Below, one piece after another: positions 1-64,000 of a stretch of 64,000 nt of DNA (position 1 is the first letter of the stretch; the number at the start of each line of letters is the position of its first letter). Both the position numbers and the translations under genes were made by a program. Source of the stretch: Allomuricauda sp. (lineage in GTDB: Bacteria; Bacteroidota; Bacteroidia; Flavobacteriales; Flavobacteriaceae). The stretch is taken from contig NZ_PABT01000049.1 in the NCBI RefSeq assembly GCF_002699205.1, positions 183,266-247,265 on the forward strand. Direction: 5' to 3'. A model generated the notes under the pieces. It saw only the letters and a list, made by a program, of their open reading frames with translations, made no database searches and was not told the DNA's origin.

Positions 1-450
1 CATTTGTCCCTTGCCTTTTGCCCTTCCCATACGGCCAAAGGCATATAATGAAAACCAAACGACCACCAAGAAGAACATGCCCAGCAGCCATAAGGTAATA
101 TCTTTTCCCAAAGCGTAATTGGAATAAGCAAAAATGCCCATTATGATGAACAACGTGCCCACTCCAAAATGCAGGAACATAAAAAATGTCCATAGGGTAG
201 GGTTGGGACCAAATACACCTCTAATATTGCAAATCCCTTCCTCAAAACAAGAAAGTTCTAAATGAAGTTGTGGCGTCCAAAAGTTGGTGTCCTCCTTTTT
301 AAACTTGACAAAAATATGGTCATCCAATCGTTTGATCATAAAAGAATCGCCCGAAACATTATCAAAAGCGGCTTTCAATTGCTCCAAATTTGTTCTCAGG
401 GAGACACGAAAACGGGGCCGTAAAACAATTTCATTTGTTAAGTCGCTCAT
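1..450 (-). CDS. Hypothetical two-helix membrane protein, 3' end outside window
   Basis: An open frame runs leftward from an ATG at 448-450 and is still open at base 1, so at least 150 codons are visible and the C-terminus is missing. It is absent from the ORF track because it has no stop in the window. The protein starts MSDLTNEIVLRPR, has a soluble N-terminal stretch of about 95 residues, then two hydrophobic segments (around LWTFFMFLHFGVGTLFIIMG and ITLWLLGMFFLVVVWFSL) followed by a basic tail. It is divergent from der, with 76 bases between them. I do not recognise a named family; a cytoplasmic domain anchored by a C-terminal helical hairpin is what the sequence shows. Confidence 0.75.
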   Translation of the reverse strand, partial: MSDLTNEIVLRPRFRVSLRTNLEQLKAAFDNVSGDSFMIKRLDDHIFVKFKKEDTNFWTPQLHLELSCFEEGICNIRGVFGPNPTLWTFFMFLHFGVGTLFIIMGIFAYSNYALGKDITLWLLGMFFLVVVWFSLYAFGRMGRAKGKGQM

Positions 451-481
451 AATCATTTGAAAATGATTGAAAAAGGTATCA

Positions 482-510
482 TTTTTTCTTCATAATAAAT
501 GGTATTTTTG
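482..510 (+). promoter_or_regulatory. Candidate promoter of der (TATTTTTG -7 box)
   Basis: TATTTTTG at 503-510 matches the Bacteroidota -7 consensus TAnnTTTG and lies 16 bases before the ATG at 527. The -33 side is only T-rich, with no clear TTG. A transcript from here would begin downstream of the TTG at 467 that opens the tracked ORF, which supports the ATG at 527 as the real start. Confidence 0.4.
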
Positions 511-526
511 CCAAAAATTAAACCTA

Positions 527-1828
527 ATGGGAGCTATTGTAGCCATTGTGGGAAGGCCCAATGTTGGGAAGTCCACCTTTTTCAACCGACTCATTCAGCG
601 CCGAGAGGCCATAGTGGATGCCGTTAGTGGCGTTACACGTGACCGTCATTATGGTAAAAGTGATTGGAACGGCAAGGAATTTTCTTTGATTGATACTGGG
701 GGTTACGTAGTGGGTAGCGACGATATTTTTGAGAAAGAAATCGACAAACAAGTTGAATTGGCCATTGATGAAGCCGATGCCATCATTTTTATGGTGGATG
801 TAGAAGCAGGCGTTACCGGAATGGATGAAGATGTCGCCAAGCTTTTGCGCAAGGTGGACAAACCCATTTTTTTGGCCGTGAACAAGGTAGACAACTCCAA
901 ACGTATGGCGGATGCCGTGGAATTCTATTCCTTGGGATTGGGCGAATATTATCCGTTGTCAAGTATAAATGGCAGTGGTACCGGTGAATTGCTGGATGCC
1001 CTTGTGAAAGTATTGCCCGATGAGGAAGAAGAGGAAAGTGAACTGCCCCGTTTTGCCGTGGTTGGACGACCCAATGCCGGAAAATCCTCATTTATCAATG
1101 CGCTGATAGGAGAGGAAAGGTATATTGTGACCGATATTGCCGGAACTACACGAGATAGCATCGATACCAAATATAACCGTTTCGGGTTTGAATTTAATTT
1201 GGTGGATACGGCGGGTATCCGTAGAAAGGCCAAAGTAAAGGAAGACTTGGAGTTTTACTCCGTGATGCGTTCCGTAAGGGCAATCGAACACTGTGATGTA
1301 TGTATTTTGATGCTGGATGCGACCAGGGGTTTTGACGGACAGGTACAGAACATATTTTGGCTGGCACAGCGTAACAATAAGGGGATTGTGATCCTGGTGA
1401 ACAAATGGGACTTGGTGGAAAAGGAAACCAATTCGGTAAAAGAATACACTGCCAAAATAAAAGAGGTGATTTCCCCTTTTGATGATGTACCGATTCTCTT
1501 TGTATCCGTTTTGAACAAACAACGGATTTACAAAGCGATAGAAACTGCTGTGGATGTATATAAAAACCGTTCAAAACGCATTCCGACACGTAAACTGAAC
1601 GATGTGATGTTGCCCATCATTGAAAAAACACCACCTCCTTCGATCAAAGGGAAATACGTAAAAATCAAATTTTGCACCCAATTGCCCACACCGTATCCGC
1701 AATTTGCATTTTTCTGCAACTTACCACAGTATGTGAAAGATCCGTATAAACGGTTTTTGGAAAATAAAATCAGGCAGAATTTTGATTTTACCGGGGTTCC
1801 GATGACCATTTTTATGCGGAAGAAGTAA
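527..1828 (+). CDS. der: Ribosome biogenesis GTPase Der (EngA)
   Basis: Essential GTPase with two tandem G domains that acts in 50S subunit maturation. The first P-loop GRPNVGKS lies at about residues 8-15, the second, GRPNAGKS, at about 178-185. DTGG and DTAG switch II motifs and two NKxD motifs (NKVD, NKWD) are visible, and the C-terminal 80 residues form the KH-like domain. The tracked ORF opens at a TTG at 467, but the first 20 residues do not resemble Der. Starting at ATG 527 gives 433 residues beginning [16 protein letters not shown], the usual length and N-terminus. It converges on pbpC, whose stop is directly adjacent (1828/1829). Confidence 0.97.
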
Positions 1829-4201
1829 CTATTCACCCGAAGCTGAACGTACATCCACCAGTTGTTGAATCCGATTTCCAAAATTGTCCACAGCGGTAAG
1901 GATGTACTCCCCCGGTTCAATAGCTAGGATAAGCTCGTGGAAGTTTTCGGTCTTGCCCACAAAAGTTTCATCCAAATACCAATAAATAATGGCATTGGAT
2001 TGCTGATGGGCCAATTTTAGAACAATTTCAGAGGTTTTGTTGCCCAAATCCTTTGGTAGCAAAACTGCTTCGTTTTTTTTGGGGTAGATAAATTCCATTA
2101 AATTGTTTTCCAAAGCAGAGCAACCTTCCAAATAGGGGGGAAGGGGTTTGTAATTTGGATTGGAAGAAGTGTAATAGTATTCCAAAACAGGAGGAAGAAC
2201 CATCCAATTTTTGGTCACCATATCTTCCAAGGGATAACACTCCGAGTTGACCCTATATTGTTCCGATTTATCCAAAAATACCTGCTGATGATACGGACAG
2301 GGGGCACTTCGAGTACCGTGGGTGGGAACCAGGTCCTTTTTTGTGTCATCACAATATAAGGAAGCTCTATAACCGCTTTCTGAACAAACCTCTATTTCAA
2401 CTAAGTCATCAAATGGTTCCTGGAACCAACCACTATCGGGAAGTATATCCAAAACATCAAAAAGTAAAGGGGCCGCAGCGGTGATTCCTGTTAGTCCGGG
2501 CCTGCCCTCTCCATCGGCATTGCCCGCCCAAACGCCGATGGCATATTTGGGAGTTACACCAACTGCCCAAGCATCCTTAAAACCAAAACTGGTTCCTGTT
2601 TTCCAAGCAATGGGATGGGAGGAATCAAAAAACTGCCAGTTTTCATCACCTTCGGGCCGGTTTACCTCGTACATGGACCTGAAGGTACTATAGATTGCTC
2701 CTGCACCAAAAACTGTCGGGTCAAACTGTTGCTTACCAAAATCTTTGGATTCATTTTGTAAATAGGTAGCTTTTGTAAACTCAAGGTTTCTGTAAGTGCT
2801 GGAATGCGTTGTAAAATAATTCAAACTGGAGGCCATGGAAGCATAAGTCGAGGTCACTTCCCAAAGGGAACTTTCCGCACCTCCAAGAATCAAGGACAAT
2901 CCATAATAAGATGCCGGTCTGTCCAAAGATTCCATGTTCATCTTATGTAGTTTGTTATAGAATTTTTGAAGCCCGTATTCCCGTAGTAACCTAACTGCCG
3001 GCACATTCAGTGAACGGGAGAGTGCTTTGCTGGCAGGAACCGCCCCAACATGTTTCAAATCAAAATTCTGTGGATGGTATCCGTTGATCACTGTAGGTAC
3101 GTCCTCCACCAAACTATTTGGGAGTAGTTGGCCTTCATCCAATAAGGAAGCAAATAGAAAAGGTTTTAATGTGCTTCCGGTACTTCTTTTTTTGGTGATG
3201 ATGTCCACATAATTGGCATGTTTTTCCCCAGATGGTGAGTTTCCCACATACCCGAGTACTTTACGGGTCTCCACATCAAGGACCAAAATGGCCAGATTAT
3301 GGATCTCGTTGCTTTGCAATTGCCGATAATGTCTTTCGGCCAAAGTATTCAGCTGCTGCTGTAGCGACCTGTCCAAAGAAGTGGTGATGCGTTGGCCGGG
3401 ATGTTCATTTCGGATACGCTCGGTAAGATGAGGTGCTATATCCGGCAAAGGCATTGGTTTTTGTGGAAGTGGTTCAGAAATGGCCAGCTCGTAAGTGGTT
3501 TGGTCAATGATTTCTTTCTCCCATAGTTTTTTCAATAATCGATTTCGTTTGTCCAAAAAAGCCTGTTCGTTTCTTCCCGGGAAAATTAGGGCAGGTGCAT
3601 TTGGCAAAACGGCCAAGGCGGCAGATTGCCCCCAGCTCAATTCATGGGCAGGGATCCCAAAATAACGCCACGCTGCCGTTTCCAATCCCACTACATTGCC
3701 ACCATAGGGGGTGTGGGAGGCATAGAGTTTCAAAATTTCTTCCTTGGAGTACCGCAACTCCAACCGAGTGGCCATAAATACCTCGATGATTTTTTCCCAG
3801 TAGGTCCTGCTTCGATTTTTTCTGCTCAAACGGATGACTTGTTGGGTAATGGTACTGCCACCCCTACGGGTCTCTTTGGTGAGATTGTGTCCTATGGCCT
3901 TGATAATGGAAATGGGGTTAAACCCGGGATGCTTGTAAAAATACTCATCCTCAAAAAGTAAAATACTTTGCTTAAAGCGCTCTGGAACTGAGTCTATTTG
4001 TGGAAACCGCCATTGACCATCCTCCGCGATGCGTGCTCCGATAAGGAAACCATCGGAACTGTCCACAACGGTTGAGGTCGGGTCTTTGAAAAGGGCTTTG
4101 GGCAGACAAAACAACCATAAAACCAAAATGATGCCCAGAACACTGAGCTTGATTTTATGGTCGACTAGGATTCTTTTTACTGGCGCTAAAAATTCACTCA
4201 T
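1829..4201 (-). CDS. pbpC: Penicillin-binding protein 1C (bifunctional transglycosylase/transpeptidase)
   Basis: Class A-type PBP of the inner membrane, 790 residues, facing the periplasm. A cytoplasmic N-terminus and one transmembrane helix (about residues 18-35) precede a GT51 glycosyltransferase domain with EDEYFYKHPG and RRGGSTITQQ. The transpeptidase domain has the SxxK motif in STGSTLKPF (about residue 340), the SRSLN motif and KTGTSFG (about residue 532). A C-terminal segment of about 200 residues corresponds to the BiPBP_C domain typical of PBP1C. Six bases separate it from the upstream alpha-2-macroglobulin gene, the classic pbpC/A2M pairing seen across bacteria; joint periplasmic function in envelope repair or defence is inferred from that pairing. 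Confidence 0.95.
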   Translation of the reverse strand: MSEFLAPVKRILVDHKIKLSVLGIILVLWLFCLPKALFKDPTSTVVDSSDGFLIGARIAEDGQWRFPQIDSVPERFKQSILLFEDEYFYKHPGFNPISIIKAIGHNLTKETRRGGSTITQQVIRLSRKNRSRTYWEKIIEVFMATRLELRYSKEEILKLYASHTPYGGNVVGLETAAWRYFGIPAHELSWGQSAALAVLPNAPALIFPGRNEQAFLDKRNRLLKKLWEKEIIDQTTYELAISEPLPQKPMPLPDIAPHLTERIRNEHPGQRITTSLDRSLQQQLNTLAERHYRQLQSNEIHNLAILVLDVETRKVLGYVGNSPSGEKHANYVDIITKKRSTGSTLKPFLFASLLDEGQLLPNSLVEDVPTVINGYHPQNFDLKHVGAVPASKALSRSLNVPAVRLLREYGLQKFYNKLHKMNMESLDRPASYYGLSLILGGAESSLWEVTSTYASMASSLNYFTTHSSTYRNLEFTKATYLQNESKDFGKQQFDPTVFGAGAIYSTFRSMYEVNRPEGDENWQFFDSSHPIAWKTGTSFGFKDAWAVGVTPKYAIGVWAGNADGEGRPGLTGITAAAPLLFDVLDILPDSGWFQEPFDDLVEIEVCSESGYRASLYCDDTKKDLVPTHGTRSAPCPYHQQVFLDKSEQYRVNSECYPLEDMVTKNWMVLPPVLEYYYTSSNPNYKPLPPYLEGCSALENNLMEFIYPKKNEAVLLPKDLGNKTSEIVLKLAHQQSNAIIYWYLDETFVGKTENFHELILAIEPGEYILTAVDNFGNRIQQLVDVRSASGE

Positions 4202-4207
4202 GCAAGG

Positions 4208-7200
4208 TTACTGAACTATTTTTACCCATTTTCCTTTGTTTCGGGCTTGATAGTTGTTATCGTACATCGCTTCTGCTTGGGCACCTGGTAAATAATATTC
4301 ACCCAAGAAAGAGGCATTCAATTTGATGATAAAGGTTTTGGATTTTTTGGCATCCAAGTCAAAATATAAATTGGTTCTATCATCTCTGGTATCCACATAA
4401 TCCGCTGCGGAAGTGTTTGCATTGCCTCCCTCTGCAAATGAGGTATCCACAATCTCCCAACCACTGGGCACAATATGGGTGAGTGCAATGTTGTCGATAT
4501 AATCATCCGAACTGTTGAAAATACTGACCTGTGCTTGGAATTCGGTTCCTTGCCTAAGTTCATCCACGTTGATGGAATTACCAAGGGGATCAACATAGTT
4601 TACGGTTAACCTTAGGTTCTGTTGTTGCGCCAATTCTTCACCCACGGGCAATTTGCCCGATTGGGTCAGTGTGGCATAAATAGTATTTCCCTCATTGTTT
4701 TTTACCTCAATTTCTTCTTTAAAAGATGTAATGGCAAGTTCTCTTTGTGCAATGGCCCTATCTGTTTTCACAGTAACTTTTTTTCCGTTGTTGGTAAACG
4801 TGAGGTCGATGGATTTACCTCCATTTTTCAAAACCATTTTGGACATGGCCAAGAGGGCAAATGCCGTTTCTTGGGTACTGTACCATCGTTGGGACGATAA
4901 ATTTTTGGCCAAGGAAACGGCCAATTCCCTTTGTTGGGAATCACCTAAGATTACCATGGTCTCCAACGCCATTGCCCGGTTTCTGAATACGGAACCATAG
5001 GTTCTGTAATTATAATTGTTGGGGGTAAAGTTGATGTTCGCTTTTTGTGCAATGGCTTGTGCCACTTCTTTTTTGCCGACCAAGGCATAAGCGGCTGCCA
5101 ATCTCCATTTAGCCTCGTTGCTAAGATTTGCGGTTTCCCGTAAACGGTTCATGGCTGCCAGTTCGGGCTGTTGTGCCAAGGCCAAGGTGTACAGTCTGTA
5201 CGCTTGAGAAACATCATCGTTGTAATAGGTACTTTGGTTGCTCCATTGTCTTGCTGCATTTTTTTGGTATCTGAGCCAATTGCTCAAGAAGGTCAAGGGT
5301 AATTGGTATCCTTCTTGTTTTGCTTCCAACATAAAATGTCCGGCGTAAGAAGTGCCCCAATCATCGGCACTGCCATAACCGGGCCAGTAGCTTAACCCTC
5401 CATTGGAAAGTTGAAAATCACTAAGCCTATCAATAGCAGCTTTGATATTTTTCTCAATATCTTTCTTTTTGTCAAAAGTGATGTCCAACACATCGTCCAA
5501 GAACAATTGTGGGAATGCCGCCGAAGTTGTTTGCTCTATACATCCATGTGGGTACCGCAGCAAATAATCCATCCGTTTGGAGAAATCCATGGGAGGGAGC
5601 GTGGAGAATTCGATAAACGCTTCGTTGGTGCCCGATGTCCCAAAAGTCTCCATTGAAATGGTCTGTGTGCCATTGCCTTCCAAGGTATATAATTCACTTT
5701 TTGTGGTAACTGGGTTTGGGTTTTCCACATCAATTTCTGTTTCGTTACTGGCACTTTCCCCAGCTCCCGAAGCAGTTACTTTTATCGTCTGGAACGATGT
5801 TGCCGGGTTGACTTTAAAGTCAAAATTCACGATTTGCTCGCCAACGGTATTAAAGGTGATGTTTTTTGTTGTTCCGTTCAGAGGTTCCAATGCTTTGCCG
5901 GAATCAATGGATACCTTCACGTTTTTTACTTTGGGTTCCATGGCAAAAACTGTCACAGGGATGGTTACCTTTTCACCAGGTGATAATTTTCTTGGAATAG
6001 AGGTCAAAACCATCAATGGTTTGCGAACTGGAGTTGTTTTTTCTGCATTACCGTAGGCACTATTTTGGTTTCCTGCCACTACCATGGTTCGCACGGAGCC
6101 TACATAATTGGGCATATTGATAGTGTGGGAAGCCTTTTCTCCTGCCTTCAAGGTGAATGGTCCTAGATAGGTGACGACAGGTTTAAAACGTTGTGCTTTT
6201 CGGTTTTTTGCCCCTGAACCAATGCCACCACCACCAATGGCGTAGATATTATCCACACTTACAGAGTAAGCCCCCATCACATCATCAAAAATATCAAAGG
6301 TTTTTACCCCCAAGGCTTGCCTTGAATAGAATGAGCTATGGATATCTGGTGTTGTGAAGCGGGTAAGGTCCAACAGTCCTTCGTCCACCACGGCCAAGGA
6401 ATAGGTCATCGGTTTTTTACTGGCTTCGGAAACGGTAACCTTAAAGGCTTTTTCTGGCTCCAAAACATCCGGCATATTGATTACCGGTTCCAAGAATGTA
6501 GCGGGATTCTCCACTAAAAGGGGAACTACACCGTACAATCGTATGGGTAGGTCATTTTTAGCTTGACTATGGGGCTGTAATAATGAAATATTGACATAGG
6601 CGTTTGGTGCCATTTCAGCCGTAATCGGGATGGTTGCCTTGGTTTCCTTCGATGAGGTTTCAATCCATTGTTGGGATAATACTTCGGTACCATTTTCGAT
6701 GCTGACCAAGGCACGCCCACCTTTGTCCGAAGGGAAAGTAACGGTCGCTTTTTCTCCTAAAGTGTATTTTTCCTTATCGGTGGAGAAAATCAGGATTTTG
6801 GAACTTTCTGCGTCTGCGGAAGCAGGTCTTCTCCACCAATTTTGATAAAAATAAGCGGTACGGCCAGTCGCGTGCCCAGACACTTCATCAATAACGCGAA
6901 TCAGGTAACGGCCACCTTCCTCATCGGGAATATTGATGTTGAAATTGGCTTTTCCATTACTTTCCGTGGTGATGTTCATTTCCTTGAAAGGACGGTGAAC
7001 GGTTGCGTTTTCGTATCTAGATAGATTATCGTAACCGCGGTTCCACCACCAGCGCCATTCAATTTTGAATACGTGTACTTTTAACTTTCGGTTGCCCGAT
7101 GGGTTACCTTGGGCATCGACCGTGACCACATCAAATGTGTTGTTCTCGTCAGTTAAAAAAGAGCCATATTGCCTTGGTTTGGGAGAACGTAGTCCAACAA

Positions 7201-9769
7201 AATTTGAAAATGGCGCTAAATTTTTGGAAAACACATCAATGGAAAAATCACCCCCGCCTTCAAAAACTTTGGTGGTGAAAGTGGCTCTCAACATTCCAGG
7301 TGCATTGCCATTGATTTCTATTTTTTTATTGATGTCCAATTCACCGTTGGCATCCAATTGGGATGAGATCCATTGCAGTTCGGTCTCATTGAATGTTCGG
7401 GCAGGGTCTTGGAACACATAATCTTTGTATTTTGGAAATGCCACGGAGGACTGGCTCAATGTGGCATTGATATCGATTTTGAGGTTGCGGGCGGGAGCGC
7501 CGTGCAACCATTTTACCTCAGCTTTGCCTTTATTAAAAGAATTGGCTTCCAATACTTCATTTTCAAAAGCAAAATTCACTTTTAATCGATTTGGTTTCAC
7601 TGTGGCCACTTTTAAGCTTTTAGTGAACTGTGCGCCTCCAACAATCACTTTGGCCGACCAATTTCCTGTAGGGGCGGTTGCCTCTGTTGGGATGGGGAAA
7701 TAGTAGAAATTATTTTCCTTTTTGGCATAGTGACCATCGGAAATAGGAATACTCCCTTCTTTGAGTACATTACGCTGTACCAGTTTGCCGCGGGCGTCAT
7801 TCACCTCCAGAACAACAGGGTGCCCTTCGGGCAAAGGGTTGGCATTATCATCCAAAACAAAGGTCAAATGAATCACATCACCGGGTCGGTGAACCCCTCT
7901 TTCTGTATATAAATAGCCTTGCAAACCTTTCTGGAGCTGTTCCCCGGAAACATCAAACTTGCTAAGGGACAATGCGTTTCCATCTGAAAGTTTGGCGTAG
8001 GCAAAATTGTTGTTCTTTTCCGCCACGGCAAAAGCAATCCTTTTATCACTGTCAAAAATGGATAGTCCTGAGGCATCCGTAGTGGTTTCTCCGATAAGTT
8101 GTTGCTGGAAGTTGTAAAGCTTTATTTTGGCTCCGGCTTCGGGCTGGGTGGTGAGCAGATTGGTTACCGCAAAGTGGTACGAGCTGTTATTGCCTTTTTT
8201 TACGATAAGCCCTAAGTTGCTCCCCAGTAAGTTGGTGGCTGCGATCCTGTCATTATTATAGTAAGCGGAATGGCATGGATTGTCCCGTTCTTCCCAATTG
8301 TAGTCGTAGTTTCGATAATTGTATATTTCGTTATCCCAGTACAGTTCCTCTTTAGATGCTTCATCCGAAGTTTGTTCCAGTGCATACTCGGTAGTCGATT
8401 CCCCAGTTTCTGAACTTTCGCCACAATCATAAGTGGTGTGTTCTTTCTTAAAACTGAATTCCACTCGATATAATGAGCCTGGTTGAATTTGGATGAGTTT
8501 GGACAGATCCAGCCCGTGTGCTTGCCAATAACTTGTGTTTTCGTTGCCTTCATCCGTCAATGGGATTACTTTGTATGCCACCCTGCGTCCCACTGGTCTA
8601 AAATCTGGGTTGTAATTTTCCGTAAGATTATAGTTTTGCAGGTATTGTAGCATGTTGTTTTCATATACCTGTATTACCCTTACTTCAACGGCGGCAAGGT
8701 TGACCGTTTCAAAATAAATGGGCGTGGAGGTCGCATTGGGCAATATGGTTCCTTTGGAAATCAAGCGAACCGCTGGTTTTAACTGTTCAAAAGAGACCAA
8801 TTCGGAAAAGTTCTCCTTTAAGGTGAAGCCATATTCGCTTTTAATACCTTGAAATGCATTCACACGGACTTCTCCCAAAATTCGGTTGGACGGATAAACG
8901 CTCAAAACGTTTCCATTGATTTCATATCTAAGACTTTCCGCATTCTCGATGGTCACCAAACCGTTGAGGTTTTGGTCTTGCTTTAAGGGTTCCGAGAAAT
9001 TAAGGGTCAGTACGGCATTTGGTGAGGAAGTTGTCTTGGCATCAATTATCACGAATTTGTTTTTCCCGGGGATTGGATAGGTTTCCGAGCCTTCGTTGTC
9101 GATATCCAATGCCTTTCCGGTCCAATTGATGGTAAGCTCGCTATCTTCGGTCTTTCTGGGGATACTATCAATCTTAAAACTGAAGTACCGTGCATTATCA
9201 GTAGTATTGTCCCATTTTACGGGAATGTTTTTATCTCCTTGTTTTACCGAAAGTACCTTGTTTATTTTTGAGGCATCCAAAACGTCAGAAGCATCCAAAG
9301 TGCCCGTAACATATTGCCAATCTTTGCTGTACGATTGTAAATCACCGAGATTGATCCTGAAATTTGGTGCAATGGTCTTAAAACTGAAGGTATAGGTTTT
9401 AAACTCGTTATCAATATCTTGGAAGAGTTTATTGAGTTTCAGATTGATAGTGTATTCCGTGTTTGGCTTTAAATACTCTGAGGGTTGGAACAATAGCTCC
9501 CTACCATTTTCAATCATTAACTTTCCATCCACCTTTGGTGAAATCTCCAAGTACTCTTTGGGTAACTCTTGGGCCAATTCGTATTGCTCAAGCTGTTGGG
9601 CTAGGGCAATAGTGATGGGAGTGGAAATACTTTGTGTTCCGTTTGTATGATAACTGATATAGTCCTTGAACTTAAAAAGATTGTCGGTTTCTGAAGAACT
9701 GTCCTTTTTTTTGCAAGAAAATATAAGAATAAGAAAGGACAGAATAAGTGTTTTGTATGACCGGAACAT
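4208..9769 (-). CDS. Bacterial alpha-2-macroglobulin lipoprotein with thioester motif
   Basis: Very large (1853 residues) protease-trapping protein. The tracked ORF begins at 9805, but the methionine at 9769 gives a clean lipoprotein signal, MFRSYKTLILSFLILIFSCKKK, with a lipobox cysteine, so the mature protein is probably lipid-anchored. N-terminal macroglobulin-like beta domains precede the A2M core (LAVVDEGLLDLTRF), and the thioester motif CIEQ occurs in YPHGCIEQTTSAAFP at about residue 1411, followed by the alpha-helical thioester domain and a C-terminal beta domain. The reactive Cys and Gln are both kept, so covalent capture of proteases is plausible. It is the first gene of the operon with pbpC. 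The role in trapping proteases that enter after envelope damage is family knowledge. Confidence 0.93.
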   Translation of the reverse strand: MFRSYKTLILSFLILIFSCKKKDSSSETDNLFKFKDYISYHTNGTQSISTPITIALAQQLEQYELAQELPKEYLEISPKVDGKLMIENGRELLFQPSEYLKPNTEYTINLKLNKLFQDIDNEFKTYTFSFKTIAPNFRINLGDLQSYSKDWQYVTGTLDASDVLDASKINKVLSVKQGDKNIPVKWDNTTDNARYFSFKIDSIPRKTEDSELTINWTGKALDIDNEGSETYPIPGKNKFVIIDAKTTSSPNAVLTLNFSEPLKQDQNLNGLVTIENAESLRYEINGNVLSVYPSNRILGEVRVNAFQGIKSEYGFTLKENFSELVSFEQLKPAVRLISKGTILPNATSTPIYFETVNLAAVEVRVIQVYENNMLQYLQNYNLTENYNPDFRPVGRRVAYKVIPLTDEGNENTSYWQAHGLDLSKLIQIQPGSLYRVEFSFKKEHTTYDCGESSETGESTTEYALEQTSDEASKEELYWDNEIYNYRNYDYNWEERDNPCHSAYYNNDRIAATNLLGSNLGLIVKKGNNSSYHFAVTNLLTTQPEAGAKIKLYNFQQQLIGETTTDASGLSIFDSDKRIAFAVAEKNNNFAYAKLSDGNALSLSKFDVSGEQLQKGLQGYLYTERGVHRPGDVIHLTFVLDDNANPLPEGHPVVLEVNDARGKLVQRNVLKEGSIPISDGHYAKKENNFYYFPIPTEATAPTGNWSAKVIVGGAQFTKSLKVATVKPNRLKVNFAFENEVLEANSFNKGKAEVKWLHGAPARNLKIDINATLSQSSVAFPKYKDYVFQDPARTFNETELQWISSQLDANGELDINKKIEINGNAPGMLRATFTTKVFEGGGDFSIDVFSKNLAPFSNFVGLRSPKPRQYGSFLTDENNTFDVVTVDAQGNPSGNRKLKVHVFKIEWRWWWNRGYDNLSRYENATVHRPFKEMNITTESNGKANFNINIPDEEGGRYLIRVIDEVSGHATGRTAYFYQNWWRRPASADAESSKILIFSTDKEKYTLGEKATVTFPSDKGGRALVSIENGTEVLSQQWIETSSKETKATIPITAEMAPNAYVNISLLQPHSQAKNDLPIRLYGVVPLLVENPATFLEPVINMPDVLEPEKAFKVTVSEASKKPMTYSLAVVDEGLLDLTRFTTPDIHSSFYSRQALGVKTFDIFDDVMGAYSVSVDNIYAIGGGGIGSGAKNRKAQRFKPVVTYLGPFTLKAGEKASHTINMPNYVGSVRTMVVAGNQNSAYGNAEKTTPVRKPLMVLTSIPRKLSPGEKVTIPVTVFAMEPKVKNVKVSIDSGKALEPLNGTTKNITFNTVGEQIVNFDFKVNPATSFQTIKVTASGAGESASNETEIDVENPNPVTTKSELYTLEGNGTQTISMETFGTSGTNEAFIEFSTLPPMDFSKRMDYLLRYPHGCIEQTTSAAFPQLFLDDVLDITFDKKKDIEKNIKAAIDRLSDFQLSNGGLSYWPGYGSADDWGTSYAGHFMLEAKQEGYQLPLTFLSNWLRYQKNAARQWSNQSTYYNDDVSQAYRLYTLALAQQPELAAMNRLRETANLSNEAKWRLAAAYALVGKKEVAQAIAQKANINFTPNNYNYRTYGSVFRNRAMALETMVILGDSQQRELAVSLAKNLSSQRWYSTQETAFALLAMSKMVLKNGGKSIDLTFTNNGKKVTVKTDRAIAQRELAITSFKEEIEVKNNEGNTIYATLTQSGKLPVGEELAQQQNLRLTVNYVDPLGNSINVDELRQGTEFQAQVSIFNSSDDYIDNIALTHIVPSGWEIVDTSFAEGGNANTSAADYVDTRDDRTNLYFDLDAKKSKTFIIKLNASFLGEYYLPGAQAEAMYDNNYQARNKGKWVKIVQ

Positions 9770-9936
9770 GAGAAAGGAAGTGTTTGATTTATTAAAAAAA
9801 AGCATACAGCAAGATAATTAAAATTGCCCATCGACGGGGTAGAAATTGACAGATAGGCAGTTTGGATTTACGAATGGGGTCTATATTGATTTGTGCCCAA
9901 TTCAACTTTCAAACAAAAAAGTATTGGGGTATATAA

Positions 9937-9952
9937 AACCTTGATCAAGGTT
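9937..9952 (-). terminator. Perfect 16-bp palindrome over a stop codon, possible weak terminator
   Basis: AACCTTGATCAAGGTT is a perfect palindrome whose centre contains the TGA stop of the 9945-10427 gene. On the minus strand it continues into TTTTATAT, so it could form a short hairpin with a GATC loop and a weak U-tract. It could also be a protein-binding site. Confidence 0.35.
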
Positions 9953-10427
9953 GGGGAATATAAATTGTGATAAACAATGGAAGTTGACTTAGCTCAATTA
10001 AATCATGGGAAAAGTTATCTACTTCAACATTTTCTACTAAAGTGTAGGGTCCACAGCATTCTCCTCCTTCAGAAAAACTGGTATCAAAACTTATTGTAAA
10101 AGGATTTCCTCCTTCAAAATTCACCAAAAAGGATTTTGATCCAAAAGTTTCTATTGAAACAGGGACCTTTACATATGTTACAGTTGAATATTGCTCAATA
10201 CCAAAGCTTACTTCATTGTTTTGTTCATCTAAAATTTCTATGGAGGAAGCCTCAATGCTTTCATCCAACAAACTTTCGTCATTTTCAGGGTTTATCAACT
10301 CGATGTACAAATTGTTGTCGGCAGCTGCACATAGTACCAATGAACAATCCAGATTTGTTGGGTTGTCATCTGATTTACAGGAGTATATGAATGCTATCGT
10401 GATAAATAAAAGGAATGCATTTTTCAT
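9945..10427 (-). CDS. Hypothetical lipoprotein, 160 aa
   Basis: Starts MKNAFLLFITIAFIYSCKSDD, a typical Bacteroidota lipoprotein signal with cysteine at residue 17. The mature part is acidic, rich in beta-prone residues, and carries two cysteine pairs (LDCSLVLCAAAD and GGECCGPY). The layout resembles small flavobacterial secreted or lipoprotein genes of unknown role. It stands alone on the minus strand between the TPM gene and the alpha-2-macroglobulin gene. No family is recognised and no function is proposed. Confidence 0.8.
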   Translation of the reverse strand: MKNAFLLFITIAFIYSCKSDDNPTNLDCSLVLCAAADNNLYIELINPENDESLLDESIEASSIEILDEQNNEVSFGIEQYSTVTYVKVPVSIETFGSKSFLVNFEGGNPFTISFDTSFSEGGECCGPYTLVENVEVDNFSHDLIELSQLPLFITIYIPQP

Positions 10428-10494
10428 TGGCTTGGCTTTTACACTAAGATGAGGAAAATGATGAGAAGTTGCTCATAAAAGCCATGAAACATAG

Positions 10495-11286
10495 CTACCA
10501 GCCCCCAGAGGCACCGCCTCCACCAAAGCCGCCCCCTCCGAAGCCACCACTAAAACCGCCGCCGCCGCCAAAGCCTCCTCCACTGCCAAAGCCACCTGAA
10601 GAACCTGAGCTACGGCCCATGTTGCTCAATATGATCATGTCCCAAATATCGAGTCCGCTGCCTCTTCGACCACCGCTGCCCCCGCCACCTTTGTTCTTAC
10701 GGCTCCAAAGAATAATCATGATGACAATAAAGAAGATGATTGGGAAAAGCGCACCAATAGGAGTTTTTTTGCCGTTGCCAAATGTTCTATCCTCAGTAAA
10801 TTCTCCGGTGAGTACTTTAAAAATGGCATCGGAACCTTTGTCCAGTCCACTGTAGTAATCTTCTTTTTTAAATTCTGGGATGATCACGGATTCTATAATG
10901 CGTTTGGACATCAGGTCGGTCAGACTTCCTTCTACACCATACCCTGTGTTTATTGCGATCCTACGGTCGTCCTTGGCAAGAAGTATAAGTACGCCATTGT
11001 CCTTGTCGGCTTGTCCGATACCCCATTTTTGCCCCCATTGTGCACCTAAATAATTGATGTTCTCACCTTCGGTGGAACTGATAATGGCAACAACAATTTG
11101 AGTGGATGTACTATCGGAATATTTCACAAGCTTTTGCTCCAAGGCATTGCTTTGTGAAGGGGATAGCAAGTTTATATAATCGTAAACACTGGTTTGCTTT
11201 TGGGGTTTATCGGGTATGGTAAATTGTCCCCAAGCAAGTGGGGCCCATAACAAAAACAGTAATAGACTACCCTTTGGATATCGCAT
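10495..11286 (-). CDS. TPM-domain membrane protein with glycine-rich tail (YgcG type)
   Basis: 263 residues: a signal peptide (MRYPKGSLLLFLLWAPLAWGQ), a TPM domain at about 30-165 (VYDYINLLSPSQ, TQIVVAIISS, NGVLILLAKDDRRIAINTGYGVEGSLTD), one transmembrane helix (IGALFPIIFFIVIMIILW) and a C-terminal tail made almost entirely of Gly, Phe and Ser. The TPM domain is named from thylakoid lumen, PSII-repair and membrane proteins, and in bacteria it is commonly linked to LemA, as here. The start overlaps the preceding TPM gene by 20 bases, indicating coupled translation. The Gly-rich tail is usual for this subfamily and is not evidence of a fusion. The biochemical role is unknown. Confidence 0.9.
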   Translation of the reverse strand: MRYPKGSLLLFLLWAPLAWGQFTIPDKPQKQTSVYDYINLLSPSQSNALEQKLVKYSDSTSTQIVVAIISSTEGENINYLGAQWGQKWGIGQADKDNGVLILLAKDDRRIAINTGYGVEGSLTDLMSKRIIESVIIPEFKKEDYYSGLDKGSDAIFKVLTGEFTEDRTFGNGKKTPIGALFPIIFFIVIMIILWSRKNKGGGGSGGRRGSGLDIWDMIILSNMGRSSGSSGGFGSGGGFGGGGGFSGGFGGGGFGGGGASGGW

Positions 11287-11704
11287 CGTTCAATTCGTTG
11301 ACATCGTTGTGGTTCCATGGAAAATGGGCTTCGAGTTCTTTTCCTGCCATTAGGATGCCCTCAACGATACCTTGTTTAAAATTCCCTTTTTTAAAATGGC
11401 CGGCAATAACATCTTTCGTTGCGTCCCAAAAACCTTTGGGGACAACTTTGTCGATTCCTTCACCGCCGTATATCACAAATTTTCTGTCGTCCACCGCTAC
11501 ATAGATGAGCACACCGTTTCCTTCTTTGGTGTTGTCCATTTTAAGGAAGTGAAAAATTTGCTGTGCCCTACTAAAATGGTCTATTTTGGCAGAGGATTCA
11601 ATATGTACCCGTATTTCGCCAGAAGTGTTTTTTTCTGCCTCAACAATGGCGTTTATAATTTCCTCTTCTTCCTTTGCTGTCAAAAACTCCTCTACGTGCG
11701 ACAT
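11267..11704 (-). CDS. TPM-domain protein without signal peptide
   Basis: 145 residues, no signal peptide and no hydrophobic segment at the N-terminus (MSHVEEFLTAKEEEEI). The whole protein is one TPM domain with the GEIRVHIE, NGVLIYVAVDDRKFVIYGGEGID and KGFWDATKDVIAGHFKKGN blocks. It lies three bases downstream of lemA and overlaps the larger TPM gene. LemA plus a short and a long TPM protein is a standard Bacteroidota operon. Its position suggests the three act together at the cytoplasmic membrane, but no activity is established. Confidence 0.88.
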   Translation of the reverse strand: MSHVEEFLTAKEEEEIINAIVEAEKNTSGEIRVHIESSAKIDHFSRAQQIFHFLKMDNTKEGNGVLIYVAVDDRKFVIYGGEGIDKVVPKGFWDATKDVIAGHFKKGNFKQGIVEGILMAGKELEAHFPWNHNDVNELNDAISKG

Positions 11705-11707
11705 GGT

Positions 11708-12307
11708 TTAATTGAATTCGAAGTTAACTTCGGGAGCATTTTCAGAACCAGGATCTGCACTATATCTGGGCATTTCTTCAAAACCGAACCACCCTGCAAG
11801 TATTTTGCCCGGGAACTTTTTTATGTGGACATCATAAATGTTCACTTTTTCATTGTACCGGTCCCTTGCCACATTGATTCTGTTCTCGGTACCCTCCAAC
11901 TGGGATTGCAGTTCCAAAAAGTTTTGATTGGCCTTTAATTCAGGGTAACGTTCCACGGTCACCAATAATCTGGAAAGGGCGGAGGACAATCCTGTTTGTG
12001 CCTGTTGGAACTTGGCCAACTGTTCTGGTGTAATGTTGTTGGCATCTATATTGGTGGATGTTGCCTTGGCACGAGCCTCAATGACATCGGTCAATGTGCT
12101 TCTTTCAAAATCGGCGGCACCTTGCACGGTCTTCACCAAATTTCCTATCAGATCATTTCTTCTTTGGTAGGCACTTTCCACATTGGACCATGCTGTTTTG
12201 GCATCGGCTTCATATTGTACGGCCTTGTTGTTGAAGCCAACTGCCCATTGGTAGAGACCAAAAACAATGACTACGACAATAATCAAGGGGATTAACCATT
12301 TTTTCAT
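11708..12307 (-). CDS. lemA: LemA family membrane protein
   Basis: 199 residues with an N-terminal signal anchor (MKKWLIPLIIVVVIVFGLYQW) and the LemA helical domain: NVESAYQRRNDLIGNLVKTVQG, then SRLLVTVERYPELKANQNF and LEGTENRINVARDRYNE, the three signature blocks of the family. LemA proteins are mostly extracytoplasmic helical bundles of unknown function. The gene sits between merR-like and TPM genes in a tightly spaced minus-strand operon. Confidence 0.93.
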   Translation of the reverse strand: MKKWLIPLIIVVVIVFGLYQWAVGFNNKAVQYEADAKTAWSNVESAYQRRNDLIGNLVKTVQGAADFERSTLTDVIEARAKATSTNIDANNITPEQLAKFQQAQTGLSSALSRLLVTVERYPELKANQNFLELQSQLEGTENRINVARDRYNEKVNIYDVHIKKFPGKILAGWFGFEEMPRYSADPGSENAPEVNFEFN

Positions 12308-12326
12308 TTTCTTATGGTATTAGTGT

Positions 12327-12656
12327 TTATAGTTGTTCTTTTATTTTTAACAGTTCTGCTTTCACTTTCTGTAATTTTTGAATCACTTCAAAATTGGACA
12401 GGGCTTTTTGCTTTTCTTCCTTTAGATGGATTTTGGCCCCTTCCAGGGTAAACCCTCGTTCCTTCACCAAATGATAGATCAGTTGAAGGTTTTGGATGTC
12501 CTGCGGTGTAAATTTACGGTTTCCCTTGGCATTTTTTTTGGGTTGTAGTACATCAAACTCTTTTTCCCAAAAGCGTATCAGGGATGTGTTTACCCCAAAG
12601 GCCTTGGCCACTTCGCCTATGCCATAATATCGTTTTTCTGGAAGATCTATGTGCAT
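12327..12656 (-). CDS. MerR family transcriptional regulator
   Basis: 109 residues. The N-terminal winged HTH (KRYYGIGEVAKAFGVNTSLIRFWEKEF) and the wing (KGNRKFTPQDIQNLQLIYHLVKERGFTLEGAK) are typical of MerR. The C-terminal part is a short coiled coil for dimerisation, with no effector domain and no cysteines for metal binding. Its ATG overlaps the stop of the M23 peptidase gene in a TAATG arrangement, so the two are translationally coupled. This gene pair is common in Flavobacteriia; the regulated genes and any ligand cannot be read from the sequence. Confidence 0.9.
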   Translation of the reverse strand: MHIDLPEKRYYGIGEVAKAFGVNTSLIRFWEKEFDVLQPKKNAKGNRKFTPQDIQNLQLIYHLVKERGFTLEGAKIHLKEEKQKALSNFEVIQKLQKVKAELLKIKEQL

Positions 12657-13633
12657 TAATCCAGTGATTGATTCTCTTGATTGGCCAATCTGAGCATATT
12701 CTCAAATTCCTCAGCCGACAAACTTCCGTAATAGAAATTGATCGGGTTGATGCGCTCCCCGTCCTTGAAAATTTCGTAATGGACGTGTGGGGCCTGGGAT
12801 CGTCCTGTACTGCCAACAAAGCCAATAAGGTCGCCTCTTTGCACTTTTTGGCCTACGGTAACATTGTATTTGCTCATGTGTGCATACAATGAAATATAAC
12901 CGTACCCATGATCTATTCTAACATGTTTTCCATATCCGGACGACCTATTGTCGGCACGCACTACTTTTCCATCACCCGTAGCATATATGGGAGTGCCTCT
13001 CGGGGCAGTAAAGTCCATGCCCCAATGCATCTTGCGTGCTTTGGTAAAAGGATCCGACCGCCACCCATAACCAGAAGCCATTCTTGTCAAATCCTCATTG
13101 CTCACCGGTTGAATGGCAGGAATGGAGGCTAGCAGTTTTTCCTTTTCTTCCGCCAATTTGGCAATTTCATCCAAAGACTTGGATTGGATGACCATCTCTT
13201 TTTGGATGATATCCAGTCGTTTGGTGGCATTGATGATGATTTCAGAATTGTTGAAACCTTCAAGGTCCTTGTATCGGTTAATACCACCAAAACCAGCCCT
13301 TCGCTGTTCTTCCGGTATCGGGTTTGCTTCAAAATATAATCTGTAAATATTGTTGTCGCGATCTTCAATATTGGCCAAAACCTGTTCCATGTGGTCCATC
13401 TTCCTATTTAAGATCTCGAACTGAAGTTCGTAATTGCGGACCTCACGCTCCAAGGAAAGTTCCTTGGGCGTATTTACCCAACGAGTATTCAAAAGGATAA
13501 TCAATCCCAAAAAACCAAAGAGTGCCGAGCCCAGTAGAAATAAGAAAATATTCCTATACTTTTTGGATTTCTTCGGTTCAATCTTTCTGTATGAAAGTGT
13601 ATCCGGATCGTAATAGTACTTTACTTTAGACAT
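12656..13633 (-). CDS. M23 family metallopeptidase, membrane anchored
   Basis: 325 residues. A cytoplasmic segment (MSKVKYYYDPDTLSYRKIEP) is followed by one transmembrane helix (NIFLFLLGSALFGFLGLIILL), a periplasmic coiled coil (about 60-165) and a C-terminal LytM/M23 domain. Zinc ligands are visible in MHWGMDFTAP (HxxxD) and APHVHYEIF (HxH), so the enzyme looks catalytically intact. Such proteins cleave peptidoglycan cross-bridges or, with coiled coils, control amidases during growth and division. It heads the operon with merR, lemA and two TPM genes and is divergent from alaS. Confidence 0.93.
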   Translation of the reverse strand: MSKVKYYYDPDTLSYRKIEPKKSKKYRNIFLFLLGSALFGFLGLIILLNTRWVNTPKELSLEREVRNYELQFEILNRKMDHMEQVLANIEDRDNNIYRLYFEANPIPEEQRRAGFGGINRYKDLEGFNNSEIIINATKRLDIIQKEMVIQSKSLDEIAKLAEEKEKLLASIPAIQPVSNEDLTRMASGYGWRSDPFTKARKMHWGMDFTAPRGTPIYATGDGKVVRADNRSSGYGKHVRIDHGYGYISLYAHMSKYNVTVGQKVQRGDLIGFVGSTGRSQAPHVHYEIFKDGERINPINFYYGSLSAEEFENMLRLANQENQSLD

Positions 13634-13680
13634 GAATGGATTTTATCCTATTTTTGCTCATTCATTTTAAACAGAACAAA

Positions 13681-13688
13681 CAAATATA
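13681..13688 (-). promoter_or_regulatory. Candidate -7 element upstream of the M23 operon
   Basis: On the minus strand TATATTTG, matching TAnnTTTG, lies 48 bases before the M23 start in the 104-base gap shared with alaS. No clear TTG at the -33 distance was seen, so this is tentative. Confidence 0.35.
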
Positions 13689-13737
13689 AAAATTGTTTTG
13701 CTTAAAGTGTTAAATTTAAGAAAACCCTAGGAATTCA

Positions 13738-16350
13738 ATGACATCCCAAGAAGTTAGAAAGCAGTTTTTAAACTTTTTTAAAGAAAAGAACCACAAGATT
13801 GTTCCATCGGCGCCCATGGTAATGAAGGACGACCCCACTTTGATGTTCACCAACGCCGGTATGAACCAGTTCAAGGAGTACTTTTTGGGGAATTCCGTTC
13901 CAAAGAGCAAACGATTGGCCGATACCCAAAAATGTCTCAGGGTAAGTGGTAAGCACAATGATCTCGAAGAGGTTGGAAAGGATACCTACCACCATACCAT
14001 GTTCGAAATGCTTGGGAACTGGAGCGTAGGTGATTATTTTAAAAAAGAAGCTATTGAATGGGCATGGGAACTGCTCACTGAGGTTTATAAAATTGATAGG
14101 GACAGTCTATATGTTTCGGTTTTTGAAGGAAGCGAGGACGATGGACTGCCACTTGATCAAGAGGCTTATAATCTGTGGAAGGCAATAGTGCCCGAAAATC
14201 GGATCATTAAAGGAAATAAGAAGGACAATTTCTGGGAAATGGGAGATCAAGGCCCGTGTGGACCTTGTTCCGAAATCCATGTGGATATTAGGTCCAAGGA
14301 AGAGAAAGCGAAGGTTGATGGAGCTTCGTTGGTGAACCAGGACCATCCGCAAGTGGTGGAAATCTGGAACTTGGTCTTTATGCAGTTCAACCGTAAGGCG
14401 GATGGAAGTTTGGAGCCGTTGCCCGAAAAGCACATCGATACAGGTATGGGCTTTGAACGTCTGTGCATGGTGCTTCAAGGAAAGCAATCCAATTACGATA
14501 CCGATGTGTTTACCCCACTGATTCGTGAGGTGGAGATCATCACGGGAAAGAAATATGGTAAGGACGAACAAACGGATATTGCCATACGTGTGGTTACGGA
14601 CCATGTTCGGGCTGTTGCCTTTTCCATTGCCGATGGACAATTGCCGAGCAATACAGGGGCTGGTTATGTAATAAGAAGGATCTTGCGCCGTGCCATTCGC
14701 TATGGATTCACTTTTTTGGATACCAACAAGCCATTTATCTACCGATTGGTAAAGGTATTGAGCGAACAAATGGGCAAAGCGTTCCCAGAGTTGAAAGAAC
14801 AATACCAATTGATTGAAAATGTAATCAAAGAGGAGGAAAGTTCTTTCTTGAGCACTCTTGAACAAGGATTGGTTTTATTGGATTCCGTGATAAAATCATC
14901 CAAGGACAAAACCATAAAAGGGGAAAAAGCTTTTGAACTGTACGACACTTTTGGCTTCCCTATAGATCTGACCGCTCTGATTTTGGAAGAGAAAGGGTAT
15001 CGACTTGATGTGGAAGGTTTTGAAAAAGCATTAAAAGCCCAAAAGGATCGTTCCAGGGCAGCATCCGAGGTATCCAAAGATGATTGGAATGTGTTATTGA
15101 CCGATACTGAACAAGAATTTATCGGCTATGATAGTTTGGAAACCACTGTGAAACTGGTGAAATATCGCAAGGTAACCAGCAAAAAAGAAGGTGAGCAATA
15201 CCAATTGGTGTTCAACCTTACCCCATTCTACCCCGAAGGAGGTGGGCAAGTAGGTGATAAGGGCTATCTGGAAGCTCCAAATGGTGATGTCATCTATATT
15301 GTGGATACCAAAAGGGAAAACAACGAAATAGTCCATTTCACCAAAACCCTCCCCAAAGAGGTTTCGGGAACATTTAAGGCAGTGGTGGATAAAAAACAGC
15401 GTTGGAGAACAGCTTGTAACCATACCGCTACGCACCTGTTGCACCAAGCATTGCGTGAAGTATTGGGAACACATGTTGAGCAAAAAGGTTCTGCGGTCCA
15501 TTCCAAATATTTACGGTTTGACTTTTCGCACTTTTCAAAATTGACCACAGAAGAGCTTCGAGAAGTCGAAAACTTTGTCAATGCACGTATTGATGGGCAC
15601 CTTCCTTTGGAAGAAAGGCGAAATGTGCCTATCAAAGAGGCCATGGAACAAGGGGCCATGGCGCTTTTTGGTGAAAAATACGGTGATACGGTGCGAACCA
15701 TCCGTTTTGGACAATCTATTGAACTTTGTGGTGGTACCCATGTACAGAACACAGGGGATATTTGGCATTTCAAAATTGTTTCTGAGGGAGCTGTTGCTGC
15801 TGGAATCCGTAGGATAGAAGCCATCACTTCCGATGCCGTCAAAGAGTTTTATTTCAACAATAACCGTATGCTCTTTGAGATCAAGGATATGTTGAAAAAC
15901 CCCCAAGATCCTGTAAAATCGGTGGCTGGTTTATTGGAAGAAAACCTTGCGCTGAAAAAACAAGTGGAGCAATTACTGAAAGATAAGGCCAAAGGACTCA
16001 AAAGCGAGTTGATCAATAAACTGGAGGATGTGAACGGAGTCCGGTTCTTGGCTTCAAAAGTGGATTTGGACGCTGGCGGTATCAAGGACCTTGCGTTTGA
16101 AATGGGAGGGCAAGTGGACAAGTTGTTCCTTTTATTGGCCTCCGAAAAAGACGGAAAAGCCATACTTTCCTGTTATATTTCCAAAGATTTGGTCTCAGCC
16201 AAAGATTTGAATGCGGGGACGATAGTTCGCGAACTTGGAAAGTATATCCAAGGCGGTGGTGGTGGACAACCGTTCTTTGCCACTGCGGGGGGTAAAAACC
16301 CAGCAGGAATTCCCGAGGCACTGGAAAAGGTGAGGGATTATATTTCTTGA
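13738..16350 (+). CDS. alaS: Alanine--tRNA ligase
   Basis: 870 residues, the usual length. The class II catalytic core is at the N-terminus ([26 protein letters not shown]), followed by the helical tRNA-recognition region, the editing domain with [16 protein letters not shown] and the zinc-binding CGGTH in the second half, and a C-terminal coiled coil plus glycine-rich C-Ala domain ([25 protein letters not shown]). It charges tRNA-Ala and deacylates mischarged Ser and Gly. The ATG at 13738 follows an AT-rich gap shared with the divergent M23 operon. Confidence 0.98.
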
Positions 16351-16383
16351 TGAATTTTATGAATAACCTCGCTTGTATTATGT

Positions 16384-17250
16384 ATGAAAAAACTCTTATA
16401 TATTTTTTTAATTTTTCAGGCCTGTTCCGAGAATGTGGACAAATCAACCGAGGTAAAAACATTAACCGAATCTGAAAGGGTTCTGTTATCAACTACCGAT
16501 TCAATAAAGGTTGCGAATTTCTGGCAAAAAGCTATGAAAGCTCCCATATATTCGGTTGAAAGGCAACATTATTTGGATTCAGCTTTGATAATTAAACCTG
16601 ATTCTGCCTATTTCTGGCAGCAGAAAGCAATGCCGTTATATAAAGAGCGTAAGTTTTCTTTAGGAAAGCCCTTTTTGGAAAAAGCTGTTTTATATGATCC
16701 TGAAAGATATTTGGATTACAGTGGGTTTATGAAATGTCTTTTCTCCAATGAGTATCAGGAGTCGATAGATGAACTAAATCTGGCAAAGGAGAAATTTGGG
16801 GATGGATATGTGATGGATCACACCTACAATTTTTATATAGCATTGGATTATCTGCAAATGAACCAGTTTGCCAATGCAAAAAAGTATCTTTTAAAAAGCA
16901 AAGAACAACAATTCAATGATTTTCCTAATGATTCTCCAGAAGAGGCTTGCCATTATATGGATTGGTTTTATATGGGTGTTGTTGAATATGAACTGAAGAA
17001 TTATGAAAAGGCAATCGAGAACTTTAATATGAGTTTAAAGGTTTATAAAAAGTTTGCCGATGCACTTTATTATAAGGGAATTTCATTGTATCAATCTGGC
17101 AAGAATGAAGAGGCACGGAAAACAATAGAATTGGCATGGGAAAATAATCAAAACACGATTAATGAAGATCAAGTTTATTATGTGATTTATCCATATCAAA
17201 TCTTTCACAAACTGAGTCCTTGGTCGACAAAACGCATGGATAGTAAATAA
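16384..17250 (+). CDS. TPR-repeat lipoprotein
   Basis: 288 residues with a lipoprotein signal (MKKLLYIFLIFQACSENVDK) and several tetratricopeptide-like repeats: ALIIKPDSAYFWQQKAMPLYKERKF, FYMGVVEYELKNYEKAIENFNMSLKVY, and ADALYYKGISLYQSGKNEEARKTIELAW. TPR solenoids mediate protein-protein contacts, so an outer-membrane or periplasmic scaffold is likely. The last base of its stop is the first base of the GSCFA ATG. It is more AT-rich than alaS and the GSCFA gene on either side. I suspect it was inserted into a conserved alaS-GSCFA-DUF4230 order, but this is inference. Confidence 0.85.
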   Translation: MKKLLYIFLIFQACSENVDKSTEVKTLTESERVLLSTTDSIKVANFWQKAMKAPIYSVERQHYLDSALIIKPDSAYFWQQKAMPLYKERKFSLGKPFLEKAVLYDPERYLDYSGFMKCLFSNEYQESIDELNLAKEKFGDGYVMDHTYNFYIALDYLQMNQFANAKKYLLKSKEQQFNDFPNDSPEEACHYMDWFYMGVVEYELKNYEKAIENFNMSLKVYKKFADALYYKGISLYQSGKNEEARKTIELAWENNQNTINEDQVYYVIYPYQIFHKLSPWSTKRMDSK

Positions 17251-18209
17251 TGATACTACAGACCAAAATACCCTTAAACCCTTGCGATAATCCAATAGAT
17301 TATCAAAGTAGATTGGTGCTTTTGGGCTCTTGTTTTGTGGAAAATATAGGTAAGAAGTTGGACTATTTTAAGTTCCAACAATGCCAAAACCCCTTCGGAA
17401 TATTGTTCCATCCCTTGGCGATCCAGAACCTTGTCCAAAGAGCTGTCCAAGATATTCCGTACCACCCAGATGAAATTTTCGAACAAGATGGGATTTGGCG
17501 TTGTTTCGATGCCCATTCCGATTTGCGCGCCGGGGATTCGGAAGAATTGTTGCAGCTTCTCAACCAAAGGTTGATGGAAACAAAGTCTTGGTTGGCGGTA
17601 TCTTCCCATATCATCATTACGTTGGGAACAGCTTGGGTTTATGAATATTTGAATTCCAATAGAATAGTGGCCAATTGCCATAAGGTGCCACAAAAGCAGT
17701 TCTCTAAAAAGCTATTGGGCGTTTCCGAAATTGAGTCCAGTCTTCACCGTTTGATTGAATTGATTCAAAAAGTAAATTCCAACGCACAAATTATTTTTAC
17801 CATTTCTCCCGTTCGTCATTTAAAAGATGGTTTTATAGAGAACCAACAGAGCAAGGCACATCTCATCACCGCCGTTCATTCGCTATTGTCATCTCGAGGG
17901 CTGTCGAGAGACCTCAATTACTTTCCATCCTATGAAATTATGATGGACGAACTCCGTGATTACCGTTTTTACGGAAAGGACATGGTTCACCCGAACGAGT
18001 TGGCCGTGGATTATATCTGGGAAAAATTCAAATCGGTTTGGGTTGATGAAAATGAATACCCTATTATGGACAAGGTGGATGCTGTTCAAAAAGGGTTGAT
18101 GCACCGCCCATTTAACCCTGATTCAGAGGCACATCAAAAGTTTAAAACATCGCTCCGTACAAAAATTACGTATCTTCAAGAAAGGTATCCTTTTATGAAA
18201 TTCAGTTAG
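17250..18209 (+). CDS. GSCFA domain-containing protein
   Basis: 319 residues. The family-defining block appears near residues 27-33 as LVLLGSCFVENIGKKLDYFKF, followed by the FGILFHPLAI segment and a GDSL-like hydrolase fold: HIIITLGTAWVYEY, IIFTISPVRHLKDG and the terminal DMVHPNELAVDYIWEKF. The Ser of GSCF and the late Asp/His pair resemble the SGNH hydrolase triad, so an esterase-type activity is plausible but unproven. It is cytoplasmic (no signal peptide). It overlaps the TPR gene by one base and abuts DUF4230 with no gap. Confidence 0.93.
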   Translation: MILQTKIPLNPCDNPIDYQSRLVLLGSCFVENIGKKLDYFKFQQCQNPFGILFHPLAIQNLVQRAVQDIPYHPDEIFEQDGIWRCFDAHSDLRAGDSEELLQLLNQRLMETKSWLAVSSHIIITLGTAWVYEYLNSNRIVANCHKVPQKQFSKKLLGVSEIESSLHRLIELIQKVNSNAQIIFTISPVRHLKDGFIENQQSKAHLITAVHSLLSSRGLSRDLNYFPSYEIMMDELRDYRFYGKDMVHPNELAVDYIWEKFKSVWVDENEYPIMDKVDAVQKGLMHRPFNPDSEAHQKFKTSLRTKITYLQERYPFMKFS

Positions 18210-18836
18210 ATGAAAAAATTTATAGCAGGAGCAGTAATTGCGTTGGCCTCGGTTTTGATCTATAAATCGTGCACCGATGACCGTGAGCAAAAATCAATTT
18301 TGGAAGAAAATACCATGCTCCTTCAGCAGGAGTTGAGAAATGTTTCCAAGTTGGTGGTCACTGAAGGACATTTTGCCGAAGTGTACAATTATAAAGATTC
18401 CAAAGAATTGTTCGGACCGCTGGTAACTGCCAATAAAAAAGCTTTGGTTGTGGTGAATGCCGATGTTTCCATTGCGTACGATATGTCCAAAATAGATTAT
18501 GATGTGGACGAGGAAAACAAAGTGCTCAAGATTACCCAGATTCCGGAGCCAGAAATAAACATAAGTCCCGATTTTGAGTACTACGATGTTACCGCGGACT
18601 ATTTGAACCCATTTGATGCGGATGATTATAACACCATCAAAAGAAATGTAAACGCATCTTTGATGAAAAAAATCGAAGCCTCCTCCTTGCGTTCCAACGC
18701 GGAAAACCGCTTGTTGAGCGAACTTTTCCGTATCCTAGTGCTTACGGACACCATGGGATGGACCTTGGTATATGAAGGTGTTACCGTTGATTCTCCGGAA
18801 AAATTAATGGACCTTAACAAAAGCTTGGTCGATTAA
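18210..18836 (+). CDS. DUF4230 domain-containing protein
   Basis: 208 residues. The N-terminus MKKFIAGAVIALASVLIYKSCTDD is a hydrophobic signal or anchor. The rest matches the DUF4230 layout: LVVTEGHFAEVYNYKD, KKALVVVNADVSIAYDMSKIDYDVDEENKVLKITQIPEPEI, then an alpha-helical tail (NASLMKKIEASSLRSNAENRL). Function unknown. It directly follows the GSCFA gene, and its last 33 bases overlap, tail to tail, the 3' end of the aromatic amino acid hydroxylase gene on the other strand. Confidence 0.9.
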   Translation: MKKFIAGAVIALASVLIYKSCTDDREQKSILEENTMLLQQELRNVSKLVVTEGHFAEVYNYKDSKELFGPLVTANKKALVVVNADVSIAYDMSKIDYDVDEENKVLKITQIPEPEINISPDFEYYDVTADYLNPFDADDYNTIKRNVNASLMKKIEASSLRSNAENRLLSELFRILVLTDTMGWTLVYEGVTVDSPEKLMDLNKSLVD

Positions 18837-20561
18837 ACGAATACCATCATCAATCAAGTGCCCCACTTTGGGGTTGTCCCGTTTGATGTTTTCCAGATGC
18901 GCTAAAATTTCATGCTGAAATTCTTGGTTGTTGTCCTGTTTGGCGAGTTCGTACAGTTCTACAGGTAATAACCAATCTTGTGGATGGTTGTTTTTGAGTT
19001 CCTGAAACACCTTGTTTCTGGAAATGGTGGTATTGGTGCCTTCCCTGAACTCGCGGACCTGTTGGTAAAATTGCTCAAGCTGTAACCTTTTTTTGTCCTT
19101 TTTGGATTTTATGGTACTCTCGGTAATTTGATGGCTCATCAAATTGAAACTGTTCAAATCCGCTGGGCCATTGTAGGCGGAAACAATTTTTTGGCCAACA
19201 GCCATATGGTAGAGTCCCCATTTAGGTTGGAACAAGACTTCATCCTTGTAGGTGACGGTGCAATTTTCAAAGGTGATGAGAATAATTTTCCCCATAAGGT
19301 TTCGGGTACCGGTAACAATGGTGCCTTCAACTTTTATGCCTCCTTCAAATTCTAGGGCAATTTGTTCGCCCTCATAAATTTTATAGGCTTTTAAATCGCG
19401 TGGTCCCATATCCTCAATGGCAATATTGATGCCTTTCAATTTTCCGATAGGGGAGCCAAAACCATCAGCGTGGTGGGCAGTGCTATGGCCGACCAATTCT
19501 TTTTCGCGATAGGCTAGGGCCGTGGCACCGCTGGTTTGTATGTAAATTGGTTTCCCGTCGTGTTCGATTACATTGCTGAACTCTCCTGAAATCTGTAATC
19601 CAGTGCTCAGTTCAATAGTGCCCAATGCGTTGGAGCCGATCAATTTTTTAATTCCGGAAAGACCACCGGTACGTACGGCCATGGTATTTGCGAAATCTTC
19701 CAAAACCTGACTTAAAAAGGCGAAATCTGGCGTGACAAAAAGTTGAGGCTGAGGTTTGGTAATATCGAACTCGGTATGTGCTGCTTCTATGGAGTATGGA
19801 ATCTTTTTGACCTTGTCCGTCATGCACCAAGTACTTTCCCCAATGGACGAAAGCAGTCCGGCACCGTAAATTTTTGGATTGTCCACCGTGCCGATCAACC
19901 CATATTCCACGGTCCACCAATGCAAGTTTCGAATTAGTGCCATTTCACTGGGTTCACCCATGTTTTCTTGGAGGTGTTCAATATGTTTTTCGGCTTTCTC
20001 TATCTCACTTTGAGGGGTTCCATGTGCCTCTTTTATTATCGAAAGATGACGAACCGCATTATATAGTTCGTAGTCCTTGGCACTGGAAATCGCCTTGCAG
20101 CCGATCTCTCCAAAACGACGCAAATATTCGGCATACTCTGGATTGGCGATAATAGGGGCGTGCCCGGCACCTTCGTGAATAATATCCGGTGCAGGGGTGT
20201 ATTCAATATTTTCAAGTTGCCGAATGTCCGAAGCAATCACGAGCACATTATAAGCTTGGAATTCCATGAAAGCAGCAGGTGGAATAAAACCATCCACGGC
20301 CACAGCTGCCCAACCAATTTCCTTGAGGATGCGGTTCATCCCGTACATATTGGGGATGTGGTCTATGGAAATCCCTGTTTTTTTGAGTCCATCAACATAG
20401 GATTTATGTGCCACTTTACTGAGATAGTCCACATTTTTCCGCATCACATACCGCCATACCGCTTGGTCAATGGCCGTGTACTCCTCATAATTTTGCGGTT
20501 TTATGAATTGTTTGAGGTGCTTTGGCAGTTTGTCCAGTATAGGATTGGATTCGTAGCTCAT
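18804..20561 (-). CDS. Aromatic amino acid hydroxylase (biopterin-dependent, PheH-like)
   Basis: 585 residues, longer than the ~300-residue bacterial phenylalanine hydroxylases. The N-terminal half holds the catalytic domain: the iron ligands fall in PDIIHEGAGHAPII, aligning with HELLGH of classical PheH, with a glutamate ligand in YAEYLRRFGEIG or a later Glu, and WWTVEYGLIG matches the WFTVEFGL block. The C-terminal ~250 residues are an extra beta-rich region (GKLKGINIAIEDMGPRDLKAYKIYEGEQIALEFEGGIKVEGT) specific to the Bacteroidota form. The probable reaction is hydroxylation of phenylalanine or a related amino acid using a tetrahydropterin. Monocistronic, on the minus strand. Confidence 0.9.
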   Translation of the reverse strand: MSYESNPILDKLPKHLKQFIKPQNYEEYTAIDQAVWRYVMRKNVDYLSKVAHKSYVDGLKKTGISIDHIPNMYGMNRILKEIGWAAVAVDGFIPPAAFMEFQAYNVLVIASDIRQLENIEYTPAPDIIHEGAGHAPIIANPEYAEYLRRFGEIGCKAISSAKDYELYNAVRHLSIIKEAHGTPQSEIEKAEKHIEHLQENMGEPSEMALIRNLHWWTVEYGLIGTVDNPKIYGAGLLSSIGESTWCMTDKVKKIPYSIEAAHTEFDITKPQPQLFVTPDFAFLSQVLEDFANTMAVRTGGLSGIKKLIGSNALGTIELSTGLQISGEFSNVIEHDGKPIYIQTSGATALAYREKELVGHSTAHHADGFGSPIGKLKGINIAIEDMGPRDLKAYKIYEGEQIALEFEGGIKVEGTIVTGTRNLMGKIILITFENCTVTYKDEVLFQPKWGLYHMAVGQKIVSAYNGPADLNSFNLMSHQITESTIKSKKDKKRLQLEQFYQQVREFREGTNTTISRNKVFQELKNNHPQDWLLPVELYELAKQDNNQEFQHEILAHLENIKRDNPKVGHLIDDGIRLIDQAFVKVH

Positions 20562-20632
20562 ATGTCATTTTTTGTGCGACTTAAAGATACAAAATAGGGA
20601 ACGGATTTTTCTTTATAGAAAGTTATAGGTAT

Positions 20633-20654
20633 AAAAAAACCGCCTAAAAGGCGG
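20633..20654 (-). terminator. Intrinsic terminator of the DUF4136 gene
   Basis: CCGCC-TTTTA-GGCGG stem on the minus strand followed by TTTTTTT, 12 bases past the DUF4136 stop. Confidence 0.8.
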
Positions 20655-20665
20655 TCTATAAATTT

Positions 20666-21235
20666 TTAGTTGGAGGCCACGGCCATGTGGGGCGGGTACT
20701 CCTCAAGAATCTGCGAAACAAATTCTTTGATACGTTGCTCTTTCTTTTCAATGTTTTTGGTATTGTTCAAAGTACCTACACCACGACCTTGCCATACCAA
20801 TTCTTTTTTGTCGGCATCAATTACGTCGATGTACAGAGAACCTTCGGTTCGGGTACTAACGTTGTTGCCTCCCCAGCCCCAGCCCCAACCGGGACCCCAT
20901 GCATAAGGGCTGTAAAATCCTCCCCATCCCCAACCATAATTGTTGTAAACGTCCACGCGTTCACGTTCCTTGGTGAAAATACTGATCAGTACATCGGGGT
21001 TGTCGGATTTCACGAATCCACGGCTACCTAATTCGGCTTCAATGGCCCTTAAAATTCTTTTCTTGTCCAAATCGGAAATTTGAGCCTTGTCAATTCCCGT
21101 TTTGTAGAAAGCATAGCTTTTATAAGTATTGAAATCAGTTTTTTGATCGTAATCGGAAACTACCCGTACAGAGGTACAGGAGACCAGTAGGCCCAAGGTG
21201 AAGGCTGCCAGTGCAAAACGTTTTAAACTTTTCAT
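20666..21235 (-). CDS. DUF4136 domain-containing lipoprotein
   Basis: The tracked ORF starts at 21355, but its first 40 residues overlap the spacer before the neighbouring small gene. The methionine at 21235 gives MKSLKRFALAAFTLGLLVSCTS, a standard lipoprotein signal, leaving 189 residues. The DUF4136 block is VRVVSDYDQKTDFNTYKSYAF, later DPVLISIFTKERERVDVY-like (here PDVLISIFTKE) and SLYIDVIDADKKELVWQG. A Gly/Trp-rich insert (YNNYGWGWGGFYSPYAWGPGWG) lies in the middle. Outer-membrane lipoprotein of unknown function; it ends at a strong terminator. Confidence 0.9.
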   Translation of the reverse strand: MKSLKRFALAAFTLGLLVSCTSVRVVSDYDQKTDFNTYKSYAFYKTGIDKAQISDLDKKRILRAIEAELGSRGFVKSDNPDVLISIFTKERERVDVYNNYGWGWGGFYSPYAWGPGWGWGWGGNNVSTRTEGSLYIDVIDADKKELVWQGRGVGTLNNTKNIEKKEQRIKEFVSQILEEYPPHMAVASN

Positions 21236-21302
21236 GGTACTTTTTTTTAAAATTCTTGAGTTTTCTTCAGAAAATATCACAAATATTATGCCGAATATGT
21301 AT

Positions 21303-21464
<162 letters not shown>

Positions 21465-21635
21465 TTACAAAGCATTTTACTATATAAATTTAAGGTTTTC
21501 GCGTCAAAACAACGAAGGTTTTAAGATTTTGGAAACAATGTTATTCACCGAAAATGTTAATTGAATTATCATAACCGTCCAATTTTGAGCACTTTTTGCA
21601 GTTATATTTGTTAGGTAACCAATGATAACAACCAT

Positions 21636-21965
21636 TTGATATTAGTCTTTAAACATTTTTTCTATAAAAATTATGTAGGTCTTTCGCTATGGCCTTTCAT
21701 TATCTTAAAGGAAGATTCCCTAAAGACGGACGAGGTGCTCATCAACCACGAACGCATCCACTTGAAGCAGCAACAGGAACTCTTGATCTTGCCCTTTTAC
21801 ATCTTATATATTTCGGAATGGTTGTTCCGTACCTTGCTTTATCTGGACAGTTACCGTGCTTATCAAAATATTAGTTTTGAACGTGAGGCCTACGCCAATG
21901 AGAGGGATATGCAGTATCTTTCCAAACGTAAGATCTTTGGTTTTTTACAGTACCTGACCCGTTAA
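21636..21965 (+). CDS. Small hydrophobic protein with HExxH motif, 109 aa
   Basis: The only possible start in frame after the last stop is TTG at 21636. The protein carries NHERIHLKQQQE (HExxH), followed by a hydrophobic helix (LLILPFYILYISEWLFRTLLYL) and then SFEREAYANERD. HExxH followed at a distance by ExxA is the ligand arrangement of gluzincin peptidases, so a minimal membrane metallopeptidase is possible. It is followed five bases later by the PLP-enzyme gene and probably co-transcribed. Similar short proteins occur in Flavobacteriia without a described function. The metallopeptidase reading is inference. Confidence 0.75.
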   Translation: MILVFKHFFYKNYVGLSLWPFIILKEDSLKTDEVLINHERIHLKQQQELLILPFYILYISEWLFRTLLYLDSYRAYQNISFEREAYANERDMQYLSKRKIFGFLQYLTR

Positions 21966-21969
21966 TTTT

Positions 21970-22881
21970 TTGAGGTTGAACATACCCAATCAGCATATAG
22001 ATATGCCCCTTCTACGCCAAAAGGGCATTGGCCTCTACTTGAAAAGGGAGGACACCATACACCCATTCATTTCTGGTAATAAATATCGCAAACTCAAATA
22101 CAACCTGCTCGAAGCCAAAAAACAAGGCAAAAATACTTTGCTCACCTTTGGTGGAGCCTTTTCCAATCATATCGCAGCAGCGGCTTTTGCAGGGCACAAA
22201 GAAGGGCTGAAGACCATCGGGGTGATTCGGGGTGAAGAATTGGTGGACAAATGGCAAAACAATCCAACCTTGCAGTTGGCCCACGAACATGGCATGCAGT
22301 TCCATTTTGTGTCCCGAAGTGAATACAGGCTCAAAAATGAACCATCATTTCTTCAAAATTTGAAAGGGCGGTACGGTGATTTTTATCTGCTGCCCGAAGG
22401 AGGAACCAATTCCTTAGCGGTGAAGGGCTGTGCTGAAATCTTGACGGAAGATGATATGTTGTTCGATTATATTTGTAGTGCGGTCGGTACAGGCGGAACC
22501 ATGGCCGGACTCATCAATGCCTCGCAACCCGATCAGACGGTTTTTGGATTCCCTGCCTTGAAGGGCGATTTTTTGACCCAAGAAATCGGTGCATTTGTGA
22601 ATAACGACCGTTGGAGACTTGTAACCGATTATCATTTTGGGGGCTATGCCAAAGTGGACGAACATCTTATTGCATTTATAAACTTGTTCAAAGCCAAAAC
22701 GGGTATCCCTTTGGATCCCATATACACTGGTAAGATGCTTTTTGGTATTTTTGATCTTGTAAAACAGGATGTTTTTGAACCGGGAACCCAAATCTTGGCA
22801 ATACATACAGGGGGATTGCAGGGTATAAAAGGCATGAACCTTGTATTAAAAAAGAAGAATTTACCGTTATTGGACGTATGA
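21970..22881 (+). CDS. PLP-dependent ACC deaminase / D-cysteine desulfhydrase family enzyme
   Basis: 303 residues, fold-type II PLP enzyme. The lysine that binds PLP lies in HPFISGNKYRKLKYN; TFGGAFSNHIAAAAFAGHKEGL is the phosphate-side loop, and CSAVGTGGTMAGL the glycine loop. Family members are 1-aminocyclopropane-1-carboxylate deaminases or D-cysteine desulfhydrases, and sequence alone does not decide between them. The start is a TTG at 21970 (MRLNIPNQHIDMPLLRQKG); the downstream ATG would remove the conserved LPNQ-like N-terminus, so TTG is preferred. Its stop overlaps the glucosaminidase gene (ATGATAA type). Confidence 0.88.
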   Translation: MRLNIPNQHIDMPLLRQKGIGLYLKREDTIHPFISGNKYRKLKYNLLEAKKQGKNTLLTFGGAFSNHIAAAAFAGHKEGLKTIGVIRGEELVDKWQNNPTLQLAHEHGMQFHFVSRSEYRLKNEPSFLQNLKGRYGDFYLLPEGGTNSLAVKGCAEILTEDDMLFDYICSAVGTGGTMAGLINASQPDQTVFGFPALKGDFLTQEIGAFVNNDRWRLVTDYHFGGYAKVDEHLIAFINLFKAKTGIPLDPIYTGKMLFGIFDLVKQDVFEPGTQILAIHTGGLQGIKGMNLVLKKKNLPLLDV

Positions 22882-23720
22882 TAAGGCGAATAGGATATGT
22901 ATTGATTGTGGCACTTTTGCTCTCTAGCTGTGGTGCCAAGAAAAGAAGGACGACCCAACAGAAGGGGGCTCCAGTAATCCGTAATTCGGAAAGCACCGAC
23001 ACCAATAGCAGCACCGACACCAAAGGAGACGCTGGTTTATATCCCATGCCGGAAGATACCGGGCGTTTTGAGCGTTTTTACATTTCGGATACCCAAGACT
23101 ATATTGAGACCTTTGCTGAGATTGCCCAGTACGAAATGCGTGCATATGGCATACCGGCCAGTATTACCTTGGCCCAGGGCATTTTGGAAAGTGGGTCGGG
23201 CCGTGGTGAATTGACCCTTAAGACAAACAACCATTTTGGCATCAAATGCCATGCCGGATGGGAAGGAGAGTTTGATTTCCATGACGATGATGCCAAAGGT
23301 GAATGTTTCCGCAAATACAACCATCCGATGTACTCTTTCCGGGACCATAGTATTTTCCTGTCCACACGTTCACGCTATGCGTTTTTGTTCAATTACAAAC
23401 GGGACGATTATAAAAAATGGGCCTATGGACTTCGGCAGGCCGGATATGCCACCGACCGCAAGTATCCCCAAAAATTGATTGCACTTATTGAGAAGTACGA
23501 CCTTCATAAGTATGACGAAGAGGTGGTCGAAAATGGGTTGTCAACAATCCGTGAACCTAAGCGGTATGAAGTTTTTACACATACCGTGAAAAAAGGCGAT
23601 ACGCTTTATGGTATTTCCAGAAGATATGACATTTCGGTGGATGAACTTCGTCGACTCAACAACCTTAATGATAACATTATTTCCATCGGTCAAATACTCA
23701 ATATCCGAAAGGCGCAGTAG
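22878..23720 (+). CDS. Glucosaminidase-LysM lipoprotein
   Basis: 280 residues. Lipoprotein signal MIRRIGYVLIVALLLSSCGAKK, then a Ser/Thr/Asp-rich linker, then a mannosyl-glycoprotein endo-beta-N-acetylglucosaminidase-type domain at about 70-205 (ITLAQGILESGSGRGELTLKTNNHFGIKC, with the catalytic Glu in LESGSG), then a C-terminal LysM (HTVKKGDTLYGISRRYDISVDELRRLNNL). It hydrolyses peptidoglycan glycan strands at the outer face of the periplasm. It overlaps the upstream PLP-enzyme gene by four bases. The downstream 520 bases contain only repeats. Confidence 0.93.
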   Translation: MIRRIGYVLIVALLLSSCGAKKRRTTQQKGAPVIRNSESTDTNSSTDTKGDAGLYPMPEDTGRFERFYISDTQDYIETFAEIAQYEMRAYGIPASITLAQGILESGSGRGELTLKTNNHFGIKCHAGWEGEFDFHDDDAKGECFRKYNHPMYSFRDHSIFLSTRSRYAFLFNYKRDDYKKWAYGLRQAGYATDRKYPQKLIALIEKYDLHKYDEEVVENGLSTIREPKRYEVFTHTVKKGDTLYGISRRYDISVDELRRLNNLNDNIISIGQILNIRKAQ

Positions 23721-23742
23721 GTTTTTAATATCATTCTGGACA

Positions 23743-24228
23743 GAACGAATCCCTTTCAGTACCTGCGTAAACCTGAACCCGTTTTAGGTTCCCACAAGGT
23801 TTTTTGACCGACAACAATGGGATGCTGAAATAAATTCAGCATGACGGTACTTCTTCATGGTAGAATTAACAATTTTAGCGAGGCAAAGAATCTCTCTTAA
23901 CCAGATGAATTCTGTTTCCAAGAACGAACGATCCTCATTACCTTTGCAGCACCTGCGTCAACCTGAACCCGTTTCAGGTTCTCACTGTTTTTTTGACCGG
24001 GAACAATGGGATGCTGAAATAAATTCAGCATGACGGCAGTTCTTCATGGTAGAATTATCAATTTTAACGAGGCAAAGAATCTCTCTTATCCAAATGAATT
24101 CCGTTTCCAAGTACGAACGATCCTCATTACCTTTGCAGCACCTGCGTCAACCTGAACCCGTTTCAGGTTCTCACAAGTTTTTTTGACCGGTAACAATGGG
24201 ATGCTGAAATAAATTCAGCATGACGGGA
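23743..24228. repeat. Three tandem copies of a ~189-bp intergenic repeat with paired hairpins
   Basis: Copies start at 23743, 23922 and 24111. The third stops after about 118 bases. Each contains two inverted repeats: AACCTGAACCC/GTTTCAGGTT, and ATGCTGAAAT/ATTCAGCAT, the second ending in ATGACGG. No frame is open through the copies and no gene is supported in this 524-base gap between the glucosaminidase gene and hemL. Single or degraded relatives lie at 46015 and 51163, so this is a dispersed, non-coding element that was locally amplified. Confidence 0.9.
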
Positions 24229-24244
24229 TGAATAAAAGTATATT

Positions 24245-25522
24245 ATGATCTATCAACGAAGTAGCGCCCTGTTTGCAGAGGCCAAAAAATATATCCCCGG
24301 AGGGGTAAACTCACCAGTAAGAGCATTTAAAGCGGTTGGAGGTGATCCTGTATTTATCAAGGAGGCCAAGGGTGCCTACCTGTACGATGCCGATGGCAAT
24401 CAACTTATCGATTATATAGCTTCGTGGGGGCCGCTTATTTTGGGCCACGCCTACGAACCGGTGATACAAGCGGTGATTGACAAGGCCAAAAAAGGGACTT
24501 CCTTTGGAACGCCCACCGAAGTGGAGACCGAACTTGCCAAACTAGCGGTTTCCATGGTGCCAAACATTGATAAGATACGTTTTGTGAACAGTGGCACCGA
24601 GGCTTGTATGAGTGCGGTACGCCTCGCGCGCGGGTACACGGGAAAAGATAAGATCATCAAATTTGCCGGTTGTTACCACGGCCACTCCGATTCTTTTTTG
24701 ATACAAGCAGGAAGTGGTGCCGTTACCTTTGGTAGTCCCAACAGCCCCGGGGTTACGCAGGGCACGGCGAAGGACACCCTGTTGGCCGATTACAACGATT
24801 TGGAAGGGGTAAAAGCCTTGGTAGCTGCCAATAAAGGTGAAATTGCGGCCATTATTTTGGAACCCATAGCGGGGAACATGGGCTGTATTGTCCCCAAAGA
24901 AGCCTTTATAAAAGGCCTACGCGAACTCTGCACCCAAGAGGGTATTTTGTTGTTGTTTGATGAGGTAATGACGGGCTTCCGTCTCGGAAAAGGGGGCGCT
25001 CAGGAAGCTTTGGGCATTGATGCGGATATTGTAACGTTCGGAAAGGTCATTGGTGGTGGACTGCCCGTAGGGGCGTTTGCGGCCCGAGCTGAGATCATGG
25101 CGCATTTGGCCCCCGAAGGACCAGTGTACCAAGCGGGTACTTTGAGTGGAAACCCCTTGGCCATGAGTGCCGGACTGGCCATGCTCACCGCCCTTGACAA
25201 CCAGCCCGAAATTTTTGACAGCCTGGCCGAAAAAACGGAATATTTGCACAAGGGCATTGCCCAGACCTTGACCGAAAAAGGCGTAGCCCACCAGATCAAC
25301 CGATATGGCAGTATGATGTCTGTGCACTTTACGGAGGAGCCTGTGGTGGATTTTGCCTCCTCGGCGAAGGGCAATAATGATATGTTCAAGAAATATTTCC
25401 ATGGGATGTTGGAGAACGGGGTGTACTTGCCGCCCTCTGCTTTTGAAAGCTACTTTTTAAACGACGCCCTTAGCTATGCAGATTTGGATAAGACGATTGA
25501 GGCGGTAGGGAAGGTGTTTTAA
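24245..25522 (+). CDS. hemL: Glutamate-1-semialdehyde 2,1-aminomutase
   Basis: 425 residues, class III PLP aminotransferase fold. It converts glutamate-1-semialdehyde to 5-aminolevulinate in C5-pathway tetrapyrrole synthesis. Visible blocks: [24 protein letters not shown] at the N-terminus, [33 protein letters not shown] and the PLP lysine in [16 protein letters not shown], then [13 protein letters not shown]. Length and motifs are complete. The ATG lies 17 bases past the last copy of the triplicated repeat, so any promoter must lie in or before the repeat array. Confidence 0.97.
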
Positions 25523-25553
25523 GTTCTGGTCATTTCGAAGATGTGTTGCGACT

Positions 25554-25582
25554 GAGAAATTTGTTTGTGTTTGAGATTTCTC
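25554..25582. repeat. Remnant inverted repeat at the edge of the accessory block
   Basis: GAGAAAT and ATTTCTC form a 7-bp stem about 30 bases after hemL, with TGGTCATTTCGA just before it. This looks like a decayed copy of another flavobacterial dispersed repeat class. The remaining bases up to 25749 show nothing further. Confidence 0.5.
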
Positions 25583-25749
25583 TCGTTCCCTTGGGTTGAT
25601 TTAAAATGAGGTTGTGATGGGATGAAACCGTTTAAATGGAAGGAGTACAGGATGATTTTATCTAATTTCAACCCTTTTCTGAACTAAATTGTCAACGATC
25701 TTATGTATTGAAAACTTTAAAATGGGTTGTTAGAATCTGTTTTTTTAGC

Positions 25750-26475
25750 TTAAACGCTGAGTTGCAATTCAATTTCAGGCATTTCATCATAGGTTCTTCC
25801 ATTTAGTATTCTTCCATTTTTCTTTTTGTTTTTTCCGCCCCATTGTTTGAAAAAGAAGGCAACATCCGACTTTTCACATTGCTCTTGTATATCAAGCACC
25901 CAATCTGCATCCATTGGTCTTGGATTATGTCCGCTTTCTCCACCAACAATAACCCAATCAATATTGTCAAGATTCATATTTGGAAGTGGTCCGATTAGAG
26001 GTTCCAATGATAGGAATTTTACCCTTGCGTTTGTTTCTCTCAGAAAGTCAATTCTATTTTCTACTTTTTGTTCTTCAACTGAAACACCCATCCAAATATT
26101 ATGAGTCCATTTTAATTCTTGATGAAGTTCTTTTAGTCTTTCGGCTCTTTTGGTCAAAACTTGAAAAACGTGTTGCGGATTTTCATTCATTACTGTAAAA
26201 ACCTTTTGAATAAATTCAAGGGGAATTTTTTCGTGAAATAAATCACTCATTGAGTTTACGAAAACAACTTTTGATTTCTTCCAAGTGTATGGCGTTTTCA
26301 AGGCGTCTTCGTGAGTTTTAACCTCAAAATTATCTTTGTACTTTTCAACACCCATTGCTTGCAGTCTTTTAGACATTATTTCCGCATAACAAAATTTACA
26401 ACCTTGAGATATTTTGGTACAACCAGTTGTTGGATTCCAAGTCATTTCTGTCCATTCGATACTTGATTGTGCCAT
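25750..26475 (-). CDS. Gp37/Gp68-type (DUF5131) three-Cys-motif protein
   Basis: 241 residues. The N-terminus carries SSIEWTEMTWNPTTGCTKIS followed by the cysteine cluster C-x5-C-x2-C in GCTKISQGCKFCYAE, a radical-SAM-like iron-sulfur motif with unusual spacing. Other family blocks are VFVNSMSDLFHEKIP, MGVSVEEQ, FLSLEPLIGPLP, DWVIVGGESG and FFFKQWGG. Called phage Gp37/Gp68 or DUF5131, it is generally found beside a TcmP partner, as here. Its ATG shares a base with the tcmP stop (TAATG), so the two are co-translated. Activity is unknown; nucleoside or RNA modification is a guess from the radical-SAM resemblance. Confidence 0.88.
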   Translation of the reverse strand: MAQSSIEWTEMTWNPTTGCTKISQGCKFCYAEIMSKRLQAMGVEKYKDNFEVKTHEDALKTPYTWKKSKVVFVNSMSDLFHEKIPLEFIQKVFTVMNENPQHVFQVLTKRAERLKELHQELKWTHNIWMGVSVEEQKVENRIDFLRETNARVKFLSLEPLIGPLPNMNLDNIDWVIVGGESGHNPRPMDADWVLDIQEQCEKSDVAFFFKQWGGKNKKKNGRILNGRTYDEMPEIELQLSV

Positions 26476-27590
26476 TATTTAAGTTTTATAGTTAGTTTAT
26501 TAAAGTGCTTTTTATATTCTTTGTAATTTACATAAAAAGCTCCTTTTCTAATATTTGTATTGTCTTTTTTTGTTATTTCTAGTCTATTACCAGATTGAAG
26601 TTTTTTTAATATTTGAATGGAATGTTTTGGCAGAAACCCTTCTCTTAAAGTAAATTCATAAATTTCTCCGTTGGTTCTTGACCCTTTTAAGTAATCAAGT
26701 AATAATTCTTCAAGTCTATTTGTTTCTAAAACTGAAAAAAGTGTTGATTGTCCACTATCATATTTCCAGCCACGACCTTGTTCATTATCTATGTCCCATT
26801 TGGTTTCTAACATTTTTTCGTAACCTCGAATGTGGGAACTAAAGAAAAACAAACAGAAAACAGTATTTTCTTCTTTTTTTAGGGTGAAGCTGTCAACGAA
26901 ATATTCATTACCAATAAACTTTTGAAAACCGTCTTTTAAGGCGCGAATATATTCCCATTCATTCTTTAAATGTTCCTTGTCAATGCCAAGTTGCTTGTTG
27001 AAACTCTCCAATACTCCTGGCGTTCCAGATTTAGAAAATCTATACATAAATTGAATAGGTAGCCACAATAGAACTTCCGAATTATTGTTACAGTCCAGTA
27101 AATTTAAAATGTGTTCAGCTTTTATTTCCTTATATCCAAATGGGTCAATAAATACAAAGGCTTTAGTGTCCTTGAATTTTTGAAATTTACTAGGAAGTTC
27201 TTTTACGATTTCAAGGTAATCTTTATTGATTAAATTTAAAGTTCCATAGTTAGGATAATGTAATTTGTTTTCTTTTATATACTTTTCAAGTGTATTGATT
27301 CTCTCTTTGTCAATATCATTAAAATGACAATGAATTTGAGGTGATTTTACTTCTCGTTTGTCTATAAATTGATAGAAAGTTTGCTTTACTTTTTTCAAAG
27401 CAATTACCGGGCTTCCTTCTCCACCATTTTCATAAACTCCAGGTCCACAGAATAAGTCAACTATATGGATTGCTTTCGTGTATCCGTCATTGCAAATAAT
27501 ATTCAAATATTTCTGAATGTAGTCTCCAAATAGCTTGACCTTCGCTTCGGAATGGTTTAATAAATTTATCTGTGATTTCTTATCGCTCAT
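26475..27590 (-). CDS. tcmP: Three-Cys-motif partner protein TcmP
   Basis: 371 residues. The N-terminal half has a Rossmann methyltransferase-like layout: HIVDLFCGPGVYENGGEGSP (motif I-like), IHCHFNDIDKERI, then AFVFIDPFGYKEIK (DPFG in the motif IV position). The C-terminal region has SHIRGYEKMLETKWDID and a small winged-helix-like end (RTNGEIYEFTLREGFLPKHSIQILKKL). It is encoded immediately upstream of, and overlaps, its partner Gp37/DUF5131. The pair is AT-rich relative to hemL and lies between hemL and the fulvocin-like operon, so recent acquisition is likely. Substrate and function are not known. Confidence 0.88.
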   Translation of the reverse strand: MSDKKSQINLLNHSEAKVKLFGDYIQKYLNIICNDGYTKAIHIVDLFCGPGVYENGGEGSPVIALKKVKQTFYQFIDKREVKSPQIHCHFNDIDKERINTLEKYIKENKLHYPNYGTLNLINKDYLEIVKELPSKFQKFKDTKAFVFIDPFGYKEIKAEHILNLLDCNNNSEVLLWLPIQFMYRFSKSGTPGVLESFNKQLGIDKEHLKNEWEYIRALKDGFQKFIGNEYFVDSFTLKKEENTVFCLFFFSSHIRGYEKMLETKWDIDNEQGRGWKYDSGQSTLFSVLETNRLEELLLDYLKGSRTNGEIYEFTLREGFLPKHSIQILKKLQSGNRLEITKKDNTNIRKGAFYVNYKEYKKHFNKLTIKLK

Positions 27591-27723
27591 TTGTTTTTTC
27601 AGCTTTTAGTAAAGTGTTTATATGGTGTAATATATATTTTACATTTATATGCATCGAATATGGGATGCATTCACTCCATTCATCATCCTATATGCCAAGC
27701 ATAACTAGTCTCTGTAAAGTATA
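27591..27723 (-). other. AT-rich leader of tcmP with a small inverted repeat
   Basis: Contains ATGCATC and GATGCAT separated by eight bases (27654-27675) and long AT runs that could hold the tcmP promoter on the minus strand. No gene is seen in this gap. The leader repeat listed next lies just beyond it. Confidence 0.45.
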
Positions 27724-27811
27724 GGGGAGGGGCTGCGAGAAGGCAAATTACTAATTACCAGTAAAATAACATTGTGGAAAAACCTTAAAAAAACTGGGGT
27801 TTTCCATAAAT
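27724..27811 (-). repeat. Leader repeat, copy A (upstream of tcmP)
   Basis: 88 bases, same orientation as copy B at 29610-29692. The last 36 bases (27776-27811) are identical in the two copies and form an imperfect inverted repeat of GGAAAAACC with GGGGTTTTCC around an A-rich centre. The first half is about two-thirds alike. On the minus strand it would read first as GGAAAACCCC, towards tcmP. Confidence 0.8.
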
Positions 27812-27878
27812 ATGAAATATGAAGTCAGAAGTACGAAGTCATTGGATGGTTACCAGTGGACAATTAAGGGTAATAGGC

Positions 27879-28727
27879 TTAGGGTTGAAGTATAAGTCCT
27901 TCTTGATGGATAATTTTTCTTAGTTGCTTATCCAAATTGTCAATATATATACTTTCTCCGGTAACAAAGTTACCGCTGTAAATTATTGTGCTGTCCTTTA
28001 GGATAATTAAGTGAGGATAAGCATTAAAGTCCAAAGCCTCCTGTACTTTTTTCATAGGTCCACCGTAAATGGTGGTGTAGGAGTAATTCAATTTTGCTTC
28101 TACTTTTGACCGCTCTTCAAAACTTTGGTTTTTTAAAGGTATGTTCACCGAGTAGAAGGCAATATCCGGCTGTTGGTATTTTTCACTGATTTTTTCGTAG
28201 TAAGGGAATTTTTCAAAACAAGGTTTGCAGGAGGTGTTCCAAAAGTCCAAAACAATTATTTTGCTGCCAAACCGAACAGTGTCCTTATACTTATCGGTAA
28301 AAACGAGTTCTTTTGGAAACGGCTTGGTGTCATAAAATTTAGAGTCGTCCACTAGGGCCAAAAGCACGCTGGGGTATCCAAATTTCCCCAAAAACACGGC
28401 CAATAGTATAGTAAAGGTCAATTTGGGCATAAAATGTGCTTTTTTTGCCCAACGTCCTAGGAGAATACAAACGGGTATAAAAGCCAAATAGAGGATGGAT
28501 CGTTTGAAATCCATTTCAATTAACGAAGGAACCAAAATTAACAACCAAAGAGGTATAAAGACCAAGAGCATTCGTTTTATTCCCTCTTTCACATAATAAG
28601 CGGTCAAAAAGCAAGCGATAAGGGTGAGCGGCAACATATAAAAGTGGTCCCCATAAAAGATGACTCCGGCCAGTATGTAGATGAGGGGAACAACAAAGTA
28701 TTTAAGTTTTTGGAAAACTAACTTCAT
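27879..28727 (-). CDS. Polytopic membrane protein with C-terminal TlpA-like thioredoxin domain
   Basis: 282 residues. Four or five hydrophobic segments fill residues 1-125 (YFVVPLIYILAGVIFYG, MLPLTLIACFLTAYYV, MLLVFIPLWLLILVP, ILYLAFIPVCILLG, LTFTILLAVFLG). A thioredoxin fold follows at about 145-275 with the active site FWNTSCKPCFEKFPYY (CxxC) and the cis-Pro loop AYPHLIILKDS. The domain probably faces the periplasm. It is the second gene after the fulvocin-like precursor, 47 bases downstream, and could form or isomerise that protein's disulfides, or give self-protection. Its partner role is inferred from context only. Confidence 0.85.
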   Translation of the reverse strand: MKLVFQKLKYFVVPLIYILAGVIFYGDHFYMLPLTLIACFLTAYYVKEGIKRMLLVFIPLWLLILVPSLIEMDFKRSILYLAFIPVCILLGRWAKKAHFMPKLTFTILLAVFLGKFGYPSVLLALVDDSKFYDTKPFPKELVFTDKYKDTVRFGSKIIVLDFWNTSCKPCFEKFPYYEKISEKYQQPDIAFYSVNIPLKNQSFEERSKVEAKLNYSYTTIYGGPMKKVQEALDFNAYPHLIILKDSTIIYSGNFVTGESIYIDNLDKQLRKIIHQEGLILQP

Positions 28728-28744
28728 AATTTAATGTATTTCTA

Positions 28745-28762
28745 CTCCTGATTTTTCAGGAG
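28745..28762 (-). promoter_or_regulatory. Intercistronic hairpin between precursor and thioredoxin genes
   Basis: CTCCTGA and TCAGGAG form a perfect 7-bp stem with a 4-base loop in the 47-base spacer. There is no U-tract after it on the minus strand, so it may attenuate transcription or stabilise the upstream mRNA rather than terminate. Confidence 0.5.
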
Positions 28763-28774
28763 CAGAATTTGTGA

Positions 28775-29392
28775 CTAAACTTTTTCAACACAACTTTGAA
28801 GCCATAAGAACCCACATCCTGTTGTGGTTTCATTGCAATTGGTGTCGGAATAACCGTTGTTGTACCAATCACAGGTCCAGCTACAATTGCAATCAACCGA
28901 CTTACTAGTCAAGCTGGTCTTCTTCGTTTCAAACGATCCTATGTTTAGCAAGTTTTCCTGTAATTGAATTGAAATGAAACTATCGTGAAATTCTCCGTTA
29001 ACCTTTGGTGAATAGTCATCTAAGTTGCCAAACATCATCAGGAAATCATGTTCTGGGGTTATCTTAGCCAGGTCTACAGCCAATGAAGTTATTTCCTCCA
29101 TATTTGGAGAATCCTCTTTTAACTGTTGGGATAGTTTTTGAATTAAATCTGTATGGTTCTCAGATAGATTTAACTTTTTTAACTGATTGAGTTTTTCAAC
29201 CCATAAATCAATTTTAGTCGAATTTTCGAGATTTGCATAATCACTTTTTACTTGTTTATATGCTTTATCCTTTAAAAAAGTTGCTCGTAATTCATCAGTT
29301 TCATCGGACAAATCATTTTGTGGATCAGAACAAGAAGTGAATAATACAATTGCGATAATAACGAGGTTAAGTGTTTTATGATAATTGGACAT
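28775..29392 (-). CDS. Fulvocin-C-related cysteine-rich bacteriocin-like precursor
   Basis: 205 residues. Lipoprotein-type signal MSNYHKTLNLVIIAIVLFTSC, a helical middle of about 145 residues with no cysteine, then a C-terminal module with all six remaining cysteines: VDCNCSWTCDWYNNG, TNCNETTTGCGFLWLQSC. Fulvocin C from Myxococcus fulvus is a 45-residue disulfide-bonded bacteriocin; from memory it has the same NCSC-like start, a central Cys, then TGCG-x-(2)-W and a final Cys. NCBI uses the name bacteriocin fulvocin C-related protein for Bacteroidota proteins with this layout. It heads an operon with a membrane thioredoxin. Toxic activity is inference; the long helical part could be a leader or a carrier. 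Confidence 0.75.
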   Translation of the reverse strand: MSNYHKTLNLVIIAIVLFTSCSDPQNDLSDETDELRATFLKDKAYKQVKSDYANLENSTKIDLWVEKLNQLKKLNLSENHTDLIQKLSQQLKEDSPNMEEITSLAVDLAKITPEHDFLMMFGNLDDYSPKVNGEFHDSFISIQLQENLLNIGSFETKKTSLTSKSVDCNCSWTCDWYNNGYSDTNCNETTTGCGFLWLQSCVEKV

Positions 29393-29609
29393 TCTTTTAA
29401 ATTTTAAATGTTGGTAATACCCTACTCTTTAGATTTTCGGATACTCGTCCAATTATTTTTGGTGTCTTTTTTTGGCTTTCACATTTTTGACGTTGGATGG
29501 TTAGTCCACTTGTAACCTCTTAGTAATTTGACTAACAGGTATAGGGGGGTTATCCTATGATCCTACGACTTTTGGATCATAGTCACAATACATGTTGAAA
29601 TAAATTAAT
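29393..29609 (-). promoter_or_regulatory. Upstream region of the fulvocin-like operon with a perfect 9-bp inverted repeat
   Basis: CTATGATCC and GGATCATAG (29555-29582) form a perfect 9-bp stem around a 10-base loop, next to a GTATAGGGGGG run that also appears, as GTATAGGGGAGG, beside the tcmP leader repeat. No gene is seen in the 343 bases between this operon and the DUF3307 gene. The hairpin could be an RNA leader structure or an operator. Confidence 0.5.
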
Positions 29610-29692
29610 GGGAGGTTGAGCATGCAAACTAGTAATTTTCAAATAAATAGCATTACGGAAAAACCTTAAAAAAACTGGGGTTTTCCATAAAT
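29610..29692 (-). repeat. Leader repeat, copy B (upstream of the fulvocin-like operon)
   Basis: 83 bases matching copy A at 27724-27811 in the same orientation, with 36 identical bases at 29657-29692. It lies about 220 bases before the precursor ATG on the minus strand. See copy A. Confidence 0.8.
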
Positions 29693-29735
29693 CACAAAGT
29701 AAAAAAGGTAAAAAACAGAAGGAATAGGCCAGCGG

Positions 29736-30461
29736 CTACAGTTGGTCGGACAGGTATAGGTAGCATATTCCGGAAAGTATGGCCAGTCCAAAACTCAATA
29801 GCGTACCGATGAGCACATATTCCGTCAGCTTTCTGTTTTTGCCTTTGTTGAGGTCCCCGAACCGGAACACTGATTTAGCGGCGATCAACAGGCCAATAGC
29901 GGCCCATTGCTGTATCAGGATAAACCCGAATACAAAGAGGCGTTCCAACATGCCAATATAGGTTCCAGCATTTTTAAGGGAACCGCCCTCACTAGGCTCG
30001 TCGCTTTTGGCCACTTCATCAATATAGGGAGCCAACAACATCCGCATAATGATTCCGCACACATAGGTGACAAATACCAAAAATGTGATCACCAACAGGG
30101 TTTTTTCATCGAAAACTTGGGAGAAATCGATTTGAAAGGGATACACCCAATACAGTACACCGCATAGCACCAAAAGGTGTAGCACTTGGTCCACCACAAA
30201 GAGCCACCGATAGTTTTTGGGGTTGGTGAGGTAGAGTTTCCCCAGATCTATGAGGTAATGGGTTGCCACAATAACCATAATGGCGCCCAGATGTTGAAAT
30301 TGCAATAGGAGCAAAAGCACCAATAAATGCACACCGATATGGAAGTAGAGGTATTTAGATCTGCCCTTCTTTTGTAGTTTGTCCTCGACCCAATGCCTTG
30401 GTTGGAACACAAAGTCTCCCATGAAATGGGCCAGCAGCAGTTTTAGGGCGAAAAGCATCAT
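29736..30461 (-). CDS. DUF3307 domain-containing membrane protein
   Basis: 241 residues, mostly hydrophobic with about six helices. The N-terminal DUF3307 block is LLLAHFMGDFVFQPRHWVEDK followed by YLYFHIGVHLLVLLLLLQF and ATHYLIDLGKLYL, with conserved His/Asp residues facing the membrane. It overlaps the upstream satD-like gene by four bases, so the two are translated together. The DUF3307-SatD pairing is common in Bacteroidota, with no defined function. An ATG pair at the start leaves a one-codon ambiguity. Confidence 0.9.
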   Translation of the reverse strand: MMLFALKLLLAHFMGDFVFQPRHWVEDKLQKKGRSKYLYFHIGVHLLVLLLLLQFQHLGAIMVIVATHYLIDLGKLYLTNPKNYRWLFVVDQVLHLLVLCGVLYWVYPFQIDFSQVFDEKTLLVITFLVFVTYVCGIIMRMLLAPYIDEVAKSDEPSEGGSLKNAGTYIGMLERLFVFGFILIQQWAAIGLLIAAKSVFRFGDLNKGKNRKLTEYVLIGTLLSFGLAILSGICYLYLSDQL

Positions 30462-31066
30462 AATTGGGCGAGTTGGTTGTTGTAAAATTGAATCATTTTT
30501 TTGACTTCGTCAAATCCGGCTTTGTTGAGTTCCTCGCTAATGTTCCCTTGTGATTTGTTGAGCAAGGATGCCAGTTCTTTTTGGTTCATCCCTGGGTTTT
30601 CCATGGCGCATTTTACCGTTTTGGAAATGGCGGGCGTCCAATTGTCCATGGTGAGAAGGGCCAGTTCAAGCAATAGGTTGATTTGTTCGTCAAACTTTTT
30701 GTTCGATGTGCGGATGCCTAAATTCTGCTTTTTGAGGTTTTCAAAACATTGACCGGAGTTTACAAAGGCCGGACCGTTGGATTCCGTGATTTTTGGGGCT
30801 TCGTAGTTTTTTTTACCCAACCCAATGGCTATCCTGACATCCATATGCCGGATTTGCTTGATACTCGCCTTGATATAGATCGCTGCTTCCAAAGCATTTT
30901 CCGGGATGGTCTGCAGTTGAAAACTGTCACCACGGTAAATTTCCCAATCAATTGGCTCCTTGCCATATCTGGCCAATGCCTGTTTGAGCAAGGGCAACCA
31001 TTTACTGGCTTTATGTTCCGAGGAGTTTTTGATATCTCCGGTAAGTATGGCAATCATGGACATCAT
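30458..31066 (-). CDS. SatD family protein with C-terminal HTH
   Basis: 202 residues. The SatD block is MIAILTGDIKNSSEHKASKW at the N-terminus and EIYRGDSFQLQTIPENALEAAIYIKASIKQ, in the region related to nucleotide cyclase-like folds. The C-terminus holds a helix-turn-helix (MNQKELASLLNKSQGNISEELNKAGFDEV), so it could bind DNA. Three ATGs are close together (31066, 31063, 31057); the last gives the family-like start MIAILTGDI. Upstream are three evenly spaced palindromes, best explained as operators, perhaps for this protein's own HTH. Function of SatD proteins is unknown. Confidence 0.88.
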   Translation of the reverse strand: MMSMIAILTGDIKNSSEHKASKWLPLLKQALARYGKEPIDWEIYRGDSFQLQTIPENALEAAIYIKASIKQIRHMDVRIAIGLGKKNYEAPKITESNGPAFVNSGQCFENLKKQNLGIRTSNKKFDEQINLLLELALLTMDNWTPAISKTVKCAMENPGMNQKELASLLNKSQGNISEELNKAGFDEVKKMIQFYNNQLAQL

Positions 31067-31075
31067 TTTTGATAA

Positions 31076-31151
31076 ATATCTTCTAAAAAGCAGATAATTT
31101 TAAATATCTGTTATTTAGCAGATAATCAAATATATCTGTAAATTAGCGGAT
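31076..31151 (-). promoter_or_regulatory. Three palindromic operators at exact 28-bp spacing before satD
   Basis: 20-bp sites at 31076-31095, 31104-31123 and 31132-31151. Their + strand sequences are ATATCTTCTAAAAAGCAGAT, ATATCTGTTATTTAGCAGAT and ATATCTGTAAATTAGCGGAT; the half-sites ATCTG and CAGAT are inverted. Eight-base AT-only spacers separate them. The first site ends about 10 bases before the earliest ATG, so a bound protein would block the start region. Confidence 0.75.
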
Positions 31152-31188
31152 ATTCAAATATTTTGGTAAAAAAGATGCATAAAAGCAT

Positions 31189-31225
31189 AAAAAAAGAAAC
31201 CGCGACCATGGCAGGCGCGGTTTCT
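31189..31225 (-). terminator. Intrinsic terminator of the Spy-like gene
   Basis: AGAAACCGCG and CGCGGTTTCT form a perfect 10-bp stem; on the minus strand the stem continues into TTTTT. It lies 20 bases past the stop of the 31245-31694 gene. Confidence 0.85.
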
Positions 31226-31244
31226 TAAAAATCAACAAAAAACA

Positions 31245-31694
31245 CTATCCTCTTCTCCCTCTCTCCTCCATTTTTTTCTTGCCGTTCATAAACTTTTTGC
31301 GTTTGTGCATTTTTTTCCAGGATTCGTATTGATCTTCGTCCAGAATTTTTTTCATTTTTTCCTGAACTGCGATCTGACGATCCAATCGTTCATTTTCCAT
31401 TTCAAATCGCTCTTCAGAAGTTGGCTTTTTACGTTCACCACTTTCTTTTAAGGCCTTCATCTCTTCCCATTTCGCTTTCCTAAACCGGGCGTTTTCCAGA
31501 TTGATATCATACACCTTATCTTGTTGCGACTTGGTCAAGTCCAATGCCAACGTCATTTTTTTAGTTTGCAAGGTGGCCATTTCCTCAGCTGTTAGGTTCA
31601 TTTCGGGGCCTTTGTGCATTTTGGGGCTATCATGTTTTTGGGCGGCCATGCCGATACTTATCAGCATAACCAATACTACTGTCAATCGTTTCAT
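31245..31694 (-). CDS. Spy/CpxP-like periplasmic protein
   Basis: 149 residues. Signal peptide MKRLTVVLVMLISIGMAAQ, then a charged, helical mature part: NLTAEEMATLQTKKMTLALDLTKSQQDKVYDINLEN and LDRQIAVQEKMKKILDEDQYESWKKMHKRKK. The LTxxQ-like repeats and EDQYESW motif fit the DUF4890/Spy-like group in Bacteroidota, small periplasmic proteins resembling stress chaperones. The Met- and Lys-rich C-terminus ends in ERGRRG. Monocistronic with its own terminator. Confidence 0.82.
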   Translation of the reverse strand: MKRLTVVLVMLISIGMAAQKHDSPKMHKGPEMNLTAEEMATLQTKKMTLALDLTKSQQDKVYDINLENARFRKAKWEEMKALKESGERKKPTSEERFEMENERLDRQIAVQEKMKKILDEDQYESWKKMHKRKKFMNGKKKMEERGRRG

Positions 31695-31801
31695 ATGTCT
31701 AAATTTTAATGATTTGTAGTTTGGACAGGTAGGATGGCCAAAGGTTTAATCATCATCATATAGTTTATGAAGCTTTTAACAGTACGGATGTTTTAAGGGG
31801 G

Positions 31802-31993
31802 TTACTTGAGTTCTTCCTCAAGATTTTTCTTGGTATCATCATCAAAATCGTCGGCATCTTGAAAATGGGTTTCAACGTAGGTGTCCGAACTGAGATGATC
31901 TTCGAATTTATCGTGTTGTTCCACTACATAGTACAGTGTGGACGCTGCCACGAAACAAATAAAGTAAATGAGGCTTTTTGTTTTGTAGGTCAT
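31802..31993 (-). CDS. Small single-helix protein, 63 aa
   Basis: One transmembrane helix near the N-terminus (SLIYFICFVAASTLYYVV) after a short basic start (MTYKTK), then a strongly acidic tail (DADDFDDDTKKNLEEELK). The arrangement fits an inner-membrane protein with its acidic part outside. No family recognised. The frame has a sensible start, composition and a spacer of its own, so it is probably real. Confidence 0.6.
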   Translation of the reverse strand: MTYKTKSLIYFICFVAASTLYYVVEQHDKFEDHLSSDTYVETHFQDADDFDDDTKKNLEEELK

Positions 31994-32084
31994 GATGTTG
32001 AGATTTGGGATTACTAAGGTAATTAAACCGAATGGGAATCTCAGCGATTTGTTGTGAAATGATCATGTTTAGATGTGTACTCGA

Positions 32085-32126
32085 AAAAAAATAAGGTGTA
32101 ACCGAAAAAAACATCGGTTACACCTT
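32085..32126 (-). terminator. Intrinsic terminator of the metalloprotease gene
   Basis: AAGGTGTAACCGA and TCGGTTACACCTT make a 13-bp stem with an A-rich loop; on the minus strand it runs into TATTTTTTTT. It begins 33 bases past the stop at 32159. Confidence 0.85.
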
Positions 32127-32158
32127 TATACAATTTGTACGTATCTATAAAAGTGGGC

Positions 32159-34657
32159 CTATTTAGGCTCCAAGATCAAGTCTATGCGTTCCAGTGCATC
32201 TTGCAAATGGTAACGGCTCATAGTGTCTGATATTCTGGAAAGGCCACCTCTGATATCCCTTTTTAAATTGTTGAGCTCTGCACGTGCCACCGAACGAATG
32301 TCGGATTGGCTTGTGTTGATGGGTGTAGATTTTCTATACCCTCCAAAATCTGGCTGTTTACGTTGGCTATCGGCGGTCATTAGATACTCCAAACGATCGA
32401 TATGTGCTTTTTGAAGGTTTCTCCTGTAGGTATCGATGGTTTTACCGCTACGGGTCTCGGACCAAATTCCCCTACGAAGGTCACGCATCATTTCTACCAA
32501 ACTATACGCCTCGTCACCGTTCAATGTTTCATTTTCTATGATCCTGGCCAATTTGCCCAAGTGCAATATGGTGTTCAAGTAACGCTCTTGTGTGGCACGG
32601 ATACGTTCCACGGAACCGGAATATTCAATTTTGTTGAAAATATCCTTGTCAATCAACCACTCGGGTGTCTCAAAGAGTTGTTCCTGCATGAAGGCCATGC
32701 AATTTTTTTGATGTTCTTTGCTCACATGGACATATACTGGTCCTTCTTGGTCCGCAGTTTTATGGTACTCGTAAACACCTCCGATATTATTGGAAACGTG
32801 TCCCATGTATCTTTGGAATTGTGCAACCACCTGTCCGTACATGGTTTCAAGGTCATCATAGTTTTCACCCTCTTCTGTGGTCCATTCCATCAACTTTGGA
32901 ACAATACGCTTCAGGTTTTCGATACCGTACAGACTGGCTTTAATGGCATCATCTCCTAGATCCTCGGTTTGTGAACTTGGATCGTGGATATCGCCAACCT
33001 GTTGGTGACCGAAACGGTACATAGGATCTCCGGCGTGTTCCAAAATCCAACTGTTAAGGATGGGTTTTTCTTCCTCTGCCGTTTTGTCCAAAATAGGTTT
33101 GTATCCCCATTTAATGGCATATTTATCGTAAACACCAATGTTTGGCATTAGGGCAACGCCTTCGTCTCCTGGTTGGGCCACATAGTTGAAACGGGCATAA
33201 TCCATAATGGATGGTGCCGTACCATATTTTTTGGTAAAACTTGCCGAGCGCAACGAATCCACGGGGTAGGCAGCGCTACTGCCCATATTGTGGGGCAATC
33301 CTAAAGTGTGGCCTACTTCGTGAGATGATACAAAACGTATCAATCTACCCATGATTTCTTTTTTGAACTGGGTCTTTTGAGCTTCTGGGTTGATAGCTGC
33401 CGTCTGCACAAAATACCAGTTGCGCAACAGGCTCATTACATTGTGGTACCAATTGATATCGGATTCCAAAATTTCACCGCTCCTGGGGTCGCTCACGTGT
33501 GGCCCGTTGGCGTTTGGAATTGGGGAGGCCAAATAGCGCACTACGGAATATCTTACATCCTCGGGGGACCAATCCGGATCCTCTTCGGGGGATGGTGGGT
33601 CCTTGGCTATAATGGCGTTCTTAAAGCCCGCAGCTTCAAAGGCTACCTGCCAATCTTCGATACCTTGTTTGATATAAGGTACCCATTCTTTGGGTGTGGC
33701 ACGGTCCACATAATAAACAATGGGCTTTTTGGGCTCGACCAGTTCACCGGCCTTAAATTTTTCAATGTCCTCATCTTTTACTTCCAGTCTCCAACGATCT
33801 AGATAGGTTACGGTTTTACTTTCTTGTGCATCCAGTCCGTAATCCACTTGGCCTCGGGCAAACCATCCTACACGTTCGTCAAAATAGCGACGTTTCATGG
33901 GTTCCTTGGGCAATAAGATCATGGAGTTGTTGATTTCCAACGAAATGGACCCAAGGCTGGAATTGCTTGGTGGGTCGTTGGAAAGATATGTTTTTACATG
34001 GCGTGCCTCGATGTTCAACGGATAACTCCTTATGGATTCGATATAGCTACGGTCGCTATCCATACGGGTTACCTTATACCTTTTTCTATAACGATCCGGA
34101 AAGCCAAGAGCTTTTACATCATTGGAGAAAAGAGGGTCTATTTCTATAACGGTTGATGGGTTCAGGGAATCTTTTTTATTGAAGGCCTTGATGTCAAACG
34201 AAAAAAGAACGGGTTCAAAGTTGGAATTGACGACTGCCTCATGAACTGGCAACGAATCGGCCGCAACATTTTCGTAAGATGCTACCCGCACCAATACTTT
34301 CTTGTCCATTTTTTGCCAACGTAGCACCTGTGTGTTGATTTTTCCCCCACCAAAACCAATTCCAGTGGCTGTTTTGGAAATTCGGCTCACCATGAGCATT
34401 TCACGGTTAAACAAGGAGTCGGGAATTTCATAATAGTGTTTATCGTCCACGGTGTGCACGCTGAAAAGCCCTGTATCGGTTTTTGCATCTTTGGTGATTA
34501 CCTTGTCATAAGGTTGGATGTCGCCCGGTTTTGACTTGTTTTCTTTTTTTTGTTCGGTGTCTTTTTTCTTCTTTTTGAAAAGTTGGGCTTCCGTAGTTTG
34601 GAAAGTACCCAATAAAATGACTGCTAGAATGAGTCGAGGTAGTAATTTTTTGATCAT
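32159..34657 (-). CDS. Zinc-dependent metalloprotease (DUF5117/DUF4953 family)
   Basis: 832 residues. Signal peptide MIKKLLPRLILAVILLGTFQTTEAQ, then a Lys-rich linker, a DUF5118/DUF5117 beta-rich domain (FSVHTVDDKHYYEIPDSLFNREMLMVSRISK), and the catalytic domain with the metzincin motif HEVGHTLGLPHNM at about residue 445 and a downstream SIMDYARFNYVAQPGD, which supplies the Met-turn. A long helical C-terminal region (DUF4953) follows. Secreted or periplasmic. All three zinc histidines are kept. Monocistronic, ending at a strong terminator. Confidence 0.95.
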   Translation of the reverse strand: MIKKLLPRLILAVILLGTFQTTEAQLFKKKKKDTEQKKENKSKPGDIQPYDKVITKDAKTDTGLFSVHTVDDKHYYEIPDSLFNREMLMVSRISKTATGIGFGGGKINTQVLRWQKMDKKVLVRVASYENVAADSLPVHEAVVNSNFEPVLFSFDIKAFNKKDSLNPSTVIEIDPLFSNDVKALGFPDRYRKRYKVTRMDSDRSYIESIRSYPLNIEARHVKTYLSNDPPSNSSLGSISLEINNSMILLPKEPMKRRYFDERVGWFARGQVDYGLDAQESKTVTYLDRWRLEVKDEDIEKFKAGELVEPKKPIVYYVDRATPKEWVPYIKQGIEDWQVAFEAAGFKNAIIAKDPPSPEEDPDWSPEDVRYSVVRYLASPIPNANGPHVSDPRSGEILESDINWYHNVMSLLRNWYFVQTAAINPEAQKTQFKKEIMGRLIRFVSSHEVGHTLGLPHNMGSSAAYPVDSLRSASFTKKYGTAPSIMDYARFNYVAQPGDEGVALMPNIGVYDKYAIKWGYKPILDKTAEEEKPILNSWILEHAGDPMYRFGHQQVGDIHDPSSQTEDLGDDAIKASLYGIENLKRIVPKLMEWTTEEGENYDDLETMYGQVVAQFQRYMGHVSNNIGGVYEYHKTADQEGPVYVHVSKEHQKNCMAFMQEQLFETPEWLIDKDIFNKIEYSGSVERIRATQERYLNTILHLGKLARIIENETLNGDEAYSLVEMMRDLRRGIWSETRSGKTIDTYRRNLQKAHIDRLEYLMTADSQRKQPDFGGYRKSTPINTSQSDIRSVARAELNNLKRDIRGGLSRISDTMSRYHLQDALERIDLILEPK

Positions 34658-34713
34658 TATATGTCAGTTTAATTTGCTAAAGCATCCAAAGAACTTAAAA
34701 ATCGATTGAATTA

Positions 34714-34736
34714 ACTGTTAAATAAATATTAACAGT
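34714..34736. promoter_or_regulatory. Inverted repeat upstream of the metalloprotease gene
   Basis: ACTGTTAA and TTAACAGT flank a 7-base AT loop, about 57 bases before the metalloprotease ATG, in a 265-base divergent gap. It could be an operator; no further support. Confidence 0.35.
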
Positions 34737-34922
34737 CATTTTTTTAACGGAATGCCCCAACCTTCGGGAGTCCTGCGTTTTACTAATGGTTTGAGCTTTA
34801 TTGCCCTGTATAGTTGGCCTCAGCGAGTATTTATTTTTTATAAAACTATCTTAATGAGTGTAACGTTTTAGGTTTTGGACAGTCTTATAGGCATATCATC
34901 AATCATAAAATTCAATCAATAA

Positions 34923-35645
34923 ATGAACAAGTTATTATTAATTTATGGCAGCGTATTATTAAGTAGTACCGCCATAGCGAACGATCAACAAAATGCCAAG
35001 GTTGTCGAATTTCAAACAGGGATCCTTGGTAGTTTAGAAAACAGTTTGACCACATTGAACATCAATGCCGAGTTAAACGATTCAACTTTGGAGATGAATG
35101 ATCACGCATCGTATGAGTTGAATTTGAACGAAGTAGTTTATATTGAGGAAGAGCCCGAAGTGGATTTAGGTTTTGATACCTCTGCGTATCTTCCAGAGGG
35201 TTTTGATCCTTACGAAAACTATTTTGATTTGAATTCCATCATATATCTCGAAAACAAAGTTGAACCAACGTTAGGTTTTGATACCCACAAGTATTTGCCG
35301 GAGAATTTTGATCCTTACACGGATGTAGTGGATGTACATGCTATCAACTATATGGAAGAAGAGGATATGGATCTTGGTTTTGATACCAAGGATTATCTTC
35401 CTGAGGATTTTTCTCCCTACGAGGTTTATGTGGATTTAAAATCAATTCCATACGTAGAGGAAGGGGTAGAACTTGGATTTGGTTTGGACAGTGAGTATCT
35501 GTTGCCAGAAGGTTTTGATCCTTATACCGATGTAATTGCAATCACCTCTATCAACTACATGGAGGACGAAGACATGGAATTGGGTTTTGATACGTTGAAG
35601 TATCTCCCAGAAAATTTTGACCCGTACTCTGGGTCAATACAGTAA
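34923..35645 (+). CDS. Secreted protein built of five FDPY repeats
   Basis: 240 residues. Signal peptide MNKLLLIYGSVLLSSTAIA, a short linker, then five consecutive repeats of about 33-35 residues from about residue 75. Each has an INY(M/I)E-like strand, an acidic stretch, LGFDT, then YLPExFDPY: YLPEGFDPY, YLPENFDPY, YLPEDFSPY, LLPEGFDPY, YLPENFDPY. The repeats are strongly acidic and nearly free of Lys and Arg, suggesting a periplasmic or surface acidic, possibly calcium-binding, repeat. Similar proteins occur in Flavobacteriia but I know no function. A strong terminator follows; it is monocistronic. Confidence 0.85.
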   Translation: MNKLLLIYGSVLLSSTAIANDQQNAKVVEFQTGILGSLENSLTTLNINAELNDSTLEMNDHASYELNLNEVVYIEEEPEVDLGFDTSAYLPEGFDPYENYFDLNSIIYLENKVEPTLGFDTHKYLPENFDPYTDVVDVHAINYMEEEDMDLGFDTKDYLPEDFSPYEVYVDLKSIPYVEEGVELGFGLDSEYLLPEGFDPYTDVIAITSINYMEDEDMELGFDTLKYLPENFDPYSGSIQ

Positions 35646-35683
35646 AGTGTTTTTCATTTTACGACTTATTAGAGTTAGCTAAG

Positions 35684-35716
35684 AAACCCCTCGACAGAGG
35701 GGTTTTTGTTTTTTTT
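35684..35716 (+). terminator. Intrinsic terminator of the FDPY-repeat gene
   Basis: AAACCCCTC and GAGGGGTTT around a GACA loop, then TTTGTTTTTTTT. Confidence 0.9.
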
Positions 35717-35970
35717 GGCGGTCATTTTTCGTTAAAGAAATCTTATAAGTTGTTGGTTAACATAAATATAACATCACCCTTCATATGAATGGAATTCTTA
35801 AGGAAATGATTCTTTTACTACAAAAAATTCAATCAATCGGCATATTGTCGGCAGCAAGTTCAACATTCTTGATTATTTGATGAAAAAAGGGATGCGACCT
35901 TAAATCTTTTCGGTCGTTAATAAAAAACTAATTACAATATTTTTCACAAAAAAGGGTTTTAACTTTGTAC
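35717..35970. other. AT-rich gap with possible promoter and a 31-codon ORF
   Basis: Holds a short frame, ATG 35785 to TGA 35880, for a hydrophobic peptide (MNGILKEMILLLQKIQSIG), unsupported beyond its length, and TAACTTTG at 35960-35967, a good TAnnTTTG -7 element facing right. Nothing else is recognised. Confidence 0.4.
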
Positions 35971-36091
35971 CTAACAAAGAGTTACGCATGACTTGTGAAA
36001 ATTCGAGTAGCGTTAGTTTAAGTTAGTTTCTTACATTTTTTTGAGTTAGTTAGTTTGTAAAAATGCCCTTCCGCCCCGGAAGGGCATTTTT
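35971..36091 (+). ncRNA. Candidate small RNA ending at a terminator
   Basis: A TAACTTTG -7 box at 35960-35967 would start a transcript near 35971 that has no ORF of note. It contains several GTTAGTT units (around 36012-36055) and ends at the GC-rich hairpin ATGCCCTTCC/GGAAGGGCAT at 36059-36091, followed by a short U-run. A promoter and terminator about 120 bases apart with no ORF fit an sRNA. The hairpin also serves the SLC13 gene from the other side. No known RNA family recognised. Confidence 0.4.
36059..36091 (-). terminator. Bidirectional terminator, 3' of the SLC13 permease gene
   Basis: AAAAATGCCCTTCC and GGAAGGGCATTTTT form a near-perfect 14-bp stem with a GCCCC loop, four bases past the SLC13 stop. 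Confidence 0.85.
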
Positions 36092-36094
36092 AGT

Positions 36095-37525
36095 TTAGAA
36101 GAGTAGTGGAATTACAAACTGGAACATCAAAATAAGCAATACCACCGCAATAAGGTTCAGTAATACCCCAACCCGTGCCATTTGTGGAATTTTTACATAG
36201 CCACTTGCAAATACAATGGCATTGGGAGGTGTTGCCATAGGAAGCATAAAGGCGCAGCTACTGGCAATGGTAACGGGAATCAACAAGTGTAGCATTGGAA
36301 TATCCAGACCTATGGCAATACCGGCCACTACGGGTGCTAAAACGGCGACAAGAGCCACGTTGCTCATCAATTCGGTCATAAAAAGCATCAGAAAAATTAA
36401 CAGGGCGGCTGTGAACAAAACACTTATCTCGCTTTGGGCAATACTATTGGCCACCATGTCGACAATGCCGCTAGTGGACATTCCTTGGGCCAAAGCAAGC
36501 CCTCCACCGAACAAAACCAAAATGCCCCACGCCAGTTTTGAAGTATCCTTCCAATTGATGATGAAATCCCCCTTTCTTATATTGTAGGGAATGGCAAAAA
36601 GCGAGATTGCAGCAAAAATACTGATCATGGTATCTGTAAGCCCCAAGTTAGGAAAGATACTATTGATCAATGTTCTGAAAATCCAAAGAAAAATAGTTAC
36701 ACCAAAAATAATGAGCACCATCTTTTCCTTACCCGATGTAGGCCCCAATTTTTCCAGTTCGGCATGTATGACTTCTTTGGAGGCATTGAATTTTAGACCC
36801 CGGTTGGGAAACATCCATTTTGCCAATACCAAATAACTGATGGCGATCATGATGATGGAAAATGGTAATCCGATGGTCATCCATTTTAAAAATGAAATCT
36901 CGGTATTGTATTCGTTTTCGAGCAAACCAATCAATACAGAGTTGGGTGGGGTTCCTATAACGGTCGCTATTCCCCCGGCATTTGCAGAAAAAGCGATACC
37001 GAGCATAACACTTAAGGCGAAATTTTGATCATTTTTGGTAAAGCCATCCTCATCATCAATCAATAGATTGATAACAGAAATGGCAATGGGAAGCATGACC
37101 ACCGTACTAGCCGTATTACTGATCCACATACTCAATGTGGCAGTGGCGATCATGAAACCTAGGATCACCTTATTGGGTGTGGTCCCGGTAAGTCTAATAA
37201 TGTTGAGTGCAATGCGACGGTGCAAGTTTACCTTTTCCAGCGCAAGAGCCATCACAAACCCTCCAAAGAAAAGGAAGACGATAGGGCTTCCATAGTTGGC
37301 GCCAACCTCCGCTATGGGCAATACTTTTAAAATAGGCAATAGAAGTAAGGGGAGTAAAGCGGTTACCGAAATGGATACTGCCTCAGTGATCCACCAAATC
37401 AACATCCATGCGGCTATTGAAATAACGGGGTCGCCTTTTTCGGATACCAACTCAAAAGGCAATATGTTCAAAACGAGAAAGATGGCTGGTCCTAGGATCA
37501 GCCCAATTTTTTTGCTTAGTTCCAT
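36095..37525 (-). CDS. SLC13/DASS family anion permease
   Basis: 476 residues, about 11-13 hydrophobic segments. Family blocks are visible: WWITEAVSISVTALLPLLLLPIL near the N-terminus, MWISNTASTVVMLPIAISV (SNT motif), NAGGIATVIGTPPNSVL, and the second-half SNT-like MTELMSNVALVAVLAPV with MLPMATPPNAIVFASG. These duplicated SNT motifs bind sodium and substrate in the dicarboxylate transporters. Likely substrates are C4-dicarboxylates or other small anions; sulfate cannot be excluded. Inner membrane, monocistronic, with a terminator directly after the stop. Confidence 0.93.
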   Translation of the reverse strand: MELSKKIGLILGPAIFLVLNILPFELVSEKGDPVISIAAWMLIWWITEAVSISVTALLPLLLLPILKVLPIAEVGANYGSPIVFLFFGGFVMALALEKVNLHRRIALNIIRLTGTTPNKVILGFMIATATLSMWISNTASTVVMLPIAISVINLLIDDEDGFTKNDQNFALSVMLGIAFSANAGGIATVIGTPPNSVLIGLLENEYNTEISFLKWMTIGLPFSIIMIAISYLVLAKWMFPNRGLKFNASKEVIHAELEKLGPTSGKEKMVLIIFGVTIFLWIFRTLINSIFPNLGLTDTMISIFAAISLFAIPYNIRKGDFIINWKDTSKLAWGILVLFGGGLALAQGMSTSGIVDMVANSIAQSEISVLFTAALLIFLMLFMTELMSNVALVAVLAPVVAGIAIGLDIPMLHLLIPVTIASSCAFMLPMATPPNAIVFASGYVKIPQMARVGVLLNLIAVVLLILMFQFVIPLLF

Positions 37526-37572
37526 CGGGGTTCTAAGCTATGCTTTTTTGCTAAATTTTGAAAATAAATAAA

Positions 37573-37594
37573 GAAGCCCCAAAAGTGGGGCTTC
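37573..37594 (-). terminator. Intrinsic terminator of the TonB-dependent receptor gene
   Basis: GAAGCCCC and GGGGCTTC around a 6-base loop; on the minus strand TTTATTTATTTT follows. Confidence 0.85.
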
Positions 37595-37625
37595 CAAAAA
37601 CATACTATTATCCAATGGAGGTTGA

Positions 37626-40496
37626 TTATTTTAAAGTAAGGTTGATTCTTCCAAAAAGAAATCTACCACCAATTCCAAATTGTTGCGCTCTTCTGGACCA
37701 ATCAAAGCGTCCATCACTTCTGTTGTTTCCTCCATCGGCCAAAGTTTCGGCTGCTCTATCCGGATAGATGTCCAATAGGTTGTTCGCTCCAATGGTGAAG
37801 GTGAGTGAAGGAGTGGCTTTATACCCAATAGATAGGTCGGTAACCACTTTAGTCCCGAATACTTGTTGCCTATCTATGTTGGTGGTGGCCTCTGTGACTT
37901 CCCCAAAATATACATTTCTTAAAAAGACAATGAACTTATCAGACGTTAAGCTATTGGATAGGTTTATCTTAGTTCTGGGAACAGCCTCTTCCAAGTATAC
38001 CCTACTATCTTCTGGAAAATAAGTATCTACCAATCCTGCATTTTCCAAAACTTCTGAGGCATTTATATCTCCCACCTTTCTTGTTTGGGAAAAAGTACCC
38101 GCTAGGTCGGATTTTAAACTCCAATTACTGCCAAACTGAGCCTTGTGTGTAATAACAACATCCAAACCTTTTGATTCTGTGTCGATGGCATTGGCAAAGA
38201 AAGATGCTGCAGTAGCATTGGCCTGACTTAACAAATTGTCGAGTTCAGTCCCATTACCAGGTCCTTGAAATTGTCCTGTATAAACTACCCTGTCATTTAT
38301 TTTAACAAAATAACCATCTACAGTTACAGTTAGATTTGCATCTGGGATTTTAGCAGTAAGGCCTAAACTAATGCTGCTGGATGTTTCTTCCTTTAACTGT
38401 GGTATGCCCAAAAGCTGTGCCGCCCTACTATCATTGGCAAAAGTACCGACCTCTTGTGGGTTTCCGTTTTGATCAAAAATTGTTGATGTGGAATTAAAAT
38501 TAATTTGATGTAAGGAAGGAGCTCGGAATCCAGTGTTTGCTGCTGCTCGGATATTTATATGGTCTGTAATTTTGTAACGGGTCGCTAATTTAAAATTGAT
38601 GGTGGACCCAAAATCACTATAATCCTCAAATCTAGTGGCAAAACTTGCCAAAAATCTTTCTGAAAAATCAGCTTCTACATCAAAATACCCTGCAACACTA
38701 CTTCTGCCTCTAGAAAGTTCGTTGTTTGGACTAAAGCCAGGAAAAACCTGTGAACCACCTGGTCTAGCATTTCCAAAGAAATCTCTGGAAGGTTCTTGCG
38801 AAGCTAGGGTTATTACTTGGCCTTCTGCCGTATATTGGGAGTAAGATGCCTCCTCACCTGCTTCAATGTTATAGTTTTCTACTCTATATTCCGCGCCGAA
38901 AGCCACGTTCAGACCAGACATTACATCGTCAAAAAATTGATTGATATCGAGGTTGGTGGTGTTTTGGCTAAAGGAAAACCCCCCTGCATCAAAAACAGTG
39001 GGAGAGGAGCTTTGTAAAGAAGCATTAAAGGTGTTTCCAATGGTGTATAAGAAAGAGTTTTTCCCGTAGGTATTGCTGAAATCCACATTCCAATCACCAA
39101 CCATACCTTTTATACCAGCAGATAATGAATGATCTCTGATGGTAGAATTGATTTCAGGTAAAAATCCATTAATGTAGGCCGGTGTATAGGTTCTACTTTG
39201 ATTTGGAAGTCTATAGAATCCAGCAGAATTCCCTGTTCTTGAGCTAATACCTGCAAAAGAGTATAATTCAGTACCCTTATCATCCAAGGGCAATGAAAAG
39301 TTGGTGAAGAATCTTCCACCTCGTAAAGCGGATTGACCAACACGCATATTAAAATCACTTCTTTCCAGCCCTCGTGCTGCGAGTTCTGCCTCGGTATTAT
39401 CTGCAGCTAAAATGGGTTGAAGCTCTTCTTTTGTCGTTGCACCGTTCAGATTAATATTGGCCTGATTTGCATACTGAATTACATCTGCAACATCGTCGTC
39501 CAATAGATTGGCCAGATTATAACCATCTTGATTGGCAAAACGTTCCACCGTATTGTAAAGATTAAAGACGCTGCCTTCCCATTCTTTCATCCGATTATAA
39601 TCTTGACGAACATCAAAATCACCTGAGAAGGTGATATATCCACCATTTTCACCAAGAGGCAAACCATAACTAGCTGCAAAGTTTGTTGTTTCACCATCTA
39701 TACCACCTGTTTGTCCGTTTGCATTTTTGGAAAAATTGGCGCCACTGGTTACGGTAGCCGTTAATTCATTTACAGTGGTATTCAAAACAATATTGATTAC
39801 ACCGGCAATGGCGTCTGAACCATATTGTGCAGCTGCACCATCCCTTAGCACTTCAATACGCTTTATTGCTGCCGCGGGAATTGCATTTAAATCGGTTCCA
39901 ACACTACCTCGACCAAATGTTCCATTTACATTAATTAAGGAAGAGGTATGTCTGCGTTTACCATTGATTAATACCAAAACTTGATCAGGTCCAAGTCCTC
40001 TTAAAGATGCCGGGTCTATATGGTCTGTACCATCGGAAATGGTTTGGGTGTTGGATGTAAAGGAAGGCGCAACATAATTTAATATTTGATTTAAATTTAC
40101 CTGCGGCGCCACATTGTTGAGTTCCTTTATGTCTATGACATCTACAGGGACAGTACTTTCTGTAGCGGTCCTATTCGGGTTTCTGGAACCGACCACTACG
40201 ACATTCTCTAATTCCAGACCTGCTTGGAGGGTTACATTTAATGTATTGCCCGTAACGGTGACTTCCAGGGTATTGAAACCTACATAGGAGAAGACCAAAA
40301 TATCTCCTGTGTTTGCTTCAATGGTATACTTTCCATCAAAATCGGTGATTGTTCCTGTTTGAGAGCCTTTAACTTGGACGGAGGCCCCGGGCAGAGGCAC
40401 ATTTTGGTCGTCGAAAACTGTTCCCGTTACCTCTTGGGCAATGGTTGTTAACGTAGCCAACAAGGCTAGGAAAAAGGTGAATTTTAACTTTTTCAT
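37626..40496 (-). CDS. TonB-dependent receptor with carboxypeptidase-regulatory-like domain
   Basis: 956 residues. Signal peptide [21 protein letters not shown], then a CarboxypepD_reg-like domain ([37 protein letters not shown]), a plug ([75 protein letters not shown]) and a 22-strand barrel ending in [14 protein letters not shown]. No SusD partner is adjacent, so it is more like a stand-alone receptor for a siderophore, vitamin or small ligand; the substrate cannot be told. Confidence 0.95.
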
Positions 40497-40621
40497 GATA
40501 GTAGATTTTAGTTAGATATTGTTATGTTGGGGATGCTGAAATTCCTTTTTTATTTGAAGGAATTATCGAGTAAGGTAATAGTTTTTTTTCAAATTGTTGT
40601 TGAATATCAAAGCTTTAATAA

Positions 40622-40647
40622 AAAAAAGAAGGGCCCATTAGGGCCCT
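40622..40647 (-). terminator. Intrinsic terminator of lysS
   Basis: AGGGCCC and GGGCCCT around ATTA; on the minus strand the run TTCTTTTTTT follows. About 90 bases past the lysS stop. Confidence 0.8.
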
Positions 40648-40736
40648 GAAAATTGTAAAAGGTATTGCTCAATGATGGTGTTGAGGATTCCCTTACGACT
40701 ATTTATTTTTTATAAAATTTCTACTTTGATTATTTC

Positions 40737-42428
40737 TTAACTGGTATACTTCACAAGCAAGGCATCTTCAGTCTTTTCCACTTTTATAAGCCCGTGCTTG
40801 GAAAGACTTTTGGTGCTCTTGTCCCATTTTTTATTGCTTAAACCTGCTTTTACTTTAAGGTCTGCCAATGGCATTTCTCCTTCAGGTTTAAGCAGATCTA
40901 AAATAATCTTTTCCTCTTCTGTAAGTTCCACTTGCTTTTTCTCTGGTCGCATTTGTGGGAAGAACAATACTTCTTGGATGGATGAATTGTTCGTCATCAA
41001 CATCACCAAACGATCTATACCGATACCGATGCCCGAAGTAGGGGGCATTCCGTATTCCAATGCACGTAAAAAATCTTGGTCTATGAACATGGCCTCATCG
41101 TCTCCTTTTTCGGAAAGTCTAAGCTGATCTTCAAAACGCTCGCGTTGATCAATAGGGTCGTTGAGCTCTGAATAGGCATTGGCCAATTCCTTTCCATTCA
41201 CCATGAGTTCAAAGCGCTCCGTAAGCCTTGGATTGGTTCGGTGTTCTTTGGTCAACGGACTCATCTCTTTTGGGTAATCTATGATAAATGTAGGTTGGAT
41301 GTAGTGATGTTCACATTTTTCACCGAAAATCTCATCGATCAATTTGCCCACCCCCATGGTTTCATCCACCTCAATATCCAATTTCTTGGCAACTTCGCGT
41401 AATTCATCTTCGTCCATATCGGAAACATCATATCCTGTATGGATTTTAATGGCTTCCAAAATAGGTACCCTTGGGTAAGGGGCCTTAAATTCAATTTCAT
41501 GGTCACCTACCCTAACTTTGGAACTGCCCGTGGCATCGATGGCCACTTTTTCCAATAGCTTTTCGGTGGTTTCCATCATCCAATTGTAGTCTTTGTAGGC
41601 CACATAGAGTTCCATTACGGTAAACTCTGGATTGTGGGTACGGTCCATGCCTTCGTTACGGAAATCTTTGGCAAACTCATACACTCCATCAAATCCACCA
41701 ACAATCAATCTTTTTAGATAGAGCTCATTGGCAATCCTCAAGTACAAAGGAATGTTCAATGCATTGTGATGCGTTAAAAATGGACGGGCCGCAGCTCCTC
41801 CTGGAATAGGTTGCAAAATAGGGGTCTCAACTTCCAAATATCCTTTTTGATTGTAGAATTCCCGGATGCTGTTAGTGATTTTTGTTCTTTTGATAAAGGT
41901 GTCCTTTACGTGCGGATTTACGACCAAATCCACATACCGCTGGCGATAACGAAGCTCTGGGTCGTTGAAGGCATCGTATACATTTCCCTCGTCATCTACC
42001 TTTGGTAACGGTAATGGACGCAAGCTCTTGCTCAAAAGCGTGAAGTTTTTTACCATCACGGTTTTTTCGCCCACTTGGGTGGTGAACAGCTCACCCTCCA
42101 CACCGATAATATCGCCAATGTCCAATAATTTTTTGTAGACATCGTTGTACATCGTTTTGTCCTCTCCCGGACAAATTTCATCCCGATTAAAATAGATTTG
42201 GATACGTCCTTCACTATCTTGTAGTTCGGCGAAAGAGGCTTTTCCTTGGATACGTCGCGACATCAATCTACCGGAAATCACTACTTTCTTTCCTTCTTCG
42301 AAATCATTCTTGATGCTCTTGGAAGTGGCATCAACAGGATATAGTGCTGCGGGATATGGATCGATTCCCATTTCCCTGAGTTTGGTCAATTTTTCCCTTC
42401 GAACGATTTCTTGTTCCGATAGTTGCAT
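40737..42428 (-). CDS. lysS: Lysine--tRNA ligase, class II
   Basis: 563 residues: an N-terminal OB-fold anticodon-binding domain ([34 protein letters not shown]) and the class II catalytic core with motif 1 ([27 protein letters not shown]), motif 2 ([23 protein letters not shown]) and motif 3 ([15 protein letters not shown]). A C-terminal extension of about 60 residues after the core ([41 protein letters not shown]) resembles a winged helix and is seen in Bacteroidota LysRS. Charges tRNA-Lys. Confidence 0.97.
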
Positions 42429-42441
42429 AGTCTGTAAAAAA

Positions 42442-42475
42442 TTTAAAGCGCAAAATTACACTTTTGCGCTTTAAA
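42442..42475 (-). terminator. Intrinsic terminator of the thioredoxin-family gene
   Basis: TTTAAAGCGCAAAA and TTTTGCGCTTTAAA form a 14-bp stem between the stop at 42494 and the lysS start. Confidence 0.8.
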
Positions 42476-42493
42476 TCCTTGTTTTGGCCAAAT

Positions 42494-43036
42494 TTAATAT
42501 GCGTAATTGGGCACGTAGTCCTTTTTAAAAACTATTTGGGCAATGTCTTCCTCCAAAGTGTCCAAAGGACTTTCCACAATTCGGTTAACTTCTTTTCCAT
42601 CTTTAAAAAATATGATGGTGGGTACTTTTATAATGTTCAAGCCCTTTTCCTCTCCTGTTGGACTGGTTTTGTACAGCTCTTTGCGGTAGTCCAGTGCAAT
42701 GATTTCCAATTGTTCCATGGGGAAGTCTACGGCTTCCAATATTTTAATCAATTTTGGACTTTCCCGTTTACTGTCACCGCACCAAGTTCCCAAAAATAGC
42801 TTTATGTTGTATTCGCCCAACTTTTTATGGAGCAATGCAACCATGGTCTCATCTGGTACATAGTTGTCGTGTCTGGGTTGGAACCAGTTGCTGTAAGGTT
42901 CGGACTGTAATCCTTCTACGTTAATTTGTCCCACCAAGAACCTTCGGCCGTTTTCGGTGGTGATTTCCTTGTTGAATTCTTGTGCCGAAACACAAACAAT
43001 GCAAAGCATAAGCAATGCGGTCAAAACTTGTTTCAT
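42494..43036 (-). CDS. Thioredoxin family protein, exported, with CxxS active site
   Basis: 180 residues. Signal peptide MKQVLTALLMLCIVCVSAQ and a thioredoxin-like fold with GTWCGDSKRESPKLIKIL in the active-site position and KVPTIIFFKDGKEVNRI as the cis-Pro loop. The active site is C-G-D-S, so the resolving cysteine is replaced by serine. That rules out a normal dithiol exchange and suggests disulfide binding, isomerisation or a non-redox role. Periplasmic. Monocistronic. Confidence 0.85.
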   Translation of the reverse strand: MKQVLTALLMLCIVCVSAQEFNKEITTENGRRFLVGQINVEGLQSEPYSNWFQPRHDNYVPDETMVALLHKKLGEYNIKLFLGTWCGDSKRESPKLIKILEAVDFPMEQLEIIALDYRKELYKTSPTGEEKGLNIIKVPTIIFFKDGKEVNRIVESPLDTLEEDIAQIVFKKDYVPNYAY

Positions 43037-43117
43037 GATTTTATGTGATTTATGGTTTGATGGCCAAATTCACTAAAATCAATGGCTGAACGATTTTTTT
43101 GACGATGGAAATCGGGA

Positions 43118-44179
43118 CTAGACCGGGGGTTGAAATTTATTTTTGAAGAGAACGGACATCTCATCGCGAGAGCTGATATCCAGTTTTTTGTACAAGTTGT
43201 TGATGTGTGTTTTTACAGTGCTCACACTGACAAAAAGTTCTGAAGCAATTTCTTTGTTGGTCTTGTTTTCTAGAATTAGATGGACAATTTTCTGTTCTTG
43301 CGAAGTGAGTTTTTCGAGCAGGTTTTTGGCTTTGTTCTTGTTTTTTTTGCGCATAAAAAAGAAAACATTTCCCAGTACCGAAATGGCTAAAAACACGATA
43401 ATGATACGGTTCCATCTGGACAATTTAGGTTGGTTGAAACTGGCCAACTCCCGGTCGGTGGTTATTTCTGCTTGGTATTGTTGGGTGAATTCCGTGTTTG
43501 GGTAAATATCGTTAAGTCTTTCCGATAGATTTTCGTAATAATCATTTGTAGTCAGATCTTGCAGGTAATACTTAAAAGTTTCGTTCCTTTTGTCCGATAT
43601 AAAATCGTAGATGTATAGCTCGGACAACGGCTCGTTGGCTTCCTTTCCATAGTCGTGGAGGATGTTGAACCATTTGTCCAAGTTCATTTTTTTATTGGCC
43701 TCACTGGGGAAATCTACAAAATCGTAGGCCATTTGTTCTTTTAAGTGATTTATTTCCAAAAGCAATCCAGATTTCGGGTTGGTCGAGGAAATGGTACAGA
43801 GGGATTGGTCCTCAAAAGAAGTGGGAAACTCCAGGGTATCTTTATTGTTCGCTATAAAAAGCACATTCTTGCTGTTGTTGCACTGTCCTAAAAAATGGAT
43901 GGACCCGGTATTGTCCGAACAGCCATCCAAGTGGATGCGATATATTCGATTTTGGTCGTTCAGATTGTTTCCTTCAAAATAAAAATGCCCTAAGGAGTCA
44001 ACTTCCGATTTTTTAACAATTTGATCAAGATATACTCTGGTGGATTTGCGATAATCCTCGACCAGCGACAGGTAAACGGAGTTGCCTGCGTTTTCCTTGG
44101 AGACTTCTCCGGAAAAACGGTATTGCCCAAAAAGAGTAGATGAGCTTATAAGTAATAAGATGAGGGCAAAAAACCGCAT
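43118..44179 (-). CDS. Membrane-spanning LuxR-type one-component regulator
   Basis: 353 residues. Signal peptide MRFFALILLLISSSTLFGQ, an extracytoplasmic sensor (about 20-255) whose first part (YRFSGEVSKENAGNSVYLSLVEDYRKSTRVYLDQ) resembles DUF4369-like beta domains, one transmembrane helix (IIIVFLAISVLGNVFFFM), then a cytoplasmic LuxR HTH: LTSQEQKIVHLILENKTNKEIASELFVSVSTVKTHINNLYKKL. It has no receiver or kinase domain, so signal and DNA binding are in one chain. Divergent from a YqaE gene with a palindrome between them, which suggests that it regulates itself, yqaE or both. Confidence 0.92.
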   Translation of the reverse strand: MRFFALILLLISSSTLFGQYRFSGEVSKENAGNSVYLSLVEDYRKSTRVYLDQIVKKSEVDSLGHFYFEGNNLNDQNRIYRIHLDGCSDNTGSIHFLGQCNNSKNVLFIANNKDTLEFPTSFEDQSLCTISSTNPKSGLLLEINHLKEQMAYDFVDFPSEANKKMNLDKWFNILHDYGKEANEPLSELYIYDFISDKRNETFKYYLQDLTTNDYYENLSERLNDIYPNTEFTQQYQAEITTDRELASFNQPKLSRWNRIIIVFLAISVLGNVFFFMRKKNKNKAKNLLEKLTSQEQKIVHLILENKTNKEIASELFVSVSTVKTHINNLYKKLDISSRDEMSVLFKNKFQPPV

Positions 44180-44215
44180 TTTTTATCCGATTCTGGTTAA
44201 AAATAGTGGTTTTCT

Positions 44216-44240
44216 GTAACAAAACACGAATTTTGTTTAC
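44216..44240. promoter_or_regulatory. Palindrome between luxR-type and yqaE genes
   Basis: GTAACAAAA and TTTTGTTTAC around CACGAA, in the 91-base divergent gap. A likely operator for the neighbouring HTH regulator. Confidence 0.45.
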
Positions 44241-44270
44241 TAATAGGGTACATCAATCAAATATATAATC

Positions 44271-44426
44271 ATGAGTTTTTGGAGAGTATTGCTTGCTATA
44301 TTTTTCCCTCCACTTTCCGTAATCGGGAAAGGTTGTGGGTCTTTTCTTATTGTATTACTTTTAACCTTTTGTGGATGGGTTCCCGGAGTTATCGGGGCCT
44401 TGGTCATTTTAAATAACACTAACTGA
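44271..44426 (+). CDS. YqaE/Pmp3 family membrane protein, 51 aa
   Basis: Not in the ORF track owing to its length. ATG 44271, TGA 44424-44426. Sequence MSFWRVLLAIFFPPLSVIGK, then GCGSFLIVLLLTFCGWVPGV and IGALVILNN: two hydrophobic helices with the family hallmarks FPPL and GCG followed by GWxPG. Pmp3-type proteolipids act in membrane potential and salt tolerance in yeast and plants; the bacterial role is unclear. Seven bases separate it from the downstream lipoprotein gene, so the two are probably co-transcribed. Confidence 0.88.
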   Translation: MSFWRVLLAIFFPPLSVIGKGCGSFLIVLLLTFCGWVPGVIGALVILNNTN

Positions 44427-44433
44427 TTTTTTT

Positions 44434-45174
44434 ATGAGAAGAACCCAAATCTTTATTGCGGCAATTATTATTGCCTTGGTGTATTCATGCAATTTTACTG
44501 AAGAAATACATTTAAAAGAAGATGGCTCCGGTAGATTGTCCATCAGTTTTGATGGTTCCGAAATGATGGATATGGCTGGTGACGAAATGGCGAAGACAGA
44601 CGAGAAGGCCATTGATTCCATCATCTCTTTCAAAGATTTTTTGGAGGAGAAAAAAGACAGTATCGCACAATTGCCCAAAGATGAGCAGGAAAAACTCAAA
44701 AAATTGGAGCCTTTCAGTATGCGAATGGTGATGGATCCCGAGAAAAGTGTTATGATGTTCGATTTGTTCAGCGAATTTAAAAATGTGAACGAAGTAAATG
44801 ATGCCTTCAGTGCTTTTCAAGATGCAAGTTCCATCGGTGGCAAAACCAATCCCCAGCAGGGACCAATGAAACCTTCGGAACAGCAGCCTACAGAGGTCAA
44901 TTATACTTTCAAGAAAAATAGGTTTACCCGTACCGCCAAGATTGTGGACCAAGAGTTGTTCCAGCAGCAATTGGATAGTTTGCAAGGTGCCGAAATGTTC
45001 CTTTCAGGTTCTACGTATACTTTAAAATACCATTTTCCACGAAAAATAAAATCCACTACGGCGGAAGCGGCAACTTTTAGCCAAGATGGCAAAACCTTGA
45101 TCTATGAGGTGAACTTTATGGATATGATGAAGAATCCCTCAGTTTTGGATTTGGAAGTGGAACTGGAGAAATAG
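44434..45174 (+). CDS. Hypothetical lipoprotein, 246 aa
   Basis: Lipoprotein signal MRRTQIFIAAIIIALVYSCNF; then a beta-rich start (EEIHLKEDGSGRLSISFDGS), a long acidic helical stretch with Met-rich segments (about 45-135), and a C-terminal beta part (TYTLKYHFPRKIKSTTAEAATFSQDGKTLIYEVNF). The layout resembles flavobacterial lipoproteins of unknown role with a GSG-type beta start. Downstream of yqaE in the same direction. Confidence 0.8.
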   Translation: MRRTQIFIAAIIIALVYSCNFTEEIHLKEDGSGRLSISFDGSEMMDMAGDEMAKTDEKAIDSIISFKDFLEEKKDSIAQLPKDEQEKLKKLEPFSMRMVMDPEKSVMMFDLFSEFKNVNEVNDAFSAFQDASSIGGKTNPQQGPMKPSEQQPTEVNYTFKKNRFTRTAKIVDQELFQQQLDSLQGAEMFLSGSTYTLKYHFPRKIKSTTAEAATFSQDGKTLIYEVNFMDMMKNPSVLDLEVELEK

Positions 45175-45206
45175 TTTTCCATTATTGCACTTCGTATCTT
45201 TGTGGC

Positions 45207-45911
45207 ATGAACAAGAAAGTTGCCCTACAGGATTTAGGATTTAAGGATTACAAGGAGACCTGGGATTACCAAGAAGCTCTTTTTAAGGATATTGTGGACA
45301 CCAAAGTGCGCAACCGGCGGGAGGATGCCGGGCTTGAAACCCCAAACCATTTTTTGTTCGTGGAGCACCCGCATGTGTACACTTTGGGCAAGAGTGGGGA
45401 TATCAACAACTTGTTGGTGGACGAAAAAACCTTGGCAGAGAAAGGTGCTTCTTTTTACAAGATCAACCGTGGGGGGGATATTACCTACCATGGCCCTGGG
45501 CAAGTGGTGGGCTACCCTATTTTGGATTTGGACAATTTCTTCACGGACATTCACAAATACCTTCGTTTTTTGGAGGAGATGGTCATACTCACCTTGGCCG
45601 AATATGGCATAAAAGGGGAGCGCTCCAAAGGAGAAACAGGCGTTTGGTTGGATGTGGGCACTCCTTTTGCCCGTAAAATATGTGCCATGGGCGTACGCGC
45701 CAGTCGTTGGGTGACCATGCACGGTTTTGCCTTGAACGTAAACACGGATTTGGGCTATTTTGATATGATGATTCCCTGTGGTATCAAAGATAAGGCTGTG
45801 ACTTCCCTTAATGTGGAACTGGGCCAAAAAGAAGTGGATATGACAGCAGTGAAAGAAAAATTGCTGAAACATTTTACCGAACTTTTCGAGGCGGAGTTGA
45901 TTAGGGAATAG
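45207..45911 (+). CDS. lipB: Lipoyl(octanoyl) transferase
   Basis: 234 residues. Transfers octanoyl from acyl carrier protein to lipoyl-domain lysines in lipoate synthesis. Seen: HVYTLGKSGDINNLL, RGGDITYHGPGQVVGYPILDL, the catalytic lysine in FARKICAMGVRASRWVTMHGFALNV, and the catalytic cysteine in MIPCGIKDKAVTSL. Start at ATG 45207 with usual N-terminus. It marks the last core gene before the AT-rich restriction-modification island. Confidence 0.96.
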   Translation: MNKKVALQDLGFKDYKETWDYQEALFKDIVDTKVRNRREDAGLETPNHFLFVEHPHVYTLGKSGDINNLLVDEKTLAEKGASFYKINRGGDITYHGPGQVVGYPILDLDNFFTDIHKYLRFLEEMVILTLAEYGIKGERSKGETGVWLDVGTPFARKICAMGVRASRWVTMHGFALNVNTDLGYFDMMIPCGIKDKAVTSLNVELGQKEVDMTAVKEKLLKHFTELFEAELIRE

Positions 45912-46245
45912 GGAAGAGGCTGGGGTTTAGATTATCTTTTATCTGCCAACTCAATAGCCCATTCATCAATTGCCGGTGGAATTTTAACGAGAAAAATACT
46001 AACTTCACTTGCCTATGCTGAACTTGTTTCAGTATCGGTCGATATCATTCATTTAAAAACGAATCATATCTTGTAACGTTGGCAACAAGCTGAAAACCTG
46101 CCGCACATTTTAGCACTTTCGGTTTTTGCCGAAACACAAATCCAACGCAAGAAAACCAAAAGAGCTAAAATTTTCCCAACACTAAGATTTGGATAGTTCA
46201 AATAAAAAATCTAATTTTGTTACTTATAGTCAACACCAGAGGAAT
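45912..46245. other. Island left border with dispersed-repeat remnant
   Basis: About 330 bases with no gene. It holds AATTTTAACGAG (45979 region) and ATGCTGAAC/GTTTCAGTAT (46015-46035), both decayed parts of the dispersed repeat found in triplicate at 23743-24228. After about 46075 the sequence changes: GTTGGCAAC, a TTTCGG/CCGAAA hairpin and CCCAACACT precede the methylase gene. These CCAAC-type motifs recur near 50085 and 50150 on the other side of the island. Confidence 0.5.
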
Positions 46246-48123
46246 ATGAATAAAAGCACAATAAATGAACTAATTAACTCTCACGAGATAAACCTCATTG
46301 AGAAACATCTCATTTATTCATTTCTTCAAAACAACGATTTAGATTATTCAAAAAGTCCAATAATTTCAGAACTATTAACTGACTTTAAAGCAGAACCCGA
46401 AATCTATTTACTCGTTTCAACTCTGGACATTAAGGATTTAAAACTATTAGAGAATTATCTTGAACTTTTAATTCCCAAAAACGACAGGAAGGTAAATGGA
46501 GCATTCTTTACTCCTACTTACGTTGTAGATTTTATTATCAATGAAGTATCACCGAAAAACAATGACAAATGTTTAGACCCAAGTTGTGGTTGTGGAGCAT
46601 TTTTAATTGGCTTGGTTGAATATTTCCAAAAGACTTTTGATAAAAGTGTCAAAGCAACTATCAAAGAAAACATATATGGTTCTGATATATTGGGTTACAA
46701 TGTAAAACGCTCAAAAATAATCTTATCACTTTACGGACTTCTAAAAAATGAAATTATAGAAGAATCCGATTTTAATATTTACCATCAAGATAGTTTAAAA
46801 GCTGACTGGTCAACTAAATTTGAAATTATTGTTGGGAATCCACCATATGTTAAGTTTCAAGATTTAAGTGATGAAAACAGACATTATTTAATAAACAATT
46901 GGAAAAGTATTGAAAATGGAACTTTCAATTTATATTTTGCCTTTTTTGAATTGGGGCATAAACTTTTAACAAAAAATGGAAAGTTAGGTTACATAACACC
47001 AAACAATTATTTCACTTCGTTGGCAGGTTTGTCGCTTCGTCAATATTTTCTACAAAATAAATGTGTCACACGAATTGTAGATTTTAGGCATAAAAAGGTT
47101 TTTGATGCACAAACTTATACTGCTATAACTTTTCTTGACAACAAGAAAAATGAATCTATTTTATTCGACAAAATCAAAGATGAACAAACTTGTCCAAGTT
47201 TTTTAATATCTGCAAATGGTTCACCAAACTATATAGAAAACCTCAATGTAAATAAATGGCGTTTACTCAAAACGCAAGAACAGGAAAACATTAGAATTAT
47301 TGAAAACATTGGTACTCCGATAAAGCAATTATTTAATATCGCTGTTGGTATTGCGACATTAAAAGATGAAGTCTTTTTTATAGATTCTGTTGGCGAAAAA
47401 AATGGTTATTTAACCAAAACCACAGAAAACGGAACATTCTTAATTGAAAAAGAAATTACAAGACCAGTTTATAAAATATCTCAATTTAAAAGCCAAAAAG
47501 ACATTGAAAACAACACTTTAAGAATTATTACTCCTTATCACACGAATGCAAAAAATGCAGTTCCAATTTTAGAAGATGAATTCAAAATAAAATATCCAAA
47601 ATGCTACGAATACCTACTTTCTGAAAAGGAGAAATTAGAAGGAAGAGGAAAAGGAAAAAAAGTATTTACTCCGTTTTATATTTGGGGAAGAACACAAGGT
47701 ATTACAAGATTTGGTAAAAAAATATTGAATCCTACATTTAGTAAGCACCCAAGATTTTTATTTGTGCCAGAGGAGGATGCTTATTATACAAACGGTTACG
47801 GAATTTATTTTGACAGAGACCATTCAAATAAAGCAACATTATTTGAGGATTCAATTCATCCATTATCAAAAGAAGAAAATATTTTGGTTGTTCAAAAAAT
47901 CTTGAACTCTATTGTAATGGATTACTATGTAAGTAACACAAGTGTATCAATTCAAGGAGGTTTTCCTTGTTATCAAAAAAACTTTATTGAAAAATTTACT
48001 ATTCCTAAATTCTCAAAAGAAGAAGTTCAAATATTGAATAGTCTTGATGACAAAATGGAAATTGATGAGTTTTTAGTAGAAAAATATCAGCTAAATCTTC
48101 CTTTGCCAAATCTTGTTTCATAA
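46246..48123 (+). CDS. Adenine-specific DNA methyltransferase (Eco57I/TaqI type)
   Basis: 625 residues from ATG 46246 (the tracked TTG at 46189 adds 19 unlikely residues). Motif X-like GAFFTPTYVVDFIINE, motif I in DPSCGCGAFLIGLVEYF, and the catalytic motif IV NPPYVKFQDL identify a gamma-type N6-adenine methylase. The C-terminal half has the TaqI-like specificity domain, ending in SIQGGFPCYQKNFIEKFTIPKF. No nuclease domain is seen, so this is the protective subunit of the R-M system. It converges on a minus-strand gene with 37 bases of 3' overlap. Much more AT-rich than lipB. Confidence 0.92.
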   Translation: MNKSTINELINSHEINLIEKHLIYSFLQNNDLDYSKSPIISELLTDFKAEPEIYLLVSTLDIKDLKLLENYLELLIPKNDRKVNGAFFTPTYVVDFIINEVSPKNNDKCLDPSCGCGAFLIGLVEYFQKTFDKSVKATIKENIYGSDILGYNVKRSKIILSLYGLLKNEIIEESDFNIYHQDSLKADWSTKFEIIVGNPPYVKFQDLSDENRHYLINNWKSIENGTFNLYFAFFELGHKLLTKNGKLGYITPNNYFTSLAGLSLRQYFLQNKCVTRIVDFRHKKVFDAQTYTAITFLDNKKNESILFDKIKDEQTCPSFLISANGSPNYIENLNVNKWRLLKTQEQENIRIIENIGTPIKQLFNIAVGIATLKDEVFFIDSVGEKNGYLTKTTENGTFLIEKEITRPVYKISQFKSQKDIENNTLRIITPYHTNAKNAVPILEDEFKIKYPKCYEYLLSEKEKLEGRGKGKKVFTPFYIWGRTQGITRFGKKILNPTFSKHPRFLFVPEEDAYYTNGYGIYFDRDHSNKATLFEDSIHPLSKEENILVVQKILNSIVMDYYVSNTSVSIQGGFPCYQKNFIEKFTIPKFSKEEVQILNSLDDKMEIDEFLVEKYQLNLPLPNLVS

Positions 48124-48977
48124 GTCTTTAGTAAGTCTGTAAAAAAAGTATCGAAGGTTAAATTTTTTATTGTTGCGCTAGTCGTTTTTGGTAATAACCC
48201 ATCCTTTTTCAATTCGGCATCTGTATTATAAATCTTCAAAGTATTGAAATCTACTATTAATAAACATACTTTTTCATATTTGTATGCTTCATCCGTTTTA
48301 GAACTTCTTTGATTTATAGCATCAAAAGCGAGTAAATATTTTTCAATATGCGCATCAACATTATTATTCTTTGTAAAAGAAACTTTTTTCTTTTTTGCAT
48401 CAGTTTTATCGAATTCATTAACTGCTATCATATAAAACTCTCCTAAAACCATATTTGGACACCTTTTATGAAGATTTAACGCTTCTGCGAATGTTCTTTC
48501 ATATAAAGTGTCAAAATTGTTATTAAAGGAACTTAACTGACTTCTAACGTTTACAGTTAGAACTTTTTCTGTATAATTTTTACCATAATCATCATTTTTA
48601 CTTTTTAATATGCCGTCAGTTAACAAGATCTCTAATTTCATTTTCTCATTATTCGGTACTAATGAGACATCTTGGTCTTTTTTCTTTAAAATTCCAGCTA
48701 ATTTTAATTCTCCTTTTGATAAACCAAATCCTGGTTTAATGTGATTAGCATTTACACCTTTTCTTGCAAATTCGCTTTTCACAACTTCGTGCAGAAGATT
48801 TATTATTTTTTTAGTTTTTATTAAGTTGCCTTTACTTGTATTTCCTCCATAAATAATTGAATCTGAAATAGCTCTCTTTATAATCTTTAACGCTCTATCA
48901 ACTTTGATTCTCTTTGTTTTGCAAGATGATATTTCTTTTTCTAAATCATCTTTAATTTGAACATATGTTCTAGCCAT
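48087..48977 (-). CDS. Probable restriction endonuclease subunit 1 (paralogue of subunit 2)
   Basis: 296 residues, no signal peptide. It aligns end to end with the next upstream gene: SKGELKLAGILKKKDQDVSLVP, VLTVNVRSQLSSFNNNFDTLYERTFAEALNLHKRCPNMVLGEFYMI, YKYEKVCLLIVDF. An ExK in GELK and the following QDV could be nuclease-site residues, but the fold cannot be established here. Context (next to a solitary N6A methylase and a C-protein-like HTH) argues for a restriction enzyme. Heterodimeric enzymes such as BbvCI and Bpu10I are also made of two similar ~280-residue subunits. Twelve bases downstream of subunit 2. Confidence 0.65.
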   Translation of the reverse strand: MARTYVQIKDDLEKEISSCKTKRIKVDRALKIIKRAISDSIIYGGNTSKGNLIKTKKIINLLHEVVKSEFARKGVNANHIKPGFGLSKGELKLAGILKKKDQDVSLVPNNEKMKLEILLTDGILKSKNDDYGKNYTEKVLTVNVRSQLSSFNNNFDTLYERTFAEALNLHKRCPNMVLGEFYMIAVNEFDKTDAKKKKVSFTKNNNVDAHIEKYLLAFDAINQRSSKTDEAYKYEKVCLLIVDFNTLKIYNTDAELKKDGLLPKTTSATIKNLTFDTFFTDLLKTYETRFGKGRFS

Positions 48978-48989
48978 TTTTTGGAAAAC

Positions 48990-49799
48990 TTAAAAGCGAT
49001 TATTATAACTTTCTAAAATATTATCGGTAAAAATTTCCCAAGACAATTCATCTATACTAGCGTCAGAATTTGCATCTAATAAACCGTCATTTATCAACTC
49101 TTGATTTGAACTATAAATTTTAGCAGGGGTTTGAGCAAAATCTACAAGCAATAAACATACTCTTTCATACTTATAATCCTCGCGAGTAAAATCTTGTCTA
49201 CCATTAATTGCTTGAAAAGATTTAATATACTTTTCAACCGCACCAACCTTATCAATAAACTGTACTATATTACTATCCATAACAGAAGCATCATACTCTT
49301 TAACCGGAATCATATAAACTTCTCCTAAAACCATTTTCTGACATCTAACGTGTAAATTTTGGGCTTCAGCAATAGTTCTTTCGTAAAGTGTGTCAAAATT
49401 TTTAGCAAGAGAACTCATTTGACTTCTAATATTTACAGAAATCGTACGCTCTGTATAATCTTTACCATAATAATCAGTTGCTTCTCTTAAAATTCCTTCA
49501 GTCATTGTTTCAGATTCTGGGACATATCCTTCAGGTGTAACGCAAACATCTTGATGTTTTTGTTTAATGAAACCAGCTAATTTAAGTTCAGGCTTTGATG
49601 CTCCAAGTGGCGGATGAATTCTATCAGGAGAAATTCCTTTTCTAATAAAATCAGCTTTGACAGCCTCGTGAATAAAGTTAATTGGTCGTGATGACCTAAT
49701 CATTGCTTCTTTTGCTTTAATTCCACCTTCAATAATTGATGTTTCTATAAGTTCTTTAAAACCATCAACTGCTTGTTGAATCGTTATCAAATTTGTCAT
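48990..49799 (-). CDS. Probable restriction endonuclease subunit 2 (paralogue of subunit 1)
   Basis: 269 residues from ATG 49799 (the tracked start at 49805 is a TTG two codons earlier). Shared blocks with subunit 1: INFIHEAVKADFIRKGISPDRIHP, SKPELKLAGFIKQKHQDVCVTP, YGKDYTERTISVNIRSQMSS, NFDTLYERTIAEAQNLHVRCQKMVLGEVYMIPVKEYD, YKYERVCLLLVDF. Its 5' end overlaps the C-protein-like gene by 35 bases, so expression is coupled to the regulator. No family name is recognised. The duplicate could instead be two enzymes of different specificity, or one active and one inactive copy. Confidence 0.65.
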   Translation of the reverse strand: MTNLITIQQAVDGFKELIETSIIEGGIKAKEAMIRSSRPINFIHEAVKADFIRKGISPDRIHPPLGASKPELKLAGFIKQKHQDVCVTPEGYVPESETMTEGILREATDYYGKDYTERTISVNIRSQMSSLAKNFDTLYERTIAEAQNLHVRCQKMVLGEVYMIPVKEYDASVMDSNIVQFIDKVGAVEKYIKSFQAINGRQDFTREDYKYERVCLLLVDFAQTPAKIYSSNQELINDGLLDANSDASIDELSWEIFTDNILESYNNRF

Positions 49800-50001
49800 T
49801 TCCAAAAAATTCTTTCAATGTAACTCCAAGTGCAACAGCAATTTTTTCAATATTGACAATTGATATGTTTCTTTGACCATTTTCAACACTTGCAATGTAA
49901 CTACGGTCTAAATCAGAAGCATAAGCTAAATCTTTTTGCGACATTTGCTTAACTTCCCTCAATTCTTTGATTCGAATTCCTATTTTAGACTTTATTTCCA
50001 C
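49765..50001 (-). CDS. XRE-family regulator, C-protein-like
   Basis: 78 residues starting at GTG 50001 (VEIKSKIGIRIKELREVKQMS); the tracked ORF opens at TTG 50037 with 12 further residues that do not look like the family. A single HTH fills the protein: MSQKDLAYASDLDRSYIASVENGQRNISIVNIEKIAVALGVTLKEFF. Small HTH proteins of this size next to restriction genes are usually controller proteins that delay nuclease expression until the methylase has acted. It is the first gene of the minus-strand C-R2-R1 operon. Confidence 0.85.
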   Translation of the reverse strand: MEIKSKIGIRIKELREVKQMSQKDLAYASDLDRSYIASVENGQRNISIVNIEKIAVALGVTLKEFFGNDKFDNDSTSS

Positions 50002-50443
50002 GGTTACAAAATTGAGGAAATGTTGACTATAAATCAAAGACTATAAGTAACATACAGAAATTAATCCAACACTTAAAGCCATACACATTTACAATTCGCT
50101 TCAACCAGCACACAAGCCAAAATTACAAAAGAGTATGCCTTTTCCAACGCTACAAACAGAACGAAAAAAAGCACAAAAACACAACAAATTATATAAAAAA
50201 TAGGCGATATAGCACTAAAATCAAAGCTTTCGCTCGTATCAAAGTTCGGGCTTAACCGAAAGGTTTATAAGTAAAATCCACTACTACTCATACACAAGAC
50301 CGATAAGTGCAACTCCAGCAAACCCTGTCCTAAAAATTCTTACCTTACTACTGTACTAAATAGGTTCTTGTGGCACAAATCAGTGGATGAATTCATATTC
50401 TGCTCGTTAGCTTCCCTATTTTCAATAACTAAATTACTATACC
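50002..50443. other. AT-rich right border of the R-M island
   Basis: About 440 bases without a supported gene, holding the promoter region of the controller gene and the promoter of the lipoprotein at 50444. TCCAACACT (50074 region) and TTTTCCAACGCT (50145 region) resemble the CCCAACACT and TCCAACGC motifs at the left border. No inverted repeats long enough to be element ends, no integrase and no transposase were found. Confidence 0.45.
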
Positions 50444-51124
50444 ATGAAACAATTTATCACAGTAATTGCCCTGATAGGAGTTTTGTTTTCCTGCAAAAAT
50501 ACAGGTGAAAACAAAAAAGAAGACCAATCAGCTGTTGCGGAAACCGTTGGGGATGGCACAACAGATGAAGTCAAAACGAATTACGTTCCCATTGATTCTG
50601 ACGAAGCCCTGATTGCTGCATCATTGATGGCCGCCCCAGAGGAAAGTCGGGCTGGATGTAAGGTCATAGGGTACAATATGGCCGGAGAATTTGTGACGCT
50701 ACGAGAAGGGGATAATGAATTTATAGTGCTCGCGGATGACCCTAATAAATCGGGATTCAATGCAGCGTGCTATCATAAAAGTTTGGAACCTTTTATGGCT
50801 CGGGGCAGGGAGCTTCGGGCCGAAGGGAAAACTGCCCCGGAAATCTTTGAAATTAGGGAAGAAGAGGCAAAATCGGGCCAATTGGATATGGGAACACCAG
50901 GGGCAACCCTTCATATCTATTATGGTCAAAGTGAACTGTATGACCCGGAAACTTCCAAAGTGGAGGGGGCACATTACCGCTATGTGGTCTATTTGCCATT
51001 TGCTACGGCAGCGTCTACCGGACTACCTGAAAGACCTATAGCTCCCAACCATCCCTGGATCATGAACCCTGGGACGCACAGAGCCCATATTATGATTTCA
51101 CCTTTGCCAGAAGATAACAATTGA
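50444..51124 (+). CDS. Hypothetical lipoprotein, 226 aa
   Basis: Signal MKQFITVIALIGVLFSCKNTG, a Lys/Glu/Thr-rich linker, then a globular part with paired cysteines (SRAGCKVIGYNMAGEFVTLREGDNEFIVLADDPNKSGFNAACYHKSLEPFMARGRELRAEGKT) and a C-terminal YRYVVYLPFATAASTGLPERPIAPNHPWIMNPGTHRAHIMISP. The His/Tyr-rich second half could bind metal or sugar, but no family is recognised. First core-type gene after the R-M island; a long hairpin terminator follows. Confidence 0.8.
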   Translation: MKQFITVIALIGVLFSCKNTGENKKEDQSAVAETVGDGTTDEVKTNYVPIDSDEALIAASLMAAPEESRAGCKVIGYNMAGEFVTLREGDNEFIVLADDPNKSGFNAACYHKSLEPFMARGRELRAEGKTAPEIFEIREEEAKSGQLDMGTPGATLHIYYGQSELYDPETSKVEGAHYRYVVYLPFATAASTGLPERPIAPNHPWIMNPGTHRAHIMISPLPEDNN

Positions 51125-51135
51125 TTCAAAAAAAA

Positions 51136-51264
51136 AGGCTGTCTAAAATGTCGGTTTTCGTCAACCTGAACTAGTTTCAGGTTCTCATACTGATTTACTT
51201 ATCAATATGATGGGATTCTGAAACAAGTTCAGAATGACGTATTTCAATGCTTTTTGGACAGCCT
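51136..51264. terminator. Long-stem terminator carrying a dispersed repeat in its loop
   Basis: AGGCTGTCTAAAA (51136-51148) and TTTTGGACAGCCT (51252-51264) form a 13-bp stem with one mismatch, placed between convergent genes. Its loop contains a complete two-hairpin repeat unit: AACCTGAAC/GTTTCAGGTT (51163-51183) and ATTCTGAAAC/GTTCAGAAT (51215-51235), ending ATGACG as in the copies at 23743-24228. Confidence 0.75.
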
Positions 51265-51289
51265 CTTCTGTTTTTTCTAAGTACATACT

Positions 51290-51970
51290 TTATTTACTGA
51301 ATTGGGTGAGCACCATACTGGTCATCAGCTTGCCCTTTTTATTGTAGGATTCTTGTTTTACCATACCAATGCCCTCGGCCAACCAAGTGCGTTGCTTGGT
51401 CGTAATCAGTTTGGTCTTGTTTTCGCTATAGACTACGTAACAGTCAAAAGTGCCGGCGGGGGTGGTCACATTTTCCTGTTTTTCCACTTTTCGGTTAATG
51501 TTTTCAATATAGGTGTTCATGTTTATACCACCTCCCATTTTCATTTTTACACTTACGTTTGCATCTGGCAATTCCTGTCCTACCGATAGATTATTGGGCA
51601 ATTCTACATCGGTTCCGGAAATGTCCATTTCAATATCTCCCATCTGACTCAGCATTTGTTCGTTCATCAAGGATTTAAAATCAATTTTTACGACGTTGCC
51701 ATCACAGACTACATCATAATCGGAAGTATAGATTTTTCCCCTTTTATTCACCAATTCCATCATCATGGTGGCTTTTACGTTATCACCACTGCTCTCCACA
51801 TGGGTGACTTTGTAGGTGGTTTTACCATTTTCTTCACCTTTTTTATTGTAGATCGTGTATTGGAAATTGGCGCCGTCCACCAAGGGGTAATATGTGCTAC
51901 AGCTGGATTGGGCGTTGGAATTATGTGTGGCCAATACTGCGAGAACAAGTAAAAGAAAATAGTGCTTCAT
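51290..51970 (-). CDS. Exported DUF3108-like protein, 226 aa
   Basis: The tracked ORF starts at 52069, inside the OmpA gene; ATG 51970 gives signal peptide MKHYFLLLVLAVLATHNSNAQ. The mature protein is mostly beta: YYPLVDGANFQYTIYNKKGEENGKTTYKVTHVESSGDNVKATMMME, then DFKSLMNEQMLSQMGDIEMD, and TPAGTFDCYVVYSENKTKLITTKQRTWLAEGIGMVKQE. This is the DUF3108/TapB-like lipocalin-style pattern. Nineteen bases after the OmpA gene and probably co-transcribed. Function unknown. Confidence 0.82.
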   Translation of the reverse strand: MKHYFLLLVLAVLATHNSNAQSSCSTYYPLVDGANFQYTIYNKKGEENGKTTYKVTHVESSGDNVKATMMMELVNKRGKIYTSDYDVVCDGNVVKIDFKSLMNEQMLSQMGDIEMDISGTDVELPNNLSVGQELPDANVSVKMKMGGGINMNTYIENINRKVEKQENVTTPAGTFDCYVVYSENKTKLITTKQRTWLAEGIGMVKQESYNKKGKLMTSMVLTQFSK

Positions 51971-51989
51971 AGGTTCAGTGTGTTTAGGT

Positions 51990-53306
51990 TTACAGTTTAA
52001 TAAATTCAACTCGTCTATTTTGTGCCTTACCTTGCACTGTGCTGTTGTCGGCAACAGGCTCTGTTTCACCTTTCCCCTCCGTGCTTAGTCTGTCCCCTGA
52101 GATTCCATAAACGGTCTCCAAGGCTTTTTTTACCGATTCCGCCCTACTTTTGGAAAGTGCTAAGTTGCTTTCGTCCGTACCATCTGAGTCCGTATGTCCC
52201 ACAATATTGAGGCTTATTGAAGGATCTTGGTTCAAAACCTGGGATATTTGCCTAATTATGCCCATGGATTGTGGTAGGATATCTGCTGAACCGGAGTTGA
52301 ACAAAATTCCATTTGTGGAAATTCTACCTTCGGCCAAAAGTTTACGTCGCAAATCAACCCCGCCTTCGGATATTTTTAGGTTGCTGATCAAAACTTGTTC
52401 CTGTTTTTTTTGCTTGTCGATACCGTTCACATAAAATTTTACATAATTGACCAATTCGGGCTGTGTGATAAATTGCGGAAGATCCACAATTTTGTTTTCG
52501 TTGAGCCAGAGTCGGTATCTGTTTTTGTTGACGGCAATGGAAACATGCACCACGTCTTGATAAATTTCCCTTAAATCTTGTTGCATGGTGTTTTGAATGG
52601 GTGAGGGGTCGCCTTTAAAATTGTTGTCCACTCTTACGCCTACGGGGATGTACTGACAGAAATGGATGCTTGACATTGCGTTGTTCTCATTGGTGGTTAA
52701 ATTGGAGGTTTCTGCCAGAAAGATGCGCAAAGTTGCTTGGGAACTGGTGCTTTTTGTCAAATTTGCCACCTTTAGGTCAAACTCCAGGGTAAAATCCTCT
52801 GGAAGCGTGGTGCCCAGGTTGGGAATGGTCAAACTTTTATTGGCGATGGAGTACCATTTGCCGGGAATGGTTCCTAACGTAACAATTTCGCCGGATCCGT
52901 TGGTGTTCCATTTGGATGGAAAATCACCTATAAACTCTTCATTGAAATCATCAAAGAACAAAGGCTTGTCCCCGGGTACAAAATCAAATTTGCTATAGAC
53001 TTGGATGGTTTGTGGACCAGTTGAAACCTTCCCTGTTACAGTTGTACTTTCGTTGTTGGTTTCCGTAGTGTTCCCATTTTCTGGGGTGGTTCCCGGTGCT
53101 TTTTTTTCGCCGGATCCCGGTTCCAAAATGCTGTCCAGTACTTGGTCTGTTTTTTTTGAAGTTTCTCTATCTACTCGATTTTCAACTGTGCGTTCAGCTG
53201 CCTTTTCGGCTTTTTTGGCCAATTTTTTAAAAAATTGAGCCTCCGAACTGGTGCCCAACAATAATGCAAAGGACAAACAGCAGAGTAGTTTGTTGGAGGT
53301 TTTCAT
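51990..53306 (-). CDS. OmpA family outer-membrane protein
   Basis: 438 residues. Signal peptide MKTSNKLLCCLSFALLLGTSSEAQ, a helical/Thr-rich linker (about 25-105), a LamG-like beta domain (KFDFVPGDKPLFFDDFNEEFIGDFPSKWNTNGSGEIVTL), and a C-terminal OmpA domain that binds peptidoglycan: GILFNSGSADILPQSMGIIRQISQVLNQDPSISLNIVGHTDSDG and LSKSRAESVKKALETVYGISGDRLSTEGKGE, with the binding residues in NRRVEF. It links outer membrane and cell wall. Operon with the DUF3108-like gene. Confidence 0.92.
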   Translation of the reverse strand: MKTSNKLLCCLSFALLLGTSSEAQFFKKLAKKAEKAAERTVENRVDRETSKKTDQVLDSILEPGSGEKKAPGTTPENGNTTETNNESTTVTGKVSTGPQTIQVYSKFDFVPGDKPLFFDDFNEEFIGDFPSKWNTNGSGEIVTLGTIPGKWYSIANKSLTIPNLGTTLPEDFTLEFDLKVANLTKSTSSQATLRIFLAETSNLTTNENNAMSSIHFCQYIPVGVRVDNNFKGDPSPIQNTMQQDLREIYQDVVHVSIAVNKNRYRLWLNENKIVDLPQFITQPELVNYVKFYVNGIDKQKKQEQVLISNLKISEGGVDLRRKLLAEGRISTNGILFNSGSADILPQSMGIIRQISQVLNQDPSISLNIVGHTDSDGTDESNLALSKSRAESVKKALETVYGISGDRLSTEGKGETEPVADNSTVQGKAQNRRVEFIKL

Positions 53307-53429
53307 TTTAATAGTGTTTTAGTTTGTTGATAAAGCAATGCCGAACAAGCTACCAAAACAAAGTATTCACACTATTTAAAAATGTATGTTTCGTAGAAAC
53401 TATTGTATAGGTTGCAACAAGAGGATTTG

Positions 53430-55883
53430 CTAGTTTATTTTATACACTATCAAGGAGTTGTCCTGATCTTTGGCAACCAGTTCCAGTTTTCTGTCATTGT
53501 CCATGTCCGTGAGGTCGATCAAAGAACTGCCGAATACGGGGAAACCTGGAATAGGCTCCGCCTGACTGTCGAACAAATAAATTTGATGGTTCTGGATATC
53601 TGTTACGGCAACATAAATTTTGTCGTAGATGTAGAAAATTTTTGGTTTTGAATAAACGCCCAATTCCAGTTCCACTTTTTTCCCCTTAATACTGAGCACA
53701 TTGTCGTCCATAAAAACCAAGGTGTTGCTGGTTGCATAGAAACCATGATCCGGGGTCAGGTTAAAATTGGTGGCGGTCAGTTTTCCGTTGGTATCGATTT
53801 GATGCAGCACTCCCTTTTTATTGGTGACGGAAAACTTGTTCTTGTACAGGAACACTTCGTTGTTGGAGAAATCTATCTTTTCGGGCACTTTTATGCGGTC
53901 GCTACCTACTCGATGTAAAATCCGTAGAGTACTGTTATCCTGTTTGAACACCAAATAATCTTTATTGGCCACCCTAAAATGTTTTGGGACGCCCAATATA
54001 TTGCTTGGTGCTTCTTTAAAGGTAAAGCCATTGACAATTTTCGCTTGGTTGTTGTACATATAAACCTTGCGTCCCTGCGTGACCACAAAGCGGTAGTTTC
54101 GGCTTCCGTCGTAATCAAAAACGGCCAAGGGATTTAGGTTTCCTCCCTCAAAGTCAATGGTAAATGGAGGTACTTCATCACCATTACGATCCAATATCAA
54201 GAATTGGTCGTTGGTACAGAAAGCGAGCTGTAGTTTTCCGTTTTTATAAATGTCCACTTGTTGTATCTCCCCTTGTATTCTTCCTCCAAGCTGTTTTGTC
54301 CATAACACTTTTCCATCCGTGGAGATAAGGTAGAGCACATTGTTTTGGTCCTGCACCACAATCTCTTGCTGTTTGGTCCTATGGTTTTTCACAAACTGGG
54401 GGTCGGTTGCCAAATCGGTGTTCAGTTCCAAGGTGAATAGTGGGGAAACGGTGTTTCGTTCTTGATTCTTTTCGATTTTGGAAACCAAGATATTGAAATG
54501 TCCAAAACCCTTGTCCATCACTATTTGTGATGCGAAAACCTGTTCCTTTAGGTCATTGTCCTTTATATTTTCGACCGCTTCTTCAGAAAGTTCCTGTTCT
54601 GCAAAAAAGTCAATACCTGAAGATTTGGAAACAAACAACATACTGGATTCACTGGCCAATGATGCTTTTGCGGTCTGGAAACCTTGGTCATTATCAAAAG
54701 AAGAGGAGCTTTTATGGCTGCTTATAACGGTCTGTAAAGCTTCTTTGTTTTCTGAAAAAAGGAAACTGTTTTCCAGGAGGGTACAGAAGTTGGATTCAAA
54801 ATTTTTAACCAATGGCGTGAAGCCTTCTTCAACAAGTTTTTGGTCTTGGAGTTCCAGAATTTCACTGCCCTGATAGTTTTGTGAGGCGATTTTACGGCTA
54901 TCCAAATAGTCATATAGGCTCTCTGTGCCATAAGATTTCAGCAGCACCACTTTTTCGTTGTTCAAATAAATAAGGCCAACTTCCTCAACGGTATTAAAAA
55001 GTGAATCACTTTTCTTTATCCTATCCAAATATGCGTTTTGATTTTCCGCAAAAACCTGATAATCATCAAAAGTATAGGACAGAATGGCTTGGGCACTCAA
55101 CGGGGCATACAACGGTGTTTTGTTGGCCAAGGGTGAAGTCCCCTTGAACAAATTGATGAAATTTTTTGTGGAATCTGGAGCCATGGCCACACCATTAAGG
55201 TTTACTTCGTCTGAATTGGCCGTAAAATCCAAAGAGATCCATGATGAGAACGGCGGGCTGTCATCATTTCCTTCTTTTAGCGAAAGTAAAGAAGCGTTGC
55301 CTACGGGGTTGATAAAGAATGTTGCGGATTTATCCAGTGAGCTGGCGCCGTAAAGTTTCTCTAAAGTGGGATCCACAGGTGTATTGTCGCTGACCCTTAT
55401 AATGTTTTCCATGAGCAACATGGAAGAGCTCATCAATATGTCATTGTTTTTCTGGATACTATATATTTCCAGGCCATCAATGGTGTATTTGGTAAAGTTG
55501 GTCTGCTGATAGGTCAATGTCTCCACGGTCTTATTGGAGATGCTATCCAGATTGAACAACCCGGAATCATTTTTGGCCGCCAAAATATAGTCGAAGTTCC
55601 CCTTGCCAACTTCATAAAGTGCTAGCACGCAAGTTTTGTCCGTAGCAAGGTAGTCCAGACCTTTAATTTTTTCCAAAACCTCCTTTGTGTTGGAAAAATC
55701 CTCAACAACTTTAATGAAGGAATTGTTTTTGAGCTCACTTTTAAAATTGGTGAGGTTCGTAATCTTCAAGACAAGTGATGGATCGGGCGGTAAATGTTCC
55801 AATAGGGAATCTTTGGTCTTTACTTCTTTTGTGCAGGATGCAATAACGATGGGGAGCAAACAAAAAAGTACCTTTGATCTCAT
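53430..55883 (-). CDS. Large lipoprotein with C-terminal beta-propeller-like region
   Basis: 817 residues from ATG 55883 (the tracked ORF adds six codons). Lipoprotein signal MRSKVLFCLLPIVIASCTKE. The first ~520 residues alternate helical and beta stretches (PPDPSLVLKITNLTNFKSELKNN). The last ~300 look like repeated blades: VLYLISTDGKVLWTKQLGGRIQGEI, LQLAFCTNDQFLILDRNGDEVPPF, NLNPLAVFDYDGSRNYRFVVTQGRKVYMY, and DMDNDRKLELVAKDQDNSLIVYK. These suggest a propeller. Next to rnhB, 29 bases from its stop. Function unknown; surface-exposed or periplasmic. Confidence 0.82.
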   Translation of the reverse strand: MRSKVLFCLLPIVIASCTKEVKTKDSLLEHLPPDPSLVLKITNLTNFKSELKNNSFIKVVEDFSNTKEVLEKIKGLDYLATDKTCVLALYEVGKGNFDYILAAKNDSGLFNLDSISNKTVETLTYQQTNFTKYTIDGLEIYSIQKNNDILMSSSMLLMENIIRVSDNTPVDPTLEKLYGASSLDKSATFFINPVGNASLLSLKEGNDDSPPFSSWISLDFTANSDEVNLNGVAMAPDSTKNFINLFKGTSPLANKTPLYAPLSAQAILSYTFDDYQVFAENQNAYLDRIKKSDSLFNTVEEVGLIYLNNEKVVLLKSYGTESLYDYLDSRKIASQNYQGSEILELQDQKLVEEGFTPLVKNFESNFCTLLENSFLFSENKEALQTVISSHKSSSSFDNDQGFQTAKASLASESSMLFVSKSSGIDFFAEQELSEEAVENIKDNDLKEQVFASQIVMDKGFGHFNILVSKIEKNQERNTVSPLFTLELNTDLATDPQFVKNHRTKQQEIVVQDQNNVLYLISTDGKVLWTKQLGGRIQGEIQQVDIYKNGKLQLAFCTNDQFLILDRNGDEVPPFTIDFEGGNLNPLAVFDYDGSRNYRFVVTQGRKVYMYNNQAKIVNGFTFKEAPSNILGVPKHFRVANKDYLVFKQDNSTLRILHRVGSDRIKVPEKIDFSNNEVFLYKNKFSVTNKKGVLHQIDTNGKLTATNFNLTPDHGFYATSNTLVFMDDNVLSIKGKKVELELGVYSKPKIFYIYDKIYVAVTDIQNHQIYLFDSQAEPIPGFPVFGSSLIDLTDMDNDRKLELVAKDQDNSLIVYKIN

Positions 55884-55912
55884 TCTTGAAGTTTGACACA
55901 AAGTTAGGGTTT

Positions 55913-56518
55913 TTAAATATCCAGAGTCAACTGTTCGGGGAGTTGTCTAAAGCTTTTTCTGTGGTATTTGGTGAGGCCGTATTGTTTTATGGCTTCTCGG
56001 TGCTCCTTGGTAGGGTAGCCTTTGTTCTTTTTCCAGTTGTACATGGGAAATTCCTCGTGGATCATTGCCATGTATTCGTCCCGGTACGTTTTTGCCAATA
56101 CCGATGCGGCTGCAATGCTCATATATTTTCCATCTCCTTTAATAATACATTCATGTTCAATACCGGGGTAGGGCTTAAACCGGTTCCCGTCCACAATAAT
56201 AAAAGAAGGGGCAGGCTCCAACTTTGCTATGGACCGGTGCATGGCCAAAAATGAGGCGTTCAAAATGTTGATTTCATCAATTTCATTCTGAAAAACATGG
56301 CATACTGAAAAGGAAATCGCTTCTTTTTCCAAAATAGGCCTTAAAAAAGCTCGTTTGGTCTCCGAAAGCTGTTTGGAATCGTTTAAAACAGTATTTCTAA
56401 AATTTTCAGGCAAAATTATTGCCGCAGCTGTAACTGGACCTGCAAGACATCCTCTTCCCGCTTCATCCGTACCTGCTTCGGTAACAGAGTGATAACACAA
56501 CTTTAACATACGCGGCAA
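55913..56518 (-). CDS. rnhB: Ribonuclease HII
   Basis: 201 residues. Removes RNA from RNA/DNA hybrids and single ribonucleotides. Active-site acidic residues appear in [17 protein letters not shown] (DE), [32 protein letters not shown] (third Asp), and the late [16 protein letters not shown] of the DEAGRG motif is the family signature. Upstream of the large lipoprotein gene on the same strand, divergent from the SusC gene. Confidence 0.97.
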
Positions 56519-56743
56519 AAATTTAACAAATCAGGGGTTAAGAAAAACATAATCATCAATAAAAAGTTAAAAAAAATCCTACATGTCTAATAAATAGGTC
56601 TTTGTGTTGTTGATAGTGTGTTAAAGTTATCAAAAAGATTGACGCTAGTACGGTACGCCCTGTGCGTGCAAGGTTGTTAATTTTTTTGAATATTAACTTT
56701 TTATATTGATTTTTGGCGCGGACTAATTCAAAAAATGAAATAA

Positions 56744-59700
56744 ATGAAAGCTAAGTTAGCATGGATGCTAACACCTTTTTTGGTGTTATGCATGTCTTTC
56801 TCTTATGGACAAGAGAAAACAATTTCAGGTAATGTGACGGATCAAAATGGTTTGCCTTTGCCTGGTGTATCCATTTTGGTTGTTGGAACTTCCAATGGAA
56901 CACAGACGGACTTTGACGGTAACTATACATTAACGGCGGCGAATGGCCAAGTGTTGCGTTTTAGTTACATCGGTCAAAAAACAATCGAAAGAACAGTTGG
57001 GTCTTCGAATATCATCAATGTTCAGATGGAAGAAGATGCCCAAGCTTTGGAAGAGGTTGTTGTGACGGGTTATGGGACTACTTCTAAAAAGAAAGTTACT
57101 ACTTCCATTTCCCAAGTGAAATCCGAAGATGTGCAAAAAGTCTCTACGGCTAACATATCTGGTGCCCTTCAGGGTAATGCAACCGGTATTCAAGTGAGCC
57201 AAGCCTCTGGTGCACCAGGTGGAGAAATTAGATTGAGAGTTAGGGGTGCCACTTCTATCAACGGATCTAACAGTCCACTTTACATTGTTGATGGGGTTCA
57301 GATAGAAACCAGTGCAACTGTTTCAGACTCGTTCGGAGGTCAGCAAAACAGTGCTCTTTCGAGTATCAACCCAAATGATATTGAATCCATCGAGATTTTA
57401 AAGGATGCTGCATCTGCTGCAATCTACGGGTCTAGGGGTTCCAATGGTGTTGTAATTATTACCACTAAAAAAGGTAAGGCTGGAAAGCCGACCATTTCCG
57501 TTGGTTCATATGTGGGTTTTCAAAATCCTGTGAACAAGTATGACGTAAGTAACTATGGGGAGTGGTTAAAGTATGGCGATGATTATTATGCCGAAGCTTA
57601 TGGCACTGGAGCTTGGTCAGGAAATACGGGATTGTCAGCAAGCGAGTTGGAGGATTTCTATGAGTCTGTTGCCGATCAAGGAGATGATTATATGGATGCC
57701 ATCTACAAGGACAATGCTGTTGTTCGTGGATTGGATGTCAGTATTTCAGGTGGATCTGACAAGACTAAGTATTTCATTGCAGGAAACTCTTATAACCAAG
57801 AAGGTGTTATTTTAGGGCAGTCCTATTTAAGGGAGAGCTTTAGAATGAACCTTAGCCAGGATTTTACCGATAAATTCAGGTTCATTGGTGGTGTTTCCAT
57901 TACTGATGAAGATCAGAGCTTGGTTAATGGTGACAACAATATATATGGTGTATTGTCTACCGCTATTCTTGAGTCACCAGGAAACAATATCTATAATGAG
58001 GATGGAACTTTTGACAGTTCTTCCTGGTTGTTCTCCAACCCTGTGCAAAATGCCTTGGAAAACGAAGCCAATGGTGAAACTTTCAGGGTTTTGGTAAATG
58101 CTGAATTCCAATACGATTTGTTCGACTGGATGACCTTTACCTCCAAATGGGGTATGGATAACTTGGATTTTTATCAAAAAACATATTTGCCTTCTACTTC
58201 CACAAGGGGAGCTGGTTCCAATGGATATGCGGAAGACAGACAGCGTGTAATCAGAAGATTGATGACGACACAAGGTCTTTTGATCGATAAGAATTTCTCT
58301 GATTTTAATGTTGGTGGGTTCCTTGGTTTTGAGTACAATGGACGTCATTCAAGAATAACAATTGCCGAAAGAACTGGTTTTGCATCTACATTGTTGAAAA
58401 ACGTTTCATCAGGTGCAACGGTTACCAATTCGGACGGTACGTATGTAGAGGATAATTTAGTTTCTTATATCGCTAGAGCTTCTCTTAGTTACAAGAATAA
58501 ATACCTTTTAGAAGCCTCAATGAGGGCGGATGGGTCGTCCAAATTTGGACCTAATAATAAATATGGTTATTTCCCATCGGTGTCCGCAGGTTATATTGTT
58601 TCTGAAGAAGATTGGTTCAGAAATGACGTGCTTACTTTCTTAAAGCTTAGAGGATCTTATGGTGTTACTGGTAACGATACAGGTATTGGCTCATATGATG
58701 CCTTGGCCGGTGTAGGTGCCGTTAGTTATGCTGGTACGGTGGGAACTGCAATCACCACAATTGGTAACCCAGATGTAAAATGGGAAGAAACTACTCAGAT
58801 TAACATTGGTGCTTCATTAGGTTTTTGGAACGATAGAATAACCTTGGAGTACGATTATTTTGATAAAGAAACCAACGACTTATTGTTGGCTGTACCGTTG
58901 CCCGGTAATACTGGTTTTGGTGTTGCTGTGGATGGAAGTACGGCTGGTATTTACAGTAACGTAGGTTCCATGACCAATAAAGGTCATGAATTCGGTTTGA
59001 GCGCTGATATTTTTACAGGAAACGATTTTACTTGGTCTACTTCCATTGGTGTTAGTACTTTGGACAATGAGGTTACTTCATTGGACGGAAACGCTCCATT
59101 TACAAGAGGTTTTGTGAGCCGAATTGAAGAAGGTGCACCACTTGGCGCGTTCTATGTGTTGGAAGCAGATGGTCTTTATCAAGAAGGAGATGATATACCT
59201 GCTGCCTTGGCCGCTGATGGTGTGAGTGCTGGTGATGTCAAGTATGTTGATCAAAATGACGATGGAATTATCAATGATGAAGATTATATCATTGGAGGAA
59301 GTCCATGGGCTGATTATACTGCACACTGGAAAAATACAATTACCTATAAAGGGTTCGATTTGGATTTCCTTTGGGCAATGTCAGAAGGTAATGAAGTGTT
59401 CAACGCTACCCTTCAATTTGCAGGTTCTGCCACAAACCCATACTATGGTAAGTTTAAAAGTCAGTTGGATTATTGGACCCCCGATAATACAGGTTCCAAT
59501 TTGCCTAGGCCTAATCTAGCTACGGCTAGCCACAACAACTATGATTCCACTAGGTTTGTTGAGGACGCATCTTGGATCAAGTTGAGAAACGTAACATTGG
59601 GATATACACTCCCAAGTGGTATTATGGGACTTGATTCTGTAAGGTTCTATGTTTCTGGGGATAACCTGTTGTTGTTCACAGATTATTCTGGAATTGATCC

Positions 59701-59803
59701 TGAGGTGAACTATAGTGGTGCCTCTGCTGTTACTTCTGGTACTGATTTCTTGACACAGGGAGGTAACAAAGTGTGGAAATTTGGTGTAAATATCACATTC
59801 TAA
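56744..59803 (+). CDS. SusC/RagA family TonB-linked outer-membrane protein
   Basis: 1019 residues. Signal peptide MKAKLAWMLTPFLVLCMSFSYGQ; a CarboxypepD_reg-like domain (ISGNVTDQNGLPLPGVSILVVGTSNGTQTDFDGNYTL); the SusC-type signature ALEEVVVTGYGTTSKKKVTTSISQVKSEDVQKV; a plug (LRVRGATSINGSNSPLYIVDGV, IESIEILKDAASAAIYGSRGSNGVVIITTKKG); and a barrel with a C-terminal IGQ-like end (GGNKVWKFGVNITF). It imports oligomeric ligands together with the SusD encoded ten bases downstream. The substrate is unclear because no glycoside hydrolase or peptidase gene is nearby. Confidence 0.97.
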   Translation: MKAKLAWMLTPFLVLCMSFSYGQEKTISGNVTDQNGLPLPGVSILVVGTSNGTQTDFDGNYTLTAANGQVLRFSYIGQKTIERTVGSSNIINVQMEEDAQALEEVVVTGYGTTSKKKVTTSISQVKSEDVQKVSTANISGALQGNATGIQVSQASGAPGGEIRLRVRGATSINGSNSPLYIVDGVQIETSATVSDSFGGQQNSALSSINPNDIESIEILKDAASAAIYGSRGSNGVVIITTKKGKAGKPTISVGSYVGFQNPVNKYDVSNYGEWLKYGDDYYAEAYGTGAWSGNTGLSASELEDFYESVADQGDDYMDAIYKDNAVVRGLDVSISGGSDKTKYFIAGNSYNQEGVILGQSYLRESFRMNLSQDFTDKFRFIGGVSITDEDQSLVNGDNNIYGVLSTAILESPGNNIYNEDGTFDSSSWLFSNPVQNALENEANGETFRVLVNAEFQYDLFDWMTFTSKWGMDNLDFYQKTYLPSTSTRGAGSNGYAEDRQRVIRRLMTTQGLLIDKNFSDFNVGGFLGFEYNGRHSRITIAERTGFASTLLKNVSSGATVTNSDGTYVEDNLVSYIARASLSYKNKYLLEASMRADGSSKFGPNNKYGYFPSVSAGYIVSEEDWFRNDVLTFLKLRGSYGVTGNDTGIGSYDALAGVGAVSYAGTVGTAITTIGNPDVKWEETTQINIGASLGFWNDRITLEYDYFDKETNDLLLAVPLPGNTGFGVAVDGSTAGIYSNVGSMTNKGHEFGLSADIFTGNDFTWSTSIGVSTLDNEVTSLDGNAPFTRGFVSRIEEGAPLGAFYVLEADGLYQEGDDIPAALAADGVSAGDVKYVDQNDDGIINDEDYIIGGSPWADYTAHWKNTITYKGFDLDFLWAMSEGNEVFNATLQFAGSATNPYYGKFKSQLDYWTPDNTGSNLPRPNLATASHNNYDSTRFVEDASWIKLRNVTLGYTLPSGIMGLDSVRFYVSGDNLLLFTDYSGIDPEVNYSGASAVTSGTDFLTQGGNKVWKFGVNITF

Positions 59804-59813
59804 AAAAAAAAAG

Positions 59814-61157
59814 ATGAAAAAAATATTATATAGTTTAACATTGTCTTTGCTTGTATTGGGCACAGGTTGCGAGGAGACATTATTGGATTTGGAGAATCCA
59901 GATCAATTGGGAACGGATCAGTTTATTATCGACGATCAAACTGCTGAGCAGGCTGTGGTTGGTATTTACAGTGCGTTCCAGGATACCAATATCGGTGGTG
60001 CGGTGCCAATTCAGGTTACTGGTCTATATGCTGACGAACTTTCACATACAGGGTCTTTCCCTACCTATACGGAGTTTTTTCTAAACAACGTTACGGCCAC
60101 GGGGAATACCAATAACACTAATATTTGGGAAAGTATTTATGCCGCTATATTTAGAGCTAATGCTGTAATCTATGCTTTGGAAAACCTTACCGAAGGTGAA
60201 GTTTCCAGTAGTGTAAGTTCCGCTTCCATTGCTGAGGCAAAAGCATTGAGGGCATATTTTTACTTTTACCTTGTACGTGCCTATGGAGGAGTGCCGATTC
60301 CTGATACTTTGGTAACACAAGTAGGTTCTGCCGCTGGAAATGTCGCGCGATCAACTGAGAGCGAAGTTTATGCGTACATCCAAGCTGATATTGATGCCGC
60401 ATTGGGCAATCTAAATGATAATGGGGTGTATAGGTTTTCCAATGATGCTTTGCGAGTGTTGAAAGCTAAAGTTCATATGGAGCTTGGTGAATATCCAGAG
60501 GCCCAAGATGCTTTAGAGCCTCTTATTGGTAACTATGCGTTGCTTGATAATTATGAAGATTTGTTTGTTCCTGGTGATAATTCCGAAGCTATCTTCAGAT
60601 TGAATTATTCGGCAGATGACAGCAATGCATTGGCATTTTATTTCTACCCATCGGCAGATGGTGGTAGACGGGAAACTGCACCTACCATGTCGTTGGCATC
60701 TAGTTTTGATGATGATGATACACGTATCTCCATGATAGCTAACCCTACAGATGCGTCTTCAATTATTTTGACCAAATATAGCGATGTGTCAACTGGTACC
60801 GATCAACCTTACATTTACCGATATGCGGATGTGTTGTTGATGTATGCCGAGTTGTTGGCTCGTGATGGCGATGCTTCTGCATCAGATTATATCAATGAAG
60901 TAAGGTCAAGGGCAAATCTTGATGATGTTGTTTTGACTTCCGCCAACGTTGTTGATGTAATTGCACAGGAAAGACTTTGGGAACTTTATGGTGAAGGACA
61001 TAGATGGTTTGATGTAAAAAGACTTGGACTTGCTCAAGAAGTAATTGAGTCAAAAGGTCTTACTTACAATGCAAACAGATTGGTTTGGCCAATACCTCAA
61101 GATGAAATCAATGCAAATGAATCTATTACCCAAGCGGATCAAAATCCTGGTTACTAG
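59814..61157 (+). CDS. SusD/RagB family lipoprotein
   Basis: 447 residues. Lipoprotein signal MKKILYSLTLSLLVLGTGCEE. Helical SusD fold with TPR units: SIAEAKALRAYFYFYLVRAYGGVPIPDTL (the classic SusD block), RFSNDALRVLKAKVHMELGEYPEAQDALEPLIG, and the C-terminal YRYADVLLMYAELLARDGDASASDYINEVRSRANLDDVV, IAQERLWELYGEGHRWFDVKRLG. It caps the SusC barrel outside the cell and binds the ligand. Ten bases after SusC, and followed by a terminator, so the operon is just this pair. Confidence 0.97.
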   Translation: MKKILYSLTLSLLVLGTGCEETLLDLENPDQLGTDQFIIDDQTAEQAVVGIYSAFQDTNIGGAVPIQVTGLYADELSHTGSFPTYTEFFLNNVTATGNTNNTNIWESIYAAIFRANAVIYALENLTEGEVSSSVSSASIAEAKALRAYFYFYLVRAYGGVPIPDTLVTQVGSAAGNVARSTESEVYAYIQADIDAALGNLNDNGVYRFSNDALRVLKAKVHMELGEYPEAQDALEPLIGNYALLDNYEDLFVPGDNSEAIFRLNYSADDSNALAFYFYPSADGGRRETAPTMSLASSFDDDDTRISMIANPTDASSIILTKYSDVSTGTDQPYIYRYADVLLMYAELLARDGDASASDYINEVRSRANLDDVVLTSANVVDVIAQERLWELYGEGHRWFDVKRLGLAQEVIESKGLTYNANRLVWPIPQDEINANESITQADQNPGY

Positions 61158-61180
61158 ATTTGTCTAAAGACTTATATTTT

Positions 61181-61211
61181 AAAAACCCTGCCTAATGGCA
61201 GGGTTTTTTTT
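61181..61211 (+). terminator. Intrinsic terminator of the SusC-SusD operon
   Basis: AAAACCCTGCC and GGCAGGGTTTT around TAAT, then TTTTTA. Confidence 0.9.
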
Positions 61212-61276
61212 ATGCCTAAACTTTTCACATTTCTTTAGAAACAAATCTTATACCTTTGCCCAATCAATATCGTGGA

Positions 61277-63325
61277 ATGAGATTTTTAGTGTTGACCCTG
61301 CTTTTATGTATTTCCCAATCAGTCTTGGCGCAACAAGATTCGATTCCTCCCAAAAAAGAAATCGATTCTTTGCGACTAGAGGACAAAGATTCCCTTTTAA
61401 AGCAATCAAGGGATACTATTTCAAAGGATTCCACAAAACGTGGCCCCAAGGGGAAGGGACTTGATGGGTTGAAATCCAAGGAAAAAGACTCCGTTGGTAT
61501 CGGGGACTATAAAATCATATCCTATGGGAGGGACACTACATTTGTGGATACCACGCTGACCATTAAAAAGGAATATAAATATAATTACCTGCGTAAAGAC
61601 GACTTTGAGCTAATGCCCTTTGCCAACATGGGGCAACCTTATAGCGAACTGGGCAAAAGCTTTGCAAACACACCGTATTACCCAGGTATTGGCGCAAAGG
61701 CGAAGCACCCCGGCTATTTTGAAAAAGAAGATGTCGATTATTACAATGTAGCAACTCCCATGACCGAGCTTATGTTCAAGACGACCATGGAGCAAGGACA
61801 ATATTTGGATGCTTTGCTGGCTTTCAATCTGTCAAAACGATTTAATGTTTCCATAGCCTATAATGGCTTTAGGTCTTTGGGAAAATATAGATACGAAGAA
61901 GCAGAGGACGGAAAATTTAGGACAACTTTCAATTACCTTACCGAAAATGGGCGATATGGGATCAGAGGTCATATAACGGCCCAAGAAATGCAGACCGAGG
62001 AAAGTGGGGGCTTGCTTTACCCAGAACAATTCGAGGAAGATGAAGATGAGTTTCAGGATAGGGCAACAATTGACCTGGTGTACGAGAATGCCAACAGCAG
62101 GATATTGGGAAAACGTTATTTTTTCGACCATCAATATAAATTGGTCAATCATAAAAAAGACTCAACGGATAATAACCCCACCACCTTACTTATAGGGCAT
62201 GAGTTCAGTTATGAATCCAAAATTTACGACTTTGAACAAACGGCCCAGAACGATGCGCTTGGAGAAGACCCTTTTTTGACCCCAATCGAAGATCGTGCAA
62301 GACTGAAAACCATGTTCAACAGGGGCAGTGTCGAGTTCTCCAACAAAACTTTGGGAAGATTATCGGGAAACATAAGTCTATTCAACTACAATTATTTCTT
62401 TAACAGTATTCTGATTTCTGAGGAAAATACCATTCAGAATAAATTGGAAGGAGAAGAGATTTCAATTGGAGGTACGTATAAAAACACCATAGGGCCCGTG
62501 GATTTGGAAGGGAAAATAAATTATACTGTATCCGGTGAGCTCACGGGCAACAATTTTGATGCTTTGGCCAAATATAGGCTCAATAAAAACAATTTGATAA
62601 CGGGTGCCATACACGTATCTTCCCGAATGCCTGATTTTAATTATCTGCTATACCAGAGTGATTATCGAAATTTTAACTGGCAAAACAATAATACTTTTGA
62701 AAAAATACAGACAAAAAGCATAAAATTTGGTCTGGACTCCAATTTTTTTGGACTATTGGATGCCGAATATAGTTCGGTGGACAACTACACCTATTTTGCA
62801 TCCACAGCGAGTGATGAAGAAATTGAATTAGGGGAAGAAACCGCATTTGTAAATCCATTTCAGGAATCGGGGACCATAAGTCATTTGAAGGTCAAATATC
62901 AAAAAGAATTTAAATACGGGAAATGGGCGTTGATGAATACAGTGATGTATCAAGAAGTCACACAGGACAATCAAGTGCTCAATCTTCCTCAGTTGGTCAC
63001 TAGGAACAGTCTGTACTTTTCGAGCGATGTGTTTGAAAAGGCAATGTTCTTGCAAACCGGTGTTACCTTTAAATACTTCACTTCGTATTATATGGATGCC
63101 TATAATCCCTTATTGGGGGAATTCTATATTCAGAACAACGAGGAGTTGGGAGGATACCCCTTATTGGATGTTTTTATAAACGCCAAAGTGAAACAAACAA
63201 GGATTTATTTAAAAGCGGAGCACCTAAATTCAATCTTTTCAGAACCTAATTATTACTCGGCTCCAAATTATCCATATCGTGATTTTGTGATCCGATTTGG
63301 GTTGGTCTGGAATTTCTTTGCATAA
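61277..63325 (+). CDS. Putative outer-membrane porin
   Basis: The tracked ORF begins with a TTG at 61256; ATG 61277 gives signal peptide MRFLVLTLLLCISQSVLAQ, so 682 residues. A Lys/Asp/Ser-rich segment with repeated DS pairs follows (PPKKEIDSLRLEDKDSL), then a large beta barrel of alternating polar and aromatic residues (FNVSIAYNGFRSLGKYRYEEAEDGKFRTTFNYL), ending YRDFVIRFGLVWNFFA with the terminal aromatic typical of outer-membrane insertion. It matches the putative porin annotation common in Flavobacteriia. Substrate unknown. Last gene before the rrn operon. Confidence 0.88.
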   Translation: MRFLVLTLLLCISQSVLAQQDSIPPKKEIDSLRLEDKDSLLKQSRDTISKDSTKRGPKGKGLDGLKSKEKDSVGIGDYKIISYGRDTTFVDTTLTIKKEYKYNYLRKDDFELMPFANMGQPYSELGKSFANTPYYPGIGAKAKHPGYFEKEDVDYYNVATPMTELMFKTTMEQGQYLDALLAFNLSKRFNVSIAYNGFRSLGKYRYEEAEDGKFRTTFNYLTENGRYGIRGHITAQEMQTEESGGLLYPEQFEEDEDEFQDRATIDLVYENANSRILGKRYFFDHQYKLVNHKKDSTDNNPTTLLIGHEFSYESKIYDFEQTAQNDALGEDPFLTPIEDRARLKTMFNRGSVEFSNKTLGRLSGNISLFNYNYFFNSILISEENTIQNKLEGEEISIGGTYKNTIGPVDLEGKINYTVSGELTGNNFDALAKYRLNKNNLITGAIHVSSRMPDFNYLLYQSDYRNFNWQNNNTFEKIQTKSIKFGLDSNFFGLLDAEYSSVDNYTYFASTASDEEIELGEETAFVNPFQESGTISHLKVKYQKEFKYGKWALMNTVMYQEVTQDNQVLNLPQLVTRNSLYFSSDVFEKAMFLQTGVTFKYFTSYYMDAYNPLLGEFYIQNNEELGGYPLLDVFINAKVKQTRIYLKAEHLNSIFSEPNYYSAPNYPYRDFVIRFGLVWNFFA

Positions 63326-63415
63326 AATTTGCTAAGGGCTAAAGAAAGGAAAACCTGAAAAACAAGCACTTATAAATTAATTGATTTTTTTTCAAAAAAA
63401 ATATGCAAAAACATT

Positions 63416-63446
63416 TTGTGGAGATCAAATAACGTGCGTATATTTG
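63416..63446 (+). promoter_or_regulatory. Promoter of the rRNA operon
   Basis: TTG at 63416-63418 and TATATTTG at 63439-63446, 20 bases between, match the Bacteroidota TTG / TAnnTTTG promoter. An AT-rich stretch with long A and T runs just upstream may act as an UP-type element. Confidence 0.65.
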
Positions 63447-63620
63447 CACCCGCTTAGCTGATAAGGCAGGGCGCTTCCGAAGGGCCGAGAGGTTGGATTC
63501 GGGAGGAAAAAAACAAAGAAGTTCATATACATATTGTAACGACAGCGTAGAATTAAGAAAAGAACCATTTTGATGCGGGGGACTCGGATTTCCGGGTGTC
63601 GGACAGACATTCAAGGAAAT
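63447..63620 (+). other. 16S rRNA leader
   Basis: About 170 bases between promoter and 16S start. Contains GAAGTTCATATACATATTG-like and CCGGGTGTCGG segments that are probably antitermination and RNase III stem sequences of the leader. No gene here. Confidence 0.6.
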
Positions 63621-64000
63621 ACAATGAAGAGTTTGATCCTGGCTCAGGATGAACGCTAGCGGCAGGCCTAACACATGCAAGTCGAGGGGCAGCGGGGAAA
63701 AGCTTGCTTTTCTGCCGGCGACCGGCGCACGGGTGCGGAACGCGTATGGAACCTGCCCCTGTCAGGGGAATAGCCCAGGGAAACTTGGATTAATGCCCCA
63801 TGGTATCATTTTATCGCATGATAGGGTGATTAAAGATTTATCGGACAGGGATGGCCATGCGTACCATTAGTTAGTTGGTGGGGTAACGGCCCACCAAGGC
63901 AGCGATGGTTAGGGGCCCTGAGAGGGGGATCCCCCACACTGGTACTGAGACACGGACCAGACTCCTACGGGAGGCAGCAGTGAGGAATATTGGACAATGG
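63621..64000 (+). rRNA. 16S ribosomal RNA, first ~380 bases
   Basis: GAAGAGTTTGATCCTGGCTC at 63626 is the conserved 5' end; CTAACACATGCAAGTCGA follows, and ACTCCTACGGGAGGCAGCAG near 63960 is the universal 338-357 site. The gene runs off the right end. By alignment to the E. coli 5' end, position 1 falls near 63621. Sequence type is Flavobacteriia. An ORF in the track (63649-63870) is a chance frame within it. Confidence 0.98.

Follow-up and report, generated by a model that had tools for sequence, protein, structure and literature searches.

A candidate lipid-anchored precursor of the fulvocin C type and its membrane-thioredoxin partner in Bacteroidota

Results and Discussion

Within the analyzed stretch of DNA (64,000 nucleotides, referred to below as the window) we identified an open reading frame encoding a lipoprotein-type precursor, which is homologous to fulvocin-type proteins of Myxococcota over two domains, a helical one and a C-terminal cysteine module, and is followed by a gene for a membrane-anchored thioredoxin-like protein. 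Our preferred explanation, to which we give about an even chance, is that the precursor is a lipid-anchored bacteriocin of the fulvocin C type, whose disulfide module would be handled by the dedicated membrane thioredoxin and freed by cleavage. The precursor gene and its parts are as follows:

28775–29392, minus strand: fulvocin-C-related lipoprotein precursor, 205 aa, ATG start (NF033852, 77.6 bits, E 1.7e-21; 24-sequence alignment)
29330–29392, minus strand: lipoprotein signal peptide, ending in the lipobox FTSC (residues 18–21) with the predicted lipidated Cys21, then S-D-P-Q-N-D (from sequence)
29036–29260, minus strand: helical domain, putatively a pro- or carrier domain, approx. residues 45–119 (AlphaFold2 pLDDT approx. 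80–93 for residues 50–110; homology to the Myxococcota helical domain)
28892–28945, minus strand: hypervariable linker, approx. residues 150–167, presumed cleavage site (indels and low within-genus identity; low-confidence coil)
28778–28891, minus strand: six-cysteine fulvocin-type module, residues 168–205, presumed active peptide (invariant cysteines, spacing, dN)

Relationship to fulvocin C

Fulvocin C is an antibacterial peptide of myxobacteria, known as a free module of 45 amino acids; the peptide of Myxococcus fulvus was reportedly sequenced by Tsai and Hirsch in 1981. What we take to be the 45-residue mature sequence was used only as a lead; it gained support from the matches in Myxococcus sp. 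CA023 and in L060 described below.

The window protein matched the NCBIfam model NF033852 ("fulvocin_rel") well above the curated cut-off of 35 bits, with residues 50–203 aligned to positions 3–147 of the 150-position profile, and is, as judged from its sequence, a member of this family over both the helical part and the cysteine module. The family (bacteriocin fulvocin C-related protein) is named by similarity only. The presumed mature peptide itself matched positions 108–148 of the model (E 1.1e-6), and the window module could be aligned directly with it (34% over 35 aa; E 7e-5 in a single comparison). Profile–profile alignment (hhalign) of 12 Bacteroidota and 13 Myxococcota sequences gave a probability of 99.5% and E 4e-23 over 144 columns spanning both domains. 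That the module resembles mature fulvocin C had been noticed from the sequence alone, and is borne out by the family match, the peptide match and the profile–profile comparison.

Intact members matching the whole NF033852 model were present in 14 of 195 Myxococcota genomes. The Myxococcota protein L060 (205 aa) contains a signal peptide, then a helical domain and finally a fulvocin C-like C-terminus, the last 45 residues of which share 77% identity with the presumed peptide in an alignment of 43 residues. The linker of the window protein corresponds to the place where mature fulvocin C starts. The sequence-only reading had called the long helical stretch unusual for a bacteriocin leader. This view had to be given up, since the domain is also encoded by the intact fulvocin-type genes of Myxococcota, and the long precursor is therefore the norm of the family and not an aberration.

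A genome-wide scan for the module, performed with a two-row alignment, found one locus, in Myxococcus sp. CA023, which contains a stretch 90% identical to the presumed peptide. The fulvocin C-like gene at this locus (L039:7968-8150) is a pseudogene: a frameshift interrupts the module, and there is no intact precursor. The gene-encoded C-termini of L060, L062 and L039 read ACNGDCLY or PCNGDCLY and the presumed 1981 peptide ends in CACNGNFY; this may reflect errors at the end of the published sequence, or of the version used here, or a difference between strains.

PMC8708641 cites the sequence paper of 1981. We found no published description of the fulvocin C gene, its precursor or the protection of the producer, nor, in the papers searched, any description of the anatomy, precursor layout or partner genes of NF033852; our literature search also returned no papers on its Bacteroidota members. 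To our knowledge, no antibacterial activity is known for any of the latter. The window protein gave nothing significant against Pfam, PHROGs and PADLOC and only chance-level matches to the PDB by sequence profile, and no relatives of it were found in phages, viral contigs or plasmids.

The cysteine module

Besides Cys21, the window protein contains six cysteines (168, 170, 174, 186, 193 and 201), all of them within the last 38 residues and in the order CNCS, C, C, TGCG, C, in agreement with the original observation. C168, C170, C186, C193, G194 and C201 are invariant in the alignment of 24 Bacteroidota and Myxococcota sequences, which argues that the arrangement is not a product of chance.

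The module is homologous to that of fulvocin C (CxC, C, C, C, GCG, C), but the window protein differs from fulvocin C in having (i) a lipobox, (ii) six instead of eight cysteines, and (iii) a membrane-thioredoxin partner. All eight-cysteine members of the family follow the pattern C-1-C-n-C-n-C-n-C-n-C(in GCG or variant)-7-C-3/4-C. In the four members from the genus of the window the pattern is C-1-C-3-C-11-C-6-C-7-C, the fourth and eighth cysteines (C4 and C8) being absent, and the eight cysteines and four disulfides of fulvocin C are thus not found in the window module. The joint loss suggests that C4 and C8 pair with each other, but it represents a single event.

Module sequences of the four congeners are 90–97% identical, in contrast to 50–65% for the preceding region, and the dN values within the genus are 0.02–0.06 and 0.22–0.42, respectively (dS is mostly saturated); the protein sequence of the module evolves approximately tenfold more slowly. 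The linker carries indels within the genus. For the window protein, AlphaFold2 gave a mean pLDDT of 58, with the module below 50, and for this reason no disulfide pattern is claimed. The model of L060 shows a confident helical domain (30–146), a weak linker and a short-stranded module (pLDDT mostly 70–90), and a Foldseek search with the well-predicted Myxococcota homologue retrieved no known fold or solved relative (best E 1.7). The hypervariable linker, the contrasting rates and the two-domain model of the Myxococcota homologue show that the module is separable from the rest of the chain. This is further supported by weak relatives from G505 and G666, placed below the family cut-off, which keep the same helical domain and carry another cysteine module (CFWC...GPC).

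These relatives (L037:2842-3276 and 9426-10019; L038:7854-8462) each adjoin a gene for a secreted protein of approx. 275 aa without a Pfam match, and may be a further type of toxin that uses this precursor scaffold.

Lipid anchoring

A lipobox-like site is present in all of the Bacteroidota members examined, in place of the AxA-type secretion signal of most Myxococcota members. The acid-rich SDPQND that follows Cys21 loosely resembles SDDFE, the surface export signal of Flavobacterium johnsoniae (PMC5080379), which makes surface display of the window protein possible, as far as the sequence can indicate. The sequence-only reading had considered a toxin anchored at the surface and released by cleavage, and this is plausible. 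The lipobox and the resemblance to SDDFE would also suit a contact-dependent toxin, anchored by its lipid at the cell surface and active without cleavage. We consider such a toxin very improbable: fulvocin C is known as a free module of 45 amino acids, and the variable linker is modelled as a low-confidence coil.

The membrane-thioredoxin partner

Immediately downstream of the precursor gene the following features were found:

28734–28770, minus strand: intercistronic RNA hairpin between the precursor and partner genes, approximate limits, no U-tract (z −5.5)
27879–28727, minus strand: partner, 282 aa, approximately five membrane spans and a C-terminal thioredoxin-like domain (Pfam Thioredoxin, 29.6 bits; hydropathy)
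28218–28229, minus strand: CKPC redox site of the partner, residues 167–170 (C167 and C170 invariant in 11 homologues)

The partner gene, which the sequence-only reading had not mentioned, starts 47 bp downstream of the precursor gene on the same strand, and the two are probably co-transcribed. A hairpin of 9–12 bp separates both genes in all four congeners that carry the pair (z −5.5 in the window and −3.6, −4.1 and −4.0 in the other three), with differing stem sequences; it may set the ratio of the precursor to the partner product. The membrane part of the partner has no conserved cysteines for passing electrons.

The partner adjoins a fulvocin gene in the window and in G408, G445, G1031, G620, G540, G708, G596, G568 (two copies), G510 and G592. 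A DUF1573 lipoprotein gene follows the partner in G620, G540, G708 and G596, and in G675 and G029 it is a neighbour of the fulvocin gene. Nine of 400 genomes of the same family contain the close partner subfamily (E <= 1e-79), and in eight of the nine it adjoins a fulvocin gene (Fisher p 1.7e-12); this linkage figure is partly circular, since the rows of the partner model were taken from fulvocin loci, and the informative part of the linkage is the absence of close partner copies from the other genomes. Loci L031 and L036 were detected with a model that had been built without them. Among the 73 congeners, four of five partners adjoin the fulvocin gene, the exception being G412.

A general role for such thioredoxins as partners was rejected: the weaker homologues (E approx. 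1e-32 and above) are not located beside a cysteine module in the loci read, G675 apart, so that only the close subfamily appears to be dedicated. No such partner was found near the fulvocin-type genes of G814, G672 and the Streptomyces plasmids, or in the loci read in Myxococcota, whose genes mostly encode a secretion signal.

On large Streptomyces plasmids (L146–L149), the fulvocin_rel genes are 33–42% identical to the myxobacterial precursor and have no thioredoxin gene listed alongside. The Myxococcota genes closest to fulvocin C precede a gene for a membrane-anchored protein resembling neutral/alkaline ceramidases (L060:8103-9410, L062:5589-6920, L039:8161-9618; assigned by PF04734 in L060 and L062 and by eye in L039), which is a candidate partner of another kind.

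Maturation or immunity

DsbB was found in none of 26 genomes, and VKOR was not detected in the window genome or in G408, so that a disulfide peptide produced in these two would need a helper of its own. A comparable situation is found in the bacteroidetocins (class IIf), which are likewise disulfide peptide toxins of Bacteroidota: a five-TM protein and a thiol oxidoreductase are encoded in their regions, and each of them is required for full toxin activity but neither confers immunity (PMC6671954). To judge by layout (hydropathy and CxxC), these two functions seem to be joined in the single partner of the window. The peptides are of different types, as bacteroidetocins are exported by means of a 15-aa double-glycine leader and a C39 peptidase ABC transporter, whereas the 205-aa window precursor carries a lipoprotein signal and has no such transporter among the adjacent genes. 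As the bacteroidetocin helpers are needed for activity and do not protect, and DsbB and VKOR were not detected, we place maturation first among the roles of the partner and immunity second.

According to the latter interpretation, the partner is the immunity factor of the same bacteriocin, an inner-membrane protein that reduces or captures the toxin module and so protects the producer and its non-producing relatives. Its position directly downstream of the toxin gene is reminiscent of Rfab1 and BcpI, the immunity proteins encoded next to Fab1 and BcpT, respectively (PMC8406203, PMC9308784). Moreover, orphan partners with an intact CxxC are present in G412 and G753, and resemble the orphan rfab1 immunity genes that have been described (PMC8406203). 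The locus of G412 shares 88–94% DNA identity with that of its close relative G1031, which has both genes; in G412 the same upstream region leads straight into the intact partner, the fulvocin gene being missing, and the two partner genes differ by dN 0.032 and dS 0.232. In G753, which belongs to another genus, tblastn revealed no fulvocin remnant. A pure maturation factor should not persist without its toxin, and the two orphans count against that role in its pure form. However, there are only two of them, the toxin genes may have been lost recently and the partners may be disappearing in turn, the genome of G753 has a completeness of 88%, and the bacteroidetocin proteins do not protect. We thus regard an immunity role as tentative and rather unlikely. 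Doubtful to a slightly greater degree is the specific proposal of redox-based immunity, in which the membrane-anchored thioredoxin would disarm a disulfide-knotted toxin by reduction and non-producers would keep an orphan thioredoxin.

Genomic context and distribution

The pair occupies a slot between SatD/DUF3307 and the gene for glutamate-1-semialdehyde aminotransferase, and both genes are missing from most congeners, the fulvocin gene being found in four of 73. The GC content of the pair (34% and 38%) is below that of the flanking genes (44–51%), and decayed fulvocin-type copies occur in G708, G131 and G834. Patchiness, low GC content and decay are the habits of accessory competition genes and not of housekeeping ones, and the accessory nature of the pair fits a competition gene.

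These habits also bear on the idea that the precursor is a domesticated, non-toxic lipoprotein, i.e. a periplasmic or surface protein that is rich in cysteines and functions in redox chemistry, stress or structure, acting together with the thioredoxin and DUF1573. The module is nearly invariant within the genus, unlike that of an arms-race toxin, the genus has lost two cysteines, and DUF1573 proteins have Cys-Gly-Cys motifs of a redox type, of which versions with selenocysteine have been reported (PMC9312934). Given the patchy presence, the GC content of the fulvocin gene and the decayed copies, we nevertheless consider domestication unlikely.

In G708 (L033/L119) and G131 (L024) the fulvocin-type genes are decayed by stops or frameshifts, which is typical of accessory genes. 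The next two genes of the window (25750–27590; TcmP-like and DUF5131, GC content 30–35%) match PDC-M30A/B, a candidate defence system in PADLOC. In G412 the slot is occupied by PDC-S46, so that it seems to be a hotspot of defence and competition genes.

Proposed mode of action

According to the bacteriocin reading that we prefer, a precursor of the fulvocin C type would have been turned into a lipoprotein in Bacteroidota. It would be exported by Sec, lipidated at Cys21 and transported to the outer membrane, possibly to its outer face, with the helical domain serving as a carrier or pro-domain. Three disulfides (four in most relatives) would form in the C-terminal module, which would act as the antibacterial peptide once cleavage in the variable linker had released it. 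The membrane thioredoxin, assisted by DUF1573 in relatives, would handle the disulfides of the module in the periplasm. Its most likely role is that of a dedicated maturation factor, as suggested by the lack of detectable DsbB or VKOR in the window genome.

By analogy, the bacteroidetocin helper proteins and the lipoprotein protoxin BcpT provide precedents. BcpT is an SpII lipoprotein toxin of 499 aa activated by proteolysis (PMC9308784), and BcpT and Fab1 of Bacteroidales, protoxins activated by C11-type proteolysis and encoded with an adjacent immunity gene, are by description comparable to the system proposed for the window, BcpT also in being a lipoprotein; the toxin candidate of the window, in contrast to the 499-aa protein, is a small cysteine-rich module.

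If the partner does reduce the toxin, this would represent a redox form of bacteriocin immunity, of which our literature search found no description. The helical domain with its C-terminal module provides a candidate architecture for the precursor of fulvocin C, and the Bacteroidota proteins form a lipid-anchored branch of the fulvocin family, in which the naming of a membrane-thioredoxin partner turns maturation and immunity into two-gene experiments.
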